In this document: piece by piece, positions 1 to 64,000 of the stretch | Layout of the letters: the number at the start of each line of letters is the position of its first letter | Position numbering within the stretch: position 1 is the stretch's first letter | Assembly (NCBI RefSeq): GCF_003860405.1 | Contig: NZ_CP034170.1 | Span: 3,224,001 to 3,288,000, forward strand | Length of the DNA stretch: 64,000 nucleotides | Source: Nakamurella antarctica | GTDB taxonomy: Bacteria; Actinomycetota; Actinomycetes; Mycobacteriales; Nakamurellaceae | Direction: 5' to 3' | Notes under the pieces: model-generated | What the model was told of the DNA's origin: nothing | Database searches by the model: none | The model's input: the letters and a program-made list of their open reading frames with translations, nothing else | Made by a program: the position numbers and the translations under genes

Positions 1-438
1 GAGATGATGCTGCCGGTACTGCAACCGCTGAGTCCGGCGGCTCGAGAACCCGCGCGCTCCTTGGGTTTTGCTTTCCAGCTGACGAACTTTCTGCGCGATG
101 TCAACGAAGATCTTGACCGCGGACGGATCTACGTCCCGTTGGAAGATATCGAACACTTCGGCGTCGACATCCACTCGCGCAAATCTGACGAGGCGTGGAA
201 GGCGTTGCTGGCCTTCGAGTTACGCCGCAACCGCGAGCTGTACCAGCACGCTGACACCGGGCTGGTTCACTTACCGCCGCGATCAGCGAAGTGCGTGGGC
301 GCCGCTCGCGTTCTGTACTCACAGATCCTGGACCGTATCGAAAAGGCTGATTACGACGTGTTCAGCACCCGGGTGCGGGTTCCGACGTGGCGCAAAGCAA
401 CCACCGCCGGGCGGATCTTGCTCCGCGGGATGTCGTAA
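1..438 (+). CDS. crtB: Phytoene/squalene synthase family protein, 3' part
   Basis: Coding sequence runs in frame from the window edge to TAA at 436-438, so only the C-terminal part is present and the start lies outside. The residues FQLTNFLRDVNEDLDRGR followed by YVPLEDI match the second aspartate-rich region of the trans-isoprenyl diphosphate synthase (head-to-head) family, which condenses two prenyl diphosphates; DVNED is the Mg-diphosphate binding motif. Phytoene synthase of carotenoid synthesis is the likeliest member, but a squalene-synthase-like enzyme cannot be excluded from this part. It converges with the dehydrogenase on the other strand, leaving only 21 bases between the two stops. 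Confidence 0.8.
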   Translation, partial: EMMLPVLQPLSPAAREPARSLGFAFQLTNFLRDVNEDLDRGRIYVPLEDIEHFGVDIHSRKSDEAWKALLAFELRRNRELYQHADTGLVHLPPRSAKCVGAARVLYSQILDRIEKADYDVFSTRVRVPTWRKATTAGRILLRGMS

Positions 439-459
439 TTTGCCCCTATTTCGCGGTGT

Positions 460-1491
460 CTAGCCGATCTCGATGACCGTCATCCCGGGCCCGCCACCCG
501 GCTGCCCCATTGCCGCTAGAGCCGCACTGCCGTCGGCGAGCCCCACCGTGCGACCCACCAGCAATGACGGGTCGAGCCTCCCGTCAGCGATCATTGCCAA
601 CATTGCCGGATACTCCTGCGCCGCCATGCCGTGCGACCCGTGAATCGAGAGCTCCCACGCCACCACCCGACCCATCGGCAACGGCGGCGTGGAACTGGCG
701 CCGAGTAACAGTCCGATCTGGATGTGCTTCCCGCGCCTGCGGAGCGACAGCACTGACGCCACGGCCGTTTCCGCCGACCCCAGGGCATCGATCGAGACGT
801 GCACTCCACCGGACTGCTGCTGAATCTGAGCAGCAGCCCTCGGCGATGACATCAGCGTTATGTCGGCGCCCAAGTTGGCTGCGGTGCGCAGTGCCTGTTC
901 CGAAATGTCTACCGCAATAACGTTGGCGCCCAATGCTTTCGCGATCATCACCGCGGACAGACCCACTCCGCCGCAACCGTGCACAGCAACCCACTGTCCG
1001 CGGGTGAGACCGCCATGGGCGGTCAGTGCGCGAAAAGCCGTGGCGAACCTGCAGCCCAGCGCTGCTGCTGTCACAAAGTCGATCGCTTCGGGCAGGGCGA
1101 CCAGGTTGAAATCCGCCCGATGAATCGCGACTAGCTCGGCGAAAGAACCAGCGTGCGTAAACCCCGGTTGGGTCTGATCGGGGCACACCTGGGAGTCGCC
1201 GGCCAGGCAGTATTCGCAAGCGCCGCAGCCGCAGACAAAGGGGACCGTGACGCGGTCGCCCGGCTTCCAGCGCCGAACCGACGACCCAACCTGCGCGATC
1301 ACGCCCGCAAGTTCATGGCCCGGGATGTGCGGCAGGGCAACCGGATCGTGGCCCTGCCAAGCATGCCAATCAGACCGACACACACCAGAGGCCCGAACCG
1401 CAATCAGCGCCCCGTCATCCGGGCAGGCCGGCGGCGGCACGTCCCGCAAGTGGAGTGGAGAGTTGATGGCGTCAAAAACAAGGGCCTGCAC
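460..1491 (-). CDS. Zinc-dependent alcohol dehydrogenase (MDR family)
   Basis: This 343-residue cytosolic medium-chain dehydrogenase has the usual family length. Seen in the sequence: catalytic-zinc residues Cys38 and His59-Glu60 in GVCRSDWHAW...GHE, the structural-zinc cysteines near 89, 92, 95 and 103 (CGACEYC plus a later Cys), and the Rossmann motif GCGGVGLSAV near residue 169 for NAD(P) binding. The family oxidises alcohols or reduces aldehydes; the substrate cannot be read from sequence. It is preceded on the same strand, after a 55-base gap, by the large wall protein and is probably its own unit. Confidence 0.87.
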   Translation of the reverse strand: MQALVFDAINSPLHLRDVPPPACPDDGALIAVRASGVCRSDWHAWQGHDPVALPHIPGHELAGVIAQVGSSVRRWKPGDRVTVPFVCGCGACEYCLAGDSQVCPDQTQPGFTHAGSFAELVAIHRADFNLVALPEAIDFVTAAALGCRFATAFRALTAHGGLTRGQWVAVHGCGGVGLSAVMIAKALGANVIAVDISEQALRTAANLGADITLMSSPRAAAQIQQQSGGVHVSIDALGSAETAVASVLSLRRRGKHIQIGLLLGASSTPPLPMGRVVAWELSIHGSHGMAAQEYPAMLAMIADGRLDPSLLVGRTVGLADGSAALAAMGQPGGGPGMTVIEIG

Positions 1492-1546
1492 CCGTTCAGC
1501 CTTTCATGCTGAGCGGAGGCAGGCCCTTGCCTACTGCGCGGGTGTG

Positions 1547-4500
1547 TTATGCGCGGCGCCGCGCGAAGAGCAGCGCTCCCACGCCCAGCCCGATCAAGAG
1601 CATCGACCACGGCACCATCGTGTCGGTGTGGCTACCCGTGGCAGGCAGGTATTTGATCGGAGTACCTGCCATAGTGCTGGGGCTGGTACTGCCGCTCCCA
1701 CCCTCCACTTCGGAGGTAGACGTCTTTGTCGAGGTGCTCGGGGACGTGACCGAAGGAGACGTTACCGAAGGGGAGTTGAACGTCGGCTGTGTTGTTGTGG
1801 GGGATGTGGTTGTGGGGGATGTGGCAATAGTTGTTCCGGTGCTGGTAGAGGTTGTGGTGGAGGTTGTGGTGGAGGTTGTGGTGGAGGTGGAGGTTGTGGT
1901 GGTGGACGTAGAGGTTGTCACTGGCACCGTCACCTCCGCCGGGTCGTCGTCCGTAACGGTATTTTCCTCTTCGTCGTAAGCCCGCACGACCGCGGTGTTC
2001 ACGTAACCCTTGGCTATGGACTCCTGGCACGTAATGGCGAAGGAGTCTCCGGGCTGCAAAGCCTCCGGCAACTCCTGGTCATCAAGGCACGCCTGCAGCG
2101 TCGGGTCGGTAAATTCGAATCCGGATAGGGTCTGCGCGCCCGTGTTGGTCACCACCAGTTGCCACTCGGCCACTCCATCCATGCCGACCGCGTAGGTCTC
2201 GCCGTAAGGGCCCTCGACAGGGCCCACGGTCTTCTCGAGCGTGATGCCCGAGTCGCCCACGAAGCCAAAGTCAACCGTTAGGTTGGTGTCCTCGTACGGC
2301 AATCCCGTGTTGTTCGGGGAGGTCTGGCCCGCTGGTGCGCCGCCAATAAGCAGGCTGACCAGGCCGGACCGCACGCCGCTGATGGCTGGGGTGGCACCGG
2401 TGGCCTGGTGATCAACTCCTTCGTCAGCTCCGCTCGCGGGATTAACGACGCCGTCGGGCGCCACTTTGTAGCCTTCCAACGGACCATTGAGCGCGAAGTT
2501 GGTTGCGGCCACGTACACGAAGTACGAACCTTCGGCCAGCCCGCGCACAAACCAGCGCCCGCTAGCGTCGGTGACGGCTACTCCGACTGGGGTATCCGTG
2601 CCGACGATGGCGCCCGCGGCGTAGACGAGCACGGTGACTCCGGGTACCCCGGCCTCACCGGCATCGGCGCGCCCGTTGAAGTTGCTGTCCAGGAAGATGA
2701 AGTCGCCGATCGCGACTTCGCGGATCTTGGGCTGAATTTCCGCATTGAAGTACACCGGCAAGGCGATGTCGCCAAAACGTGCTTCCCAAGAGTTCGCGTA
2801 AAGATCACCCGGTTTGGCGCCAGCCGTCGTCTGGAAGTCCAGCAAAATGCTGAAGATCCCGGAGTCCGCGGGCAGGTAAGCCGGTCCGCTGCCAACGAAG
2901 CGCAAGGCTGTCACCATCGACAACGTCACCCCTGCGCAGGTAGCGGGGTTTGCATCAGCAACGTCTGCGAACGTGCACGGCCACTGCGCTGATCCCAGTG
3001 CCGCAGCTGTGCCCGGGTCCACCCGCCCGTCCAGCCCGGGACCGTCAAGGGCATCCAAGGTGGACGGCGGTGTGGTTGACACCCACGCCACCTCGCCCTT
3101 GATCGAAGGCGTGACGGATTTAATGGTGAGGCTTCCGGGGGCGATGATGCTGCCCCGCGTGTCGCCGACATAGGGCAGGATGTCGATTGCATCAAAGCTA
3201 TTCAGGTCAATCGCGGAGTTGTTGGCGAAATCTAGTTTGTAGGTCGCTACGTCGCCAGCATCGAGCAATGGGGTCAGCGCCGCCTTGGAGATAACTGCCT
3301 GGTTGCTGCCGTTGACATTGACCGTGTTAGCTGCCAACGTGCCGTTGTCGTTGAACCCGGCGACCTCGTCCGGGGTCCGGATAGGCAGACCCGACCTGTC
3401 CGGAGAGTTGATCGAAACATAGTTGGTGTGGCTTCCGCTAGCCACAGCGCCGCCGATTTGCGCTCGGTAGTTGATGATCGCCGTGGAGAACCATGGCATG
3501 TCGCCCATGCTCCATGTCATCACCTGATGCCCGCCCGAGTCGAAGCTCAGCACCGGTTCCGGCGTGGGCGGCGCTGTGGGGTAGGTCAGCGAATCCTGGA
3601 AGTTGGCACTGCCCGGCACATACGTGAATCCCAGAGGCAGGGTGTCAACGACGGCGACGTCATTGGTCAGCCCGATGGTGGTGCCGTCGTTGAACAGGTT
3701 GATTGCTGACTCGCCAGGTGCTGGCTGCACCACTAGTACCCAAGGGACCGTGTCGCCCACCCCGTAGCTGACACCGTTGTCTGTGTTTCCCTTGCTAACG
3801 CGTACTGCACCGTTGATTAAGGTCCACCAAGAAGATTGCGGACCAGAGCTGACGGTGTAAGCGAGCGGCGCCGTGCAGTCCGGGAAGTTGGTGCACGTGG
3901 CCGTCTCTACACCGTTAACGCTGTCCTTGAACGAGGCGTAATTCCTCATCTGCTGGCCATTCGGGCCCGCTAGTGGCTCCCAGACAAATGTAAAACCTGC
4001 GGACTTTCCAGCCGGAACGGCCTCATTCAAGGTGACACGCGCCATATTGAGATTAGCCGCGTTGACGAGACGGAGTCCCGAGTTCGTGTAGTCGACGTCG
4101 GCCGCCGTTACCCAGCCGTCAGCATCGCCAGCGATAGCTTGTGGCGCCGAGCAGTCGTTAGCGGATTGTGCCTGGTACTCCCCGCTATCCGTAGCCGCGA
4201 TCCGATGAGTTCCCCACGGGCCAATCCCGTATTCGGTCAGGAACGTGCCCACGTACGGGTTGAACCCCGCGGGGTTCGGAGCAATCGGGTTGGTAGTAAA
4301 GGGAAGTCCGCCTGGTGTGCCGACGGTGCCCGTCGGAGCGGAGAGGGTGAACTTATCGTTCTCCCACTTATCGCACAGCGCGATGCCTGCCGGGTAGTCG
4401 GCCACGCCCGTGTTAACGAAGCCGATTTCGCTGGTGAATTTACCGCCCAGTGCTACGCCGAGGCCTCGGACTTCTGACTTGTAGTACCGACCGCTCACAT

Positions 4501-5833
4501 TCACATCGAGCTGAGTACACACCCCGTTGTTGAGGGTGCTCTCCGTGCCCGCGCCGAAGTTCGACAAGCCAGCGGTATCCGACGGGTCCCAGTTACTCAC
4601 TCCGGTCCCGGCGACCCAAGGCGATCCCGGATTCGGTGATGAACACAGACCTTCATTGGTGGTGCCGACTGCGTTGCCGAAGTACAACGTGCCGGCGCCG
4701 TCACCTGCTGGGAGTGTGGCCGCATCGACGTCGGCGGACGGGATGCGAAGCTGCACCTGCGCCACGCCGTAGTACCCCTGGTGACCAGCCGATAATGCAA
4801 ACCCATAAGCGTCTTTGGTCGGTGTCGCGGCAGGGCGGTTGAAGTCAGGACTGAAGCTCACAGTGATAGGCGCGCCCGCAGCTGCTTGAACGCAGCTGGC
4901 GTTTGCGTTGGCGACCTGGCGGTCGTAGTCGATGGTGCTCCCGAACTGGATGCCGGGGATGTTGAAGGCGGAGATATTCACGTCGGTGCAGTTCTGCACG
5001 ACGGTGCCGGTGGGGGTGAAGATATCGCTGAAAACTACTGGCGCCGACAAGGCTGTGTTTCCGCGAGGGTCGGTGTCGGCCGAGCGAAGACCGATCATGT
5101 ACCGAGCGTTAAAACCTGCGGGAAGTGTTTGCGTCGCGGCAGCGAAGCTCGGGACGGCGGCAAGGTCTTTGACCAAATCCCACCGCGGGGCTGCCGAGGT
5201 AACGACCGGCACCGATGTCGCCGTCGCGGGGGTGCTCCCAACGTTGGTAACGGTGGCGGTGGCCGTAAAGCTCGCGCCGTCACCCATCGCCACCGGGGCA
5301 AACCCTGGAAGCTGAACGGTGCCGGTCGTGGAAGCTGCCAGCGGGCCTAAATTACAGGTGAACCCAGTGCGCGGGTTGAGAAAGGTCAGGCCCTTCTTGC
5401 ACACGCCAGTGGTCGGATCCGTGGACAAAATGAAAGAGGCCTCGATCAAGGCCCCGTTGGTCAACGACACCGTGAGGATAGTGTCTTCCGTGTTCAACGG
5501 GGGGTTGATTGAATAGTCGACGCTGTATTGGACCGTGTCACCTGTGCGGACGATCCCGTTGGAGGCGTTGAGGTCGTCGCCCGGTTCTTGGACGCCGTCA
5601 CCCGCGACACAAGGGGTGTCGATTGCGTCGGTACCGTCGTTGCACCAGTCCTCGAACGGGGCCGTACCGTCCGTCAGCTTCTGAATCTGCACGACCAACT
5701 CACTGGCGTTAGCCGTTAACGGCGCAAACAATTGAAGGCTCGCAGCGACAAGGCAGGTCACCGCCACAGTGATACCCGCGCGAAGGCACACTGTTTTGAG
5801 AGGAAAACGAGTTGCGGACACGGGCGACCTCAC
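1547..5833 (-). CDS. Large LPXTG-anchored surface protein with SdrD_B-like and DUF11-like repeats
   Basis: A 1428-residue secreted wall protein. The N-terminus has a signal peptide (hydrophobic stretch VAVTCLVAASLQLFAP, likely cut after TANA, about residue 43). Most of the body resembles conserved-repeat (DUF11-like) beta domains of the kind that form isopeptide bonds. Near residues 1110-1190 is an SdrD_B/SpaA-like fold (IGDFIFLDSNFNGRADAGE, a Ca-binding-type loop). It is followed by a further beta domain (GITLEKTV...), a Thr/Ser-rich spacer, and the sorting signal LPATG near 1396 with a membrane segment and the tail ARRRA. Sortase is inferred to anchor it to peptidoglycan. The chosen start is GTG at 5833; GTG at 5821 has a better placed GAGG and is a good alternative. 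No sortase gene is nearby. Adhesion or a structural role is inference. Confidence 0.85.
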   Translation of the reverse strand: MRSPVSATRFPLKTVCLRAGITVAVTCLVAASLQLFAPLTANASELVVQIQKLTDGTAPFEDWCNDGTDAIDTPCVAGDGVQEPGDDLNASNGIVRTGDTVQYSVDYSINPPLNTEDTILTVSLTNGALIEASFILSTDPTTGVCKKGLTFLNPRTGFTCNLGPLAASTTGTVQLPGFAPVAMGDGASFTATATVTNVGSTPATATSVPVVTSAAPRWDLVKDLAAVPSFAAATQTLPAGFNARYMIGLRSADTDPRGNTALSAPVVFSDIFTPTGTVVQNCTDVNISAFNIPGIQFGSTIDYDRQVANANASCVQAAAGAPITVSFSPDFNRPAATPTKDAYGFALSAGHQGYYGVAQVQLRIPSADVDAATLPAGDGAGTLYFGNAVGTTNEGLCSSPNPGSPWVAGTGVSNWDPSDTAGLSNFGAGTESTLNNGVCTQLDVNVSGRYYKSEVRGLGVALGGKFTSEIGFVNTGVADYPAGIALCDKWENDKFTLSAPTGTVGTPGGLPFTTNPIAPNPAGFNPYVGTFLTEYGIGPWGTHRIAATDSGEYQAQSANDCSAPQAIAGDADGWVTAADVDYTNSGLRLVNAANLNMARVTLNEAVPAGKSAGFTFVWEPLAGPNGQQMRNYASFKDSVNGVETATCTNFPDCTAPLAYTVSSGPQSSWWTLINGAVRVSKGNTDNGVSYGVGDTVPWVLVVQPAPGESAINLFNDGTTIGLTNDVAVVDTLPLGFTYVPGSANFQDSLTYPTAPPTPEPVLSFDSGGHQVMTWSMGDMPWFSTAIINYRAQIGGAVASGSHTNYVSINSPDRSGLPIRTPDEVAGFNDNGTLAANTVNVNGSNQAVISKAALTPLLDAGDVATYKLDFANNSAIDLNSFDAIDILPYVGDTRGSIIAPGSLTIKSVTPSIKGEVAWVSTTPPSTLDALDGPGLDGRVDPGTAAALGSAQWPCTFADVADANPATCAGVTLSMVTALRFVGSGPAYLPADSGIFSILLDFQTTAGAKPGDLYANSWEARFGDIALPVYFNAEIQPKIREVAIGDFIFLDSNFNGRADAGEAGVPGVTVLVYAAGAIVGTDTPVGVAVTDASGRWFVRGLAEGSYFVYVAATNFALNGPLEGYKVAPDGVVNPASGADEGVDHQATGATPAISGVRSGLVSLLIGGAPAGQTSPNNTGLPYEDTNLTVDFGFVGDSGITLEKTVGPVEGPYGETYAVGMDGVAEWQLVVTNTGAQTLSGFEFTDPTLQACLDDQELPEALQPGDSFAITCQESIAKGYVNTAVVRAYDEEENTVTDDDPAEVTVPVTTSTSTTTTSTSTTTSTTTSTTTSTSTGTTIATSPTTTSPTTTQPTFNSPSVTSPSVTSPSTSTKTSTSEVEGGSGSTSPSTMAGTPIKYLPATGSHTDTMVPWSMLLIGLGVGALLFARRRA
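1690..1935 (-). repeat. Low-complexity Thr/Ser coding repeat
   Basis: On the plus strand this is a run of GTTGTGGTGGAG-like units (clearest at 1830-1920). On the coding strand it encodes the Thr/Ser-rich wall-spanning spacer of the LPATG protein (TSTSTTTTSTSTTTS and similar). Such runs can change length by slipped-strand pairing. The Gly-rich and His-rich open frames across it on other frames are shadows. Confidence 0.8.
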
Positions 5834-5953
5834 GTCGAATTAGCGGACTGTGAGAGTGATGTTAAGTCGTTCGCCGGACGGTTAACAGCCCATTCTGGTA
5901 ATCTTTAGTTTACTCTTTCTGACAGATTGGTGACGGTAAGTAGTCACTAACCT

Positions 5954-7252
5954 TTATGTCAGGAACCTAAAGGTCGGTGAATCCGGGTCGATCTTCTCGA
6001 TGTCCATCTTCGCGGCGCTCATCCGTTTCAGCAAGCCCGGAAGGTCGTCAGGTGAGCCGATCTGAATACCCACCAACGCCGGGCCGGTCTCACGATTGTT
6101 GCGCTTCACATATTCAAACAAGGCGATGTCATCGTCGGGACCGAGCACGTCGTCCAGGAATCTTCGCAGCGCCCCGGGCTCCTGCGGGAAGTTGACCAGA
6201 AAATAGTGTTTCAAACCCTCGTGTACCAAAGACCTTTCGAGGACCTCGCCATACCGCGAAACGTCATTGTTTCCACCGGATACCACCAGCACGACGGTGC
6301 TACCGGGCTGCACTTGAACTACCCCGGGATCGTAATGGGTACCCAGGCTTGCCACGGTGAGCGCCCCAGCGGGTTCGGCGATGATGCCCTCACTTTGGTA
6401 GAGCGCGAGCATCGCGGTGCAAATCGCGCCCTCCTCAACAGTGACCATCTCAACGCCGCTCTGTGCGATTAGCCCACTCGTGAGAGTCCCGACGGTTCGC
6501 ACGGCGGCGCCGTCGACGAAAGGGTCCATATTCGCCAGTGGCACCGGCCGCCCGGCGGCGAGTGCGGCCGTCATCGAAGCGGCGCCCGCAGGTTCGACGC
6601 CGACGACGCGGATGCTGCCGAACCGCTCCGAATAAAACGTCGCCGTACCAGCCAGCAAACCACCGCCGCCCACAGGGACCACCACCATGTCCGGCACGCG
6701 GCCCAGCTGGTTGACGATTTCTCGGGCAATGGTGCCCTGCCCGGCGATGGTGCGCAGATCGTTGAACGGGTGGACCATCGTCGCGCCCGTCTCGGTCACC
6801 TCCTTCGCGGCGGCCTCCGCGGCTTCGTCATACGTGTCTCCCACCATCACCAGCTCCACCATCGAGCCGCCGTGAGCGCGGATCCGATCCCGCTTTTGCA
6901 CAGGCGTGGTGCGCGGCACATAGATGCGCCCCATAATCCCCAGCTGCTTGCAGGCAAAGGCGACGCCCTGGGCGTGGTTGCCGGCGCTCGCCGTGACGAC
7001 GCCCGCAGCGCGCTCGGCCTCGGACAACTGCGTCATCAGGTTGAACGCGCCGCGAAGCTTGTACGAACGGACCGCCTGCAGGTCTTCCCGTTTCAGGTAG
7101 ACCTCCGCACCGACCATCGTCGAAAGTCGCTCACAGCGCTCCAGCGGGGTACTGGTGATCACTCCGGCCAGCCGCGCGGCCGCGTCGTCAATGTCAAGGG
7201 CGGACAGCTGTGGAAACGGCGTCGCCCATGGCATCGATCGGAAGTCCGGCAC
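5954..7252 (-). CDS. ilvA: Threonine ammonia-lyase (threonine dehydratase)
   Basis: A PLP enzyme of 432 residues that deaminates threonine to 2-oxobutanoate, the first step towards isoleucine. The PLP lysine is Lys65 in SYKLRGAFN, and the phosphate-binding loop is VGGGGL near residue 195. The last 90 residues (from about 340, HEGLKHYFLVNFPQEPGALRRFL) form one ACT-like regulatory domain, the short form of IlvA common in Gram-positives, which suggests allosteric control. The GTG start at 7252 gives the expected N-terminus. The wall protein follows on the same strand after about 120 bases, but no functional link is expected. Confidence 0.9.
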   Translation of the reverse strand: MPDFRSMPWATPFPQLSALDIDDAAARLAGVITSTPLERCERLSTMVGAEVYLKREDLQAVRSYKLRGAFNLMTQLSEAERAAGVVTASAGNHAQGVAFACKQLGIMGRIYVPRTTPVQKRDRIRAHGGSMVELVMVGDTYDEAAEAAAKEVTETGATMVHPFNDLRTIAGQGTIAREIVNQLGRVPDMVVVPVGGGGLLAGTATFYSERFGSIRVVGVEPAGAASMTAALAAGRPVPLANMDPFVDGAAVRTVGTLTSGLIAQSGVEMVTVEEGAICTAMLALYQSEGIIAEPAGALTVASLGTHYDPGVVQVQPGSTVVLVVSGGNNDVSRYGEVLERSLVHEGLKHYFLVNFPQEPGALRRFLDDVLGPDDDIALFEYVKRNNRETGPALVGIQIGSPDDLPGLLKRMSAAKMDIEKIDPDSPTFRFLT

Positions 7253-7454
7253 CAGTCAATCCTGCCACCGCTGACGGCGCGGCAACACCAATGCCCTTGT
7301 CGCGCTGCCGCCTTTCACTATCTGGTCGTGGCTTCTGATGCCACTGCCTGCCATCAGCGCCCCATTGGTGCGCTGATTTACTGCCGCTGGGGAGCCTGTC
7401 GGAGCCCTGCACTAGGATTTGCGGTAACGCTGACAGGCACCGAAAGGGGACGCC

Positions 7455-8065
7455 ATGGACGCAATGACTACTACTTTCCTGGTGGTGGGCGGCCTCAGCG
7501 TCGTCATCCTGCTGATCTCCGTGGTAATCGGCGACGTAGCGCACTTCGGTGCGGACGCCGACGGGCCATTCTCACTTCCAGCACTTGCGGGGTTCTTCGG
7601 GGTGCAGGATTCGGTGGCGCGATCGCCGCCTCGTTACTCGACTCGCTGCCAGGCCTGGTCCGATTGCTGCTCAGCCTCGCAGTCGCTGGCGCGGTGGCTC
7701 TCCCACTGGCTTGGGCGGCGCTCAAGCTCGCTTCGACGCTTCTTAACATGCGCACCGACGCCACCGTAACCAGCACGTCATTGCTCGGCGCCCACGGAAC
7801 GGTAATCACCGCGATCACCTCTGCAGCAGCCTTCGGTGAAGTCCGGCTTACCCTCGGCGGTCACACGCTCAAATACAACGCCCGGAGCCAGACCCCATTG
7901 CCTGTCGGCACCACGGTGTACGTCGTGGATGTCCCTAGTTCCACGTCGGTGGAGGTAGTTTCCACCGCCTACGACGTGCCCGGCGCGGCTGGTCCCGGCG
8001 CGGGCGGTCCCGGCGCGGCCGGCTCGCACACCACCGAACCAGGAGCCAGCGCAGAACTTACGTAG
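7455..8065 (+). pseudogene. NfeD-like membrane protein, one-base frameshift
   Basis: Two frames together give one NfeD-like protein. ATG 7455, with AAAGGGG upstream, starts a frame with a membrane helix (TTFLVVGGLSVVILLISVVI) and PALAGFF. After the G run at 7599-7602 the homology moves to another frame (GFGGAIAASLLDSL, a second hydrophobic stretch, then an OB-fold-like beta domain with LLGAHGTVITAI) and ends at TAG 8063-8065. One extra G in the G4 run would restore a protein of about 203 residues. NfeD-like proteins partner with flotillins, and the flotillin gene follows 28 bases downstream, which supports the assignment. The shift may be a sequencing error rather than a true break. Confidence 0.8.
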
Positions 8066-8093
8066 TACCGAATGCTTGAAGAAAGAGGTTCGA

Positions 8094-9650
8094 ATGAGTC
8101 CTATTTTGCTTTCCATCATCGGCGTCGTTGTTCTGATCGTCCTATTGGCGCTGCTGATTCTGAGCCGCATCAAGGTGGCCGGGCCCAACCAGGCGTTCCT
8201 GGTCACCGGAGCCAAGGGACGCTCCGTGACGAGCGCCTCCGGTGACGTATCCACCGACATGTCGGGCCAGAAGGTCGTGATGGGCGCCAGCGTTTTCGTA
8301 CTGCCCGTCGTGCAGAAGTTGCACGTCATCGACCTCTCCAGCAGGCGAATCCCCGTCGCCATCCGCGGCGCGGTCTCCAAACAGGGCGTCAAATGCGACC
8401 TCGAAGGGGTAGCCATCGTCAAGGTCGGCGGATCACAGGATTCGATCCGCGCTGCAGCCCAACGGTTCCTGAACCAACAGCAGGGCATTGATATCTTCAC
8501 CTCGGAGGTGCTGGCCGGCGCACTGCGCTCCATCGTTGGCCGGCTGACCATTGAAGAAATTATCCGCGACCGCGCAGCGTTCGCCTCGGCCGTCGCGGAA
8601 GAAGCCGAAGCATCGCTGACCGGCCAGGGCTTGGTGCTCGACACGTTCCAACTGCAGGATATCCAAGCCGAAGGCACCTACCTGGAAGACCTCGGCCGCC
8701 CCGAAGCAGCTCGCGTGGTCAAAGAAGCAGCCATCGCGGAGGCCCGCGCCAGGCAGGCAGCCGAGCAGGAACGTCTACTGGCCGAAGAAGCCATCGCCGT
8801 ATCCAACCGGCAGCTCTCCCTCAAGCAGGCAGAGATCCTCGCCGAGATCGACGCCGCCAAGGCGCAGGCTGCGGCCGCTGGGCCTATCTCTAAGGCGGCT
8901 CAAGACCAGCGCGTTCTGGCCGAGCAGGAGAAGGTAGCCCAAGCCACGGCAAACCTGACCGAAAGGCAGCTCGATACCCAGGTCCGCCGACCCGCGGATG
9001 CTGAGCGCTACCGGATCGAGCAACAGGCAGAGGCCAGCAAAAACTCCGTCATTGCCAAGGCCGAAGCCGACCGGCAAGCGACCATTGCGGGTGCGCAGGC
9101 AGCCGCGGAGCAGGCCAAGCTTTCCGGTGAAGGTGAACGGGCGCGCCGTAGTGCGCTCGCTGACGCCGAAGCAATCGAAGGCGCCAAGAAGGGGCAAGCC
9201 GAGCAGCAACGACGCACCGCTATCGCGGCGGCGGTCGAAGCCGAAGGCGCCGCGGAAGCATCGGCGATCCTTGCCCGCGGAACCGCTGAAGCAGCCGCCA
9301 TGGACGCCCGGGCTGGCGCATTCAGCACCTACGGCGAGGCAGCAATTCTTGACTTGTTGATGAAGGTGCTGCCCGAGATCGTTCGGGCAGCCTCGGCGCC
9401 ATTGTCGAATGTTGACAAGATCTCGATTATTTCAACGGACGGCGCTTCAGGATTGACGAAGACTGTTGCCGCCAACGTGGCTCAGGGTCTTGAGTTGTCG
9501 AGCGACCTCACCGGCGTCGATCTCAAGGCGCTGCTGACCAAACTCGGCGGAGCAGCAGCGGGCGGGGTGACCGGAGCAGGCAAGGGGTCTAACGCAGGCT
9601 CGCATGCCGCCACCGGGCCCACCACGATCGCCGTCGAAGACAAGGCCTGA
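8094..9650 (+). CDS. Flotillin family protein (SPFH domain)
   Basis: A 518-residue membrane-associated scaffold. ATG 8094 is preceded by AAGAAAGAGG at good spacing, so this start is preferred over the upstream TTG. Order: N-terminal hydrophobic segment (LLSIIGVVVLIVLLALLIL), SPFH/band-7 domain (about 30-200), then a long Ala/Glu/Lys-rich coiled coil with EA repeats (about 200-420), and a Gly/Ala-rich tail. Flotillins of this FloT/YqiK type oligomerise in ordered membrane patches. Location directly after the NfeD-like gene is the conserved pairing of the family. Confidence 0.88.
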   Translation: MSPILLSIIGVVVLIVLLALLILSRIKVAGPNQAFLVTGAKGRSVTSASGDVSTDMSGQKVVMGASVFVLPVVQKLHVIDLSSRRIPVAIRGAVSKQGVKCDLEGVAIVKVGGSQDSIRAAAQRFLNQQQGIDIFTSEVLAGALRSIVGRLTIEEIIRDRAAFASAVAEEAEASLTGQGLVLDTFQLQDIQAEGTYLEDLGRPEAARVVKEAAIAEARARQAAEQERLLAEEAIAVSNRQLSLKQAEILAEIDAAKAQAAAAGPISKAAQDQRVLAEQEKVAQATANLTERQLDTQVRRPADAERYRIEQQAEASKNSVIAKAEADRQATIAGAQAAAEQAKLSGEGERARRSALADAEAIEGAKKGQAEQQRRTAIAAAVEAEGAAEASAILARGTAEAAAMDARAGAFSTYGEAAILDLLMKVLPEIVRAASAPLSNVDKISIISTDGASGLTKTVAANVAQGLELSSDLTGVDLKALLTKLGGAAAGGVTGAGKGSNAGSHAATGPTTIAVEDKA

Positions 9651-9806
9651 TTCTTCGATGCGGGCTCCCGGTTCACTGGGGCGGGGCGAGAATCAACAGT
9701 GCCCACTGCCCACGAACCGAACAGGAATCAACATCGCCCCGTTCGAATAAGTTGACTTAGGTGCCACTTCTTGCCAGAATCAGGCAGCAACCCGAAGGAG
9801 CTGCCT

Positions 9807-10667
9807 GTGCTCGCACAAATGCGTCAAGCCCGGATTCTGGAAGAAGTGCACCGCAGCGGCGGAGTGCGCGTCTCCAACCTCACCGATATCCTCGGCGTCT
9901 CCGACATGACGATTCGGCGCGACCTCGAGCTGATGGCCCGTAAGGGACTTCTCGCCAAAGTGCACGGTGGGGCCACCGCTGTCGACACAGCCTCCGCTGT
10001 CGAACCGGGATTTGCTGCCAAGAGCGGGCGCGAAACCGCAGAAAAGCAGGCGATTGCTGCCCGCGCAGCATCGCTGGTCCGTCCTGGGATGGCGGTGGCG
10101 ATAACGGCGGGAACCACTACGTGGACGCTCGCCACCCACCTCGCTGCCATCGCTAGTCTCACCGTTGTTACCAACTCGCTGAAGGTCGCCGAGGTCCTGT
10201 ACGCCCAAGGTCGACCAGACCTGACGGTGGTACTCACCGGCGGTATCCGCACGCCCTCCGACGGTTTGGTCGGCCCTATCGCGGTGCATGCCATCAAAAG
10301 CCTGCATGTCGACATGGTGATCATGGGCGTTCATGGGATCGACGAGCGAGCTGGCCTCACCACCCCGAACCTGCTCGAGGCGGAAACCAACCGCGCTTTT
10401 GTTGATTCTGCCCGTCGGCTCGTCGTCATCGCCGACAACACCAAGTGGGGTGTGGTGGGACTTTCCCAGATCGCGCCGCTGGACGCTGTCACCACACTCG
10501 TCACCGACGACCGCCTCGACGCGCACGCCGTCCGAGTCCTGCAGGAGCGCGTCGGAGAAGTGATCTGCGTGCCGCGCGTCGATGCGGGCAGGCCGTTCAG
10601 CGCCAGCGAACTGGACTCGCACCACCATGGCGGGGCGAATGGCGAACCGGCTTACCGCGTGCACTAG
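9807..10667 (+). CDS. DeoR/GlpR-family transcriptional regulator of the gal cluster
   Basis: A helix-turn-helix DeoR domain at the N-terminus (RQARILEEVHRSGGVRVSNL, ...SDMTIRRDLELM), with the family signature TIRRDL, is followed by a sugar-phosphate-sensing DeoRC domain (ITAGTTTW, NSLKVAEVL, and VIADNTKWG near the end). GTG 9807 with AAGGAG six bases upstream is chosen; the longer frame from 9771 has no ribosome site. The gene lies 68 bases before galT on the same strand, so it probably controls the galT-galE-galK operon in response to a galactose metabolite (inference). Confidence 0.87.
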   Translation: MLAQMRQARILEEVHRSGGVRVSNLTDILGVSDMTIRRDLELMARKGLLAKVHGGATAVDTASAVEPGFAAKSGRETAEKQAIAARAASLVRPGMAVAITAGTTTWTLATHLAAIASLTVVTNSLKVAEVLYAQGRPDLTVVLTGGIRTPSDGLVGPIAVHAIKSLHVDMVIMGVHGIDERAGLTTPNLLEAETNRAFVDSARRLVVIADNTKWGVVGLSQIAPLDAVTTLVTDDRLDAHAVRVLQERVGEVICVPRVDAGRPFSASELDSHHHGGANGEPAYRVH

Positions 10668-10735
10668 AACACCCTGCCCCACCTCAACAACTGCTCCACA
10701 ACACCACATCCCCTGATCAAAAGGCGAGCCACCCC

Positions 10736-11899
10736 TTGACTCACGACAGCACCACCGCCAGCCGCGTAGCCAGCATCTTCCCGCCGGAGGTCATTCCCAC
10801 CAAGATGGCCGATGGCCGCGACCTCATCTACTACGTCGACACCGAGGGTCCGACCGAGATCCTCGAAGATGCGCGCGATATCTCGCCCGTCATCCCCGCG
10901 TCGGTGGCGCGTTACGACGCACTTGTCGGCGAATGGGTGGGCATCGCTGGCCATCGCCAAACACGCACCTACCTACCGCCGGCCAACCAGTGCCCGTTGT
11001 GCCCGACGACTCCCGAGTTCGAAACTGAGATGCCCTCACCCGACTACGATGTCACCGTCTTTGAGAATCGCTTCCCCTCCTTCGCCCCCATAGGCGCCAG
11101 TACTGCGCCCGAGCCGCTGGGCGCCGATGCGTTGTTCATGGAAATCCCTGGGAACGGCCGCTGCGAGGTGGTCTGTTTCACCTCCAACCACACTGCGCTG
11201 GTCTCCGACCTGAACCCGGTACGGATTGGCACCGTCATCCAGGCCTGGGCCGACCGGACGGAAGCGTTGGGACACATCCCTGGGTTGGAACAGGTTTTCT
11301 GCTTCATCAACCAGGGCGCAGAAATTGGTGTAACGCTGGCCCACCCGCATGGTCAGATCTATGGCTACCCGTTCGTCACCCCAAAAACAGCCGCAATGGT
11401 GCGCCACGCGGACGACTACAGGGCCCGGACCGGCGGCAACTTATTCGGCGATATTTTGGACCGCGAGATTGCCGACGGCAGCAGAATCGTTGCCAGCAAC
11501 GAACATTGGGTAGCCTTCGTCCCGTTCGCGGCTCGTTGGCCCGTGGAGGTCAGCATCTACCCGCGCCGCCAAGTCCCCGACCTACCCGCCACCAACGCAG
11601 CCGAGCGGCTGACTCTGGCCGCGATCTACCTCGAAGTGATGCACCGTATGGAAGGAGTGTTTGATGACACCATGCCCGCCATCACCGCCTGGCATCAGGC
11701 CCCTGTCAATGTTGGCCGCGAGGAGTTCTGGCTGCATATGCAGATTCTTTCTATCCGGCGGGCACCGGGGAAGCTGAAGTACCTGGCTGGAAGTGAGTCC
11801 GGGATGGGCGCCTTTGTCAACGACATCACCCCCGAATCCGCCGCCCAACGTCTCCGCGACGTAGTTCTTACACCGACCGAATCAGGGGCTCAGGCATGA
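10736..11899 (+). CDS. galT: Galactose-1-phosphate uridylyltransferase
   Basis: Leloir-pathway enzyme that swaps UMP between UDP-glucose and galactose-1-phosphate. The HIT-type active site is seen as AHPHGQIYGYP, with the nucleophilic His in HPH, and the zinc site as NQCPLCP. TTG 10736 with AAGGCGAG seven bases upstream is the best start; ATG 10805 is a shorter alternative. Total 387 residues, a normal length. The stop overlaps the galE start in ATGA, showing translational coupling. Confidence 0.9.
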   Translation: MTHDSTTASRVASIFPPEVIPTKMADGRDLIYYVDTEGPTEILEDARDISPVIPASVARYDALVGEWVGIAGHRQTRTYLPPANQCPLCPTTPEFETEMPSPDYDVTVFENRFPSFAPIGASTAPEPLGADALFMEIPGNGRCEVVCFTSNHTALVSDLNPVRIGTVIQAWADRTEALGHIPGLEQVFCFINQGAEIGVTLAHPHGQIYGYPFVTPKTAAMVRHADDYRARTGGNLFGDILDREIADGSRIVASNEHWVAFVPFAARWPVEVSIYPRRQVPDLPATNAAERLTLAAIYLEVMHRMEGVFDDTMPAITAWHQAPVNVGREEFWLHMQILSIRRAPGKLKYLAGSESGMGAFVNDITPESAAQRLRDVVLTPTESGAQA

Positions 11900-12882
11900 G
11901 TAAAACTCTCGTCCTTGGCGGCGCTGGTTATATCGGTTCGGTGGTGACCAGGTTCCTGATCGAAGCGGGCCACGACGTCATGGTTCTCGACGACCTCTCC
12001 ACCGGGCATGCCGATGCCTTACCCGCAGGGGTCGATTTCACCCACGCCGACATCTCGGCCGCCGGCGAACTCTTCGCGGCGCAACCGTACGGCGCGGTTG
12101 TCCACCTGGCAGCAAAATCGCTCGTCGGCGAGTCTGTGGTGCACCCGTCAAAGTACTGGCATACCAACGTGATCGGGACCCGCGCGCTTCTCGATGCCAT
12201 GACCGAGCACCAGGTGCCACGGCTCGTCTTCTCCTCCACCGCGGCGGTCTACGGCGAACCCGAACAAATCCCTATTTCTGAAGATGCCCCGACCAAGCCG
12301 ACCAATACCTACGGGGCGACCAAGCTCGCGGTCGACATGATGATCTCAGGCGAGTGCGCCGCCACCGATCTATCCGCGGTCTCACTCCGATACTTCAACG
12401 TCGCGGGCGCAGCCAAAGGCGCCGGCGAAAGGCACGGCACAGAAACGCATCTCATTCCACTCGCGCTTGACGCCGTTGCCGGTAAGCGCGACAAGCTCAC
12501 CGTCTATGGCGATGACTGGCCCACCCCCGACGGCACACCGCTGCGCGATTATGTGCATGTTGCCGACCTAGCGAGGGCCCACGTTCTCGCCATTGGCGCA
12601 GCCCATCCGGGAGAGCACCTTATCTGCAACCTGGGTAATGGCAACGGTTTCAGCGTCAAAGAAGTGGTGGCCGCCGTCGAGCAGGTCACCGGAATGAAGA
12701 TGCCCATCGCTTACGGGCCAAGGCGTGTCGGCGACCCTGCCCGGCTGGTCGCGTCCGCGCAGCGAGCCAGCGAACGCCTGGGGTGGCACCCCGAACTCGA
12801 CCTGACCACGATGGTGGCCGACGCCTGGGCATTCGCCCAGAGTCGGCCGTCAGCAACAGATTCCGGAGATACTTCGCTGTGA
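11896..12882 (+). CDS. galE: UDP-glucose 4-epimerase
   Basis: A 328-residue extended short-chain dehydrogenase that interconverts UDP-galactose and UDP-glucose. The NAD motif GGAGYIG is at residues 8-14. The catalytic region has Ser/Thr in VFSSTAAVYGEP and the YxxxK pair in TYGATK, followed by RYFNVAGA. It overlaps galT by four bases and galK by four bases (GTGA), so the three genes are one operon. Confidence 0.93.
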   Translation: MSKTLVLGGAGYIGSVVTRFLIEAGHDVMVLDDLSTGHADALPAGVDFTHADISAAGELFAAQPYGAVVHLAAKSLVGESVVHPSKYWHTNVIGTRALLDAMTEHQVPRLVFSSTAAVYGEPEQIPISEDAPTKPTNTYGATKLAVDMMISGECAATDLSAVSLRYFNVAGAAKGAGERHGTETHLIPLALDAVAGKRDKLTVYGDDWPTPDGTPLRDYVHVADLARAHVLAIGAAHPGEHLICNLGNGNGFSVKEVVAAVEQVTGMKMPIAYGPRRVGDPARLVASAQRASERLGWHPELDLTTMVADAWAFAQSRPSATDSGDTSL

Positions 12883-14030
12883 CCACCTCGCACCTGTATA
12901 CCCGCGCTTATGGCGCAGCACCTGCCGGGCTGTGGTCAGCACCCGGCCGTGTCAACCTTATTGGCGAACACACCGACTACAACAACGGCCTGGTAATGCC
13001 GTTCGCTATCGATGCACGCGCGCACATGGCCGTCGGACGGGCCGCTGGCCAAGAGGTCAAAGTTGTTTCAGCGCAACAAGATTTTACGGTCCACTCGTTT
13101 CGCCTGGATGAGATCCAACAGGGTAGTCCGTCTGCCCGGGGGTGGCCTGGCTACGTGTATGGCGCGATCTGGGCGCTCCGTGAGGCAGGCTACCCGCTGG
13201 CCGGTGGACTGAACATCGCGATCGACTCCTCCGTACCGGTGGGAGCTGGGCTGTCCTCATCCGCAGCTCTGGAGTGTGTGACAACTCTGGCAGTGTCTCA
13301 ATTGATGGGTATCGATCTCACCCAGCGCGACGTGGCGCTGTTGTCCCAAAAGGCGGAGAATGATTTCGTGGGGATGCCATGCGGTCTGATGGACCAAATG
13401 GCATCGAGCGCATGCACCGCGGGCAACGTCCTATTCTTTGATGTCCAGGCCCAGACCACGGAGCAGGTTCCGTTCGATACCGCCGCCGCAGGGCTGTCCC
13501 TGCTGGTGATTGATACGCACGTGCACCACCAGCTCGCCGACGGTGAATACGCGAAACGTCGTCAGTCCTGCGAGCAGGCCGCGGCCGAGCTCGGAGTCCC
13601 GTTCTTGCGAGCCGTTGATCTGGCCGGCCTCGATGCTGCCCTGGCGCAGTTGAGCGACGACGTGCTGCGCCGCCGGACTCGCCACATCGTCACCGAGAAT
13701 GCCCGCGTTGCCCAAACGGTGGAACTGTTGCGCGCCAGGCGATTCGACGGGGTGGGTCAGTTGATGGTCGATTCTCACGCCTCCATGCGCGACGATTTCG
13801 AGATCTCCGATCCCGCCTTAGATTTAGCTGTTGAGGTATCTCTGGATGCAGGCGCGGCAGGTGCCCGGATGACGGGTGGCGGCTTCGGCGGATCCGCTAT
13901 TGCGTTGGTGGAGACGGACCGCGCGGAATCCCTTTCGGCAGCCGTGCGGGCCGCCTTCGCCGCGCAGGGCCGGACCGCTCCGACCATTCGCTCGGTGGCG
14001 CCAAGCGAGGGAGCGCGACGCGACGGCTGA
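12879..14030 (+). CDS. galK: Galactokinase
   Basis: GHMP kinase of 383 residues that phosphorylates galactose at C1. The family signature GRVNLIGEHTDYNNG is near residue 20, the ATP loop GAGLSSSAALE near 124, and the third motif TGGGFGGS near 330. GTG 12879 overlaps the galE stop and is chosen over the longer open frame from 12783, which lies inside galE. It converges with the LacI gene 52 bases downstream. Confidence 0.93.
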   Translation: MTTSHLYTRAYGAAPAGLWSAPGRVNLIGEHTDYNNGLVMPFAIDARAHMAVGRAAGQEVKVVSAQQDFTVHSFRLDEIQQGSPSARGWPGYVYGAIWALREAGYPLAGGLNIAIDSSVPVGAGLSSSAALECVTTLAVSQLMGIDLTQRDVALLSQKAENDFVGMPCGLMDQMASSACTAGNVLFFDVQAQTTEQVPFDTAAAGLSLLVIDTHVHHQLADGEYAKRRQSCEQAAAELGVPFLRAVDLAGLDAALAQLSDDVLRRRTRHIVTENARVAQTVELLRARRFDGVGQLMVDSHASMRDDFEISDPALDLAVEVSLDAGAAGARMTGGGFGGSAIALVETDRAESLSAAVRAAFAAQGRTAPTIRSVAPSEGARRDG

Positions 14031-14082
14031 CCGAGCGCAGCGGCCGACCACGCCACTGCCACTGCCACTGGCAGAGGCTGCT

Positions 14083-15087
14083 TTAGCTGGGCGGCGCGGT
14101 GGTGGCGCGGTCAATAAGAACTGTTGCTACCTGGATAGTTTCGGGCTCACGCGACGGGCCGCACTTCATCAGTTTCAGAAGAAGCTCGGCTGCCAGTTCA
14201 CCTTGGTGGCGCACCGGTTGCGCGACAGTGGTGAGGCCGAAAAGGTAGGAAAGGTCATGGTCGTCGACTCCGACCACGGACAGCTCGCCAGGTACCGACA
14301 CCCCCATGGCCCGCGCCATGTGCAGGATGCCCATGGCGATTTCGTCGGATGCCGCCACGATCGCCGTGGGGTGCTCAGCCTCCTGCCACAGCTGCACGAA
14401 CGCGCTCTCCCCACCGAACACGCTGAACTCCGCGGGCAGAATCCAGTTCGCGCGGGGTTCAATACCCGCCGCTCTCAAAGCCTTCTCGTAGCCCGCCTGA
14501 CGATCGGGAGCCACGGGGAAGCCGAACATGTCGTAGGGGTCCCCGCCAAAGAACGCTATTCGGCGGTGGCCCAGGGTCAGCAAGTGCTGCGTGGCCATAA
14601 TTCCCACCCGGACGTCATCGACGCTCACGGAAGAAAAACCGGGAGCTGCCGGCCCCACCGTGACGAGTGCTGAGCGAGAGGCTTGCAACGCTTCGGCTTC
14701 GGAGTGAGAGAGGTTGACGGACAACGCCAGCACCCCGTCCACACGCTTAGAAAGCACCCGCGCGTCGATGGTCCGCGGCCTGCTCGTCGACGTACCAGCG
14801 GCATAGAGCACTAAGTCGTAGCCGTGGTGCGCCACCACCTCCTGAGCACCTTCCACCACTGCATTGAAAAACCACCGAGAGATCCACGGCACCAACACGC
14901 CGATGGCCTTGGTCTTGCCGGTGGGAAGGCTGGACGCCGAGGGCGACGCGACGTATCCCAATTGATCTGCTGCGAGCCGGATGCGCTCGCGGGTGTTGTC
15001 CGAGACGCCTGGAAGACCCCGCAGTGCCCTGGAAACTGTGGCCGGCGACACGCCGACATGGGCTGCTAGATCAACGATTCCACTCAT
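14083..15087 (-). CDS. LacI-family transcriptional regulator
   Basis: A 334-residue repressor. The N-terminal helix-turn-helix and hinge are seen in VDLAAHVGVSPATVSRALRG and ...RIRLAADQLGY, then a periplasmic-binding-protein-like sensor domain (KTKAIGVLVPWISRWFF, ...GHRRIAFFGGDP, TAIVAASDEIAMGIL). It is the last gene of the sugar ABC operon, 58 bases after the second permease, so it most likely controls that operon by binding the imported sugar. Its ATG lies inside a 14-bp inverted repeat described separately. Confidence 0.9.
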   Translation of the reverse strand: MSGIVDLAAHVGVSPATVSRALRGLPGVSDNTRERIRLAADQLGYVASPSASSLPTGKTKAIGVLVPWISRWFFNAVVEGAQEVVAHHGYDLVLYAAGTSTSRPRTIDARVLSKRVDGVLALSVNLSHSEAEALQASRSALVTVGPAAPGFSSVSVDDVRVGIMATQHLLTLGHRRIAFFGGDPYDMFGFPVAPDRQAGYEKALRAAGIEPRANWILPAEFSVFGGESAFVQLWQEAEHPTAIVAASDEIAMGILHMARAMGVSVPGELSVVGVDDHDLSYLFGLTTVAQPVRHQGELAAELLLKLMKCGPSREPETIQVATVLIDRATTAPPS

Positions 15088-15120
15088 CCGGCGCGGCCCT
15101 TACTGAGCCGCGCCGGATGA
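15084..15120 (-). promoter_or_regulatory. 14-bp perfect inverted repeat over the LacI start codon
   Basis: TCATCCGGCGCGGC (15084-15097) and its exact complement GCCGCGCCGGATGA (15107-15120) are separated by nine bases. On the minus strand the ATG of the LacI gene sits in the 3' arm and the likely ribosome site TAAGGG sits across the loop. In RNA this hairpin would hide the start codon, or it could act as a terminator/attenuator between the permease and regulator genes. Confidence 0.7.
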
Positions 15121-15145
15121 GCCGAATCGAAAGCTGTCACTACGG

Positions 15146-16075
15146 TCAGCCCTTGACTCCGCCGGCGAGCAAGCCGCGGACGAAGTAACGCTGCAGGGCA
15201 AGGAACACGATCAACGGCACAGCCATGGAGACGAATGCTCCGGCGGCAGGCAGCTGCCAGTTCGCGCCCTGCGTTCCCGAAAGCTCGGCAAGCCGCGCAG
15301 TCAACGGGGCAAGGTTCGCGCTCGGGGCGAACACGATCGCCACGAGCAGGTCGTTCCACACCCACAGGAACTGGAAGATGCCGAACGACGCGATTGCTGG
15401 CACCAACAACGGCAGCAGAACCCGGAAGAAGATCTTCACGTGTCCCGCACCGTCGACGCGAGCGGCTTCGATGATTTCCCGCGGGATCTCCTTCATGAAG
15501 TTGTGCAGAAGGAAGATCGCCAGCGGCAGACCAAAGATGGTGTGGGACAGCCACACCGGCCAGAAGGATGCCGCGAGTCCCCAAGCAACATACTGGCTTT
15601 GCAGCGGAATCAAGGTGACCTGGATCGGCACCACCTGCAAGGCGAAGATTGCCACGAAGAGGAAGTTGCGGCCCTTGAACGGAATCCACGCAAATGCATA
15701 GGCCGCAAGCAGCGCCAGCGCAATCGGGATGATCACGGCGGGAATAGTGATGACAAACGAATTCAAGAAGAACGAGCCGAGACTGCTCGCCCCTCCGGTG
15801 AGGACCTTGTCGTAGTTATCCAGGCTGAAGCTTGGATTGGTGAAGATCGTCCACCAACCGGTCGCCGTGGGACCGGAAATGTCCGCGGGCTTGCGGAACG
15901 AAGTGATAAAAAGGCCCAACGTTGGAAGGGTCCACAAGATCGCCAAAATGATGGCAACGGCCGAGGCCCACGGCGAAGAGAGCTTGGTCTTCGCGTCCGA
16001 GGCACGCTCGGACGCCTTGAGTGCCCTCCGCGTCATGTTTGATTCTTCTGGCAAAACCGGCGCTATCTGCGTCAT
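15146..16075 (-). CDS. Carbohydrate ABC transporter permease (MalG-like)
   Basis: A 309-residue CUT1-type inner-membrane permease with six expected helices (SAVAIILAILWTLPTLGLFI first). The EAA loop that contacts the ATPase is seen as EIPREIIEAARVDGAG. The C-terminus FVRGLLAGGVKG is typical of the MalG class. Its ATG overlaps the stop of the upstream permease (16072-16075). No ATPase is in the cluster, so a shared MsiK-like ATPase encoded elsewhere is inferred, as is common in actinobacteria. Confidence 0.9.
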   Translation of the reverse strand: MTQIAPVLPEESNMTRRALKASERASDAKTKLSSPWASAVAIILAILWTLPTLGLFITSFRKPADISGPTATGWWTIFTNPSFSLDNYDKVLTGGASSLGSFFLNSFVITIPAVIIPIALALLAAYAFAWIPFKGRNFLFVAIFALQVVPIQVTLIPLQSQYVAWGLAASFWPVWLSHTIFGLPLAIFLLHNFMKEIPREIIEAARVDGAGHVKIFFRVLLPLLVPAIASFGIFQFLWVWNDLLVAIVFAPSANLAPLTARLAELSGTQGANWQLPAAGAFVSMAVPLIVFLALQRYFVRGLLAGGVKG

Positions 16076-17148
16076 CGCATACCCTCCGAAATCCGCATCT
16101 GCCGAACGTTGTAAACAATGATCGGGATAACGATGATGAACAGCAGCACCGCGAGGGCTGCAGCGATAGCAGGCTGGCCACGGGTGAACTGTTGGGTGTA
16201 GAACTCGTTCGCCACCACAGACATTTCCTCGTTCGACCTGGACATGGTCCGCACGATATCGAACGATTTAAGGCTGGTCATGGCGATGGTCGTAATGACC
16301 ACCACCAGGGTTGGCCTAATACTGGGAATGGTGATGCTGCGGAAAAGTCTCATGCCCGACGCACCGTCAATTTTCGCGGCTTCGATCACGTCATCCGGGA
16401 TTCCCTTAATGGCTGCCGACAGCAGTGTCATGGCAAAGCCCGCTTGGATCCAGATCATGACGACGATCAGCGCAAAGGTGTTCCACGGCCAGTACCGCAG
16501 GAAGTCGACGGGGTTGAGCCCCAGCCAGACCAAGACCTGGTTCGCCAGGCCGATCTGGTTATCCACCACGCTGGGGTCTTTGAAGTCGTAGACAAAACCC
16601 CAAATGATGGACGCACCGACCATAGAGATAGCCATCGGCGTAAAGATCAGCACCTTGGCGAATTTCTCAAAACGGCTCCGGTCGATGATTACGGCGTACA
16701 CAAGCCCGATCGCCGTGGCAATGAGCGGAACGAGGATGACCCACATCGCGGTGTTGAGCAACACTTTTTGCAGCGCGCCGTCGGAGAAAATCTTTCCGTA
16801 GTTACCGAAACCGTAGAAGTAATCTTCCTTAGTCACCTGCCCGGTACTGGGGTTGATGATCTTTTTCCCGTTGTCGCCGAGTGCGTCTCTCGTAGCCGTG
16901 AAGGAAACCCACAGCGTGCGCAGAGCTGGGTAGAACAACCCGCCGCCGATGACCAGCACCACGGGCCCTAAAAATCCGCCGACCACGAGCCAGTTGGGGA
17001 TTTTCGGTCGATCGACTGCAACGATGATGGCACCAACGATGAGGGCAAACAGCAGGATCGCCACCACCATCACCGAGATTTTTTCTACTGCAGTGGTTGG
17101 TCTTAAAAACCAATCCCAAAATGAAGAGCTGAAATCAAACACGCCCAC
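16072..17148 (-). CDS. Carbohydrate ABC transporter permease (MalF-like)
   Basis: A 358-residue CUT1-type permease with an N-terminal extension of two hydrophobic segments, then the core. The EAA loop is DDVIEAAKIDGASGMRLF. GTG 17148 follows GGAAGGTGGT. It heads the permease pair and follows the binding-protein gene after an 86-base gap that holds a strong hairpin. Together these import a sugar or oligosaccharide of unknown identity. Confidence 0.9.
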   Translation of the reverse strand: MGVFDFSSSFWDWFLRPTTAVEKISVMVVAILLFALIVGAIIVAVDRPKIPNWLVVGGFLGPVVLVIGGGLFYPALRTLWVSFTATRDALGDNGKKIINPSTGQVTKEDYFYGFGNYGKIFSDGALQKVLLNTAMWVILVPLIATAIGLVYAVIIDRSRFEKFAKVLIFTPMAISMVGASIIWGFVYDFKDPSVVDNQIGLANQVLVWLGLNPVDFLRYWPWNTFALIVVMIWIQAGFAMTLLSAAIKGIPDDVIEAAKIDGASGMRLFRSITIPSIRPTLVVVITTIAMTSLKSFDIVRTMSRSNEEMSVVANEFYTQQFTRGQPAIAAALAVLLFIIVIPIIVYNVRQMRISEGMR

Positions 17149-17180
17149 ACCACCTTCCGCGCTTTGAGAAGTGTGAAAGA

Positions 17181-17217
17181 TGAGCCCCGCCGCTGAGGGT
17201 TTCAGCAGCGGGGCTCA
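17181..17217 (-). terminator. Strong hairpin between binding-protein and permease genes
   Basis: TGAGCCCCGCCGCTGA (17181-17196) pairs with 17202-17217 apart from one position, with a five-base loop. No clear U-run follows, so it may be a partial terminator or an RNA-stabilising stem giving more binding protein than permease, a usual arrangement in ABC operons. Confidence 0.7.
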
Positions 17218-17234
17218 CCGTCATCCGAGCAAGA

Positions 17235-18719
17235 TCAGCTCGCGGGCCAAGAGGCTTCGATCGTGTCGAGGACCGACTGGCTGGACGCGTTATCGCGGAC
17301 CCAGGTCGTCATGCCCTTGAAGAACGAGTCCGAACCGACCGCGGAGGGCATCAGGTCAGAGGCGTCGAAGCGGAAGACCGTCTTCGGGTCTTGCAGGATC
17401 TTTGCCGAAAGCGCATCGATCGGGGTGGTCAGGTTGGCAACGTCCAGGCCCTTGTTGGCCGAGACCCAGCCGCCGCCGGGAGTGGCTTTGGCCTTCTCGT
17501 TAGCCCACGTGTCGGAAGACAGGTAGGTCTGGAACGCCTGGACCTCGGGGCGGTCGCTGAAAGCGGCAACGAACTCGCCGCCACCCTCAACAGGCTTGCC
17601 GAAGTCTTCGCTGATTGCGGGCAGGTAGAAGGCGAAGACGTCGCCGTCTTCGGCAATCTTGGTGCCTGCCGGGAAGTTGGCAGCGTAGAACGATGCCTGA
17701 CGGTGCAGGAAGCAGGTACCGGTCGCGACTCCGAGTCCACCGTCTTGGAACTTGGTGGCGGCAATCGAGGCAACGTCGCCGATTCCGGCATTCATGTAGG
17801 CAGGGTTACGGACGATTTCGCCGACCTTCTCCAGCGCGGCAACAACCTTGGGGTCGTTGAACGGGATTTTGTGGCTGATCCACTGGTCGTAGACGTCAGG
17901 TCCGTTGACCCGGAGCATATAGTCCTCAAGCCAGTCGGTCAGCGTCCAGCCGGTGGCTACACCGGACTCGATACCGGCACACCACGGCTTCTTGCCGTCG
18001 GCAACGATCTTGTCCGACAGTGCGATCAGCTCTTTGTACGTGGTCGGGACCGTGTAGCCCTTTTCCTTGAAGACCTTCGGGGAGTACCAGACGAACGACT
18101 TGACGTTCGCGCCGAGAGGGGCAGCGAAGAAGATATCGTTGACGGTGCCGTAGCTCTTCCAGTCCTTACCGAACCACTTGTCGACGTTGTCGGCGACAGA
18201 CTTTGGTGCCGGCTTCACGGCGCCGGTCTCTTCCACCAGCGTCTTCAGCAAACCTGGCTGCGGAATGAAGGCAATATCCGGCGGGTTTGCGGAAGAAACG
18301 CGCACCTTGAGCTGGGTCTCGAATTCCTTGGAACCTTCGTAGTTCACCTTCACGCCGGTGCACGCTTCGAAGGCTTTGTACGAGTCGATTTGCGGCTTGT
18401 CTTCAGGCGCCACGATGGAGGTGTAGACGCTGACGGACTTGCCGCTGATGTCCGCGAACTGCGACTTGAGAGTGTCGCACCACGCGGCATCCGTTGCCGC
18501 GGGGGCTCCGGACGAGCCGGCTGCGGAGCCGTCCGTCATCGCCTCTGAGGTCATTGCCTCTGATGTCATCGCTTCGGAGCTGCCAGCCGATGTTGCAGCC
18601 GCAGCCGTACTCGATGCGGCAGGGGTGGCTGCCGTGTCTGAACTGCCGCACGCGGACAGCAGCAACGCTGTTGCCGCCGAACCTGCGATCAGTGCTTTTC
18701 TTACTGAAGTCATGGCCAT
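17235..18719 (-). CDS. Sugar ABC transporter substrate-binding lipoprotein
   Basis: A 494-residue extracytoplasmic binding protein. The lipobox LLSAC puts the lipidated Cys near residue 24. After it comes a Ser/Ala-rich linker with a triple SEAMT unit, then the mature CUT1 domain (SVYTSIVAPEDKPQIDSYKAFEAC, ...YEGSKEFETQLKVRVSSANP, ...IAFIPQPGLL). It resembles alpha-glucoside/maltodextrin-type receptors, but the nearby gal genes make a galactoside equally possible. ATG 18719 is used; ATG 18713 is close. First gene of the transporter operon. Confidence 0.88.
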   Translation of the reverse strand: MAMTSVRKALIAGSAATALLLSACGSSDTAATPAASSTAAAATSAGSSEAMTSEAMTSEAMTDGSAAGSSGAPAATDAAWCDTLKSQFADISGKSVSVYTSIVAPEDKPQIDSYKAFEACTGVKVNYEGSKEFETQLKVRVSSANPPDIAFIPQPGLLKTLVEETGAVKPAPKSVADNVDKWFGKDWKSYGTVNDIFFAAPLGANVKSFVWYSPKVFKEKGYTVPTTYKELIALSDKIVADGKKPWCAGIESGVATGWTLTDWLEDYMLRVNGPDVYDQWISHKIPFNDPKVVAALEKVGEIVRNPAYMNAGIGDVASIAATKFQDGGLGVATGTCFLHRQASFYAANFPAGTKIAEDGDVFAFYLPAISEDFGKPVEGGGEFVAAFSDRPEVQAFQTYLSSDTWANEKAKATPGGGWVSANKGLDVANLTTPIDALSAKILQDPKTVFRFDASDLMPSAVGSDSFFKGMTTWVRDNASSQSVLDTIEASWPAS

Positions 18720-18785
18720 TCGGGCCGACCTCGCTTCCTTTTTTAGGACCGGCGCGTGAGAGATTTCACACTGCCAACACCCAAT

Positions 18786-18799
18786 AGAAAACGTTTGCG
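18786..18799. promoter_or_regulatory. Candidate LacI-family operator
   Basis: The palindrome AAACGTTT (18789-18796, within GAAAACGTTTGC) lies about 70 bases upstream of the binding-protein start. It has the central CG pair and shape of LacI/GalR-family operators. The LacI gene at the end of the same operon is the obvious candidate to bind it. Elsewhere in this roughly 300-base gap I see nothing firm. Confidence 0.55.
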
Positions 18800-19018
18800 T
18801 AGCTGTTTGGCAACCCCTAGCCGGTAATTAGCGGTAACAATTGCGTAACCCAGCCCGTGGGTTCGCGCCGCGGGGAGGCCCTACCGTAGGGATCACGTTC
18901 CCGTACTGGCAGCTGGGAGTATGTTTCGTCCGAATTTTGTGTGCACCTGGCACGGCTGCGCCGCTTCGGGACCGCCGACCCGCACCGCGACCATTTCGGC
19001 TCTCTAAGATCACGGATT

Positions 19019-19906
19019 GTGAAGATACTTTCGATCCAGTCGTCCGTGGCGTACGGATACGTCGGGAACAGCGCTGCAACATTCCCCTTGCAACGGTTGG
19101 GCCACGAGGTATGGCCCGTGCTGACGGTGCATTTCTCCAACCACACGGGCTACGGCGAGTGGCGTGGCATCGTGATCGATCCGGCCGTAGTCGCTGACGT
19201 CATCGAAGGCATCAACGATCGCGGCGTGTTGGGTCAAGCAGATGCCATCCTCACCGGCTACCAAGGTTCTCCCGGCGTCGCCGAGGTGGTCTTGGCCACC
19301 GTGGCCCGCATCAAGGCCCTCAATCCGCGGGCTGTGTACTGCTGCGACCCGGTCCTCGGGGACGTGGGCCGGGGCTTCTTCGTGGCGCCCGGAATCCCCG
19401 AACTCATGCGCGAACTCGTCGTGCCCCACGCCGACATCGTCACCCCCAACGCGTTCGAACTCGCCTACCTCGCCGGTCTACCAAGTACCACCGACGACGC
19501 CTATGTCCCGGCTCCGTTCCGTGACGCCGCCTCCGTACTCGCGGCAATCGACGCTGTCCGCGCGGCAGGCCCCACGACGGTGCTCGTCACATCCGTCACC
19601 CATGACGAACTCGGCGCGAACGAGATCGCAATGATCGCCTGCGACCCCACCGGGGCGTACGAAGTGCGAACCCCGGAGCTTCCGCTATCCGTGAACGGCG
19701 CCGGCGACGTCACGTCGGCTCTGTTTCTTGCTCACCTTGCGGCGGCCGGGATCGAGAGCGCCCTCGCCCGTGTGGCGTCATCGGTGTTCGCCATTTTGTC
19801 GCTGACCCTCGCGGCTGGGTCCCGGGAGATAAAGCTGATTCAAGCCGCTGACCAGATCGCTGAACCCGCGTGCGAGTTCACCGTGACGCGGCTTCGTGAG
19901 GCATAA
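19019..19906 (+). CDS. pdxY: Pyridoxal kinase
   Basis: A ribokinase-like enzyme of 295 residues that phosphorylates pyridoxal to PLP in the salvage pathway. Seen: ILSIQSSVAYGYVGNSAA at the start (the PdxY/PdxK signature), VYCCDPVLGD in the middle, TPNAFELAYL, and the anion-hole/base motif NGAGDVTSALF near 230. GTG 19019 starts exactly at the conserved VKILSIQS; the longer open frame upstream has no conserved sequence. Confidence 0.88.
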   Translation: MKILSIQSSVAYGYVGNSAATFPLQRLGHEVWPVLTVHFSNHTGYGEWRGIVIDPAVVADVIEGINDRGVLGQADAILTGYQGSPGVAEVVLATVARIKALNPRAVYCCDPVLGDVGRGFFVAPGIPELMRELVVPHADIVTPNAFELAYLAGLPSTTDDAYVPAPFRDAASVLAAIDAVRAAGPTTVLVTSVTHDELGANEIAMIACDPTGAYEVRTPELPLSVNGAGDVTSALFLAHLAAAGIESALARVASSVFAILSLTLAAGSREIKLIQAADQIAEPACEFTVTRLREA

Positions 19907-19968
19907 AACCTCAGAATCGCTGTAGGCAGACGCGGGCTAGGCCGAACGGGTTACTCTTCGGTGAAAGC

Positions 19969-21552
19969 ATGTCGATGGGATACGACGGGGGCCAGATGCG
20001 GACTGAGCGCAGTTCTGTTCAGGCACGACAGCGGCTAATCGCGCTGATCTGTCTGCTGCTCACCGTCTCCGGGTGTACCGCCGTCATCTCCGGCCGGGGC
20101 AGCGGCGACACATCCGTAGCTGCGGCGCTGGCTGCCGATCTTGCAGCGGTTAGTTCCTCGGCCCGCTCGTCAGCAAGCTTGGCTTCCAGCTCGGCCGCAA
20201 GTTCTTCGTCCAGCTCGGCAGCAAGCGCGGCGGCAGAAAGCTCCGCTGCCAGCGTGGCGGCTTCACTGGCCAGTGAAGCCGCAAGACCCAAGGTTCGCCC
20301 AAGTAGCGTTGACACCAGCGCGCTTTTCGAATCCATCACGAATGCACTGCTGGTTGGCAATCGTGAAGCATTCCTTCTGCACTTCACCTCAGAAGCGCTG
20401 GTACCGGCCACATTCTGGTGGGACAATATGGCTGCCATCGGGATGGACGGAGGCGCGGCGAGCACGTATTACTCAGACGCGGCGATGATCGATGTGGGCG
20501 CAAATGACGTTGGTACGGTGCGACAAGTGTTTATGGGCGCGCACTTTCCCGGCGACGGAGCTGACGAGTTCAATAACCTGCGTGTGTCCACGACCGCCTA
20601 CAGCTGGGATGTGGCTGCCAGCTTCGATCCAACGTTTGAGGTCACTTCGTTAATCGTCACCGCGTGGACCTCGCTGAGCAACGCTCCATGGGACTGCAAC
20701 TGCGCGTTACATGTCGCCAGAGGGGTATCCGGTGTCGTGGCCTCCCTGCCCGACGATGCAGCATTCGCCGACGAGATCCTCAATTATCAAGATCAAGGAT
20801 ATGAGTGGCTCAATAATTTTATGACGTTGAGCGCGCCCGAGATCGGCGTGCCCGCAGAGGTTGTCACGTTTGCTACTGCGAATGCCGACCGCCTCTACAA
20901 CTGGTTTCGGCCACTTTCTGACGGCACCGCAGAGGTTCCCGTCGACCGTAGCTTTGTAGCGGCGGTGCAGGCGACATACAGCTACTACGGCTTCAACCCG
21001 AACCTGGCATGGGCTGTCCCCAACACCGCGCCGAGAATGGTGGTGGGCAGTGACGTTCTCGACTTCGCCGATCCCGTTGACGTCCTCGTTCACGAGCTCG
21101 TGCACTACTCACTGGGCAAGTTCCGCAACGAGGAGTACTGGCCCTACACAGAGCCGTATTTGGCCGAGGGCGTGGCCGAGATGATCGAGCAGGTCTATGG
21201 TTTCACGACTCCCGCCGACGCCGTGGCGGGCGCCTGGGTCGTCGGCCAACCTCGGCAGGCCACCTCGATCTCGGCAAGCCTTCTCGCAGAGCTTTTTGAC
21301 GGCTCCCTCCCCACCAGCGACGAAATGCGCAGTGGCAGCAATAGTGTCGTCAATTTTTGGTACGACATTGCCGGCTCCCTCTATAACTATTTAGCCCTCA
21401 CTTACGGAATGCCCGCGGCGTTGAGAGCATCGGTGTGCGCCTACAAAGAGGGCACAGTCCTCGGTTGCGTCACCGACGATGCCGGAGTTCGCCTCTCCGA
21501 AGCCGACCTCACAGCGTCGTGGGCTCAATGGGTGCGCGCCACCTACGGCTGA
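19969..21552 (+). CDS. Putative lipoprotein with zinc-metalloprotease-like HELVH motif
   Basis: A 527-residue exported protein not recognised as a named family. The N-terminus has a signal with lipobox LTVSGC (Cys near 36; ATG 19996 is an equally good start with a G-rich site). An Ala/Ser-rich low-complexity linker of about 60 residues follows, then a globular domain. Near residue 373 is LVHELVHYSLGKF (HExxH zinc-binding pattern), with AEGVAEMIEQ about 25 residues later offering the third Glu ligand, as in gluzincins. Membrane-anchored, surface-exposed; substrate unknown. It stands alone between pdxY and the convergent SIMPL gene. Confidence 0.72.
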   Translation: MSMGYDGGQMRTERSSVQARQRLIALICLLLTVSGCTAVISGRGSGDTSVAAALAADLAAVSSSARSSASLASSSAASSSSSSAASAAAESSAASVAASLASEAARPKVRPSSVDTSALFESITNALLVGNREAFLLHFTSEALVPATFWWDNMAAIGMDGGAASTYYSDAAMIDVGANDVGTVRQVFMGAHFPGDGADEFNNLRVSTTAYSWDVAASFDPTFEVTSLIVTAWTSLSNAPWDCNCALHVARGVSGVVASLPDDAAFADEILNYQDQGYEWLNNFMTLSAPEIGVPAEVVTFATANADRLYNWFRPLSDGTAEVPVDRSFVAAVQATYSYYGFNPNLAWAVPNTAPRMVVGSDVLDFADPVDVLVHELVHYSLGKFRNEEYWPYTEPYLAEGVAEMIEQVYGFTTPADAVAGAWVVGQPRQATSISASLLAELFDGSLPTSDEMRSGSNSVVNFWYDIAGSLYNYLALTYGMPAALRASVCAYKEGTVLGCVTDDAGVRLSEADLTASWAQWVRATYG

Positions 21553-21554
21553 CC

Positions 21555-22175
21555 TCAGTCGATCTCGTAGACCACTTCCACTTTCGCGTCGACTTCACCC
21601 TCGCCCGGAGCAACAGGCATGTCTGCCAAGCTTGCTGCCCGCATCATCGTTATCGGTCCGCCTCCTGCTGATCCAGGGATCTCGGACACCGAAATAGCCT
21701 GTCCCAACTGGCGTCCCACGAGCTGGGCATAGTGTTCGGCTTTATTCTTTGCGTCAGCTATAGCCAGAGCCCGAGCTTGCTGCTGCGCCTGCGCCGGGTC
21801 CGCGGCGGAGAAGACGAGGCCGTTAAACCGCACTCCCTCCACCCCGGCGGTTGCCACACTGCTGAGCAGGCGGCTGAGCCCGGAGAGCCCTTGTAGCACA
21901 GCGAGAAGGCCTTGACCGCAGGAGAATCCGAGCATCCGCTCCTGGCCGTCTTGCCAGCTCAATTTTGGCGCCAGATGCATGTTCGTGGTGCGGACACTGC
22001 GGGAATCAACGCCACCGTCGGCGAGCAAAGCCAGCACTGTTGTGGCAGACCCCGCCGCCGCCTCGAAGGCTTGGCTGGCCTCGGAGCGAACGATCTCAAT
22101 AGCGAGATCTACCGCGACCTGATCCGCCGCAATTTTGACGCGGCCCTGTCCGGTAACCGTCACGCTGGGGTTCAT
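21555..22175 (-). CDS. SIMPL domain-containing protein (DUF541)
   Basis: A 206-residue protein that begins directly with the SIMPL pattern (VTVTGQGRVKIAADQVAVDLAIE). It has the central FNGLVFSAADPAQAQQQARALAIADAKNKAEHYAQLVGR helix and the C-terminal VDAKVEVVYEI strand. No signal peptide is seen, so it may be cytosolic, unlike many family members. The ATG overlaps the LysR stop (22172-22175). Function of the family is unclear. Confidence 0.85.
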   Translation of the reverse strand: MNPSVTVTGQGRVKIAADQVAVDLAIEIVRSEASQAFEAAAGSATTVLALLADGGVDSRSVRTTNMHLAPKLSWQDGQERMLGFSCGQGLLAVLQGLSGLSRLLSSVATAGVEGVRFNGLVFSAADPAQAQQQARALAIADAKNKAEHYAQLVGRQLGQAISVSEIPGSAGGGPITMMRAASLADMPVAPGEGEVDAKVEVVYEID

Positions 22176-23107
22176 GAGTTCTCCGCTGGATCTGGATGTG
22201 CTGGCGATGTGTGCTGACTCAGAACAGTTTTCATCATGGCTAACAGCGCGTCCACCGCGGGATGGGTCGGTGGATTCTTTGTCGCAAAGTACACGGGCAG
22301 GTCCGGCGCACCGCGAAGCGGCAGATACGTCACCCCCGGGTAGCGATGCAGCTCTCCCGTCGCCGCAGCCGTGACGCCCACCGCTCGGCCGCTAGCGATC
22401 GCACTGAGCCAATCGTCAGTATTGGCAACGGTTATCGTTGCTGGCGGAGACTGAGGGGGCCACAGATCGAGCGTGGTGCTCCCCGACGCCGGATTGATGG
22501 CAACGGTTTCCCGCGCTAAATCTTCCAATGTCACCGACTCGGCGGCTGCGAGGTAGCTCTCCGAAGGCACCGCCGCGATCCGGCGCTCCATCATCAGCAA
22601 CTCTCTCGTCAGGTCTCGATAGGTCAGGTCTTGATAGGTCGGGTCTCGATAGGTCAGGTCTTGATAGGTCGGGTCTCCGCGTATCAGGGCGGCATCCACG
22701 CTGCCTGCGGCGAGCCCCGCGGTTCGTTCGTCACAACGCAGCAACTCCAGCGGGATGTCCGGGTTGGTGCGGGCCCAGCCGCGCAACAACACCGGCGTCG
22801 CGTTACCCAGCGCAGACCACGCATATCCCAGCCGCAGCGGCCAGGTACCCCACCGCTCGGGATCAGTGGCGTCCTCGAACGCGGCAACGGCCGCAGCAGC
22901 CCGGGCCTGGAAGCGTTCACCCGCGGGAGTCAGGTGCAGGTGATGGGTGGAGCGGTCCACGAGCGAGAGCCCTACCTGCGCTTCGAGTTGGATCAGGGTG
23001 CGGGATACCGCAGGTTGCGTCATATGTAGCGCGGCCGCCGCCGCCGTCACGGTGCCTTCCTGGGCAATAGCGAGGAAAGCGCGCAAGTGACGCAATTCGA
23101 TGGTCAT
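22172..23107 (-). CDS. LysR-family transcriptional regulator
   Basis: A 311-residue regulator: winged helix-turn-helix (IELRHLRAFLAIAQEGTVTAAA, MTQPAVSRTLIQLEAQVGLSLVDRS) followed by the effector-binding domain. It is transcribed away from the EamA transporter starting 70 bases upstream, so it probably controls that exporter. An odd insertion of five-residue repeats (DLTYR/DPTYQ) sits near residue 145-168, encoded by a 15-bp tandem repeat. Confidence 0.9.
   Translation of the reverse strand: MTIELRHLRAFLAIAQEGTVTAAAAALHMTQPAVSRTLIQLEAQVGLSLVDRSTHHLHLTPAGERFQARAAAAVAAFEDATDPERWGTWPLRLGYAWSALGNATPVLLRGWARTNPDIPLELLRCDERTAGLAAGSVDAALIRGDPTYQDLTYRDPTYQDLTYRDLTRELLMMERRIAAVPSESYLAAAESVTLEDLARETVAINPASGSTTLDLWPPQSPPATITVANTDDWLSAIASGRAVGVTAAATGELHRYPGVTYLPLRGAPDLPVYFATKNPPTHPAVDALLAMMKTVLSQHTSPAHPDPAENS
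22611..22678 (-). repeat. 15-bp tandem repeat inside the LysR gene
   Basis: Four and a half copies of AGGTCTCGATAGGTC with few changes (units at 22611, 22626, 22641, 22656, partial at 22671). Because 15 is a multiple of three, changes in copy number keep the frame and lengthen or shorten a surface loop of the sensor domain. Confidence 0.9.
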
Positions 23108-23176
23108 GTCCTGAGAGCATATCCACTACCGCTGAGGCATTATTCTTTGCGGCGGCGGGGACGTATTTTTGACGAC

Positions 23177-24112
23177 ATGACCACGCCCCCCGTTCCTGTC
23201 GCAGAAGGCGGACCGGCGGGCGCCGGATCGGCGGGATCCGGGCTCGGCCGTTGGCCCGCCGTCGCAATGGTTCTGGGGAGCGCAACCTCCACCCACCTTG
23301 GCGCTGCCATTGCCGTCCTGCTCTTCGCGCGGGCCGGCGCAGGTGGGGTGGTGACGTTGCGCCTGGCAGGCGCCGCCCTCATCATGATGCTGATCTGTCG
23401 GCCTCAGGTCCGCGGCTACCGACGCTCGGACTGGGCGGTCGTCATCGGCTTCGGGGTCGCTCTCGCCGGGATGAACACGCTGTTCTACCAAGCCATCGAC
23501 CGCATCCCGCTAGGCGCAGCCGTCACCATCGAAGTGCTCGGGCCGCTGACGCTCTCCGTGATCGCCAGCAGACGGGCGATCGCGTGGCTCTGGGCGGCCC
23601 TGGCACTGGGCGGTGTGATCCTGTTGGGCGGGGCCGGATTTGATGGTCTCAATCTCACCGGCGTGGCCTTCGCTCTCGGGGCCGCCGCCGCGTGGGCGGC
23701 GTACATCGTGCTCAGCGGCAGCACCGGGCAACGTTTCCCGAAGGCGGATGGCCTAGCGCTGGCTCTGGTAGTGGCCGCCGTCTTGACCCTGCCGCTGGGT
23801 ATCACCTCGAGCGGCAGCGCCATGTTCGCGCCAGCAGTGTTGGGCCTGGGCCTTGCGGTCGCAGTGCTGTCGTCGTCGCTGCCCTACACGATCGAACTGC
23901 TTGCGCTGCGGGCCCTTCCGGCATCAACCTTCGCGATCCTGGTCAGCCTGGGGCCTGGAATTGCCGCCACCGCTGGCTACTTCATCCTCGATCAACCGAT
24001 GAACCTGATAGACGGCGCTGCCATCGCGCTGGTAATCGCGGCCAGCATCGGCGCTGTCCTGACAACGCCTGCGAAGCAGGTGTCCGCCGACATTGGGCTG
24101 CCGGTGCCGTAG
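23177..24112 (+). CDS. EamA/RhtA-like exporter
   Basis: A 311-residue drug/metabolite transporter with ten predicted helices in two EamA halves, the RhtA (threonine/homoserine efflux) layout. Seen: GSATSTHLGAAIAVLLFARAGAGG at the first helices, NTLFYQAIDRIPLGAAVTIEVLGPL, and the second-half LPYTIELLALRALPASTFAILVSLGPGIAA. ATG 23177 lies after the conserved-region-free stretch of the longer frame. Divergent from the LysR gene. Confidence 0.85.
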   Translation: MTTPPVPVAEGGPAGAGSAGSGLGRWPAVAMVLGSATSTHLGAAIAVLLFARAGAGGVVTLRLAGAALIMMLICRPQVRGYRRSDWAVVIGFGVALAGMNTLFYQAIDRIPLGAAVTIEVLGPLTLSVIASRRAIAWLWAALALGGVILLGGAGFDGLNLTGVAFALGAAAAWAAYIVLSGSTGQRFPKADGLALALVVAAVLTLPLGITSSGSAMFAPAVLGLGLAVAVLSSSLPYTIELLALRALPASTFAILVSLGPGIAATAGYFILDQPMNLIDGAAIALVIAASIGAVLTTPAKQVSADIGLPVP

Positions 24113-24342
24113 TTCTCTCGCCTCAAGACGTCCAGCGGTGCCTTATGACGCCTAATCCGGCAGTTTTGCCGGTGTACCGTACCGCTCGGCGAAGAAAACG
24201 GAGCGAGAGCGGAGGGCGGCAAAAAGCTGGCGTACCCGGCGTCGGCGGGACCTTCGACCCTGGACGTTCCGTCAATGCGAGACGACGCTGGAGGTTGCGG
24301 CTCGTTCAGGGCAGCGCTGACCATCTCACCGAGGAGTCCGCT

Positions 24343-25263
24343 ATGACGCTCACACCATCAGCCGCCACCAGGATCAACGTCATCGTCGCCGGGGTCGACG
24401 GATCGCCGGAGAGCAATGTCGCGATTCTCTGGGCCGCAGCGCAGGCCGAACGCCGCGGCGCGGAGCTGCGCCTCGTCCACGCCTACACCGAGAGTGCGGC
24501 GATGTACGCAGGCCCGGGCCTCATTGCCCCATCCATGACGGAAGCCACCACCGAGTGGGCGATGAATATCCTGGCCTCGGCGAAAGAGCTTGTTGTGGCT
24601 GGATACCCCACCCTCGCCGTTACTGCGCACCTGCATCATTACGATGCCAGCTCGTCATTGATCTCCGAAGCTGAGCATGCGCTCATGATGGTCGTCGGCA
24701 CCAGCCACCGAAGCCGTCTCGCCGAGCTGATGCTTGGGTCTGTCGTAAACCGCGTCATCGGCAACTCCGGGTGCCCCGTCGTCGTAGTGCGCGGAGCTGA
24801 GAATCTCCCCGCCGACGGACCCGTCCTCGTTGCACTTGACGGCAGTGTCTGCTCCGATGGGGCGCTCGCGTTTGCGTTTGAAGAAGCGTCATTCCGCGGC
24901 AGCGAACTGGTAGCGGTCAGGGTCTGGAACGAGCCTGGCCTCGAGCGTTTTGCAGGGCTTTTTCCGCTTCCCATCGACAGCGCCAGCATCACTGTCGATG
25001 AGCAGGTCCGACTCGCAGAACAACTCGCGGGCTGGTCGGCAAAATACTCGGATGTGACGGTCCGGCCGCTAGTTTTTGGTGGGCACCCGGCCGAGACGCT
25101 GCTCCGCGAATCGGCGAAGACGTCAGACCGCGCGGCCGCATCGCTGATCGTGACCGGCAGTCGCGGCCGAGGCGGGTTTGCAGGCCTGCTGTTAGGCTCG
25201 ACCAGCCAGACGCTGGTCACCCACGCAGACTGCCCGGTGGCCGTAGTCGGTTTACAGGAGTAG
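24343..25263 (+). CDS. Universal stress protein, two tandem Usp domains
   Basis: A 306-residue protein with two UspA folds. Domain 1 starts VIVAGVDGSPESNVAILWAA and ends VVGTSHRSRLAELMLGSVVNRVI...CPVVVVR. Domain 2 starts VLVALDGSVCSDGALAFA and ends VTGSRGRGGFAGLLLGSTSQTLV...CPVAVVG. The second has a full GxxGxxxxxxxxxGS ATP-binding pattern; the first lacks the middle Gly. ATG 24343 follows GAGGAG. Usually induced in dormancy or low oxygen in actinobacteria. Confidence 0.9.
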   Translation: MTLTPSAATRINVIVAGVDGSPESNVAILWAAAQAERRGAELRLVHAYTESAAMYAGPGLIAPSMTEATTEWAMNILASAKELVVAGYPTLAVTAHLHHYDASSSLISEAEHALMMVVGTSHRSRLAELMLGSVVNRVIGNSGCPVVVVRGAENLPADGPVLVALDGSVCSDGALAFAFEEASFRGSELVAVRVWNEPGLERFAGLFPLPIDSASITVDEQVRLAEQLAGWSAKYSDVTVRPLVFGGHPAETLLRESAKTSDRAAASLIVTGSRGRGGFAGLLLGSTSQTLVTHADCPVAVVGLQE

Positions 25264-25307
25264 CCCCCTGGGCCGTGCGATGAGTGCCCGCCGAGACTGG
25301 CGGCATT

Positions 25308-27641
25308 TCAGGGTCGGGGCAGCACCGGCGACACCGATTCGATGTTCCCCACGGTGAACTCTCGGTCGCCGCCACGGAGATAGCAGAACGCCTCGATCCA
25401 GCGCCCGTACATCCCTGATGGCCTGATGGCGCGCGAGGTGTAGCTGCCGTTCTTATCCCGATAGTCGATGACGACCTCACTGTGGTTTTCTAATGCGTAG
25501 GCCAGCAACTCCAGTTCCGCCTCATTGAGCCCCGACCCTTCATTCACCAGTACCTGGGCCATCGGCGAAATTTCATCAACGCCCAGTCGGCCTAGGAGCG
25601 CGGCTGCGAGTGACTCCGGGGTGCTCCGACTGGGGCGATGAGGTGCCTCCCCGATGCCTTTGAACGCAAGGGCAAATGCAGCGATTTCGGCCCGAGAAGC
25701 AGCCGCGTCCTGCTCTGCGCGGACGATCACCGCCGCGGTGGCATCGCCGGGCATCGGGAACAGTCCGGCCTTCCGGAGCAGCGCTATCGCCTGAGTCGAC
25801 TCCACCTGCGCCACAAGGACAGTCGGAGCAATCTTCGCAAGCCCCAACTTGATCAGCGACTTGGTATGCAACATTTCATTGATCAGATTCTCCTCTGCGA
25901 CGATGCAGCATGCACCCTCGTGCACCTTGATTTGCCCGTGCCTGCGCGCCACATCGTTGATCAAGTACTCCAACGGCTGAGGAATCGCACGGTCGGACAG
26001 GGACTCAAGGCCAGCCAGAAGATTCTCGGCGCTCCATCCCGCGTCGAGGGCGGCCCGCACGCTGCTCTGATTGAAGCGCCAGACCTGCGCGGCACCAAGG
26101 GTTTCGCTTACCGAGGCCGCCGCGAGCAGCTTCGCCGCAGCAGCGCTGGGCTGCCCCGAAACCACTGCCGTCAGGTCCGACTGCAGGGTGACGGTGCCTG
26201 AGTCCACGACCAGGATGACGCAGGCTCTTTCCGCCAAGTCCGCTACTGCGTTGCACTCGAGGAGATGTTCGCCCAGCTCCGTCAGCATGTCAGAAGCGGA
26301 CAATCCCAACAACTCTGACTCCACGAGGCTGGCAGCTACCTTCACGTCCAACTCTGCGGGGGAGTACGGCTGCCACGGAACCAGCCACCACAGATGGGAG
26401 CGCACGGAGTCAAGCGAAAGCCCTCCCTGCGCGTTTTTCAGTAAAGCTCGCCGCAGCTCGCCCGCGGGGCTCGACTGCGGGACCGGCGGCGACACCTCCT
26501 GCCCGTCAACAGCATCACGGCTTGTCGGGCAGAAATCTAGCTGCCACCAGGACCTGGCCAGTTGGGCCCACCTTGCGCCGACCTCAGCCTCCCTCCAGCC
26601 TAGATAGGTGCCACTGGGGGTGTACCCCTGGTTGGTTGTCGTCAGCAGGCCAGCAGCATTCGCTAGATCGAGGCAGAGCCCTACCTCAGGGGCGGAGATA
26701 CCCATTCTCGTTGCCAACCGGGCGATCTCGCGCTTTCCAACACCCCCTTTCTTCAACTCCGCCAGCGGCGTAGCGGCGGTGCTATCGAGCAGAGTTGTTA
26801 CGCGCCTGACGATCTCAGTTGCCGCAGCCGCAGCCGCAGGACGCACCGACTCGGCGTTCGTTGGCGCGGGAGCGAACTGTGGCCTGCCGTGGATTCGAAG
26901 GGGTGTCTCTGCCAGCCACAGCGCCAGTGCCACCTCCCTCGGCAGCTCCACCCCGTGGTTCGCTTCAATCAGAAGGCCGCAGTGGATGAGGTCCGCGACG
27001 TCGCGAGAATTAGTCCCGAACCTAACGCGGCTATAAAACGCGTCGATCTCCCCCGACCTGATGTTGCGGATACATTGCAGCAGCGGTCCAGGCAATTCTT
27101 GGATTTCTGCGGTCATTGCAGAAAGGTCACTCATCCGTGTGACGACGATTTCCACAAGTTCCGCCTTCCGCAGACCCGTCGAATCGCGGAACGCCGAAAC
27201 GGCAGTGCGAACCGACTCGACCGATGCTGTGACGAGTATTTTGCGGATCGGTCGGCCACCCCCCACGCCTTGTAGCACGCTCAGCGTGAGGATTTCGGGG
27301 AGCAGAATGGCGTCCCCCGCTGGCCAACATAGACCCAGTGCTTGCAGGCTGGCACGGACGCGCTCGACCTCCGCGGGTGCGGCATGCAGCAGCGCTGAGA
27401 TTGTCTCCACGTTCGCCTGCTCTCCCAACAACGCGATCGCTGTCGCGGCGCTCAACATGTCCCCATTTACCGCGCACAGCACCGCGGCCACCGACCCCGG
27501 ACCACACAGTCGCTGGGCGAGCTGCACAAAATTGCGCGGGGCAGGCTCGACGAGCACGTCTGGTCGACGGGCGAGCAAGTCTTCTAAACGACGACGGGGC
27601 AACGACTGCAGGTGCTGGGCGAAACTGTGCTGGTTCGTCAT
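25308..27641 (-). CDS. Helicase-associated domain protein (XPB/Ssl2 N-terminal-like)
   Basis: A 777-residue protein of the actinobacterial helicase-associated (Helicase_C_3-like) type. The N-terminus is HLQSLPRRRLEDLLARRPDV. The middle has winged-helix-like stretches. The end carries the conserved block GACCIVAEENLINEMLHTKSL...LAPTVLVAQ and a WYL-like stretch (SEVVIDYRDKNGSYTSRAIRPSGMYGRWIEAFCYLRGG). No Walker ATPase motifs, so it is not itself a helicase. In many actinobacteria it sits near an XPB-type helicase gene; none is here. Start at ATG 27641 (MTNQHS) rather than 27749. Confidence 0.8.
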   Translation of the reverse strand: MTNQHSFAQHLQSLPRRRLEDLLARRPDVLVEPAPRNFVQLAQRLCGPGSVAAVLCAVNGDMLSAATAIALLGEQANVETISALLHAAPAEVERVRASLQALGLCWPAGDAILLPEILTLSVLQGVGGGRPIRKILVTASVESVRTAVSAFRDSTGLRKAELVEIVVTRMSDLSAMTAEIQELPGPLLQCIRNIRSGEIDAFYSRVRFGTNSRDVADLIHCGLLIEANHGVELPREVALALWLAETPLRIHGRPQFAPAPTNAESVRPAAAAAATEIVRRVTTLLDSTAATPLAELKKGGVGKREIARLATRMGISAPEVGLCLDLANAAGLLTTTNQGYTPSGTYLGWREAEVGARWAQLARSWWQLDFCPTSRDAVDGQEVSPPVPQSSPAGELRRALLKNAQGGLSLDSVRSHLWWLVPWQPYSPAELDVKVAASLVESELLGLSASDMLTELGEHLLECNAVADLAERACVILVVDSGTVTLQSDLTAVVSGQPSAAAAKLLAAASVSETLGAAQVWRFNQSSVRAALDAGWSAENLLAGLESLSDRAIPQPLEYLINDVARRHGQIKVHEGACCIVAEENLINEMLHTKSLIKLGLAKIAPTVLVAQVESTQAIALLRKAGLFPMPGDATAAVIVRAEQDAAASRAEIAAFALAFKGIGEAPHRPSRSTPESLAAALLGRLGVDEISPMAQVLVNEGSGLNEAELELLAYALENHSEVVIDYRDKNGSYTSRAIRPSGMYGRWIEAFCYLRGGDREFTVGNIESVSPVLPRP

Positions 27642-27769
27642 ACCTACAATTGTGTCAACTCTTCCTATCCCCCTCGCGCAGACTTGGACAGGGTGCTGTT
27701 CACTGACACCATGCTGGCGCCCACCCCGTTCACAGGTTCCTCGCGTCACGGACCTACCGGAGGCGGCTC

Positions 27770-29122
27770 ATGACGGTGCAGAGTCGGTACATCGACATCC
27801 GGGATTCGCTTCGGACACAGCTATGGCCGGTGCCGACCGTCGGCATCGTTCTCGCTCTGATTGTCGGCGTGGCACTGCCAGAACTGGACCGGGCAGTCGA
27901 CGACTCGCTTCCCGCCAGCATCAGTGCCTACCTCTTCGGCGGCGGAGCCTCTGCGGCGCGAACAGTCCTCGACGCGGTTGCGAGTTCCCTCATTACCGTT
28001 ACTTCCCTTACCTTTTCGCTCACAGTCGTGACGCTGCAACTAGCGAGCGGACAGTTTTCGCCGCGGCTCCTGCGAACCTTCACTCGCGATCGCTTCGTCC
28101 ACTTCACGCTCGCGCTTTTCCTCGCGACATTCGTGTACGCGTTGACCGTGCTGCGCACCGTGCGCAGCATTGGGGAGGAGCAAGCCCAGTTCGTCCCGCA
28201 ACTTTCGGTGACGTTGGCGTTCGTCCTCGCGGTCGCCAGTGTCGTCGCGCTCGTGTTGTTCCTCGCTCACCTTGCCCGCGAGATCCGGGTTGAGACGATG
28301 CTGCAGGGGGTTCGCAAGGATGCGATCGCCGCCGTCGTACGGCTTCTGGCACCGGGTGAGGGGCCCGATGACGACGAAACGTCCGACATGGCTGCCTCTT
28401 TCAAAGATTCCGACCCGATCCTGGCTGACAAGTCCGGCTTCTTGACATCGGTCGACCACGACGGTCTGTGCGCGGCGGCGTCCGAGATCGGAGCAGTGGT
28501 GCTCATCGAAAGATGGCCCGGCGCGTTCGTGGTTGCTGGCACACCGATCGGCCGCTCCCGGGGTGTCCCGAAGAATCCAAAAGAGACTGTGGCCGCTTTC
28601 GAGGCCGCGTTGAAGAAGTCCCTCACAATCCGCAACGAGCGCAACGACACCCAGGACTTCACGTTCGGCCTTCGGCAGCTCACCGACGTCACCACCAAGG
28701 CGCTATCTCCCGGCGTTAACGACCCGACCACGGCGATCCACTCGTTGGGACACATTTCGGCGTTGCTCTGCGAAATCGCTCGCCACGACCTGCGCCCTCA
28801 GCGGTGGTACGACGATGACGGTTGCCTGCGCGTCGTTTGCCTTCAGCCGGGCTTCAGTGACATTTTGGACGAGGCGCTCGCGCAGCCGCGGCGCTACGGG
28901 GCATCCGATCCGGCGCTGATGGTGCGCCTGTTTGAACTGCTCCGCGAGGTGGGGTGGTCGGTTCGCACTCCCCACCAGAGAGAGGCGGTCACTGGCCAAC
29001 TCGCGAGGTTGCGGGCTACAGCCGCTGCGCAGGATTTCGACGAGGCGGAACGTGCGCAGTTGGGGCGGTGCGACGTGCAGGTCCAACAGGCACTTCGTGG
29101 TCTGTGGGCCGAAAGTTCGTAG
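27770..29122 (+). CDS. DUF2254 family membrane protein
   Basis: A 450-residue integral membrane protein. Hydrophobic segments: VPTVGIVLALIVGVALPEL, VASSLITVTSLTFSLTVVTLQLAS, FTLALFLATFVYALTVL and VTLAFVLAVASVVALVLFL. Then a large soluble C-terminal part with the conserved FTFGLRQLTDVTTKALSPG...NDPTTA, the DUF2254 hallmark. Function of the family is unknown. GGAGGCGGCTC precedes ATG 27770. Confidence 0.85.
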   Translation: MTVQSRYIDIRDSLRTQLWPVPTVGIVLALIVGVALPELDRAVDDSLPASISAYLFGGGASAARTVLDAVASSLITVTSLTFSLTVVTLQLASGQFSPRLLRTFTRDRFVHFTLALFLATFVYALTVLRTVRSIGEEQAQFVPQLSVTLAFVLAVASVVALVLFLAHLAREIRVETMLQGVRKDAIAAVVRLLAPGEGPDDDETSDMAASFKDSDPILADKSGFLTSVDHDGLCAAASEIGAVVLIERWPGAFVVAGTPIGRSRGVPKNPKETVAAFEAALKKSLTIRNERNDTQDFTFGLRQLTDVTTKALSPGVNDPTTAIHSLGHISALLCEIARHDLRPQRWYDDDGCLRVVCLQPGFSDILDEALAQPRRYGASDPALMVRLFELLREVGWSVRTPHQREAVTGQLARLRATAAAQDFDEAERAQLGRCDVQVQQALRGLWAESS

Positions 29123-29143
29123 GCGGGTCCTCGTACTCCTCTA

Positions 29144-29185
29144 CTACTGCGCGAGATCTACTGCGCGAGATCTACTGCGCTAGGT
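29144..29185. repeat. 14-bp tandem repeat over the dnaB stop codon
   Basis: Three copies of CTACTGCGCGAGAT (29144, 29158, and a changed copy at 29172). The third supplies the dnaB stop (CTA on the plus strand), so loss or gain of units falls mainly in the 3' untranslated part. Confidence 0.85.
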
Positions 29186-30569
29186 CTATGAAGCGGCTGT
29201 AATGCAGTTGGTGCGCGACGGCGATGGTCATGGTTTGGCCGTTGCGATGCTTGGCGACAATCAGGTCAGCCTCGCCGGCGCGAGGGTCGTCTGCCTCGTG
29301 AATATCGGGACGGTGAACCAGAATCACCATGTCGGCGTCCTGCTCCAGCGAACCTGACTCACGAAGGTCAGAAATCAGCGGGCGCTTGTCTGTCCGTTGC
29401 TCGGGGCCCCGGTTCAGCTGCGAAATGGCGATCACCGGAACTTCCAGTTCCTTGGCCAACAGCTTCATCTGCCGAGAAAATTCCGAGACTTCCTGCTGAC
29501 GGGACTCGACCTTCTTCCCCGACGACATCAACTGCAGGTAGTCCAGCACAATGAGCTTGAGGTTGTTGCGCTGCTTAAGCCTGCGGGCCTTCGCGCGGAT
29601 CTCCATCATCGTCATGTTAGGGGAGTCGTCGATAAACATGGGTGCATCGGAGATCTCGCTCATCCGGCGGACGATCTTCTGCCAGTCGTGCTCCGACATG
29701 GTGCCAGCTCGCATCTGCGACAGTTTGATCTGGGCCTCAGCGGACAGCAACCGCATGGTGATCTCGGTTTTGGACATTTCGAGTGAAAAGAACGCGCTGG
29801 TCATCCCATGTTTGACGGACGCATTCCTGGCAATATCCAAGGCCAGTGTCGATTTACCCACACCGGGCCTCGCCGCAATAATGATCATCTGGCCTGGGTG
29901 GAAGCCGTTGGTCAGTTTGTCGAGATCGGTGAATCCGGTGGGCACTCCTGACGACATTCCGCCGCTGCTTTGGATTGCGTCGATCTCGTCCATAGTCGGC
30001 TGCAGGAGCTCCTCAAGGATGACGTAGTCCTCGGTGGTGCGCCGTTCAGTGACCTCATAAATTTCGGCTTGCGCTCGGTCCACGATCTCGTCGACGTCGC
30101 CACTGCCGCCCTCTTCGGACCCGCCATAGCCGAGCTGGACGATCTTGGTGCCCGCCTCAACCAAGCGGCGAAGCACTGATTTCTCACTGACGATCTGGGC
30201 GTAATAACCGGCGTTCGCCGCGGTCGGCACGGTAGCCGTCAAATGGTGCAGATATACGGCACCGCCAGCGCGAGGCAGCGTCCCGTGGCGCTCCAGCTCG
30301 GCGGACACAGTGATGGGATCAGCGGGGTCGCCACGCGAATACAGATCCAGGATCGCTTCATAGACCAGGGTGTGGGCGGGCTTGTAGAAATCGCGACCCG
30401 TCAAGATCTCGGCGACGTCCGCGATGGCATCCTTGGAAAGCAACATGCCGCCGAGGACCGACTGCTCCGCCGGCAAATCCTGCGGGGGCTGGCGATCGAA
30501 CGCCACGGGGGCCGATGCGTTGCCTACGCCAGATTTGCGGGATGAAGACCATTGCTCTTCCGCGCTCAT
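29172..30569 (-). CDS. dnaB: Replicative DNA helicase DnaB
   Basis: A 465-residue hexameric helicase that unwinds DNA at the replication fork. N-terminal domain (PPQDLPAEQSVLGGMLL, GRDFYKPAHTLVYEAI), linker, then the RecA-like core with Walker A ARPGVGKSTLALDIARN, Walker B region LIVLDYLQLM, and the C-terminal SDLRESGSLEQDADMVILVHR. No intein. ATG 30569 (MSAEEQ) follows GGGAGGG and is preferred over the upstream 30611 start. The usual rpsF-ssb-rpsR-rplI neighbours are not on the downstream (left) side. Confidence 0.95.
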   Translation of the reverse strand: MSAEEQWSSSRKSGVGNASAPVAFDRQPPQDLPAEQSVLGGMLLSKDAIADVAEILTGRDFYKPAHTLVYEAILDLYSRGDPADPITVSAELERHGTLPRAGGAVYLHHLTATVPTAANAGYYAQIVSEKSVLRRLVEAGTKIVQLGYGGSEEGGSGDVDEIVDRAQAEIYEVTERRTTEDYVILEELLQPTMDEIDAIQSSGGMSSGVPTGFTDLDKLTNGFHPGQMIIIAARPGVGKSTLALDIARNASVKHGMTSAFFSLEMSKTEITMRLLSAEAQIKLSQMRAGTMSEHDWQKIVRRMSEISDAPMFIDDSPNMTMMEIRAKARRLKQRNNLKLIVLDYLQLMSSGKKVESRQQEVSEFSRQMKLLAKELEVPVIAISQLNRGPEQRTDKRPLISDLRESGSLEQDADMVILVHRPDIHEADDPRAGEADLIVAKHRNGQTMTIAVAHQLHYSRFIDLAQ

Positions 30570-30767
30570 CTCATGCCCTCCCAAGTCACTGTCCGCAACG
30601 CTCGCAAGCACGTTGTTGATGCGTCATCTTGTTGTATCGCGCTGCACCGACAGGCACGGGCAGAGCGCCAACAGCTCCGCCTAGCTGCCCGCCGAGGCGA
30701 CCGTCACGCTACGAAGCCTCACGGTAAGCCGCGGCATCTTCGGGGCCTAATGACCCTGGGGATGGCC

Positions 30768-30908
30768 TTGTGGACAACCTGGGGATAAGTCTGGCTTTCG
30801 CCTAGTGGATATTGCTGGCCGTTTGTGGATACCGTGGGGAAATCTCTCACATGTTTACACATAATCCCAGATCACAGCGCTGACGCGCCGCTGGGAGATT
30901 GTGGATAG
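30768..30908 (-). promoter_or_regulatory. DnaA-box-like cluster upstream of dnaB
   Basis: Read on the minus strand, TTGTCCACA is exact at 30769-30777. One-mismatch versions of TTATCCACA lie at 30824-30832 (GTATCCACA) and 30900-30908 (CTATCCACA). A two- to three-mismatch version is at 30804-30812. All face the same way within 140 bases. The rest of the 578-base gap (30570-31147) has no gene that I can support. This may link dnaB expression to DnaA or mark an initiation-related locus; no dnaA or dnaN is present. Confidence 0.55.
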
Positions 30909-31147
30909 AAATTGATGACAACCCGGCGGCGTGGCGCGATATGTGACGTCGGCGTGTCGCTTCCAATACCCTTCACGCTCTAAAAAGCAAGATGGCACCC
31001 TCATAATTCGTCCCATCGAGGGTAAAGATCCGGGCAAAATTCCCACTGTGGGACAGGAGTTACCTACGCTGCACTGGGCACTGGGCAGGCCACCCGTTGG
31101 ATACCGCGATGCTCACTATTGGCGAGGGTGGGATGACGCACTCCCGG

Positions 31148-31642
31148 TCAGTGAGAGCCTTCTGGTTCGCCGGCCGAGCCACCCTGTTCGTCGAACTTCA
31201 TTTCGGCTTCAAAAATGTGGTTCCTGCCCGCGCTGAGTTGTTCTCGAACTTTGGTGTCCACGGCTTTGAAGACGCTGTAGTACTGATCGTCATAATTCTC
31301 GACGATCTGGAAGGTCCACATATCGCGCACCACATCCCGGCCCACCAAGACGTCTTCGATCTCGTCAGCCAATTCGGGATGGCCGGCTTTGCGCAACGCC
31401 TCAATCCCGTCCTGCAGATTCAGATCCGCCATGCCGCTCATCCGGTGGAACTGATAGAGCATCCCGCGGGCGTTCTCAATTATTTCGAATGCGGCGGAAA
31501 TCTTGCCCACCGCTTCCACTTCGGCGTCTGTCGAACGGGCAGGGCGTTCGTGGAAAACAGGTCGGTCGGGGTGCTTTGCCGAGCCGTACAAAGCCCGTAA
31601 ATCCTGGTCTACAGCGTTGTCTGACTGTGGTTCTTGTGACAC
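31148..31642 (-). CDS. Conserved hypothetical protein
   Basis: A 164-residue soluble protein of unknown function. GTG 31642 has GAGGAGAA at good spacing and gives the N-terminus VSQEPQSDN; the longer frame to 31756 has no ribosome site. It is acidic, with a mostly helical body (EVEAVGKISAAFEIIENARGMLYQFHRMSG) and the notable YDDQYYSVFKAVD stretch. No signal peptide, no catalytic motif seen. Confidence 0.7.
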   Translation of the reverse strand: MSQEPQSDNAVDQDLRALYGSAKHPDRPVFHERPARSTDAEVEAVGKISAAFEIIENARGMLYQFHRMSGMADLNLQDGIEALRKAGHPELADEIEDVLVGRDVVRDMWTFQIVENYDDQYYSVFKAVDTKVREQLSAGRNHIFEAEMKFDEQGGSAGEPEGSH

Positions 31643-31770
31643 CGTTTCTCCTCTTGCGCGTCCCTGATCTTTATCGGGTGCAGCGACTTTAAGGCTTCCG
31701 GGTAATCGGCCCTGGATCGATGCAAAACCCTCATACCCGCCCCGCGCAAAAAGCAACCCTGACGAGGCGT

Positions 31771-32040
31771 CTAACCGTGCCGCCCGCCGTGCCGCCCGCT
31801 GGTGAAGACGTCGCGAACGAGCAGCCCGTAAGCCCGATCAATGGGGTCACGGACCCTGTCATTCGCATCGCCGCCGTCATAGATTGTGTCGGTGACTGTC
31901 GTGCCATGTGGAGTGGTCACCGTCCACCGCATCGGCTGCGCCACGCCGCTGCGGCTTAACTCGTCCGCGAGAGCCGCGGTGATCAGCTCCGGATTCGCAA
32001 TGGACGCGCTGAAGCCGCTACTGGTTTCGAGTTGGTACAT
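31771..32040 (-). CDS. Small hypothetical protein
   Basis: An 89-residue protein with a good ribosome site (GGAGGGG before ATG 32040). The sequence has the pattern of a small alpha-beta fold (MYQLETSSGFSASIANPELI, MRWTVTTPHGTTVTDTIYDG) and an HGGRHG tail. It lies 42 bases after the ABC permease on the same strand and may be co-transcribed. No family recognised. Confidence 0.6.
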   Translation of the reverse strand: MYQLETSSGFSASIANPELITAALADELSRSGVAQPMRWTVTTPHGTTVTDTIYDGGDANDRVRDPIDRAYGLLVRDVFTSGRHGGRHG

Positions 32041-32082
32041 AGCCCCTCCAAGTGGGTGCGGTATCGCAAAACCGGTACGGCG

Positions 32083-34476
32083 TCATTCGGTGCGCATCTT
32101 CTCGAGCCGGGTCAGCGCAGGAACGGCTGGCAGCGTCGCGGCAGTCACGAGGAGTGATGCCAGCACGGCAGTCACCCCAATCAGCAACGCGATCAACCAA
32201 TTCGGGGCGAAGGCGGGGGTGATGCTGGAGCCGGACAGCGAGTTGGTCGCCGCCGACGCGTAGAAGGTGAGGAGTGCTCCGACCGCGATGCCCAAGATCG
32301 CTCCGGTGACGGCGGGAATCATGGCTCCGGCGAGGATGGATCTGGCGATCAAGCCTCGCGGCGCTCCGGCGGCGACCGCCAATGTGAGCGTCCGGCGCCT
32401 CTCCACGAGTTGCTCTACGGCGACGACAAGCAGCCCGAGCAACGCCACCAGCAGGGTAAGACCACCGCCGAGGATGAGGCCGGTTTGCAGCGTGGACGTG
32501 AGTTTGATCGTGGGACTATCTGCCGCCCACTCTGAATTCCCTGTGACTTCCGCTCGAGATCCGAAGCCACCGACGACATTGCGGAGTTGGTCGACCGCAT
32601 CGGCGCCCGTCGCGCGCAGCGTGAAGTACGCGAACGAATTGGCCAAGACGCCATCGAGGTTCGGCCCAATCGCACCCTCGGTGACTATCAGGTACGGCGC
32701 GAACGGGTTCATCGCGTCGTCTGGTTGAGCGTCGCGGATCACGTCAGGCAGAGACCACGAACTGCTCGATCGATCCACTGCGGCAGAGGCACTCAACGTG
32801 GCGCCGGGGGTGATGGGATCGCTGCCGTAAGCACCCACCCGGAAGACGTCGCCGTCACGACAGTCTGTGATGCCGGAAGTAGCTTCGATCTGCGGGCACG
32901 TGGCGACGAATGCCTCAAAACTGCTGCTGTCAGGGTTGGCGCCCAGCCACACGTAGCTGCCAGCGGTGACCGCGGTGACCCCCCCACTTCGCTGGAAAAG
33001 CGCTGTGAGGCTGGCCATCTCGGCTTGAGTGGCACCGTGGACTTGAATCTGAAACTGATTCGGGTCGCGGTCTGCATAACGACCAGTGTCGACAACCGTG
33101 GAGGTCATCGCGAGCAGTGCCTGAAAAGCTATGGCCGCTGCGACTACCACCGAAATTCCGGCAACTGATCGCGAAGCGGCGCCAATGTTGGACTGTAGTC
33201 GGCGGATGGCGAGGTGCCACGCCAGCCCTGCCGAGGGCAGGCGGTTCGCTACGACGGCCAGCAGGAGTGGGAGAAGTACAGGCACCAGCAGCAGTCCGAG
33301 CACAACGGTGCCACCGAGAATCGCTAACCCCACCGGACTGAAGCTGACGAGAATGCCCGTCAACTGGATCGCGATCAACGCGAAGACAATCAACGCGAAG
33401 ACAACGCGCCAGCCAGGACGCGCACTCTTGCCGGACTTCTTGTCGTGCCTGGAAGGCCGAACATTGCTCACCACGCCTGCGGTCGCGATTACGGGCACAC
33501 CAACGACGATCAAGGCGGCCAGCCACGGCTGCGGGCTGATGTCGGTAGTGAAAAATCCATCCCCAGCCACCCTGATCCACGGGGCCGTCCGGATGACGAA
33601 GAACCACGCTGCCCCCAGCAGGACGCCGGCCACCGCCCCGACCAGCGTTTCGCCGGCGAGGACGCGACGCCGCTGCGCGCCGGTGGCACCCATTAATCCT
33701 AAGACCGCGGATCTGCGATCGCGTGTGCCCGACCCCAACCGCGACATCAACGATACGAAGATCAGCAGCGGCACCAGTACCACTGCAGCCCCGGTAACCA
33801 GCGCAGCCCGCGTGAGGTCGCCATAGACGTCGCCGTTATAGCCATACCTCCAGTCCTGCTTGCCCCAGCCAGAACTGAGCCCGTGGTAGCCGCCATCCTG
33901 ATCTGCGACCGACGAGGGTGCTATGCCGCGATAGAAGCGAAGGTCGGTCGGCGAGGTCAGGCCCGATTCGTCGATCACGGCCGCCACCGGCTCGGTGAAC
34001 CTCGGGCGCAGGAGGTAACCGTCGGTCGTCACGAGCAGCTTCAGCAATGCGGGGGAGACAGCCAGCGTTCCCGGCGCCGGGAAATGCGTAAGCCCTGGTG
34101 GCGCTGCTGCCCCTGATTCGATCGGCGCAACGTCGGCGCCAGTGACGAGCAGGCCGCGATATGTCTGGGTGTAGGGAAGCGCGACGAAGGTGGGGGCGTC
34201 TGCCCTCGCTCCGAGAAGTTCAAAACCCACTGGATTCAGTGAGTCGGCTCGTGCGTCGCGGGTATCCAGCGCACTGCTAAAGGATGCCCCCAAGAGCAGA
34301 ACCGCAACACACAAACCGATTCCACCCGCGGTGAGGACTAGCCGGAGCCAACCGCCGCGGCCGCCTCGTACAGCCAAGCGCACACCGATGGCAAGATCGG
34401 ATACGAGATGGCGCAGGCTGCCTCGCTGCGCAGTCGGTGCGTAAGTGAGAGGCTGGGCAGGGGCTTCGGTCGTCAT
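32083..34476 (-). CDS. ABC transporter permease, FtsX/MacB type
   Basis: A 797-residue permease with one N-terminal helix (GWLRLVLTAGGIGLCVAVLLLGASF), a large extracytoplasmic domain, and two FtsX-like blocks of helices (ATRAALVTGAAVVLVPLLIFVSL...; LQTGLILGGGLTLLVALLGLLVV...ILAGAMIPAVTGAILGIAVG). Such proteins pair with a LolD-like ATPase to export peptides or drugs or to transmit force. The start overlaps the stop of the ATPase gene (34473-34476). Confidence 0.87.
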   Translation of the reverse strand: MTTEAPAQPLTYAPTAQRGSLRHLVSDLAIGVRLAVRGGRGGWLRLVLTAGGIGLCVAVLLLGASFSSALDTRDARADSLNPVGFELLGARADAPTFVALPYTQTYRGLLVTGADVAPIESGAAAPPGLTHFPAPGTLAVSPALLKLLVTTDGYLLRPRFTEPVAAVIDESGLTSPTDLRFYRGIAPSSVADQDGGYHGLSSGWGKQDWRYGYNGDVYGDLTRAALVTGAAVVLVPLLIFVSLMSRLGSGTRDRRSAVLGLMGATGAQRRRVLAGETLVGAVAGVLLGAAWFFVIRTAPWIRVAGDGFFTTDISPQPWLAALIVVGVPVIATAGVVSNVRPSRHDKKSGKSARPGWRVVFALIVFALIAIQLTGILVSFSPVGLAILGGTVVLGLLLVPVLLPLLLAVVANRLPSAGLAWHLAIRRLQSNIGAASRSVAGISVVVAAAIAFQALLAMTSTVVDTGRYADRDPNQFQIQVHGATQAEMASLTALFQRSGGVTAVTAGSYVWLGANPDSSSFEAFVATCPQIEATSGITDCRDGDVFRVGAYGSDPITPGATLSASAAVDRSSSSWSLPDVIRDAQPDDAMNPFAPYLIVTEGAIGPNLDGVLANSFAYFTLRATGADAVDQLRNVVGGFGSRAEVTGNSEWAADSPTIKLTSTLQTGLILGGGLTLLVALLGLLVVAVEQLVERRRTLTLAVAAGAPRGLIARSILAGAMIPAVTGAILGIAVGALLTFYASAATNSLSGSSITPAFAPNWLIALLIGVTAVLASLLVTAATLPAVPALTRLEKMRTE

Positions 34477-35168
34477 CTGGCGAGCTCCGTCTCGCAGATG
34501 CGGCCATCGCGCACGACGATCTCGCGGTCGGAATAAGCCGCAATCGAAGGTTCGTGGGTGATGAGAACGATCGCGGTGCCAGCCTCCCGCGCCGTCCCCG
34601 TCAACAGTCGCATGACTCGCTCGCCTTGCAATGAGTCCAGCGCGCCGGTGGGCTCGTCAGCGAATAGGATCTTCGGGTCGACGACCATCGCTCGGGCGAT
34701 CGCAACCCGCTGGGCCTGCCCACCCGAGACCTCGCCTGGGCGCTTCGCTGCCGTGTCACCGACATCCAACCGGTCGAGCCACTGGGCCGCGATAGCCTCA
34801 GCGGTGCGTCGCGGCGATCCCCCCAGTCGCAGCGGCAGCGCAACGTTCTCCAGGCAGGTCAACTCTGGGATGAGTTGGCCGAATTGGAACACGAATCCGA
34901 ATTGCGACCGGCGCAGGATGGATCGCTCACGCTCTCGCATGGCCGTTAGCTCAGCATCCAGGAATGTGACCGTTCCGCTGTCTGGTGAGATGACGCCCGC
35001 CGCGCACTGCAGCAACGTCGACTTACCCGACCCGGAAGGGCCCATCACTGCCACGATCTCACCCTCGTGGACCGTAAGGTGCGCGCCTCGTAGCGCTTGG
35101 GAACCTGTCGATGACGCGGTCGCCCCGAACGTTTTCACGAGACCGGTTGCCTGCAGGAGAAGCGTCAT
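34473..35168 (-). CDS. ABC transporter ATP-binding protein (MacB/LolD type)
   Basis: A 231-residue ATPase. Walker A GPSGSGKST, Q-loop QFG, signature SGGQAQRVAIARAM, Walker B ILFADEPTGALD, and H-loop LITHE are all present. ATG 35168 (MTLLLQATG) overlaps the PadR stop (ATGA), so the three genes padR-ATPase-permease form one operon. Confidence 0.93.
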   Translation of the reverse strand: MTLLLQATGLVKTFGATASSTGSQALRGAHLTVHEGEIVAVMGPSGSGKSTLLQCAAGVISPDSGTVTFLDAELTAMRERERSILRRSQFGFVFQFGQLIPELTCLENVALPLRLGGSPRRTAEAIAAQWLDRLDVGDTAAKRPGEVSGGQAQRVAIARAMVVDPKILFADEPTGALDSLQGERVMRLLTGTAREAGTAIVLITHEPSIAAYSDREIVVRDGRICETELAR

Positions 35169-35689
35169 CGGGTCACCTGCTGGCCCAGTTCCGCGAGCCG
35201 CGCCGCGGTAAGTTCCAACCAACGGAGGTCCGCCTCGAGGTGCAACAACGCGTGGTCACAGATCAACTGGTCAGCGAGATCACCAGACTGCTTGCGTCGG
35301 TTGAACTCTCGCATCGCCTTGAGGTGTTCCGCACGTTGTGCATCCAATAGTTCCGCTGCGGATCGAGATGACATCAGCGCCAGCACCACCTTCGTATAGA
35401 GAGTGTTTTGCAGATATTCCTTCGGGCTCTCAGGAGTCCGTAACCACGACTGCACGTCCGTCACACCGGCATCGGTGATCGCATACCGCTTGCGCTCCGG
35501 GCCCTCCCCCGGCTCGACGCCTTCGACCGTAACCAGGCCGTTCTTCAGCAATCGAGCGAGCGTGGAGTACACCTGCCCGTAGGCCAGTGGCCGTTCGCCG
35601 CGAAACACCTCATCGTGTGCGCGCTTGAGGTCGTAGCCGTGCGAGGGGCTGGCTTCGAGAAGCCCGAGGAGTGTGAGGGAGACTGACAT
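35165..35689 (-). CDS. PadR-family transcriptional regulator
   Basis: A 174-residue winged-helix regulator (LTLLGLLEASPSHGYDLKRAHDE, GQVYSTLARLLKNGLV, YAITDAG) with a C-terminal dimerisation helix bundle. ATG 35689 begins the conserved N-terminus. PadR genes at the head of ABC operons usually repress their own operon and respond to drugs or cell-wall stress. Confidence 0.9.
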   Translation of the reverse strand: MSVSLTLLGLLEASPSHGYDLKRAHDEVFRGERPLAYGQVYSTLARLLKNGLVTVEGVEPGEGPERKRYAITDAGVTDVQSWLRTPESPKEYLQNTLYTKVVLALMSSRSAAELLDAQRAEHLKAMREFNRRKQSGDLADQLICDHALLHLEADLRWLELTAARLAELGQQVTR

Positions 35690-35785
35690 GCTGGCGACTA
35701 TACACACCGTATCTACACTCGCATAGTACTTCGCCCAGATGGTCTCTGCGCGCTGGTTAGGGGGTCCGTTGCGGTGCGTCCCCTG

Positions 35786-36250
35786 TTACTGGTCTCCGCC
35801 TTCGCGAACGACACGTTCGCGGGCCAGCAACTCGTGGGCTGCGTCGTTCTCCAGCACGGTGCCGTCGTCCAACGCGATGCTCAGGCTGGACCGATACGCA
35901 GCGCCCTCCCCCGGCCGCACCACTTGCGCCGGCGTCAAAGGAGTTTGGTCCAGCAGCGTCAACCGCGCTGGGTCGATGAGGTAGGGCAGATAGCTAAAGC
36001 CGGTGCCGGTCTCGACCAAATCGGCTTCGTCGACGCCGTCAATCGCCCAGACATCGACCGGCCCACCGGTGTTGTTCATCCTGACGAAAAATTCGGCCGT
36101 GAAATAGTCGGGCACTACGAAGATGCCGTCCGCTTCTGGCTCGCAGCTGCCAGCGATCCCCGAAGCTAGGGACATGCGCGACCAATCCAGCCCGTGCGCT
36201 CGGATCGATGCACGGTTGTTGGCGGAACTCACGTGAAACATGCGGCTCAT
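35786..36250 (-). CDS. Hypothetical protein, possible ADP-ribosyltransferase-like fold
   Basis: A 154-residue protein. The N-terminus MFHVSSANNRASIRAHGLDW resembles the HxSxxN...SIxxxGL opening of small ART-like or RNA phosphotransferase-like proteins. GIFVVPDYFTAEFFVRMN and VDVWAIDGVD fit a following beta core. No confirmed catalytic triad. It stands alone between the ABC operon and a long intergenic region. Confidence 0.5.
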   Translation of the reverse strand: MSRMFHVSSANNRASIRAHGLDWSRMSLASGIAGSCEPEADGIFVVPDYFTAEFFVRMNNTGGPVDVWAIDGVDEADLVETGTGFSYLPYLIDPARLTLLDQTPLTPAQVVRPGEGAAYRSSLSIALDDGTVLENDAAHELLARERVVREGGDQ

Positions 36251-36443
36251 GCGTACACCCTAGGTCTACCTTGCCCATCCGATGGCGACAGTACGTTCCG
36301 ATGCGGATCTATCGTTGACGCGCAGCACTCAAATCCCCTGGATGCGACGGCGCCTTTCTCGACTCGGGCGATAGTCCGATGCGGAACGCAGGCAGAGGTC
36401 TACGCTCTGCTCGCGGGAAGTGAGCCTGCCGGTCGATGATCAC

Positions 36444-36504
36444 GCCGAGCGGTGCGATATAACGCGCAAATCGCCGTTTCGAGCGTCATAGGGCACCGCT
36501 CGGC
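36444..36504. promoter_or_regulatory. 12-bp inverted repeat, role unknown
   Basis: GCCGAGCGGTGC (36444-36455) and its exact complement (36493-36504) are 37 bases apart, in the 493-base gap before the efflux-pump gene. It could be an operator pair or a structured leader. Confidence 0.45.
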
Positions 36505-36555
36505 AGGGGAAGGGCAGGGGAAGGGCGGGGGAGGGGCGGGGGAACGGCGGGGGAT
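36504..36555 (+). repeat. G-rich tract with G-quadruplex potential
   Basis: At least eight runs of three or more G with one- to three-base spacers (AGGGGAAGGGC, CGGGGGAGGGGCGGGGG). It lies about 200 bases upstream of the efflux-pump start. I see no gene in 36251-36743. Confidence 0.7.
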
Positions 36556-36743
36556 CGGCGAAAAAATGCTCAAGGAGCCCCCACAGCACGCAATTCGTGA
36601 CGAATAGCACCACTAACCCGCCAGAAATCCTATATTCCCGTATTACAATCAGATAACGCTGTATCGCTAGTCCGGGACTCCCAAGGTTGTGTGCTCATCG
36701 GCGACTAGAAATTTCGTCTTACCGATCTTGGAAGGTTCTTGCC

Positions 36744-38027
36744 GTGCCCCCGTACACCGCCGTAGACCAGGCGACGCATGCTCCCACCCCCATCCTTCAC
36801 CAGCGACCACCCAGAAACAGCCGCTTGGGCGTCACGCTCGTCGGCACCATCGCCTTGATGTCCGCGGTCGGACCGCTCGCCACAGACATGTATCTGCCGG
36901 CCTTCCCCACGATGGCGGCCGAGTTGGGTACCGACGCCTCCAGCGTCCAGCTCACGCTGACCACGTTCATGATCGGTTTGGCCCTCGGCCAGCTCGTCTT
37001 AGGTAGCTTGTCTGACCGCATCGGCCGAAGGCCCCTGCTGATCAGCGGCGCCGCGCTGCTTGTCGTCAGCTCCGCGTTGTGCGCAGTCGCGCCATCCATC
37101 GGATTCCTGATGACGATGCGCTTCATCCAGGGCATCGCTAGCGCGGCGGGCATGGTTTTGGGTCGGGCGGTAGTCGCTGATAAGGCCGAAGGTGTCCGCG
37201 CCGCAAGGATTTTCAGCATTCTCGGCGTCATCGGTGCCATCTCTCCCATTGTGGCGCCGATCCTCGGAGCAGTGCTGTTCGCCTCGGTCGGGTGGCGCGG
37301 AGTCTTCTGGGCCATCATGGTCGTGGCGATTCTGCTCCTGGCCGCCATCATTTCGTGGGCTGCCGAGTCGTTGCCCACGGAGCATCGTCATCGCGGAGGG
37401 GTCCGTGAGTTCGGAACGACGGCCAGGCGTGTCCTCTCGAACCGGGAGTACCTCGGCCACACCATCACCTTATGTTTTGCATTCGGAGCCATTTTTGCCT
37501 ACGTAGCAGCGTCTCCCTTTGTGCTGCAAAATGTTCTCGGCTTCTCCAGTACCGGCTTCTCCATCGTTTTCGCCGTTAACTCCTGCGGCCTGATGGCGGC
37601 GAGCGCCACCAGCGCGGCAATCGTTGGCCGGGTCGCCCCCGCGTCCATCCTGCGGTTCGGTGTGGTTGCCCTTGTCACCTCAACAGTGGCGCTAGCACTG
37701 CTCACTACGACTGGGCTGAGCAACTCTTACACCGTGCTGCCGCTGTTGTTCGTCAGCGTCGCCAGCATCGCGCTGATCTTCAGTAATGGCATGGTGCTGG
37801 CGATCGGTGCAATCCCCTACGCCTCCGGCACCGCTTCTGCGATCCTCGGTTCCAGCCAGTTCGCACTCGGAGCTGCCGTCTCCCCTCTCGTCGGCTTGGC
37901 GGGCGAAAACTCCGCGTTACCCATGGGGCTCACCATGGCCGGCTGCGGCGTCATCGCGTGCTTCGCGCACTTCGTCATCGCCCGGCCAGCTGCCAGGGTT
38001 ACCGAGAAGGAATTCGTGAGCGTCTAA
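36744..38027 (+). CDS. Bcr/CflA family MFS drug exporter
   Basis: A 427-residue transporter with twelve predicted helices. Bcr/CflA hallmarks: PLATDMYLPAFPTMAAEL after helix 1 and LGQLVLGSLSDRIGRRPLL (motif A between helices 2 and 3). GTG 36744 follows GGAAGG at eight bases and is chosen over 36687. The class exports bicyclomycin, chloramphenicol-like drugs or sulfonamides; the substrate here is unknown. Confidence 0.88.
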   Translation: MPPYTAVDQATHAPTPILHQRPPRNSRLGVTLVGTIALMSAVGPLATDMYLPAFPTMAAELGTDASSVQLTLTTFMIGLALGQLVLGSLSDRIGRRPLLISGAALLVVSSALCAVAPSIGFLMTMRFIQGIASAAGMVLGRAVVADKAEGVRAARIFSILGVIGAISPIVAPILGAVLFASVGWRGVFWAIMVVAILLLAAIISWAAESLPTEHRHRGGVREFGTTARRVLSNREYLGHTITLCFAFGAIFAYVAASPFVLQNVLGFSSTGFSIVFAVNSCGLMAASATSAAIVGRVAPASILRFGVVALVTSTVALALLTTTGLSNSYTVLPLLFVSVASIALIFSNGMVLAIGAIPYASGTASAILGSSQFALGAAVSPLVGLAGENSALPMGLTMAGCGVIACFAHFVIARPAARVTEKEFVSV

Positions 38028-38031
38028 CGTC

Positions 38032-39228
38032 CTAGGAAGCCGGCCTATCCGCCTGTCGCAATTCCGGATGCAGAACCACCCGCCGACCGCCAGCTCGCTT
38101 TGCGTCGTACATCGCATCGTCGGCGTGCGCGAAGGATCGGTCAATGTCGCGGCGATCCAAATGGGCTAGCCCCACGCTGATACCGGGGGTCACCGTGATG
38201 GGCGACTTCTGGATCTGCGGCACGTCGATCTGCATTGTTGCCTCAACCACCGACCAACAAATTTCCTGCGCCCGCTCCATCTCAACGCCAATAAAGACGA
38301 GTGCAAATTCGTCGCCGCTGATTCTCGCGGGGACCACCCGCGGGTCTCCAATAAGATTCAGAACTCGGGCTACCCCGCGAAGGACGGCATCGCCCTGAAG
38401 GTGGCCGAAATTGTCGTTGATCCTCTTCAGACCGTCAAGATCCATCATTGCCAGCAACGAGGGGCCGCCCTGCTGCCGTTCGCTTTGCAGGAAATCTCGA
38501 AATCCGCGCCGGTTCTTCAAGCCAGTCAGCTCGTCCGCCATCGTCAACCGCACAAGGTTGCGCAGCAGCCTTTCCTTCTCTTCCAGCACCTGTTCGAGTT
38601 CGGAGGTTCGTGACACGATCGCGTCTTCTAAAATTTCGTTGTTTTCCCGAATTGCTACCTCAAGCATTGCTCGCTCGGTGGTTTCATCGGTGGGTCCGGC
38701 ATTCGCCATCTCAAGCATTCGGGACCCCACGATTGTCAGCGCGCACACCAACGTGAGGTAGGCGATGGCCGACAGAGAGGCACCAAGCCCCCCACCCAAA
38801 CCGGCACTCATCCACATTAGAACGCAGATGACGGTTCCGACATATATCAGCACTTGGCCGCGTATTGACTCGGAGAATGCGCCAATCAACAACATCACGT
38901 ACAGGGGAAGGTAGGGCGCTGGCGGCAGGGTGCCAGCAATCAAAGCCGACCCGGCGAAGATGATGAGTAATCCGCTATTAATCACCACGGAAACGACACG
39001 GGCGCGTCCCGCACGCAGAAAAGGATGAGTGACTGCCATCAACAGCGCAGGCCCCGCACACCAGGACAACGCGACCAGTCGATCTGCGCCCGGCAGAGCC
39101 AACAGGCTGACTACCGCGCCCACGGCCAACGCTGCGTACATGACGATATGAATTACTTTGCGGCTCTGAAGTCGGCGCTGCACTAGCGCCTCGCGATCGG
39201 ATCTCACCCGGACCGCCGGTTGCTGCAT
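38032..39228 (-). CDS. Membrane-bound diguanylate cyclase (GGDEF)
   Basis: About 398 residues. An N-terminal membrane domain of about six helices (VIHIVMYAALAVGAVVSLLAL, ...LVALSWCAGPALLMAVT), a coiled-coil linker (LEQVLEEKERLLRNLVR), then the GGDEF domain. The active-site loop reads ARISGDEFALVF (SGDEF, an accepted variant of GGDEF), with DELTGLKNRRGF and DLDGLKRINDNFGH before it. Makes cyclic di-GMP. ATG 39228 follows GGAAGGA; an upstream start at 39306 is less likely. Confidence 0.85.
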   Translation of the reverse strand: MQQPAVRVRSDREALVQRRLQSRKVIHIVMYAALAVGAVVSLLALPGADRLVALSWCAGPALLMAVTHPFLRAGRARVVSVVINSGLLIIFAGSALIAGTLPPAPYLPLYVMLLIGAFSESIRGQVLIYVGTVICVLMWMSAGLGGGLGASLSAIAYLTLVCALTIVGSRMLEMANAGPTDETTERAMLEVAIRENNEILEDAIVSRTSELEQVLEEKERLLRNLVRLTMADELTGLKNRRGFRDFLQSERQQGGPSLLAMMDLDGLKRINDNFGHLQGDAVLRGVARVLNLIGDPRVVPARISGDEFALVFIGVEMERAQEICWSVVEATMQIDVPQIQKSPITVTPGISVGLAHLDRRDIDRSFAHADDAMYDAKRAGGRRVVLHPELRQADRPAS

Positions 39229-39448
39229 GTGATGTTTCCTTCCCACATGCGCGCCCCAATGGTGTGCAAATCTAGACTCATCGTAACCGAAATCCGTTCG
39301 GTCCAAGCGGCCCGTTTGCGTGGTCTCTCACCTACGGCCTTACTGTGAACCAAACGGCTTATCGGCCTTAAAGTGATCGGCATGTGATGCTTTTGTTACT
39401 TCCGTTGTTTCCTTCGAGGAGGGCCTTCGGTGCTGCAATTACTTAGAG

Positions 39449-40263
39449 CTACGAAAGGTCCTCGAACGTGTTACTCAGAAAATTTAGTATGCACGCTTCT
39501 ACTCGGTCTCGATCGTGCTCGTGAATAACATTGTGTAGATCTTCGGGAAATTCGACCAATGTGACGCTCGGATGTATGTTCGCAAGCTCGCGGACGCCCT
39601 CTACACCCGAAAGGGAATCCCGCTCGCCGTGGACGAGCAATATCGGAATCGTTAGAGCTGCCGCGGCCGAAGCTAGGGTGGCCCTGCTCGACGTCAGAGC
39701 AGCGAGCGTTTCGCGCCGAATACCCTGTTGCCACGTCAGGGGGTCGGCGCGGACGAACGCGGCGTGCTCGGCGTTGCGTGACATCGTGATGGGGTCAGCC
39801 CCCAGCGTCAGCGGGTCGATCCCCGCTGCCACCATTTCCGCGAGGTCCTCCAGGCCTGCCCCAGCAGAAATGCCCAAGGCAGACAAAACCAAGGCCTGCG
39901 TACCAGTACCGATCGCGGCCTTGAGCGTGACCGCTGCCCCAGCGAATGCCCAAACATTGCCCCGGGAAGGCCACTCGCCCCTACCGTATGGGCGTAGACA
40001 GAAATGCAGTCGGCGACCAGATCGTCCACGCTCTCAATCAACACCGGAGTTCCAGCACTTCTGCCGTGCCCGCGTTGGTCGTACGCCCACCACCGGATAC
40101 CAGCCGCGGTCAGGCTTTGCTGCAGGTGATAGTACGAGCCGGCGTGCTCGCCAAGTCCATGGGTGATCAGCAGACCCAGATGCTGCCCCGCTGTCTGCGG
40201 ACCGCTCACCACGTGCAAATAGCCGCGGCTGCCGTCAAAAAAAATGTGTTTCATATTGTCCAC
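39449..40263 (-). pseudogene. Alpha/beta hydrolase (monoacylglycerol-lipase-like), one-base frameshift
   Basis: Two frames join into one lipase-like hydrolase of about 271 residues. The first has HGLGEHAGSYYHL, YDQRGHGRSAG and the nucleophile elbow GHSLG. Just after the elbow, at the C run 39937-39940 (G run on the coding strand), homology moves to a second frame that begins AAVTLKAAIGTGTQALVLSALG and contains the acid and His regions (LLVHGERDSLSG, PEDLHNVIHE). One more G restores it. Whether it is broken in the cell or only in the assembly is open. Confidence 0.8.
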
Positions 40264-40482
40264 ATCTGGAAGGTTAGCGGCAGACGGAACGCCCCCCGAG
40301 GCAAGGGATTGCCCGCGCGCGACCGCTGCAGGCCGAACGTCTGAGGTAAAAGAGTTGGATCCTTTTTCAGCTCACTGGGTCTCAGATGCACAGAGAGCCC
40401 TTCTCGGAGCCGCAACTCGGAGGGGGATCTGATTCCCAGTCTGTTTCGGAGCTGCCCACTAGGCAGTCGTTGACTTGTTGGC

Positions 40483-40592
40483 CGCTGGCGTAGCGCAACT
40501 TGTTGGCTACAGCGGCGCTGACCGTAGGGGTGGCCGTCTTACCCCTGGCGTCGTAAACGTATTTGGTGGTGAGACCAGAGGTACCGCTCAGA
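40483..40592 (-). pseudogene. Rhs core remnant
   Basis: On the minus strand this reads TSGLTTKYVYDARGKTATP followed by TVSAAVANK, closely matching the Rhs core of the zeta-fused module at 46.1-46.25 kb (TTKYVYDPWGNTATPTVSAA). Only about 110 bases remain, bounded on the right by the IS256 remnant. It marks the left edge of the accessory island. Confidence 0.7.
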
Positions 40593-40602
40593 GGGTGTTA
40601 GC

Positions 40603-40992
40603 TTGTTCCCCAATTCACGTAACGGCTCCTTCCCTCAAACGGTCGCTACCAGCGTCGGCGATGTGGAGCTGTCAATCCCGAGGGATCGGGACGGCACATT
40701 CACCCCGGATGTTGGTCCCGAAGGGGTCCAGGCGGGTGGGGGCCTGGATGACATGATCGTCAGCTTGTATGCCGGCGGGATGACGGTGCGCGACATTGAA
40801 CACCACCTGGTGTCCACGATCGGCACTGAAATCAGCAGGGAAACGATCAGCAAGATCACCGACGAGGTCCTAGACGAGGTATTGGCGTGGCAGCAACGCC
40901 CGTTGGATGCGTTTTACCCCGTGATCTATCTCGACGCCCTGCGGTGAAGATCCGCGACGGCGCCCACATCCGGAACAATGCCGGCCACAACT
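40603..40992 (+). mobile_element. IS256-family (Mutator) transposase fragment
   Basis: Central part of a Mutator-type transposase: NSRNGSFPQTVAT, VELSIPRDRDGTFTPDV, GGLDDMIVSLYAGGMTVRDI, ISRETISKITDEVLDEVL, FYPVIYLDAL. A stop follows at 40930, but the next frame continues VKIRDGAHIRNN to about 40992, so one base is missing near 40931. Both ends of the gene are absent. Its right edge cuts into the fic gene. Confidence 0.88.
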
Positions 40993-41381
40993 TCAGCCGC
41001 TGCATATCCGGCCTGTCGCTGCCCAAGGTTGGGCCAATCTTGTCTGCTAGCTGTGCGGGCGGCAACATTGAGATATAGGTCGATATTCGAGGATGCAGCG
41101 AACGGCTCGCTACCGGGTTTGCCGAGGTTAACGGTGCGGTACTCCCCCGCCCAGTCGTAAACATCTTGGAAGATATGAGCGTGCAATGCCTTGAGGTGAG
41201 TGGCGTCGAAAGTCTGCGGAATGTTGACCAAGCCGCCTCGAATCTCTGCTTCCCGAACCCCGGTCACCCGGTATTCGGCGCTTCGCAGTTGACGAAAATC
41301 AGTCAGCCCGAACTTATTGCGAAGGATATCCGTGCCCGGGTACAGATAGCTTTCCCACTGCCTGGCCTCAGGGTCAGTCAC
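40993..41381 (-). pseudogene. fic: Fic-family toxin, truncated before the catalytic motif
   Basis: The N-terminal two thirds of a Fic/DOC AMPylator: YLYPGTDILRNKFGLTD, FDATHLKALHAHIFQDVYDWAGEYRTVNLGK, then GYAAAE. The essential HxFxxGNGR motif is missing because the frame runs into antisense IS256 sequence after about 40993. The start overlaps the stop of the VbhA-like antitoxin (41378-41381). In an intact system Fic would transfer AMP to target proteins such as topoisomerases; this copy cannot. Confidence 0.85.
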
Positions 41382-41602
41382 TCAGATCCAACCGCACGGG
41401 CCTTATCCAGACTGCGCTGCATGTGCTGCTCCCTCGTCATCAGGCCGGCAACAAACTGCGCTAGATCCAGCACATCCTCATGATCTGGATTCATCCCCTC
41501 TAGGCGGTGATTGGCAAGCGTCTGCTCAACGTTCCAGCACTGCTCGGGTGTTAACGACTCGAAGGCGTCTGGATAGATCTGCGCATAACGGATCGGCGTC
41601 AT
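41378..41602 (-). CDS. VbhA-like antitoxin of a Fic system
   Basis: A 74-residue helical protein. The block TLANHRLEGMNPDHEDV aligns with the VbhA-family inhibitory helix that blocks the Fic ATP site. The family pattern is S/TxxxEG; here NHRLEG gives Asn at the Ser/Thr position while the Glu is kept. The gene is coupled by four-base overlaps to the recombinase before and fic after. With fic truncated it may be an orphan antitoxin able to neutralise other Fic toxins. Confidence 0.78.
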   Translation of the reverse strand: MTPIRYAQIYPDAFESLTPEQCWNVEQTLANHRLEGMNPDHEDVLDLAQFVAGLMTREQHMQRSLDKARAVGSE

Positions 41603-42264
41603 GATGTTCCCTCCAGTGGCCTGTCAGCCACATCAGTTGTGTGCGGTGATTTTGCAGTTGAGACAACTTGTTGGCGTTGCACCGCGCGGTACACCGTCGC
41701 GCGACCCACCTTGAAAATTTCTGCGAGCTCGTCCGTGGTGTGCTCCCCTTCGTGGAAGAGTTTCGCAAGGTGACGTTCCTGGGTTGGGCTGAGCTTCGGT
41801 TTCCGGCCCTTTAGCCGGCCCTTGGCCCTGGCGATCTTCATGCCTTCACGTGTTCGCATGCTGATGAGATCAGACTCAAACTCGGCCATCATTGCCAGGG
41901 TGTTGAACAACAGCCGACCTATCGGGTCGGCCGGATCATGCACTGATCCCCCAAGGCTCAAAGCCACCTCGCGGGCGAGCAGCTCGTCGGCGATGTTGCG
42001 GGCATCCACAATGGATCGGGCCAACCGGTCGAGCTTCGTAACGACAAGGGTGTCCCCCGCCCTGCCGGCGGCCAACGCTTCCCGAAGCCCCGGCCGGTCC
42101 CTGCTCGTTCCTGTCAGCCCATGATCGGTGTAGATGCGGGATTCGGAAACACCCAACGCAAGCAGTGCTTCCTGCTGAACGGTGAGATCTTGGGAGTCCG
42201 TAGAGACTCGCGCATAACCAATGAGGATCCCCATACCGAACTGTACCAATAAGGGACCCATCAT
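41599..42264 (-). CDS. Serine recombinase (resolvase/invertase family), intact
   Basis: A 221-residue small serine recombinase. The catalytic Ser is in IGYARVSTDSQ; LDRLARS and RMR-like MRTREGMKIARAKG are present; the C-terminal helix-turn-helix is TTDELAEIFKVGRATVYRAVQ. ATG GGG at about 42231 (MGILIGYARVS) is a likely true start. It is coupled to vbhA-fic, an unusual operon. It could act on an inverted repeat just upstream (42284-42351). Confidence 0.88.
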   Translation of the reverse strand: MMGPLLVQFGMGILIGYARVSTDSQDLTVQQEALLALGVSESRIYTDHGLTGTSRDRPGLREALAAGRAGDTLVVTKLDRLARSIVDARNIADELLAREVALSLGGSVHDPADPIGRLLFNTLAMMAEFESDLISMRTREGMKIARAKGRLKGRKPKLSPTQERHLAKLFHEGEHTTDELAEIFKVGRATVYRAVQRQQVVSTAKSPHTTDVADRPLEGTS

Positions 42265-42283
42265 CGGTAAATATTTCGGACGG

Positions 42284-42351
42284 GTCTAACGAGACGCGAT
42301 TCTGGGCGCAATCACAGTGACCAAAGTGCTCTGCACACCGTCTCGATAGAC
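42284..42351. promoter_or_regulatory. Inverted repeat upstream of the recombinase (candidate res site)
   Basis: GTCTAACGAGACG (42284-42296) and CGTCTCGATAGAC (42339-42351) are complementary except for one base, 42 bases apart, just before the recombinase start. This is a plausible binding and crossover site. I see no gene in 42265-42568. Confidence 0.5.
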
Positions 42352-42568
42352 GATCCCTAAACGATTTGCGCAAAGCGAGGTCATGTTCGTCAGAGGCGTC
42401 ATGGACAGTCGATGGAGGCCTACAACCCCATCCATGTTTCTTGGAGCATGAAGACTTGACCCACTGCCGGACGCAACCCCTGCTGGTCCCGCTCCGTGGG
42501 TTCATAGCCATCTATACAGCTAATCGGCGTTCGGGAAACGCTGAAGGTTACGCGAGGTTGTCCTCATT

Positions 42569-42964
42569 TCAATCCAACCTCACTCCGGGCAAGCTCGCAA
42601 AACACACCATGCCCGTATGAAGTTCAAGCCTGTAAACCGCCAAGCCATCCTCTCGCGGATGCTCAGCCGTGATCATCCAGGTATCAAAAACTTCCCAACC
42701 ATCCACATCTGGTTCCAGATAGAACGTTCCGTCGATTTGCAGGTCGGCAATACTCTGAAACAGAAAACGATACGTATCGCCATTATCAACCAAAAACTCC
42801 AGCTCAATCGTCCCTGGTGTGATGAAATGAATAGCGACAAGGTCGGTTCCCCCATCGAATTCTGCAGCATCCCACCTGTAACCTGCGAAAAGCCGCCACC
42901 CATTCTCTAACGTCTCGCTGATACCGGGTTGCCCAGGGAGCCAACGACTATCTGAATCAGTCAT
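42569..42964 (-). CDS. Candidate immunity protein of Rhs module a
   Basis: A 131-residue acidic soluble protein (ENGWRLFAGYRWDAAEFDGG, LELEFLVDNGDTYRFLFQ, WEVFDTWMITAEHPRED) of no family that I recognise. Its ATG begins one base after the stop of the frame that carries the toxin tail of Rhs module a (42966), the normal position of an immunity gene. Immunity function is inferred from place and acidity. Confidence 0.6.
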   Translation of the reverse strand: MTDSDSRWLPGQPGISETLENGWRLFAGYRWDAAEFDGGTDLVAIHFITPGTIELEFLVDNGDTYRFLFQSIADLQIDGTFYLEPDVDGWEVFDTWMITAEHPREDGLAVYRLELHTGMVCFASLPGVRLD

Positions 42965-42965
42965 C

Positions 42966-44680
42966 TTATCGGCCTCGCTTGCGGGCGTTGCCGAAGGATG
43001 CCTCGCCGCTTTTCAGGAGACCTCGCGCGTATTTCGCATCGCTTCCGGTCATCGGCCGAATCGTTGTTCTCTGAGCTCCTTGAGTCGTCACTCGCGTCTC
43101 ATGGCCGGTGTGGACCTCCGCCATGATTATTTGCTTTGCCGAAGCAGTAGCGGGTTGTGCAACTCGGCGTCGCATGAATCGCATTCCGTCCTCCTGTCAC
43201 CGTTTTCAGCCTGTCGATTTGTTTTGTGGAGGCCTTTGCGATCTGCCCAGCGGACTTAATCAATTTGACGCCGGGGATCATACCTAGGGCGGCCATTCCG
43301 GCTCCGGCTCTGTCTCCCATTGTAAGCAGCGCACCAACTGCGACGCCGGAAGCGATCATTCCGATGGGGCCGGGAATGTTCGACACCACGTCAGCAACTT
43401 TGGCCACTACCTTCACAGCAGCTTTCACCCACCCCCATAGTCGGCCGTCGAGGTCGGTCATGTTGATGGGGTCGGTGGGGTAGGCGTAGTCGTTGGCGCC
43501 GCCGCCGGCGACGGGGTCGATGCTGTTGAACCGGCCGGTGGTGGGGTCGTACACCCGGGCGCCCATTTGGGTGTAGGTGAGGTTGGCGGTGTGTTCAGCC
43601 ATCCGCTGGTGCTGCCCCAGCCAACCGGCGTCGTATGCGGACGGGTTGGTGTTCGGGGACAGCGTCGAAGTCCGGGGCCCCGCCGGCGGTGATGGGGGCG
43701 CCGTAGGGGTCGTAGACCTTCACCGTCCCGTCGATGGTTCCGGTGGGCAGGGTGGTGGCGATGTTGTCGCCGTGAATGTTCGGGTAATGCCACCTGCTAT
43801 CTGCGACGGTTTGGTAGTTCTTGGTGTACGTCACACCACCGGGGAGGCTATTGATTCGGGTGATCATCACGTTCCCGGCGCCGAGGTCCAGGTCAGCGGA
43901 ATCATCGGTGGAGGTGAACCCATACAGGAAAGTGCCGTTCTCCGCCGGGGTAGCGGAACCGGCGATGATCCTCGCGGTGACCCGGTCAGCGGTGTCCCGA
44001 ATGTAGGTGATCGTCACAGTCCCACCGGAACCATTAGGGGCAATGGTTTTCACGTGCCGGTTGGAGGAGTCATACACAAATGTGGTGACCCCGGCGGTGT
44101 CGGTGACGGTGGAAACGTTCCCGCGGCTGTCGTAGGTGTAGGTGGTCGGTTTCGCACCCGTCACAGCGAGGATCCGGTCCGCGGCGTCGTAACAAAAACG
44201 CGACGTTTCCCCGACCGCGCCTAATTGGTAGGTGGACACCGTCCGGTTGGTGTTCGCCGCCGCCCCCACACTGGTCCCAGTCGGGCATATCGAGGACGCC
44301 GATCCGGAAAAACCGTAGGAGTATTCAACTCTCGGGCGGGACGCGTTCGCGGCCAGCACCGCCGAACCCAAATTACCGGCGGGGTCGTAGGTGTAGGACC
44401 ACACGTTATTGGCAGCGGGGGTGAGGGTGCTGGTTTGGGTGGAACCAGTCACCCGACCCGACTGCGACCTCGTTACGGTGTCACCGATGGTGGCCCCGTT
44501 CAACGTCCACGTCAGGGACTGCAACGCCCCATTACCAAACCTACCGATCTCGCCGGTGGTGGTGTTTCCGTAGACGGCGCCGGTGACCTCACCCGTTCCC
44601 GCATCAAAGGTGGTGTCGGAGAGCAACGCCCCATCCAGGGTAATGGTGTCCACCGCCCCCGCGTCGGTGAAGGTGTAAGC
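42966..44680 (-). pseudogene. Rhs orphan module a: core plus C-terminal tail, frameshifted
   Basis: A 5'-truncated Rhs/YD-repeat gene. Core from about 44680 (AYTFTDAGAVDTITLDGAL) through YD repeats to the hyperconserved end [30 protein letters not shown] (to about 43445). Then a variable tail with a hydrophobic stretch ([20 protein letters not shown]) and a basic end. An extra G at 43655-43658 (G4, while other copies have G3) breaks the core. A second shift near 43184 is needed to reach the frame ending at 42966 next to the immunity gene; otherwise the frame ends at 43099 (GGGPHRP). Rhs proteins form a shell and release a toxic tip; this copy lacks the shell start. Confidence 0.85.
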
Positions 44681-44723
44681 CTCCGTTAATGACCACCGCC
44701 GGCGGCGGTGGTCATTAACGGAG
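44681..44723. repeat. Head-to-head 20-bp inverted repeat at the Rhs breakpoint
   Basis: CTCCGTTAATGACCACCGCC (44681-44700) and its exact complement (44704-44723) with only GGC between. It abuts the point where Rhs homology of module a stops. The outer sequence (GTTAACGG-like, GGAGAC) recalls the ends at 49959 and 50629, so it may be two transposon ends joined, as in an IS circle junction or a collapsed insertion. Confidence 0.7.
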
Positions 44724-44767
44724 ACATTTCTAAAACCCAAGGATTAACCCTATTTCCATTTCGCTCG

Positions 44768-45082
44768 TCAAGAGATATCGACCAGGGGAGATTTCGCAGT
44801 AACAGCATCACCCACCTCGAATGTCTTCCAGATTGAAGGGCTCACATTTACATAATGTTCTCTACCTCGTACATCCCTAACAACAATCACCCACCTAGCA
44901 GGCACCACTCCCGAAACCGTGCCACTCCTGCTCCGACCCACTATCACAGATGCTGATGCATATCCTTGCTCACGATGCACTTTCCGCACGATCTCGCCAG
45001 CTCCTGACCACACCACTCCCGGAAACAACTTCCGTCCGATGCAGAGCCAAAAAGTGGGCGCACTTCGAGCTTTTTTATTCAT
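44768..45082 (-). CDS. Small hypothetical protein, possible immunity or Rhs-associated gene
   Basis: A 104-residue protein from ATG 45082 with GAAAGAGG upstream. Basic N-terminus, then a beta-rich part (ASASVIVGRSRSGTVSGVVPARWVIVVRDVRGREHYVNVSPSIW) resembling small OB- or SH3-like folds. It lies downstream of Rhs module b and two tiny membrane proteins on the same strand. No firm family. Confidence 0.55.
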   Translation of the reverse strand: MNKKARSAPTFWLCIGRKLFPGVVWSGAGEIVRKVHREQGYASASVIVGRSRSGTVSGVVPARWVIVVRDVRGREHYVNVSPSIWKTFEVGDAVTAKSPLVDIS

Positions 45083-45307
45083 CTCTGAGCCTCTTTCCAT
45101 ATTATGAAATAGCGAATGGGCGGCTTGAACTGCTATTACCGTCCTTAGCTGCAGAGGTAAATCAACGCCCGCTCACCAATACCACAGCTGAAGTCTTTAG
45201 TCTAGGAAGTTTTCCATCGCGGAAAGGTCTACGTTAACAAAACCCGCCAAAAATTACGAGCAAAACTTTTGATTGCGAATTTGCAGGATGTCATCCTGCA
45301 TCCGAAC

Positions 45308-45508
45308 TCACTTACCCCTGGCGTCATTCCACGCAACTCTCGACAAAACTGCTGTTCCAATAGAAAGCGGCAAAAAGAGGAAGCCCGCTCTACGCAAACT
45401 TTCAGGGTCATCACCGACACCGTAGCAAAATACGGAGAATAATGTTAGACAAATAATAGTAGCTACCATCCAGAGTATCCAACTACCCAATTTTCTATTC
45501 TGAAACAT
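45308..45508 (-). CDS. Tiny membrane protein
   Basis: A 66-residue protein with two predicted membrane helices (WILWMVATIICLTLFSVFCYG and FLFLPLSIGTAVLSRVAW). AAGGAGTGCG precedes ATG 45508. It lies after Rhs module b and another tiny membrane protein, so a role in immunity against a membrane-acting tail is possible. Confidence 0.55.
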   Translation of the reverse strand: MFQNRKLGSWILWMVATIICLTLFSVFCYGVGDDPESLRRAGFLFLPLSIGTAVLSRVAWNDARGK

Positions 45509-45569
45509 CGCACTCCTTAGATGCTGCCCAACAGAACTGAATTTTCGTGCGTTAACAAATCGTCAGAGT

Positions 45570-45752
45570 TCAACTGCGAGCTCGATTTTGTTCACGTCTG
45601 TCCAGAGTATATATCGTAATGAAACCCAGAATTATGGGCGCCAGTCCAATCGTGTGATCTCCTGAAAGAAGAATCACCCCAAATATTCCAACCAAAAGGC
45701 AAAGAGCGAATATAAACCAATGAATAGGTCCTTTATGGTATGGCTGACGCAT
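45570..45752 (-). CDS. Tiny membrane protein, candidate immunity gene of Rhs module b
   Basis: A 60-residue protein with two helices (WFIFALCLLVGIFGVILLSG, IGLAPIILGFITIYTL) and a basic end. GAAGGGGCG precedes ATG 45752. It begins 28 bases after the stop of the Rhs module b gene, the usual immunity-gene position. Confidence 0.55.
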   Translation of the reverse strand: MRQPYHKGPIHWFIFALCLLVGIFGVILLSGDHTIGLAPIILGFITIYTLDRREQNRARS

Positions 45753-45780
45753 TTGTCGCCCCTTCTGATTACGAAATTGC

Positions 45781-46755
45781 TTAACTAGTCGAGTCGACTA
45801 GAAATCCTGTCAATACTTCGCCGATAGGCGCGCCCTCGAAAAGCCCTGTCCAGGCAACAGCCGCTCCGAGGCCGGTGTTGTAGGCAAATATCGGACTGTC
45901 GGTAACTGCCATAACCCCTAATCCGACGGTGAGTCCAAAGGCTGTAGCTCCCAACTCTTTCCAGAATAGTCCGGTGATATCTGTGTTGGTGATGGGGTTG
46001 GCGGCGGCGTAGAGGTAGTTGTTGGTTTCTTGGCCGGAGGGGTCTGGTTGGTCGAATCTTCCGGTGGTGGGGTTGTACCAGCGGGCACCGAACTGGACGG
46101 TCCCATCGTTTTCGGTCCAGCCGGCGGCGTATCGGAACTTGTTCGCTATCGCGGCGCTTACTGTTGGGGTGGCCGTGTTGCCCCAGGGGTCGTATACGTA
46201 TTTGGTGGTGACCCCAGCGGTACTGGTGAGTGCGATGACGGAACCGATGTTGTCAGTGGTGTAGTAGTGGTCCACGCCGCCGTTTTGTATGGCGATGAGG
46301 TTTCCGGTGTTATCCCGCACGTACTCGGTTGTCCCGGATGGGCCGCCGGTGGTGCGGGTGATCGACCCGAACAGGCTGTTGGCGAACGCGGTGGTGAAAC
46401 CACCGCCGGTAGCTGCGGTGCGCTCAGTGTTGGTAGTACCGGCGAACACCGATGTTCCCAAAGCCGCCGAGGTACTGCGCTGATCGAACACGTTGAAAGT
46501 CTGCGCGACCCCGTCTAGCGCCGGGTGAAACTTACGGAGTTCGTCTGAGTCCAATCGAACGAAATCTCTGTCGGGTTCTCTTCGTTCGGCGTCCAGGATT
46601 GCTTGCGTTTTCCCGGCCCCTGGTTGGGCGCCTACGAATAGAACTTTGGGTCGGGTGCTGCATTGCGCATCGGTGAAGAGCAGCGGTTGAATGAGTTTGT
46701 TCCAGCGCTGTCGGAGCTGCTCCTCGGCCAGAACGTAGCTCCCGGGGTCGGTCAC
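45781..46755 (-). CDS. In-frame fusion of a zeta-like toxin fragment and an Rhs C-terminal region (module b)
   Basis: One open frame of 324 residues from GTG 46755. Residues 1-80 are the N-terminal half of a zeta-toxin-like P-loop kinase (VLAEEQLRQRWNKLI; Walker A VGAQPGAGKTQAIL; DFVRLDSDELRKFHP). At about 46515 the sequence changes without a frame break into an Rhs core (FNVFDQRSTSAALGTSVFAG, HYYTTDNIGSVIAL, RWYNPTTGRFDQPDPSG) and ends in a hydrophobic tail (LGATAFGLTVGLGVMAV). The zeta C-terminal half is absent. A recombination scar is the simple reading; the frame match may be chance. The upstream antitoxin gene is present but frameshifted. Confidence 0.75.
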   Translation of the reverse strand: MTDPGSYVLAEEQLRQRWNKLIQPLLFTDAQCSTRPKVLFVGAQPGAGKTQAILDAERREPDRDFVRLDSDELRKFHPALDGVAQTFNVFDQRSTSAALGTSVFAGTTNTERTAATGGGFTTAFANSLFGSITRTTGGPSGTTEYVRDNTGNLIAIQNGGVDHYYTTDNIGSVIALTSTAGVTTKYVYDPWGNTATPTVSAAIANKFRYAAGWTENDGTVQFGARWYNPTTGRFDQPDPSGQETNNYLYAAANPITNTDITGLFWKELGATAFGLTVGLGVMAVTDSPIFAYNTGLGAAVAWTGLFEGAPIGEVLTGFLVDSTS

Positions 46756-46793
46756 GCCGCTCGGTGGTGGCGCATCTCCATAAGCTGCACTCG

Positions 46794-47059
46794 CTAAGAT
46801 TGAACGAACGCTATAGCTTGTAGCAGTTCGTCGACGTCTCTGCCGTTCACCGCTCCGCGGAGTCTGCGCAAAGCCACGGCACGGTCCCCCCATAGTTGCT
46901 CCTCGGCCTGGCTTTTGGCGCGGTCTTGCATCTGCATGTATCGCGCCTGAAGACTAGAAACCGCTTCGGAGAAACGTCGACCACGACTGAGCTGTCCATG
47001 CCAGCGAAGATTTCAGGTAGTTGATCCACACTCTTCGACTCTGAACTTGCAGCGTTCAT
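46794..47059 (-). pseudogene. Antitoxin paired with the zeta-like toxin, one-base frameshift
   Basis: ATG 47059 (GGAGCG upstream) starts MNAASSESKSVDQLPEIFAGMDSSVVVDVSP. One base is missing near 46965; the other frame then continues EAVSSLQARYMQMQDRAKS, AEEQLWGDRAVALRRLRG and ends AIAFVQS at 46794, about 40 bases before the zeta start. Joined, it is a small helical protein of about 88 residues placed as an antitoxin directly before the zeta-like kinase. Confidence 0.6.
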
Positions 47060-47339
47060 GATGCGCTCCTTCAATTGCCGGTTGGCTTCATTGATTATGA
47101 CGTGTGCGGAGCAATCGCGCCCGGCACCTCGGGACAGAAATAGCGGTACCCACTTTTCGCTTCGCCTTCTACTCGCCTCAGCGAACCGTCGGCCGACAGC
47201 TCCACGCAACCAGCAGCTCGGGCCCGCCTCGCCGAGCACCAACACGCATTTGGGCGATCCGCGCCGAAACCAGGGGAGGCAGGCCCCGCATTTACTTGTT
47301 GCACAACCCGGGGTGTGGGTCGCGTGCGCTGCGGTGTGG

Positions 47340-47600
47340 TCAGTTACTGGCGGTTTCGGCTAGCGCGGCGAGGAACGCTCCGCGGGTTTCGGTGATGATG
47401 CGGTCAATTACTTCGCCACTGCGCGTCTTCAGTTCTCGCTGGGTGGTCGCGCCGTACTCTGCTGCGCGCAGCTCACGGAAGTCGGTGAGGGCGAAATTAT
47501 TGCGAACGATATTGCTGCCTGGGTACAGGTTCTCCTCCCGCCGCTCGGCTTCTGGGTCGGTCGCGCAGACCTGCCGGTGATGGCCATGGAAAGGCTGCAC
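47340..47600 (-). pseudogene. Second Fic N-terminal remnant
   Basis: TDPEAERREENLYPGSNIVRNNFALTDFRELRAAEYGATT is close to the start of the fic gene at 41.3 kb (TDPEARQWESYLYPGTDILRNKFGLTDFRQLRSAEY). Only this opening remains; the rest of the 86-residue frame and the HxFxxGNGR region are missing. The roughly 280-base stretch 47060-47339 may hold further debris of the same locus (a frame ending GYRYFCPEVPGAIAPHTS), but I cannot assign it. Confidence 0.65.
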
Positions 47601-47768
47601 TGGACCGACTGCGTGAGCGGCCGGGCCTTGGACTCTGATGCGCGACTACCGAAGATCCGCCAGCAAATCCTCGATCGAAACTGCGTGGCTCGATGTAAGG
47701 AATTATTTTCTTCCGGACATTTACTAGACAAGGCATCGTTTCAACGAATTTGGAAGGAGGTACGGGAT

Positions 47769-48305
47769 GTGATGAGTGAGGAGAAGCAGCTCCTAGAAAA
47801 GTGGTTCAAGCTTTATGCAGATCGCGTGTTTTCCTATCTGCTTCATCGGACGGACCCGCAAACTGCGCAGGACCTCGTTCAAGATGTCTTCATCCTGGCG
47901 TTCCGCAAACTTGAACACATTCCGGAACCCCCGCTGGGCTGGTTGTTTGCTGCCGCTCGACGACTGTTGGCCAATAAAACTCGAGGATTCCGTCGCCGAG
48001 ACATGTTGCTGGCACGAATCAGTGAGGCAGCAGCAGAAACCGCTGATCGCGACCACGCCGACATCATGCTTACCTTTGCCAGCCTGCTGAAACCTCTATC
48101 AGCCCAAGATCGAGAAATACTCACACTCACAGCCTGGTACGGCCTGACCGCGAGCGAGGGTGCGATGGCTTTGGGTTGCTCAGTGTCTGCCTACACCGTT
48201 CGGCTACACAGAGCACGCAAAAAACTCATTGGTGAGCTCAGCCGAAAGGGATCTCTGGGAGGTTCCCCAGCACAACACCTACAGGAGGCACTTCGTGATC
48301 ACTGA
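47769..48305 (+). CDS. ECF-type RNA polymerase sigma factor
   Basis: A 178-residue sigma-70 family factor with region 2 (WFKLYADRVFSYLLHRTDPQTAQDLVQDVFILAFRKL) and region 4 (LKPLSAQDREILTLTAWYGLTASEGAMALGCSVSAYTVRLHRARKKL). AAGGAGG is eight bases before GTG 47769; ATG 47772 is an alternative. The next gene overlaps its end and encodes a one-helix membrane protein, so the pair looks like sigma and anti-sigma. Confidence 0.87.
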   Translation: MMSEEKQLLEKWFKLYADRVFSYLLHRTDPQTAQDLVQDVFILAFRKLEHIPEPPLGWLFAAARRLLANKTRGFRRRDMLLARISEAAAETADRDHADIMLTFASLLKPLSAQDREILTLTAWYGLTASEGAMALGCSVSAYTVRLHRARKKLIGELSRKGSLGGSPAQHLQEALRDH

Positions 48306-48828
48306 ACCGCTTCCCAAAATCGTCGCCGCCGCAAGACCAGCGACCATTGCAGATACACATTGGGCATCCTCCCCAGCGGGGATACGAACGCTGGCTAGAG
48401 TCCAAGCGGCTGTGAGGCTGCCTCTGAAGCCTGCTCGCAGGCGAATGGGGATCCTTGTTGGTGCGACTGCCGCACTAACTGCCATCGGCGGGACTGCTGC
48501 TTTCGCTGTCATCAGCTTTCGCGCTCCGGACGACACCTCGGTAGTTATGTGCAACGAAACAGCGTCCCTGCAGGCCAATGGGGCGGGCATTCAAGTCCCG
48601 GACGGAACACCTCTCGGTGCTCTGCAAGCTTGTTCGGCTCGATGGCCCGAACTTTGGCCAAACACCCCCACTCCAGAGGCCTTTATCGTGTGTACCTACC
48701 CTGCTTCCTCCGACAGTGAACGGGGCGGCGGTCAAGTGGTTATGCCAGCCGAACCGGGTCAAACGAACAGTCAAGGTTGCTTCGCCGCCGGAGCTGATCC
48801 CGTCGCCGCGGACAACCTACTACCCTGA
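48295..48828 (+). CDS. Single-helix membrane protein, likely anti-sigma partner
   Basis: A 177-residue protein from GTG 48295 (AGGAGG upstream), overlapping the sigma gene by 11 bases. A short cytosolic N-terminal part, one membrane helix (MGILVGATAALTAIGGTAAFAVI), then an outside domain with four Cys (VMCNETAS, LQACSARWPELW, FIVCTYPAS, SQGCFAAGAD). No zinc-binding anti-sigma motif is seen, so the assignment rests on gene order and topology, as with similar actinobacterial pairs. Confidence 0.65.
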   Translation: MITEPLPKIVAAARPATIADTHWASSPAGIRTLARVQAAVRLPLKPARRRMGILVGATAALTAIGGTAAFAVISFRAPDDTSVVMCNETASLQANGAGIQVPDGTPLGALQACSARWPELWPNTPTPEAFIVCTYPASSDSERGGGQVVMPAEPGQTNSQGCFAAGADPVAADNLLP

Positions 48829-48857
48829 CCCGGAGAGCTGAGGACGGCTTCAAGAAC

Positions 48858-49187
48858 TCAATTCGTATCTTTTGTGGAGGGCAGTTGTAGAGGCAATCCG
48901 CCTGAAAAAACACAGGCCGCGTCCGCACCGGAGGGCTCGGGCGGCCAGTCTTTGACAGATAACAGTCCTAGGTGAATCGTGCGAGCGACTAATTCTGCAC
49001 GATTTTGTACAGCTAATAGACGGTACAGTGTCGTCAAATATTGCCGCACGTAACCTAGACTGACGGAGAACTTTTTTGCTAGCTCTGCATTAGAGTAACC
49101 CTGCGCAACACATGCGACTAGAGCCGCATCTCGGGAAGTAAAAACTCTGCAGTAACACCTTTTGCAAGTAGCCATGTCATCATCCAA
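48858..49187 (-). CDS. Short LuxR/GerE-type DNA-binding protein
   Basis: A 109-residue protein that is almost only a LuxR-type helix-turn-helix (FTSRDAALVACVAQGYSNAELAKKFSVSLGYVRQYLTTLYRLL). It has no receiver or ligand domain. Two CxxC-like Cys at the start (CKRCYC) may bind metal. Divergent from the secreted inhibitor gene and convergent with the anti-sigma gene. Confidence 0.75.
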   Translation of the reverse strand: MDDDMATCKRCYCRVFTSRDAALVACVAQGYSNAELAKKFSVSLGYVRQYLTTLYRLLAVQNRAELVARTIHLGLLSVKDWPPEPSGADAACVFSGGLPLQLPSTKDTN

Positions 49188-49378
49188 TTCGTGCTGAGGA
49201 ACTTGGTGCTGCGATGATCTCAGCTAGGTGCAGCGTAGAGCAACACATCACCAGAACCTCTTTTTCCAGCAACCACCAGAACCTTACACATATCAGCTAC
49301 GAACTTATGGCTCTTTGAGAACTACCTTCAACACGAGATACTTGCAACACTTCAACTCCCCCTATGAAGGAGTTCGCA

Positions 49379-49948
49379 GTGAACATCGTCCGACATCTCA
49401 CAGTTTTATTCGCAGCTTGCACCGCTTTCGTGCTGACAGTGCCTTCGGCGTATGCGGAGGAATCCATCGACACCAACGGCGGCGTTTCTGCAGACAGGTC
49501 CAGCGATCTAACCAAGGTAGGCTCGATAGATGCAATAGCGGACGAAAACAAAACCTTGATACCACAGATGGAAGCTCGAGGAGCCATTCTCAGTCCTGAT
49601 GGTGAATGGATGACAATGCCGAGCGGGGCCGCGGTATCGCTGACGGCGAAGAGTTTCGCTGACTGCCCTTCAGGTTGGGTATGTCTATTTGCCCAAGCTA
49701 GTTGGGGTGGGCGAATGCTCAAGTGGAGTGATCCCGGTACCGCTGCCGATCTAAGTTCATTTTCGTTCAACGATCAGATGTCCTCTTGGGCGAATAGAGG
49801 GCCATATGCTGCTAAATGGTTCTATAACGCAGGTTTTGCAGGAACAAGCCGTTGCATGCAGCCATACACTTCGAATTCGTATGTAGGCAGTTCCGACAAC
49901 GACGAGGCCAGCTCTTTCCGTATTTACACTGATGCCGCCGCTTGCTGA
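49379..49948 (+). CDS. Secreted peptidase-inhibitor family I36 (crystallin-like) protein
   Basis: About 189 residues. GTG 49379 with AAGGAG upstream starts a signal peptide (IVRHLTVLFAACTAFVLTVPSAYA). The C-terminal half is a Cys-bearing beta/gamma-crystallin-like domain (CPSGWVCLFAQASWGGRMLKW, SFSFNDQMSSWANR, CMQPYTSNSYVG), as in I36 metalloprotease inhibitors of actinomycetes. Exported. Its place inside the Rhs island next to a sigma pair is unusual. Confidence 0.75.
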   Translation: MNIVRHLTVLFAACTAFVLTVPSAYAEESIDTNGGVSADRSSDLTKVGSIDAIADENKTLIPQMEARGAILSPDGEWMTMPSGAAVSLTAKSFADCPSGWVCLFAQASWGGRMLKWSDPGTAADLSSFSFNDQMSSWANRGPYAAKWFYNAGFAGTSRCMQPYTSNSYVGSSDNDEASSFRIYTDAAAC

Positions 49949-49958
49949 TAAAGGGACT

Positions 49959-50629
49959 GTCTCGTTAACGGTTTTTCCAGCATTTTTGGTGAGTAGGTTT
50001 CTGCTGGCCAGCGGTCGACGAAGGTAATTGCGAATGCGTTGAGCGCTGGCTTCCACCTGTCACGGCGAGGATCCGGTCGGCGGCGTCGTAACAAAAACGC
50101 GACGTTTCCCCGACCGTACCTAATTGGTAGGTGGACACCGTCCGGCTGGTGTTCGCCGCCGCCCCCGCACTGGTCCCGGTCGGGCACATCGAGGTCGCCG
50201 ATCCGGAAAACCGTACGAGTATTCAACTCTCGGGCGGGACGCATTCGCGGCCAGCACCGCCGAACCCAAATTGCCGGTGGGGTCGTAGGTGTAGGACCAC
50301 ACATTGTTCGCCGCGGGCATGAGCGAATTGGTTTGGGTGGAACCAGTAACCCGACCCGACTGCGACCTTGTTACGGTGTCGCCGATGGTGGCCCCGTTCA
50401 ACGCCCACGTCAGGCCTGTTGTTTCCCCGTTGGCATTCCTACCGATCGCGCCGGCGTTGGTGTTTCCGTACACGGCGCCGGTGACCTCACCCGTTCCCGC
50501 ATCGAAGGTGGTGTCCGTGGGCAACGCCCCATCGAGGGTGATGGTGTTCACCGCCCCCGCGTCGGTGTAGGTATATGCCCTCGCTCTAACCCTACTAACT
50601 AAAAATGCTGGAAACACCGTTAACGAGAC
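49959..50629 (-). mobile_element. IS256-type ends enclosing an Rhs core fragment (module c)
   Basis: Terminal inverted repeats of 39 bases (49959-49997 and 50591-50629; three mismatches; outer end GTCTCGTTAACGG). Inside the left end, on the minus strand, is the last part of an IS256 transposase (RWKPALNAFAITFVDRWPAETY). The rest of the transposase is gone; in its place 50053-50576 is Rhs core (AYTYTDAGAVNTITLDGALP to FCYDAADRILAVTGG). The unit looks like a transposon shell that has taken up Rhs sequence. Confidence 0.75.
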
Positions 50630-50660
50630 GATCCTGATCGAGGGTAGGCGATTGTGCGGT

Positions 50661-51227
50661 TTAAATGACAATCAGGCGCGTCATTATAAACGACACCCCT
50701 CCCAGGAGAGAATATGATACTGCTATAACTGGTGGTATCCAATCAAAAGACTTTCGCACCCACGGTTCTTCGTTTAGCTGGGCTTGAGAGCGTTCTGCGT
50801 AGAGCGCAGCGAATTGCTTTTTTAGGCTATGCCGAACTGCCATGAACTGGGTGAGTTCAAACCCGTGCCAAACAACTTTTACTTTCCTTCCGCACTTAAG
50901 GTAGATCAAGCCACCTGAGCCGCTCAAGTCCACCGATTCGATAGCAGCCCAGTTGAACTCAGTCTTTTTCAGCGCACCCCGAACCGTGACACCCGTTTCC
51001 GACGCCTGGAACAATATGCTTTGTGGATAGCTCAATAAGATTCCTCCAAACAGCCCCATTCCAGCCGGATATTGGATATCACTCCATAGCAATTTTAAGC
51101 AGTCTATCTCAGATCCGAATAGGCCATACCTAATTCCTACGCCCACACCTGCAAAAGCACAGACAATTGATACAACTTCATATAACCGACGACTTGTTCC
51201 CGATGGGTACCGAAGTTCTAGCACCAT
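50661..51227 (-). CDS. Candidate immunity protein of Rhs module d (membrane, PH-like)
   Basis: A 188-residue protein with two N-terminal hydrophobic segments (LYEVVSIVCAFAGVGVGIRYG, YPAGMGLFGGILLSY), a middle that resembles a bacterial PH-like domain (ILFQASETGVTVRGALKKTEFNW), and C-terminal helices (WIPPVIAVSYSLLGGVSFIMT). ATG 51227 is three bases after the Rhs stop. Immunity role is inferred from position. Confidence 0.6.
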   Translation of the reverse strand: MVLELRYPSGTSRRLYEVVSIVCAFAGVGVGIRYGLFGSEIDCLKLLWSDIQYPAGMGLFGGILLSYPQSILFQASETGVTVRGALKKTEFNWAAIESVDLSGSGGLIYLKCGRKVKVVWHGFELTQFMAVRHSLKKQFAALYAERSQAQLNEEPWVRKSFDWIPPVIAVSYSLLGGVSFIMTRLIVI

Positions 51228-51230
51228 GTT

Positions 51231-52172
51231 TCATTTCCTTCTCGTTTGATTATAGGAAATGCTTGCCCCTGCCCAGCCTGCTGATTGTGCTGCGTTGACA
51301 TAATAATTTCCGCGGGTAGCTTTCCAGTTGATTGGGGCGCGATGGTTTTTCGAACCACCTTTGATCGCAAGTCCTCTACCAGAATTTTGGACAACGTTTC
51401 GACCGCCTTGCGCTCCCTTTCCTAATGATTTGAGTCCTTTACCGATAAGTTTTGCGAGTCCGAATCCGCCCAGAACTCCTGCACCGTCAGCTGCCCATGC
51501 CTGCCGGCCCTGACCTACATAACCTCCGGTAACAGCCTTTCGATACATGTTCGCCGCTCCTGCGACAGCACATCCAATAGGTCCTGTGAAAGTGCAAACT
51601 CCGGCGACGACGTAAGTATCCCAGTTGGCTTTCACATGCTTAACAACAGGTGTCACCACCGCAGCTGCCGCGTTGTAGGCTTTCTTGGCGCCAGTCGCTA
51701 AGGCTTTGGCGCCGCTTTCGATCCAGCCCCACCATTTTCCGTTGAGGTCGATGATGTTGATGGGGTCGGTGGGGTAGGCGTAGTCGTTTGCGCCGCCGCC
51801 GGGGACGGGGTCGATGTTGTTGAACCGGCCGGTGGTGGGGTCGTAAACGCGGGCGCCCATGTGGGTGTAGTTGAGGTTGGCGGTGTGTTCAGCCATCCGC
51901 TGGTGCTCACCCAACCACCCCGTGTCGTAGGCGGACGGGTTGGTATCCGGGACAGCGTCGAACTCCGTGACCCCACCGGCGATGACGGGGGCGCCGTAGG
52001 GGTCGTAGACCTTCACCGAACCGTCAATGGTCCCGGTGGGCAGGACGGTGATGATGTTGTCGCCGTGAATGTTCGGGTACTGCCACCTGCTATCTGTGAC
52101 TGTTTGGTAGTTCTTGATGTAAGTCACACCCCCGGGGAGGTTGTTAATTCGGGTGATCATCACGTTGCCGGA
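51231..52172 (-). pseudogene. Rhs orphan module d: core end plus tail
   Basis: 5'-truncated Rhs frame. Core begins near 52172 ([21 protein letters not shown]), passes [15 protein letters not shown] and [21 protein letters not shown] to YPTDP. Then a tail of about 160 residues: a helical hydrophobic part ([20 protein letters not shown]) and a basic end ([20 protein letters not shown]). The left edge joins IS30 debris. The tail carries no nuclease motif that I can name. Confidence 0.82.
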
Positions 52173-52189
52173 TCGGTGACGGTTTGCCG

Positions 52190-52375
52190 GTCAAATTACT
52201 TCTACTGTTCCCACGCCGGCGATCCGCGGCTTCGTGGACCAACATAGATCCGCCCGCACCCGGGCCAGCAGGTTCGGATCCCGACCCAGGTCCAGCGCGA
52301 TTTGGATGAGAGACCAGCCCGCTTTGAGCCCCGCATAGATCTCCGCTCAATCCTCAAAAGTCAGGGCCCTGTGCA
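52190..52375 (-). mobile_element. IS30-family transposase N-terminal remnant
   Basis: On the minus strand: ALTFED, a stop, then AEIYAGLKAGWSLIQIALDLGRDPNLLARVRAD, the helix-turn-helix start of IS30 transposases. The in-frame stop and missing catalytic domain show decay. Confidence 0.75.
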
Positions 52376-52586
52376 TCAACCCAACACCCAATTCAGATCA
52401 ACTGGCTCTACACCGCCCTTACTGGGTTGTTGCGTCGAGGGTGCGACACCGTCTCTCACAACGATCCAACATCCCAGCAACAGACTGCAACCCCAACCTC
52501 ACGTCGGCGCTTATTGGTGGATACTTCAGTAGAGATAAAAGTAAGCTATTCAAATCAATAGTTGATAATAGTTTGACAACCATCCG
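52376..52586. repeat. Segment repeated in inverted orientation at 60.65-60.88 kb
   Basis: The stretch around GCATCAACCCAACACCCA to CTTATTGGTGGATACTTCAG matches the reverse complement of 60650-60880 with scattered changes. It is not clearly coding. It lies 3' of the immunity genes of the two related Rhs modules and is the outer part of the large inverted repeat. Confidence 0.75.
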
Positions 52587-53294
52587 TCAACCGACCTCGA
52601 CGCTGAAATGCCATCCTAAAAAGCCACTTGTAAAATTCCAAGGCTGCCCCCTGGCGTCTATCTTTTGCCAGTTCGCGCTCGTAAGTAGTTCTCGCATTAC
52701 CCAAGGAACCATTATTGCGCTTCGATCACGCGATTCTTGCGTCGCGATTTCTATGCCAGACCTCGTAAAAACTTTGAGTTGAATTACAGTGTCCACATCG
52801 TCAAACGAAATTTTAAATACAGTTTTGAACCTTCTGTCCGGGCTCAGCTTTGGTTTTGACTCAAGGATGAACTCAAGATGTTCGTCTACACATCCTCTAT
52901 AGGTCTGATTTAGGAGCATTTCGTCCCAATCGCGCAATTTCGCTAAAACGATCAGAATATTTTGAAGCCAATCGAGCATGCGCATGTTCCGCTCATAGCC
53001 ATGACATTTCAGCGCTGTTGCGTCTATACCGGAGTAGGCTGTTTCGAATATACCCAAATCTATTCTTGTGATTGGGTCACCGAACTCTAGCTGATCTTGA
53101 CCCTCCCGGATGAATATACGCAGGTGAGGCGCCATAGCTGGGACGCCCCCAAGTTTGGTAAGTTGCCGGTTGTACAAGTTCACTACTGTGTGCGAAATCC
53201 AAAGGAAATGTTTTTCATTACGGGTGGGCTCGCATTCTATAGGCAACGCGTTCGAATGAAGGTCTATTGACTTCAGCTTTCTAGGGTTTTTCAC
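52587..53294 (-). CDS. Candidate immunity protein of Rhs module e
   Basis: A 235-residue soluble protein, paralogous over its whole length to the protein at 59933-60640 (shared HTVVNLYNRQLTKLGGVPAMA, ESKPKLSPDR, GWHFSVEVG ends). No named family. It begins 30 bases after the stop of Rhs module e, and its paralogue begins 30 bases after module f, so the pair is a conserved toxin-immunity arrangement. Confidence 0.7.
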   Translation of the reverse strand: MKNPRKLKSIDLHSNALPIECEPTRNEKHFLWISHTVVNLYNRQLTKLGGVPAMAPHLRIFIREGQDQLEFGDPITRIDLGIFETAYSGIDATALKCHGYERNMRMLDWLQNILIVLAKLRDWDEMLLNQTYRGCVDEHLEFILESKPKLSPDRRFKTVFKISFDDVDTVIQLKVFTRSGIEIATQESRDRSAIMVPWVMRELLTSANWQKIDARGQPWNFTSGFLGWHFSVEVG

Positions 53295-53324
53295 CTACTA
53301 GCCTTCCTTTTGATTTTCCAACCG

Positions 53325-54369
53325 TTAGCATCTTCTTGAGCCTCTAGGCAATTCTCCCCATGCTGCTACGTGGCTACGACACATGCTTAGCTCCCAGTTT
53401 CTGGCGGCCTGCTTGTTTGGGAAGGTAAGCATAGGTGGAAACCCGCACTTTTTGCCAGTGTCCTTTTCGCACAAAGGTAATTGAGATTGTGGTCGATCTT
53501 GGGGAGCGGAATCTACTGACGTGATTCCGTACTTCCAAGTTATGCCAGGACCGTAAAAGATCGTGTAGCCCCAAGACGGTCCTGGCCATTTATTGGAGCT
53601 GCGGGAAACATAGACTCCACCGACTTTCATCTTACTGACGATTTTACCTAGTGCAGTGCCTTTGGTTATCACTCCGGTCGGCTTTGGCGGACCGTCCCTC
53701 AGTGCCTTATACACTCGGTAGGCTGTGGCAATGAACCATAGTCGGCCGTCGAGGTCGGTGATGTTGATGGGGTCGGTGGGGTAGGCGTAGTCGTTTGCGC
53801 CGCCGCCGGGGACGGGGTCGATGCTGTTGAACCGGCCGGTGGTGGGGTCATAAACGCGGGCGCCCATTTGGGTGTAGGTGAGGTTGGCGGTGTGTTCAGC
53901 CATCCGCTGGTGCTCACCCAACCACCCCGCGTCGTAGGCGGAGGGGTTGGTGTTCGGGACAGCGTCGAAGTCCAGGGTCCCGCCGGCGGTGATGGGGGCG
54001 CCGTAGGGGTCGTAGACCTTCACCGTTCCGTCGATGGTCCCGGTGGGCAGGGTGGTGATGATGTTGTCGCCGTGAATGTTCGGGTAATGCCACCTGCTAT
54101 CTGCGACGGTTTGGTAGTTCTTGGTGTACGTCACCCCGCCGGGGAGGCTATTAATTCGGGTGATCATGACATTGCCGGCGCCGAGGTCCAGGTCAGCGAA
54201 ATCATCGGTGGAGGTGAACCCGTACAGGAAAGTGCCGTTCTCCGCCGGGGTGGCGGAACGGGCGATGATCCTCGCGGTGACCCGGTCTGCGGTGTCCCGA
54301 ATGTAGGTGATGGTGACAGTCCCGCCGGCACCATCAGGGGCAATGGTCCGCACATGCCGGTTGGAGGAC
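53325..54369 (-). pseudogene. Rhs orphan module e: core end plus tail
   Basis: 5'-truncated Rhs frame of about 342 residues, without a start of its own kind. Core from [21 protein letters not shown] through [15 protein letters not shown] to [23 protein letters not shown]. The tail starts at [25 protein letters not shown] and contains [25 protein letters not shown] and [12 protein letters not shown]. The VYV...KYGIT spacing faintly recalls GIY-YIG nucleases. The tail is shared with module f; the cores are almost identical. Confidence 0.83.
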
Positions 54370-54393
54370 GTTCAGGATGAAGCAAATTCACGC

Positions 54394-54627
54394 ATGAAAT
54401 CACTCGGATACGCATACTGGTCGCTGGGTTTAGCCCTGGTCGGTACAGCCGCTCTCAGCATTCACCAGGTCACTACCTCGGGAGGAACCCCCTTGACTCA
54501 CAACGACTATCGCGCCTTTGCTGCATCCCAGCCCGCACCACAGAATCCCCCATCCCCACCACCGATCTCGGTCCCCGTATATGAGCCAGTCCGGAGAGAT
54601 GGTCCTGGACCTTCAGAGAAGCGCTGA
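54394..54627 (+). CDS. Small Pro-rich membrane protein
   Basis: A 77-residue frame from ATG 54394: one membrane helix (YAYWSLGLALVGTAALSIHQV) and a Pro-rich outside tail (PQNPPSPPPISVPVYEPV). Weak ribosome site. It begins just beside the broken end of Rhs module e. No family known. Confidence 0.45.
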   Translation: MKSLGYAYWSLGLALVGTAALSIHQVTTSGGTPLTHNDYRAFAASQPAPQNPPSPPPISVPVYEPVRRDGPGPSEKR

Positions 54628-54705
54628 ACCAAGCGATATCGCTATCAGTTTGCCGTCTCTAGGTCCGACACTGCTAGCTGGGCCCTGCGCTCCAGCTGGG
54701 AGTGC

Positions 54706-54731
54706 AGAGAGAGAGAGAGAGAGAGAGAGAG
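54706..54731. repeat. (AG)13 dinucleotide repeat
   Basis: Thirteen uninterrupted AG units between the small membrane protein and the HEPN gene. Rare in a GC-rich genome and prone to slippage. Confidence 0.95.
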
Positions 54732-54789
54732 TCGCCAACAGACTGTGGCACGGGACGCGTAGCGGATTTTGACATGGTGGACAGACTCG

Positions 54790-55260
54790 TCAGCGGAACA
54801 GTGGCAGCTGCTCCACCAACTCCCGCACCGGCTGTACCACCGCGCGAACCTGGTCGATGCGCTCCGACGCTTCTTCCGCGTTCACCGTCTCGGCTGTTCT
54901 CGTCAACGGCGGGAACTCCAACTCGTTGCGGGTGCGCCGCATGCGGGAGAAGAACCGGAACAGGTCACCAAACTGGGCCTGCACCGCATCCTGAAGCGTC
55001 GAGTGTCCGGCCTCGGTACCGCCCTTGACCCGCAACCCTTGCGCTGCCAGGAGCGCGTTGAGCAGGAACCTTGCTGCGTCGTAGGCCAGGGTGTAGGCGC
55101 TGTCGGGATCGGTTCTGGTCAGCAGCTGCGCCGAGCCGAGCTTCGTCTCCGTAGTCGCAATGAGGTCTTCGGTGCGTTCCGGATCGCCCGGTACGTGCTC
55201 GAGCTTGCCGTCAACAATCATGCGGGCCACCAGTTGCTGCCCCACAGGCCACGGTGCCAT
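54790..55260 (-). CDS. HEPN-domain protein, toxin partner of an MNT-HEPN system
   Basis: A 156-residue all-helical protein (TDPDSAYTLAYDAARFLLNALLAAQGLRVKGG, FSRMRRTRNELEF) of the HEPN type. The usual R(N)x4-6H RNase motif appears as RNELEFPP, without the His, so RNase activity is uncertain. Its ATG overlaps the stop of the nucleotidyltransferase gene by one base. Confidence 0.7.
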   Translation of the reverse strand: MAPWPVGQQLVARMIVDGKLEHVPGDPERTEDLIATTETKLGSAQLLTRTDPDSAYTLAYDAARFLLNALLAAQGLRVKGGTEAGHSTLQDAVQAQFGDLFRFFSRMRRTRNELEFPPLTRTAETVNAEEASERIDQVRAVVQPVRELVEQLPLFR

Positions 55261-55841
55261 CAGAGTGCACTCCTCAACGGGATGAGAGGTCGCGACTTGA
55301 TCTCACCAATGAACGGAGTTGCCGCGGCGTCCCAGTCTTCGCGGCTGATCCGGCGGATGTGAACCGGCCGATGCAGGCTCGCCTCGGCACGTTCGGCGAC
55401 GTCGTCGAGCGTGCTGAGCGGTACCGCGCCGATGACGATGACATCGACGTCCAGGGGGACCGGGCCGGGCTCTCCCGCGCGCCGCGCTGCCCATGAGCCG
55501 TAAATGTAGGCCTCGTCGGTGGCCGGGATGGTTTCGATCAGGCCGCGTAGCACCGGCTCCGGCCCGTAAGTGACGGCCATCAGTTCGGCCAGCGGCCTGT
55601 AAAGGGGGGTATCGGTGTTGGCTGACACATACTTGATGTTGCCGGTTCGCTGTTCAGTGACGATGCCAGCCGCAGCGAGACGGGCCACCTCCCGCTGGAC
55701 GCTCTGCACAGGCCGGCCGATGGTGTTGGACAGCGCGGTGACCGACCAGGACTCGTCGGGGTGTAGAAGCAAAAGTGCCAGGAGTTCGCCTTGCACTTCC
55801 GACCGCAGCAGCGGCAGCAGCGGCGAGGCTGATGTTCTCAT
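55260..55841 (-). CDS. Winged-helix plus MNT nucleotidyltransferase, antitoxin partner
   Basis: A 193-residue protein: N-terminal winged helix (LLALLLLHPDESWSVTALSNTIGRPVQSVQREVARLAAAG) joined to a minimal nucleotidyltransferase (YIYGSWAARRAGEPGPVPLDVDVIVIG: GS plus DxD). In MNT-HEPN systems the MNT part neutralises HEPN, in known cases by AMPylating it; here the winged helix adds DNA binding for autoregulation. ATG 55841 is chosen; GTG/ATG codons further upstream lie in the operator. Confidence 0.78.
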   Translation of the reverse strand: MRTSASPLLPLLRSEVQGELLALLLLHPDESWSVTALSNTIGRPVQSVQREVARLAAAGIVTEQRTGNIKYVSANTDTPLYRPLAELMAVTYGPEPVLRGLIETIPATDEAYIYGSWAARRAGEPGPVPLDVDVIVIGAVPLSTLDDVAERAEASLHRPVHIRRISREDWDAAATPFIGEIKSRPLIPLRSAL

Positions 55842-55867
55842 AAGACGGTATGTTACAACCATGTCTT
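55839..55867 (-). promoter_or_regulatory. Imperfect palindrome over the MNT-HEPN start (candidate operator)
   Basis: TAAGAC at one end and GTCTTA at the other frame a partly symmetric 28-base stretch touching the start codon, with TAACAT inside as a possible -10 box. The winged-helix antitoxin is the likely binder. The remaining 235 bases to 56102 show nothing that I can name. Confidence 0.5.
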
Positions 55868-56102
55868 AGGTGTTCACAACCGGTATGCCCCTGCCCTGCC
55901 GCAATGAGGGAGGTAGCATCCGCTCAATTCATCGTTCGGTACCCCCACCGGCTGGGATAGCCGCAATGCAAACGATCGTTACTGATACAACATTCAAGTG
56001 TCGATGTCCGAAGTGGCCTGCAAGGTCTGCCGTGTCATGGTCGGTGCTGTGCAGGCCAGTGCGGATATCTGAATGGTCGAAGTTCTCTGCGCTAGTGCTG
56101 TT

Positions 56103-56732
56103 TTATGATGAAGCTTGCGGCAACAAGGTCGAAGACGATGAGGTCATCGGTTCGTTGTTGAGTGCTCGTGACCTTCGGTAGAACGTCGCGCGGGACATCC
56201 CGAGGTCGCGCGTTACTTGGGCGGCTGGTGTGCCACTTTGGATGAGGCTGAGGGCGCTGCCGATCTGGCTGTCAGTGATGCGTCGAGGCCGACCGCCGAG
56301 GTTCTTGCCGGCCGCTTTGCGTTTGCTGATTGAGTCGGTGATGCGTTCACTTTTAATCTCGTGTTCCATCTGCGCCAGTGCAGCCATGATCGTGAACAGC
56401 ATCGACCCCATCGGTGATGACGTATCAACATCACCTCCGCCCAAGTTCAGAACACGCAGCCCAGCACCGCGTCCTCGCAGCTCGTCAGCGAACGCGAGCA
56501 TATTTTGCGTAGACCGGCCGAGCCGGTCAAGCGTCGTGATCACGAGGGTGTCGCCGTGGATTAGCGCATCGAGTGCTCGAGCGAACTGGGGACGCGATGC
56601 TTGCGCCCCGGAGACTCCGTGATCAACGTAGAGGTCATCGCGCCGAACCCCAGCGGATAGGAGGTCCGCTTCCTGGCGGTCAGTTGACTGCTGTTTCGTC
56701 CAAACACGCGCGTAGCCGATCAGCTTCGACAT
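56103..56732 (-). CDS. Serine recombinase with Trp in place of the catalytic Ser
   Basis: A 209-residue resolvase-type protein. The N-terminal motif reads IGYARVWTKQQ, where family members have YARVST; the codon is TGG instead of, for example, TCG. The other conserved parts are kept: LDRLGRS, MGSMLFTIMAALAQMEHEIKSERI, and the helix-turn-helix TPAAQVTRDLGMSRATFYRR. If the base is right, strand cleavage should be lost and the protein could only bind DNA. It starts 14 bases from palindromic site S4. Confidence 0.87.
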   Translation of the reverse strand: MSKLIGYARVWTKQQSTDRQEADLLSAGVRRDDLYVDHGVSGAQASRPQFARALDALIHGDTLVITTLDRLGRSTQNMLAFADELRGRGAGLRVLNLGGGDVDTSSPMGSMLFTIMAALAQMEHEIKSERITDSISKRKAAGKNLGGRPRRITDSQIGSALSLIQSGTPAAQVTRDLGMSRATFYRRSRALNNEPMTSSSSTLLPQASS

Positions 56733-56745
56733 GGTCTCCTCCGGG

Positions 56746-56809
56746 GTGTCTCATAAGTGATGGTGTGTCGACAGATTCAACCAGAAGGTTGCGAGACATA
56801 GTTACGAGA
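56746..56809. repeat. Palindromic site S4
   Basis: Left part GTGTCTCATAAGTGATGG, right part GGTTGCGAGACATAGTTACG. The outer left arm equals the outer arm of S2 and S6; the right part has the same two nested GGTTRCGAGA units as S2. The central bases differ. It lies directly upstream of the Trp-variant recombinase. Confidence 0.65.
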
Positions 56810-56884
56810 ATCGCTGCCTGTGGAAAGCACGCTCAACAGAGCGAAAACTGGACTGTCAGCACCACCGCCCTGGAGCGGTCGATG

Positions 56885-56916
56885 AGACACCTCGTATCCC
56901 TAGGATTGCCAGACGC
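56885..56916. repeat. Palindromic site S5 (core only)
   Basis: CCTCGTATCCCTAGGATTGC, with the CCCTAGG centre also found in S3, and CAGAC after it. In the 56733-57079 gap no gene is seen; sites S4 and S5 are its content. Confidence 0.55.
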
Positions 56917-57079
56917 TGCGATAGTGGAGTTCCCTCCTTGAGTTCATAACCTTAGCGCCCGATCATGCGGCTTGATGGCGGGCAGGGTAGAGGCACCACC
57001 GCTGCCCATGAACGCATCGACGCCAATGGTGGCGTGGGAGTGCCCGGTGGCCGCCCTGTGTGTGTGATTAAGTGGGGCG

Positions 57080-57486
57080 TCAGCTAGAAAGGTGGATCAA
57101 CCCGGCTGGTGTTGCACGAAATCCGCACGCCGCAATGTAGAACGCGGTCAGTGACGGCTCGAAATCGACGAATAGCCACTCGCATCCTGCCGCACTTGCT
57201 TCTTCAGCTGCTCGGGCGACGATGGCCACTCCGAGACCTTGTCGTCGGTGGGTTGGTCGAGTCCTCGTGTCGATGAGGAACGCATGCCCCCACCGTCCCA
57301 GGCAACGTTGACGAAGCCAACGAGTTGGTCGGCCGCAGTCCGAGCCGTCACCCACCCCAACGAATGTTCTCGCACCTGATCCCACCAACCAGCCTTAGGG
57401 GAGCCGCCGTGTGAGCGGGTTAGCTCACCAACTTCGCCGTCCGACACGGGCGCCCGCCACTCGATCTTTAGGTCTTTGTTCGACAT
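57080..57486 (-). pseudogene. GNAT N-acetyltransferase, one-base frameshift
   Basis: The first frame from ATG 57486 gives the N-terminal strands (IEWRAPVSDGEVGELTRSHGG, WVTARTAADQLVGFVNVAWDG). At the C run 57287-57291 homology moves to a second frame (HAFLIDTRTRPTHRRQGLGVAIVARAAEEA), where the acetyl-CoA loop is RRQGLG, and ends FYIAACGFRATPAGLIHL. One more G on the coding strand joins them into about 135 residues. Acceptor unknown. Confidence 0.8.
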
Positions 57487-57618
57487 CTCTCGAAGGTGTC
57501 GCGCGATGAGTCGCGGCGCAAGCTGAACATTTCCCGGGACTCACCTCACCACCGGGGAATGCGAGCGACCTGCGGTACACGATCGCCGTTGCCGTTCCTT
57601 AGCGGGCAAACAAGCAGC

Positions 57619-58158
57619 CTATTGTTCAGCTCCTCCCCATCCAGAGATTGCCTTGACTTCGGTCGCAATGGCGCAGACTTCGCGTCGGTCGGTGGATATA
57701 CGGTGCACCGCCGACGACGCGTTGAGCTGAAGTTTCGCCGCAGCTGCCTTACTGCGCTTGATTGCATCTTCTAACCCTGACCCGATTTCGCGTTGCGCCA
57801 ACCGATCGGCAGCGGTGGAATCGTTCGCCGTGAGGAGCGCACCTATTGCGCTGACATCCGCACCGAGGGCTGCGGACAGACTCGGCATCTCCAGCACGCT
57901 CACAGTGTTTGTGAAGATCAAGCGCGAGTAACCTGCAGCTCGGTAGTTTCTCCACATCGCGGCAAGGTTTTGTTCGGCGAGATCGATGCCGTCCCGCCAG
58001 GGCTCGGGATGCGCCTGATCAAGGTTGTCGCCCTCGATCAGAGCATGGACGATGTCCTCAATCGCAAACAACCGCGAGAGTTCCGCAGCTACTGAGGTTT
58101 TCCCAACTCCAGAGCGCCCACTGATGAAAATCACCTCGGTCGTTTTCGCTGGTTGCAT
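57619..58158 (-). CDS. P-loop kinase-like ATPase
   Basis: A 179-residue nucleoside/adenylate-kinase-like protein. Walker A ISGRSGVGKTSVAAEL; the second acidic position is ALIEGDNLDQAHP; the lid-like basic part is RLAQREIGS. It resembles shikimate/gluconate-kinase-type or aminoglycoside-phosphotransferase-like AAA kinases often carried as accessory genes. Start at ATG 58158 (MQPAKTTEVIF). Substrate unknown. Confidence 0.72.
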   Translation of the reverse strand: MQPAKTTEVIFISGRSGVGKTSVAAELSRLFAIEDIVHALIEGDNLDQAHPEPWRDGIDLAEQNLAAMWRNYRAAGYSRLIFTNTVSVLEMPSLSAALGADVSAIGALLTANDSTAADRLAQREIGSGLEDAIKRSKAAAAKLQLNASSAVHRISTDRREVCAIATEVKAISGWGGAEQ

Positions 58159-58261
58159 TCCCTTAGCGTGACACGGTGCGGCGCAAATGGTCCTGATCAA
58201 TATGAACGAGCAGCGCCCAAGCCCATCGCCACGTAACCGGGCGCCCTCAGGTCCTGAGTAA

Positions 58262-58512
58262 AAGGTGCTCATCGGTGATAGTTACGACAACGCGTTGGCC
58301 GAAACCGTGAACGGTCTTACAAAGCTGAGTTGGTGTACTGGGAAGGGCTGTGGCGCAACGCATCTGACCTAGAACTGTCGACCGTTGGATGAGTCGACTG
58401 GTTCAACAACACCAGCATCCACTCAGCCCTGGGCTACCGGACACCGCCCGAGGCCGAAGTTGAGTACTACAGTCAGCAAAATACTCCCGCCGAGCATCAG
58501 CTTGTTGGGTAA
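58262..58512 (+). mobile_element. IS3-family transposase C-terminal remnant
   Basis: YDNALAETVNGL, then a frame slip, KAELVYWEG, a stop in place of Trp, then VDWFNNTSIHSALGYRTPPEAEVEYY ending at TAA 58510-58512. This is the end of an IS3 OrfB integrase domain, decayed. Confidence 0.82.
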
Positions 58513-58544
58513 ACCATCCTCCACAAAACCCGGGGTGAATCACA

Positions 58545-58823
58545 TTGCGAACCAAAGCCACCCCGACCATCGACCGCACAGGTGACACCCACGACCGGGT
58601 CCGTGAGGACCGGGTCAACAAATCAGGCACCATCACCCTGCGCCACAACGGGAAGCTGCACCACATCGGAGTCGGCCGAACCTACGCCGGAACCTACGTC
58701 ACAGTGCTCATCCAAGACCGAGACATCACCATCGCCGAAACCACCACCGGGCAGCTCATCCGAGAACTGATACTGGACCCCACCCGCGACTACCAACCCA
58801 CCCGCCAAACAAAAAACTCCTGA
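58545..58823 (+). mobile_element. IS481-family transposase C-terminal part
   Basis: An open frame of 92 residues: [55 protein letters not shown]. This matches the small C-terminal domain of actinobacterial IS481 transposases; the DDE core is missing. Confidence 0.82.
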
Positions 58824-58871
58824 ACCTACAAAACGTAGGTTCAGGAGTTTCCGATGTCCTGAGACATCACA
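58814..58871 (+). terminator. Hairpin and IS481 terminal repeat
   Basis: A perfect 16-bp stem (58814-58829 with 58835-58850, loop AAAAC) follows the IS481 end and looks like an intrinsic terminator. Next, 58851-58871 (CCGATGTCCTGAGACATCAC) has the form of an IS481 terminal repeat. Rhs sequence of module f starts directly after it, so the IS interrupted that gene. Confidence 0.75.
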
Positions 58872-58872
58872 G

Positions 58873-59902
58873 TTCCGGTGGGACGGTCACCATCACCTAC
58901 ATTCGGGACACCGCAGACCGGGTCACCGCGAGGATCATCGCCGGTTCCGCCACCCCGGCGGAGAATGGCACTTTCCTGTACGGGTTCACCTCCACCGATG
59001 ATTCCGCTGACCTGGACCTCGGCGCCGGCAACGTCATGATCACCCGAATCAATAGCCTCCCCGGGGGTGTGACATACACAAAGAACTACCAAACCGTCGC
59101 AGATAGCAGGTGGCATTACCCGAACATTCACGGCGACAACATCATCACCACCCTGCCCACCGGAACCATCGACGGGACGGTGAAGGTCTACGACCCCTAC
59201 GGCGCCCCCATCACCACCGGCGGAACCCCAGACTTCGACGCTGTCCCGAACACCAACCCCTCCGCCTACGACACGGGGTGGCTCGGTCAGCACCAACGGA
59301 TGGCCGAACACACCGCCAACCTCACCTACACCCACATGGGCGCCCGCGTTTACGACCCCACCACCGGCCGGTTCAACAGCATCGACCCCGTCGCCGGCGG
59401 CGGCGCCAACGACTACGCCTACCCCACCGACCCCATCAACATGACAGACCTCGACGGCCGCTTCTGGTGGTGGGTACCTATAGCAACGTATCGAGTGTAT
59501 AAAGCAATCAAAGCCGGTCCGCCAAAGCCGACCGGAGTGATAACCAAAGGCAATGCGCTAGGTAAAGTCCTCAGTAAGATGGAAGTCGGTGGGGTGTATG
59601 TTTCCCGTCATTCAAACAAATGGCCAGGCATATCTTGGGGTTACCAAATAAACTACGCGGTAAATAAGAACGGGTTAGGAGGTATAGTATGGAAATATGG
59701 CATTACATCAGTGGATTCAGCACCGAATGAGAGGGCCGACTCTCAAAAGCCTACGTGTGAAAGGCGGACTGGCACAAAATGCAGAGTTGCTTACCAAATT
59801 ACTTTTCCAAATAGGCAAGCTGCCAGAAATTGGGAGCTAGGTATTTGTGGCGCTTATCTGAGTAGATACGGCGGAGTTCCGCCAGGTTCTACTCGATGCT
59901 AA
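58873..59902 (+). pseudogene. Rhs orphan module f: core end plus tail
   Basis: Opposite strand to the other modules. Core from [14 protein letters not shown] (start cut by IS481) through [15 protein letters not shown] to [19 protein letters not shown]. The tail from [21 protein letters not shown] is homologous to module e, with a few more residues in the middle ([17 protein letters not shown]) and the same [12 protein letters not shown] end. No frame break from core to tail. Confidence 0.83.
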
Positions 59903-59932
59903 TGGTTAAGAAAATTGCAAGGGGTTGTGTAA

Positions 59933-60640
59933 ATGAAATACCCACGAAGGCTAAAATCAATAGACCTCTATCCCAACCCTTTCCCAGATGGAAACGCTCC
60001 CACTGCGAAGGAAGAACAATATAACTGGGTTTCGCATACGGTTGTGAATTTATACAATCGGCAACTTACCAAACTGGGGGGTGTTCCTGCCATGGCATCG
60101 CACCTGCGTGTATTTATCCGGGAGAACCAAGACAATTTACGATTAGGTGACCCTATCATTCGAACAGATCTGGGCGTCTTCGAAGCGGCCTTCTCCGGCA
60201 TCGATGAAGAGGCGCGGACCTTGATCGGCTTCGAGCGGAATTTGTACCTGTTGAACTGGCTTCAAAACATTCTGCTGACCATGGCAAAGGCGCGAGATTG
60301 GGATAGAACAATCTTGGACAAAGCCTATCAAGGATGTATAGATGAGGGCCTCGAATTTACCTTGGAATCAAAACCCAAACTAAGCCCAGATCGAAAGTAT
60401 AAATCCAGTTTCAAAATTGCTTTTGATGATTTAGATACAGTAGTCAGTCTAAGAGTTTTGACCAGGTCTGGCATTGAAGTCGCAGCGCAGCAAGCGCGGG
60501 ATCGGAACTCAATAATGGCTCCCTGGGCGATGCGTGAACTGATTGCGAGAGCAACTTGGCGAAATACTGGTATCGAAGAGAAGCCATGGATTTTCTCGAG
60601 CGGTTGGTTGGGGTGGCACTTCAGTGTCGAGGTCGGATAA
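59933..60640 (+). CDS. Candidate immunity protein of Rhs module f
   Basis: A 235-residue protein, paralogue of 52587-53294: same length, same start (MK-PR-LKSIDL) and end (GWLGWHFSVEVG), with many changes in the middle (EEARTLIGFERNLYLLNW). Such divergence fits immunity proteins tuned to slightly different toxin tails. Confidence 0.7.
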   Translation: MKYPRRLKSIDLYPNPFPDGNAPTAKEEQYNWVSHTVVNLYNRQLTKLGGVPAMASHLRVFIRENQDNLRLGDPIIRTDLGVFEAAFSGIDEEARTLIGFERNLYLLNWLQNILLTMAKARDWDRTILDKAYQGCIDEGLEFTLESKPKLSPDRKYKSSFKIAFDDLDTVVSLRVLTRSGIEVAAQQARDRNSIMAPWAMRELIARATWRNTGIEEKPWIFSSGWLGWHFSVEVG

Positions 60641-60649
60641 CCCATGGTG

Positions 60650-60880
60650 GTCAAACTATTTTTAACTATTGATTTGAACTGCTTACTTGCATCTCTACTG
60701 AATTATCCACCAATAAGCGCCAACGTGAGGTTGGGGTTGCAGTCTGTTGCTGAGATGTTGGGTCGTTGTGAGGGGCGGTGTCATACCCTCGAAGCATCAG
60801 CCCAATGAAGGGCGGTGTAGAGCCAGTTGATCTGAAATGGGTGCTGGGTTGATGCGCAGGGCTGTGACTTTTAGCGCCCG
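60650..60880. repeat. Inverted copy of the 52.38-52.59 kb segment
   Basis: Matches the reverse complement of 52376-52586 by eye (for example CACCAATAAGCGCCAACGTG). It completes the right arm of the large inverted repeat. In 60641-61077 no gene is seen beyond this. Confidence 0.75.
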
Positions 60881-61077
60881 CGCGAGGATGGGCGGCTGGT
60901 TTATATCTTGTCCCTCCCCTGCGCTCTGGTGGGTTTCGCGAGCCTGCCAGGAGTGATACTGGCTTGAAGTGGATGGCACCTCCACTCGGTCCTGAATCGG
61001 TGCCGAGACTCACCTTGGGTAATTACATGCCTACCCGTCGAGCGCTAGCCCACCTCGTCCAAATCGTTTAGGGATCC

Positions 61078-61697
61078 CTATCCGATACTGGTTTTCGGGG
61101 GTTCGACCTGCTGGTCGAGGTGTCGGTAGATGGTGGGTCTGGTGACGCCGAATTCGGCGGCGATTTGGGCGACCGTGTATTTGGTTTTGCCGTCTTCGGC
61201 GAGTTCGTCGTACATCTGTTGGGCCATTTTGATTTGGCGTGGTCCGAGTTTGGGTTTTTGGCCGCCGACCCGGCCGCGGGCCCTAGCCGCGGCGAGTCCG
61301 TCGCGGGTGCGTTCTGACATGAGGGCGTGCTCGAATTCGGCTATTGATCCGAGTATTTGGAAGAACATCCGGCCGACTGCGGTGGAGGTGTCGATGCCTT
61401 GGTCCAGAACGACAGGTCGATTCCGCAGTCCTGGAGTTGTTTGGACAGCTCGAGCAAATGGTCTAGGGATCTGCCGAGCCGGTCGAGTTTGGTGATGACG
61501 ATCTGATCACCGGCGCGGTTGGCCGACAGCAATGCTGCTTTGTCCAACTGCGGGCGGCGGGCCAGTTTGGCGCTGGCTTTGTCGAGGTAAATCTCATCGC
61601 AGCCGGCGGCAGTGAGGGCGTCGTATTGGGCTTCTGGGTGTTGGTCCCGGGTGGAGACCCGTCCGTAGCCGATTCGCAGCTGTTTGATGTATCGCAA
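61078..61697 (-). pseudogene. Serine recombinase, one-base frameshift
   Basis: The first frame has the catalytic Ser in IGYGRVSTRDQ and LDRLGRSLDHLLELSKQL. One base is missing near 61413; the second frame continues VVLDQGIDTSTAVGRMFFQILGSIAEFEHAL, then MSERTRDGLAAARARGRVGG and the helix-turn-helix YTVAQIAAEFGVTRPTIYRHL. Joined it is a full resolvase of about 206 residues. It lies beside the palindromic sites of the cassette-like array. Confidence 0.85.
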
Positions 61698-61821
61698 ACG
61701 AGGGAGTGCGTGGCATAGGCGCGGACACGGGTTGGGTTACAACATCGACCTGCGGCGATGGCATGGCTTGATGTCGATGTTCGAACTGGTCTGCACGAAT
61801 GTTCGAAGTCGACTGCACGGC

Positions 61822-61881
61822 ACGCTCGTATCGGTATGTCTTGATTCCCATGGGTTTGGAGGCAGTTGGGTTTCGAGACAC
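61822..61881. repeat. Palindromic site S1
   Basis: Centre CCCATGGG at 61847-61854, flanked by TGTCTTGATT on the left and GGTTTGGAGGCAGTTGGGTT on the right, then TCGAGACACA. The right half lines up with S2 without gaps (GGGTT..GAGGCA...GGTT..GAGACACA). Content of the 61698-61987 gap. Confidence 0.7.
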
Positions 61882-61987
61882 AACCGTGACGGGGGCGGGT
61901 ATTCTTCCAGCGATCTGGTGGTTTCTACCTGACATACCGTCGGATTAGAAATGCAATAGACCCCCGATGGGGAGGGAAGGTTTAATA

Positions 61988-62368
61988 ATGGGCCCCAGTC
62001 AACTTGACGACGTGTACAGCGCATTGCGAGGAATCATGCTGAAGCACGCTAAGGATCTTGTTGCGGCAACGGATTCTTCAGGGCATCTCTCGATAGAGGC
62101 CAAAGAACCTGGCGGCAATGGAATGAGGTCTTGGTACGGGGGCGTCCAGACGAAAAAAAACTATGTGAGCTATCACCTGATGGCCGTGTACGAGGACCCT
62201 GAGCTGCTGAACGATATCTCCACGAAACTTCGCGTACGCATGCAGGGAAAGTCTTGTTTTAACTTCAACGCGCTGAACGACGAGCTATTCGCTGAACTCG
62301 ATGCGCTTACAGGGGTGGGATTCTGCGAGTTCGCATTGCGTCACAACCCGCCCACGGAGATTCAGTAG
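61988..62368 (+). CDS. Hypothetical protein (cassette gene 1)
   Basis: A 126-residue soluble protein from ATG 61988, with GGGAAGG upstream. Mixed alpha-beta pattern (LDDVYSALRGIMLKHAKDLV, KNYVSYHLMAVYEDPELL, SCFNFNALNDELFAELDAL), like small proteins of the YdhG/DUF1801 type, but I cannot name it. It lies alone between sites S1 and S3 on the same scale as the other two cassettes. Confidence 0.65.
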   Translation: MGPSQLDDVYSALRGIMLKHAKDLVAATDSSGHLSIEAKEPGGNGMRSWYGGVQTKKNYVSYHLMAVYEDPELLNDISTKLRVRMQGKSCFNFNALNDELFAELDALTGVGFCEFALRHNPPTEIQ

Positions 62369-62504
62369 GCATCGGGCGCCGGTAGCTGGCGCCGCCCTCT
62401 TGAGGGCTAGCTCGCCGCCGTGTCGAAGTGCCTTCTACCTAACATTCCGAGCTGTCCGGTTACATCAATGTGTTCGCTTATTCTCGCATCTGCTCGTGGT
62501 ACCC

Positions 62505-62535
62505 GGATTCGCGTAACCCTAGGGTTGCGAGACAG
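62505..62535. repeat. Palindromic site S3
   Basis: GATTCGCGTAACCC, centre CCCTAGGG (62518-62523 region), then GGTTGCGAGACA. Inner arms match S2 (CGTAACCC and GGGTTACGAG). Outer arms are weak. It lies between cassette genes 1 and 2. Confidence 0.62.
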
Positions 62536-62684
62536 TAGTGAGCTGTTTCGCAGGAAGCCCCGGTCCTGGAATGAACCTGCGGTCGCCGACCTGTGACCTA
62601 AGGATTTGCCAGTTGGGTTCGGTTTGCAGGACGAGGGGTGCTGGCGGCCGGGGAACACAGGTGGGCCATCCAGAACAGAAGGTG

Positions 62685-63053
62685 CTAGTCCACAGAATTA
62701 ACGTGGAAGTAGCCCACCACTCTGCGACCTTCAGCGATTGCCAGAAGAGTCCCAGGGCGGACGCGCTGTGCACCACGATTCTTCACGATCGACCATGACG
62801 CGTCCGCAACGGAAAGCCATGCAGTCGGATCCTCGGCTCGCACCACGAACCCGGCTAGCCCAGTCTCGAAGGAGTGCGGCGGTACGTACGCATTGGCGAT
62901 GTACACCTCGCCGGTAGGTGTTGGAGGCGGCCCCGTGTCGCGACCGCCCTGCGAGGAAGTCAGCCAAACGACGCGGCCGTGAAAGGGTGTGGGGCCTGAG
63001 TAGTGCACGCCCGAAGTATCCCGCATCCCGCTTGGTGCATGGGTCTGCTGCAC
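62685..63053 (-). CDS. Hypothetical protein (cassette gene 2)
   Basis: A 122-residue protein (start GTG 63053 or ATG 63026). Pattern of a beta-rich fold: SGPTPFHGRVVWLTSSQGG, VYIANAYVPPHSFETGLAGFVVRA, GTLLAIAEGRRVVGYFHV. It recalls hypothetical proteins of actinobacteria; function unknown. It runs against the direction of cassette genes 1 and 3. Confidence 0.65.
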   Translation of the reverse strand: MQQTHAPSGMRDTSGVHYSGPTPFHGRVVWLTSSQGGRDTGPPPTPTGEVYIANAYVPPHSFETGLAGFVVRAEDPTAWLSVADASWSIVKNRGAQRVRPGTLLAIAEGRRVVGYFHVNSVD

Positions 63054-63144
63054 GATCCGGTGTCACCGCGGCTGGGGTCTCCAAATCAGTGCGTCGCGCC
63101 CCCGCAGGCAAGGCGTGGGGAGCTTTGCGCGATGGATGGCACAT

Positions 63145-63190
63145 GTGTCTCATAACTGTTCTGTCTCGAATCTCATGGCTTGTGGGACTG
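63145..63190. repeat. Palindromic site S6
   Basis: GTGTCTCATAAC at 63145-63156 is identical to the outer arm of S2, and TGTCTCGAATCTCA follows at the same spacing; by eye 22 of 31 bases of the left half match S2. The right half is diverged. It separates cassette genes 2 and 3. Confidence 0.65.
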
Positions 63191-63292
63191 GTGCGCCCGT
63201 TGCCGCTGCGGGTGGTGGCGTTTTCAATGTGCATCCGAGGAGAGACATGCGCGCTGGGTGAGTGGACTCTTGTCGGTGCCTATGCTTGACTC

Positions 63293-63898
63293 GTGGCAAA
63301 TTCGGCGGAGTTCGCATACTCCCGGCGCGCGGAAGATTACATCAATCTTCTTGGTTCGATGAGTGCAGTGCATCCTTCGGATCAGCAACTCGTGGCCACC
63401 TGGGCGGATAGCCTTGAGGGCGACGCCATCGATGCCGGGTGCGGGCCGGGCCATTGGACGGACTTCCTCAGCGAGCGCGGGGTCGCCGCCCGTGGAATTG
63501 ACCAAGTGCCCGAGTTCGTTGAAAGTGCTTGCTCCACGTATCCCAGCCGTGCGTTCCTAGTGGGAAACCTCGAGACTCTGGATGCCAGCACTTGCTCAGT
63601 AGGTGGGGTGCTCGCTTGGTACTCGCTCATTCACCATGAGCCGGACAAAATCCATATCCCATTGCACGAGTTTCATCGTGTGCTGCGGCCCGGTGGTGGA
63701 CTGCTGGTCGGCTTCTTTGAGGGCGCCACCGTGGAGAAATTCGCGCACGCAGTCTTTCCTGCTTACCGGTGGCCGGTGAGTGCCTTTAGTGAGAAGTTAA
63801 GAGCGGTGGGGTTCGACGTAATCGAAACGCATGCACGATCGACAGCTGGTCAACGGCCCCACGGGGCCATCCAGGCGCGACGCAGAGGGCGCCCGTAA
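63293..63898 (+). CDS. SAM-dependent methyltransferase, class I (cassette gene 3)
   Basis: A 201-residue methyltransferase. Motif I is AIDAGCGPGHWTDFL, followed by an acidic post-I residue in ARGIDQVPEFVE, then LETLDAS, LAWYSLIHH and HRVLRPGGGLLVGFFEG. GTG 63293 start. Related small methyltransferases act on small molecules; substrate unknown. Flanked by S6 and S2. Confidence 0.85.
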   Translation: MANSAEFAYSRRAEDYINLLGSMSAVHPSDQQLVATWADSLEGDAIDAGCGPGHWTDFLSERGVAARGIDQVPEFVESACSTYPSRAFLVGNLETLDASTCSVGGVLAWYSLIHHEPDKIHIPLHEFHRVLRPGGGLLVGFFEGATVEKFAHAVFPAYRWPVSAFSEKLRAVGFDVIETHARSTAGQRPHGAIQARRRGRP

Positions 63899-63930
63899 CC
63901 GCATCGACTCAAATACGTAGTCGTCGTAGA

Positions 63931-63992
63931 GTGTCTCATAACCTAAATGCCTCGTAACCCATGGGTTACGAGGCATTTCGGTTATGAGACAC
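63931..63992. repeat. Palindromic site S2, 62-bp near-perfect
   Basis: Two 31-base arms, complementary except for one pair, around CCCATGGG. Each arm holds two direct copies of TGYCTCRTAACC 16 bases apart (63932 and 63948). This is the clearest copy of the site and serves as reference for S1 and S3-S6. Confidence 0.85.
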
Positions 63993-64000
63993 ATCGCCCG

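Follow-up and report, generated by a model that had tools for sequence, protein, structure and literature searches.

Soil-type actinobacteria carry rows of swappable single genes, with short matching sites between them, beside a serine recombinase. By their sequence these rows look like a counterpart, evolved separately, of integrons, which are known for shuffling antibiotic-resistance genes. We are fairly confident that such gene-cassette arrays are built by a small serine recombinase of the resolvase/invertase type. We also consider it likely that they represent a second, independently evolved kind of integron, in which the recombinase captures, stacks and swaps single-gene cassettes via polar double-strand sites; this kind would reside mainly in Micrococcales, on Tn402-like transposons and plasmids, and would have spread horizontally into the genome of Nakamurella antarctica, from which the window (the whole 64,000-nucleotide stretch analysed here) was taken. 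A serine-recombinase-driven cassette system unlike integrons had been suggested in a preliminary description of the window, and the clustering of the sites and the core-to-core sharing of cassettes between genomes lend support to this suggestion.

Sites and genes of the window

All six related palindromic sites of the preliminary description (S4, S5, S1, S3, S6 and S2) were located at the positions it had given, and the order S1, ORF, S3, ORF, S6, methyltransferase gene, S2 was confirmed from the ORFs and the site positions. The features of the region are as follows:

55999..56023, plus strand: Tn402-like terminal-repeat motif just past the 3' end of the left recombinase gene (type-b motif, score 24.5)
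56103..56732, minus strand: small serine recombinase, left copy, 209 aa (Pfam Resolvase and HTH_7; 98% identical to the right copy)
56747..56813, minus strand: S4, recombinase-proximal accessory half-sites of the attI-like region, not a cassette site
56888..56915, minus strand: S5, attI-like 28-bp core, centre ~56901 (CTAG), score 40.9
57080..57486, minus strand: GNAT-like fragment in two frames beside attI, judged from ORF translations (longer frame without a Pfam match)
57619..58158, minus strand: P-loop NTPase/kinase-like gene, longer ORF to 58272 (AAA_18, E 2e-6, just under the Pfam cut-off)
61078..61697, minus strand: second small serine recombinase, interrupted, its two parts (118 + 96 aa) in different frames (ORF and Pfam evidence)
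61772..61818, plus strand: pair of Tn402-like terminal-repeat motifs adjoining S1, at the array's outer end (scores 26.6 and 22.3)
61837..61880, plus strand: S1, cassette site, core CATG, third half-site towards the right-hand recombinase, score 55.1
61967..62368, plus strand: cassette gene, hypothetical protein, 133 aa, no Pfam family
62507..62534, no strand assigned: S3, degenerate core (CTAG), score 20.7
62685..63053, minus strand: cassette ORF, hypothetical protein, 122 aa (ORF list)
63146..63189, minus strand: S6, cassette site, core CATG, orientation reversed, score 44.7
63293..63898, plus strand: cassette gene, SAM-dependent methyltransferase, 201 aa (Methyltransf_25, E 1e-12)
63932..63991, no strand assigned: S2, near-perfect palindrome, scores 62.6 and 63.8 in its two orientations
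Past S2, outside the window, in order: a sigma factor and 383-aa gene pair, a GNAT gene, an attI-like/cassette-site doublet, a 441-aa ORF, attI (genome 3,292,223-3,292,250) and a serine-bearing recombinase

Cassette sites are 44 bp long and consist of a 28-bp palindromic core plus a third half-site; S1 and S6 have three half-sites each and S2 has four. As cassette separators, the role originally given to all six sites, S1, S3, S6 and S2 were retained, whereas S4 and S5 form the attI-like region and are not cassette boundaries. The array continues past 64 kb, a point that the preliminary description had proposed to check: outward-facing recombinases flank the window array on both sides, and it extends to a second recombinase copy that has the catalytic serine and its own attI-like site.

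A scan for the core with at most six mismatches returned 112 matches, some of them overlapping, in 87 sequences versus none in one shuffle of each. With a weight matrix, 210 matches at a score of at least 8 were obtained in 918,273 bases, as against 0.67 per Markov-shuffled set. Window positions scoring at least 15 all fall within 56.9-64.0 kb and the best score in 100 window shuffles was 15.4, a test that is partly circular because S1, S2 and S6 belong to the 31 oriented training sites; the core-mismatch scan is less circular. Across the genome, the sites fall only into two clusters, corresponding to two arrays, and those of the window are part of one. A known RNA element was also considered and dropped, with no Rfam match in 55.5-64 kb.

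Recombinases

The Resolvase N-terminal domain, HTH_7 (Pfam) and a catalytic serine identify the enzymes as small serine recombinases of the resolvase/invertase type. Two serine recombinases had been described beside the sites. Both are present, but the left one has Trp in place of Ser11, whereas the catalytic serine is found in the other 50 of 51 translated recombinases (a stop or frameshift interrupts five of the 51), and the second is broken into two frames. Judging from these lesions, the left copy, with its Ser11 replaced, is probably inactive, and the same probably applies to both recombinases inside the window. The right copy, located outside it at genome positions 3,292,406-3,293,032 and starting 4.4 kb past its end, retains the catalytic serine and is likely the enzyme of this genome. 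The recombinase of another array (L178) is itself frameshifted. Relatives of the recombinase were not returned by a scan of viral contigs, and the attI-recombinase DNA had no match among annotated phages.

The attI-like region

Related loci follow a recurring plan, with a small serine recombinase ~160-190 bp from a res-like "attI" core. The attI-like site lies upstream of the start codon and has the architecture of a res site: accessory half-sites adjoin the gene, and the 28-bp crossover core lies farther away from it. Half-sites like those of S4 adjoin the recombinase start codon in most of 49 related loci. The distal half-site of S5 is degenerate, and the S5 core is the point where identity with the right-hand copy ends.

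The attI-recombinase unit is constant and the neighbouring DNA is variable, with the break at the core. For 43 attI loci (903 pairs), mean pairwise identity reaches 0.72 and 0.83 in the core halves versus 0.26, the chance level, on the distal side up to 14 bp from the centre. With HSPs limited to 85% identity or more and 500 bp or more, 44 recombinase pairs remain: homology begins within -25 to +5 of the core centre in 31, is lost within the spacer in 12 and extends 55 bp past the core in one. Doublets of attI-like and cassette cores, 58-84 bp, were also observed.

The central bases of the two site types differ, being CATG in 63 of 107 distinct cassette cores, and CTAG (39 of 82) or CTTG (22 of 82) in attI cores. 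Small serine recombinases are generally held to require identical 2-bp overlaps. This mismatch counts against the cassette model, and an inefficient reaction between cassette and attI sites would weaken it. A plain resolvase role is also likely for the recombinase, because 31 of 50 loci with an attI-like site show no cassette site (in up to 6 kb of DNA per locus) and seven of 13 plasmid records carry attI alone.

Site polarity and array layout

The third half-site points towards attI in all 17 non-palindromic sites of the recombinase-centred loci, which contain two further palindromes, and in 53 of 58 non-palindromic sites, plus ten palindromes, of 28 genome-drawn loci. S6 is among the five exceptions, and some stretches (L188, L191, L235 and L242) contain both orientations. 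Another 54 genome-drawn sites have no attI in their stretch, so their polarity could not be scored; six loci repeating earlier ones were dropped from this count. Cassette sites were required to score 25 for the recombinase-centred polarity and the core counts, and 30 for the genome-drawn polarity and the end-motif counts.

Arrays reach eight cassette sites in a single orientation (L179, L180 and the second array of the window genome), and most cassettes hold one or two unrelated genes. With intervals above 6 kb or of mixed polarity left out, 48 of 72 intervals contain one or two predicted genes, with a median of 1.44 kb, and gene direction is mildly biased, 93 of 148 genes pointing away from the recombinase; these counts may include some places twice, because some loci were probably entered under two names (e.g. 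L006/L189, L022/L222, L017/L183, L018/L184 and L064/L226). The 97 cassette proteins match 92 Pfam families, none with more than three members, and eight PADLOC families, none with more than two. Conserved families of cassette ends were noted as well.

Cassettes shared between genomes

Four cassette pairs, each drawn from different genomes or from two positions in a single genome, are almost identical between their cores, whereas the DNA beyond the cores has diverged or is unrelated. The L021/L022 cassette is ~99.7% identical over 2.1 kb within diverged attI-recombinase units, and the L189/L223 cassette is 99.3% identical over 1,295 bp with unrelated DNA on both sides. The remaining two are the L191/L238 cassette (94% over 0.72 kb) and a duplicated cassette in the second array of the window genome (90.6% over 1.09 kb). 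An array of cassettes exchanged between genomes at the site cores, as in integrons, is what these pairs display. An earlier idea, that attI-like cores are the sole crossover points, was dropped, because shared cassettes end at cassette cores, which are boundaries too. Plasmids of two Clavibacter strains carry an identical single site, with no gain or loss between them, and a plasmid search with the L021 cassette returned distant matches only, mostly to ketosynthase genes.

Transposon platforms

Tn402-like ends and target duplications identify some platforms as transposons, and one of these is complete, with tniA and tniB. Tn402-like terminal repeats with a 5-bp target duplication were found in L036 and L178, while another type of end is accompanied by a 9-bp duplication in L022 and by 8 of 9 matching bases in L032. 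Target duplications were not found in L021, L025 and L039, nor at the first array of the window genome, where the end motif at 55999..56023 is mirrored past the right recombinase copy. Of 100 recombinase matches, 43 are followed within 420 bp by an end of either type, and end motifs lie 20-160 bp from a cassette site on the outer side of 15 of 110 sites and on the other side of none; both counts may include duplicated places. Most internal sites thus show no sign of insertion. One site with an end motif, at 14215 of the joined stretch of the second array, is internal.

In tblastn searches, which did not cover L211-L250, TniA-like sequences were detected at 63% or more in L024, L028 and L036, with weak matches of 26-32% in L012, L015, L025 and L044; TniB-like sequences were detected in L024, L028, L036 and L041. 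L036 contains Pfam TniB and a TniQ-like stretch without a Pfam match. In the loci searched, one Tn3 TnpA query, taken from the plasmid locus L088, recovered nothing but L088 itself at E 1e-10.

Distribution

A close recombinase was counted by hand in 32 of 63 genomes with sites versus 42 of 232 others (p 5e-7), an association that is partly built in because the 63 include genomes matched at attI cores only. For genomes with full-length sites, the hand count is 24 of 48 (p 4e-5), the other 24 being without a close recombinase at E 1e-55. Within the order of N. antarctica, the site pattern was found only in the window genome (one of 397, and none of 16 congeners). Plasmid records include 28 recombinase carriers at E 1e-40, from genera of the order Micrococcales. 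Of 13 plasmid records, five have one or more cassette-type sites and one has no site, besides those with attI alone; some places may be represented twice.

Proposed mechanism and alternative explanations

The platform of the proposed mechanism carries the recombinase and an attI-like site, and several such platforms are transposons with Tn402/Tn5053-like ends. Each cassette would span from one core centre to the next, its end away from the recombinase comprising a core half and an extra half-site 4 bp further, and this third half-site would give the near-palindromic site its polarity. We infer that the recombinase is the catalyst and acts at the core centre to join two sites. A cassette would thereby leave as a circle and could enter again at attI or another cassette site. 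Entry would occur mainly at attI, and the cassettes would presumably be expressed.

An unlikely alternative is that the recombinase serves only as a cointegrate resolvase (TniR type) of Tn402-like transposons, with attI as its res site, and that the arrays arose by repeated insertion beside res followed by resolvase deletion and homologous recombination, leaving genes that are remnants and not capture units. The res-like architecture, the ends following many recombinase matches, the complete transposon with tniA and TniB, the attI loci without a cassette site and the one internal site with an end motif fit this history, and passages of PMC7157771 describe res-site exchange of toxin-antitoxin modules in the Tn3 family; however, most internal sites lack any trace of an insertion, the cassettes that loci have in common extend from core to core and contain no terminal repeats, and polarity is predominantly uniform. 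Still less probable, to the point of being very doubtful, is a shufflon-like invertase that turns round the segments between oppositely oriented sites to produce phase variation. The solved structure closest by sequence is an entry named DNA-invertase, presumably Gin, and the window array between outward-facing recombinases, the reversed S6 and the four stretches with both site orientations would suit such an enzyme. Yet most sites share one orientation relative to attI, the genes between sites come from unrelated families, and the same cassettes occur in different genomes.

In array layout, cassette content and gene-then-site order, the loci resemble integrons. A true integron, whose attC sites would be unusual and whose tyrosine integrase would be encoded at another place in the genome, is nevertheless an explanation that we regard as highly improbable and have rejected, with neither an IntI-type integrase above the cut-off nor the attC R-box pair. 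The preliminary description had reported both absences, and both hold: TIGR02249 has no match above the cut-off in the genome, and its five weaker matches, at 0.22, 1.12 and 1.44 Mb, lie far from both arrays (14 control genomes also match below the cut-off). The GTTRRRY/RYYYAAC pair is found in none of 30 aligned sites, GTTRRRY alone occurring in one (in the spacer of S1) and RYYYAAC alone in one, and it is a serine recombinase that is linked to attI. It is just as hard to credit that the sites are terminators or a dispersed palindrome family (REP/MITE). They are indeed palindromic and intergenic, but they have an asymmetric third half-site, a predominant polarity and exchange boundaries at their cores. 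A genome-wide scatter among unrelated genes without cassette exchange had been named as the outcome that would speak for such a family; the opposite was found, with two clusters only and cassettes common to different genomes, and a dispersed REP/MITE family is refuted by this distribution.

Comparison with known systems

The array would work like an integron, yet by the tests run it is not one. Like integrons (class 1 on Tn402 and chromosomal arrays), it combines a constant recombinase and attI end with small cassettes having one site each, site polarity, cassettes common to genomes and a platform on Tn402-like transposons. It differs in having a serine and not a tyrosine recombinase, and a 28-bp palindromic core with a third half-site where integrons have a folded attC. 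Features in common with Tn402/Tn5053 and their TniR/res are a small serine recombinase with a res-like site in the platform, Tn402-like terminal repeats, target duplications of 5 bp and, in the complete transposon, tniA and tniB. In contrast to those transposons, the L036 recombinase is convergent with the tniQ-like gene and has its site towards the cargo, which contains more cassette sites; tni genes occur in few of the loci searched, and on some platforms the ends are of the other type, with a 9-bp duplication.

Tn3-family tnpR/res has the same arrangement of a crossover core distal to the gene and accessory sites beside it, and neighbouring modules are exchanged at the core centre, as here, according to passages of PMC7157771. 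Here, many cores occur in one array, and the one TnpA query matched its own locus only. Genes bounded by recombination sites and located in islands are also described for the pdif (Xer) modules of Acinetobacter in passages of PMC12907356, but these involve XerCD tyrosine recombinases and dif sites in C/D and D/C orientation, and no dedicated recombinase and attI appear in those passages.

Implications

To our knowledge, no dedicated system other than the integron has been well described that uses a recombinase of its own to stack single-gene cassettes, and integrons are rare in Actinobacteria. A full-text search of the open-licence PubMed Central literature (titles and starts of abstracts, preprints excluded) yielded no description of a serine-recombinase cassette system. 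If the proposed system is real, its polar, res-like sites would be usable in DNA assembly, and its arrays would point annotation and surveillance to a reservoir of mobile, unknown genes. The strategy of stacking cassettes would then have evolved more than once, and Actinobacteria would gain a gene-capture route of their own.

Site architecture and array extent

The palindromic sites of the window are built from a 12-bp half-site, roughly TGTCTCRTAACC, two copies of which flank a 4-bp centre to form a 28-bp palindromic core. The preliminary description had placed six such sites, S4, S5, S1, S3, S6 and S2, and this placement was borne out. S1, S6 and S2, the cassette-type sites, carry a third half-site 4 bp beyond the core, and a fourth half-site in S2 extends it to a near-perfect palindrome of ~60 bp. 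S5 is the core of a separate site type that is owned by the recombinase (hereafter attI), and S4 is the accessory portion of the same site, adjoining the recombinase start codon. When the full 64-kb window was scanned, scores of at least 15 were confined to 56.9-64.0 kb; the best score over 100 window shuffles was 15.4.

The window spans bases 3,224,001-3,288,000 of its source contig (3.38 Mb), which holds the following elements:

56103-56732 (-), left recombinase
61078-61697 (-), second recombinase
S2 to right recombinase copy: sigma-factor gene with a 383-aa gene after it; GNAT gene; doublet of attI-like core and cassette site; 441-aa ORF
genome 3,292,406-3,293,032, right recombinase copy, opposite in direction to the left copy and 98% identical to it
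genome 0.9999-1.0112 Mb, second array: truncated recombinase relic, attI-like core and eight cassette sites in a single orientation

A matching attI-like region precedes the right copy, and the attI-recombinase unit is present at both ends of the first array as an inverted duplicate. In the left copy Trp replaces the catalytic serine, the sole such case among 51 translated recombinases (five of the 51 contain a stop or frameshift), and the reading of the second recombinase at 61.1-61.7 kb is split between two frames; the right copy is therefore the likely enzyme. The preliminary description had set a genome-wide scatter of the sites against its cassette reading. Instead, all 10 genomic matches of the core pattern lie inside the two arrays, as do the 14 matches of a 30-site profile, and the reversed control of the core pattern gave no match in the genome.

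RHS-type C-terminal fragments, about 80-95% alike, are repeated at 49.7-60.7 kb in direct and inverted copies, one of them inside the first array between S5 and S1, and a related 235-aa gene follows two of the fragments (52587-53294 (-) and 59933-60640 (+)). By eye, remnants resembling IS3/IS481-type transposases in broken frames were seen at about 58.26-58.82 kb. Directly past the right recombinase, at 7196-7758 of L073 (L-numbers denote the fetched loci), two ORFs were recognised from their translations alone, one for a RelE-like toxin and one of 100 aa for an antitoxin-like protein.

The attI-like region

A core was found by eye upstream of the recombinase start in 43 of 49 related loci; it is absent in L008, L015, L023, L040 and L066 and aberrant in L057. 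The core begins 159-191 bp ahead of the start (median 183, 41 loci measured), and accessory half-sites lie immediately ahead of the start codon in most of the 49 loci. Conservation runs along the recombinase side up to the core, and on the far side it comprises the 12-bp half-site alone. Across 43 loci (903 pairs, two loci of the window genome included), mean identity is 0.26 at positions -60 to -14, reaches 0.72 and 0.83 in the two halves of the core and is 0.65 immediately past it. Among 44 close recombinase pairs (at least 85% identity over 500 bp), homology starts within -25 to +5 of the core centre in 31, further inside in 12, and extends 55 bp further out in one. No cassette site accompanies attI in the DNA examined at 31 of 50 attI loci, and 7 of 13 plasmid records carry attI alone; such lone recombinases may simply resolve multimers.

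Arrays, polarity and cassette content

In the fetched regions, cassette sites form arrays of uniform orientation, and an attI core closes some of these arrays. Doublets recur in them, each made up of an attI-like core that carries about 20 bp of attI and, 58-84 bp further on, a cassette core.

L178, seven cassette sites and six more attI-like or degenerate cores, recombinase frameshifted; doublets at 7622/7698, 10224/10300 and 10998/11056
L179, eight cassette sites, no recombinase within the stretch examined; doublets at 5126/5192, 9124/9189 and 11441/11507
L180, eight cassette sites
L181, six cassette sites, recombinase of intact length
L073, doublet at 4674/4740

The third half-site points toward the recombinase at 17 of 17 sites in recombinase-centred loci, two more sites being four-half-site palindromes. 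In 28 genome-drawn loci it points toward the nearest attI at 53 of 58 sites, with 10 palindromes besides and with 54 sites lacking a usable attI in the stretch left out of the count; the five exceptions are two L180 sites, one each in L232 and L235, and S6. Genes also tend to run away from the recombinase (93 of 148, p 0.002, the genes not being independent).

The 72 intervals of unanimous polarity have a median length of 1,437 bp. With a simple purpose-written gene finder, one gene was predicted in 26 of them, two in 22, three or more in 19 and none in five. A Pfam scan of 97 cassette proteins matched 92 families, with at most three members per family, among them acetyltransferases, toxin-antitoxin parts, regulators and transporters. 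Cassette ends in L018, L035, L046, L051 and L071 form families with about 50-125 bp in common immediately before the outer half-site. Integron attC sites likewise form families.

Cassette exchange

Shared segments are bounded by cores on both sides in four cases:

L021 (Pseudarthrobacter) with L022 (Arthrobacter), about 99.7% over 2.1 kb from cassette core to attI core; the attI-recombinase parts on one flank and the outer end on the opposite flank are clearly diverged
L189 and L223, 1,295 bp at 99.3%, with background identity on either side; at the right boundary divergence sets in midway through the core, at its 4-bp centre, and the far half of this core is non-canonical in L223
L191 and L238, 0.72 kb core to core at 94%
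second array of the window genome, a nucleotidyltransferase-gene cassette present twice, 90.6% over 1,088 bp, both ends at cores

Other pairs, such as L192 and L194, have a single core boundary in common.

Transposon platforms

Homology between loci frequently stops at a terminal motif, of two types, just past the recombinase stop codon. Such a motif lies at most 420 bp after 43 of 100 recombinase matches, a set that takes in distant relatives, some loci in duplicate and two matches in L178. L036 (Arthrobacter sp. 135MFCol5.1) is a whole element of 10,107 bp with a 5-bp target duplication and inverted ends that resemble those of Tn402. Its order is end, cargo, cassette site, cargo, weak cassette site (score 24), cargo, attI, recombinase, convergent tniQ-like, tniB and tniA genes, end. 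The entire L178 array likewise lies between Tn402-like ends with a 5-bp duplication, and a search for tni genes in this locus found none. L022 has the other end type with a 9-bp duplication, L032 a duplication matching at 8 of 9 bases, while L021, L025, L039 and the first array of the window genome have ends but no duplication. On an Arthrobacter alpinus plasmid (L210, 1022-5321), a TniA/TniB transposon carries a different, codirectional resolvase that is 40% identical to the array recombinase.

These platforms raise the alternative that the arrays are scars of Tn402-like transposons that inserted next to res sites. End motifs occur 20-160 bp from cassette sites on the outer side of 15 of 110 sites and on the other side of none, and therefore most internal sites bear no sign of a transposon end. 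This is the chief objection to such an origin, although one of the 15 motif-bearing sites, in the second array of the window genome, is internal.

Distribution among relatives

Relatives of the left recombinase are encoded at the 68 loci sampled, most of which come from Arthrobacter and its neighbours, from Microbacteriaceae and from Brevibacterium; Propionibacteriaceae and Aeromicrobium are each represented by one MAG so labelled. Array-bearing strains include Arthrobacter sp. 135MFCol5.1 and Paenarthrobacter sp. Z7-10. Genomes with site-profile matches (E 1e-3) number 63 of 295 in one family, some of the 63 matching at an attI core only, 44 of 299 in another, and, in a sample drawn from across the class that counts the window genome, 5 of 394. 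By hand count among the matches listed, a close recombinase accompanies full-length sites in 24 of 48 genomes, above the overall rate of 74 of 295. A stricter pattern was found in 1 of 397 genomes of the order, the window genome alone; given this and the matches in other families, the cassette system looks acquired by the window genome.

Proposed mechanism and relation to known systems

The recombinase is a member of the resolvase/invertase class. Among proteins of solved structure, gamma-delta resolvase and a DNA invertase, presumably Gin, are its closest relatives by sequence. A core length of 28 bp belongs to the res plan. This plan is described in PMC7157771 as a core plus accessory sites adjoining the gene. 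Given the enzyme class and this plan, the most economical model is that cassettes would be excised and inserted through strand exchange in the middle of the core, the third half-site setting the direction. Sites, predominant polarity, boundaries and platforms are observed; catalysis by this recombinase, circular cassettes, a preference for entry at attI and cassette expression would be predictions of the model. Several observations do not fit the model: the recurring doublets, the half of the genomes with full-length sites that lack a close recombinase, the many recombinases that stand alone, and the core centres. Recombining sites usually have identical overlaps, but the central 4 bp are CATG in 63 of 107 distinct cassette cores and CTAG (39 of 82) or CTTG (22 of 82) in attI cores, which breaks this rule.

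Two integron features were looked for, the integrase in the window genome and the pair of attC boxes at the sites, and neither was found. It resembles the res-site module exchange of Tn3 elements and the pdif module islands but differs from both in enzyme or site grammar and in array form. No account of it was found in full-text searches of open-licence PubMed Central papers. By analogy, the cassette system would behave as an integron carried by a Tn402 platform; its enzyme and transposon platform come from known families.
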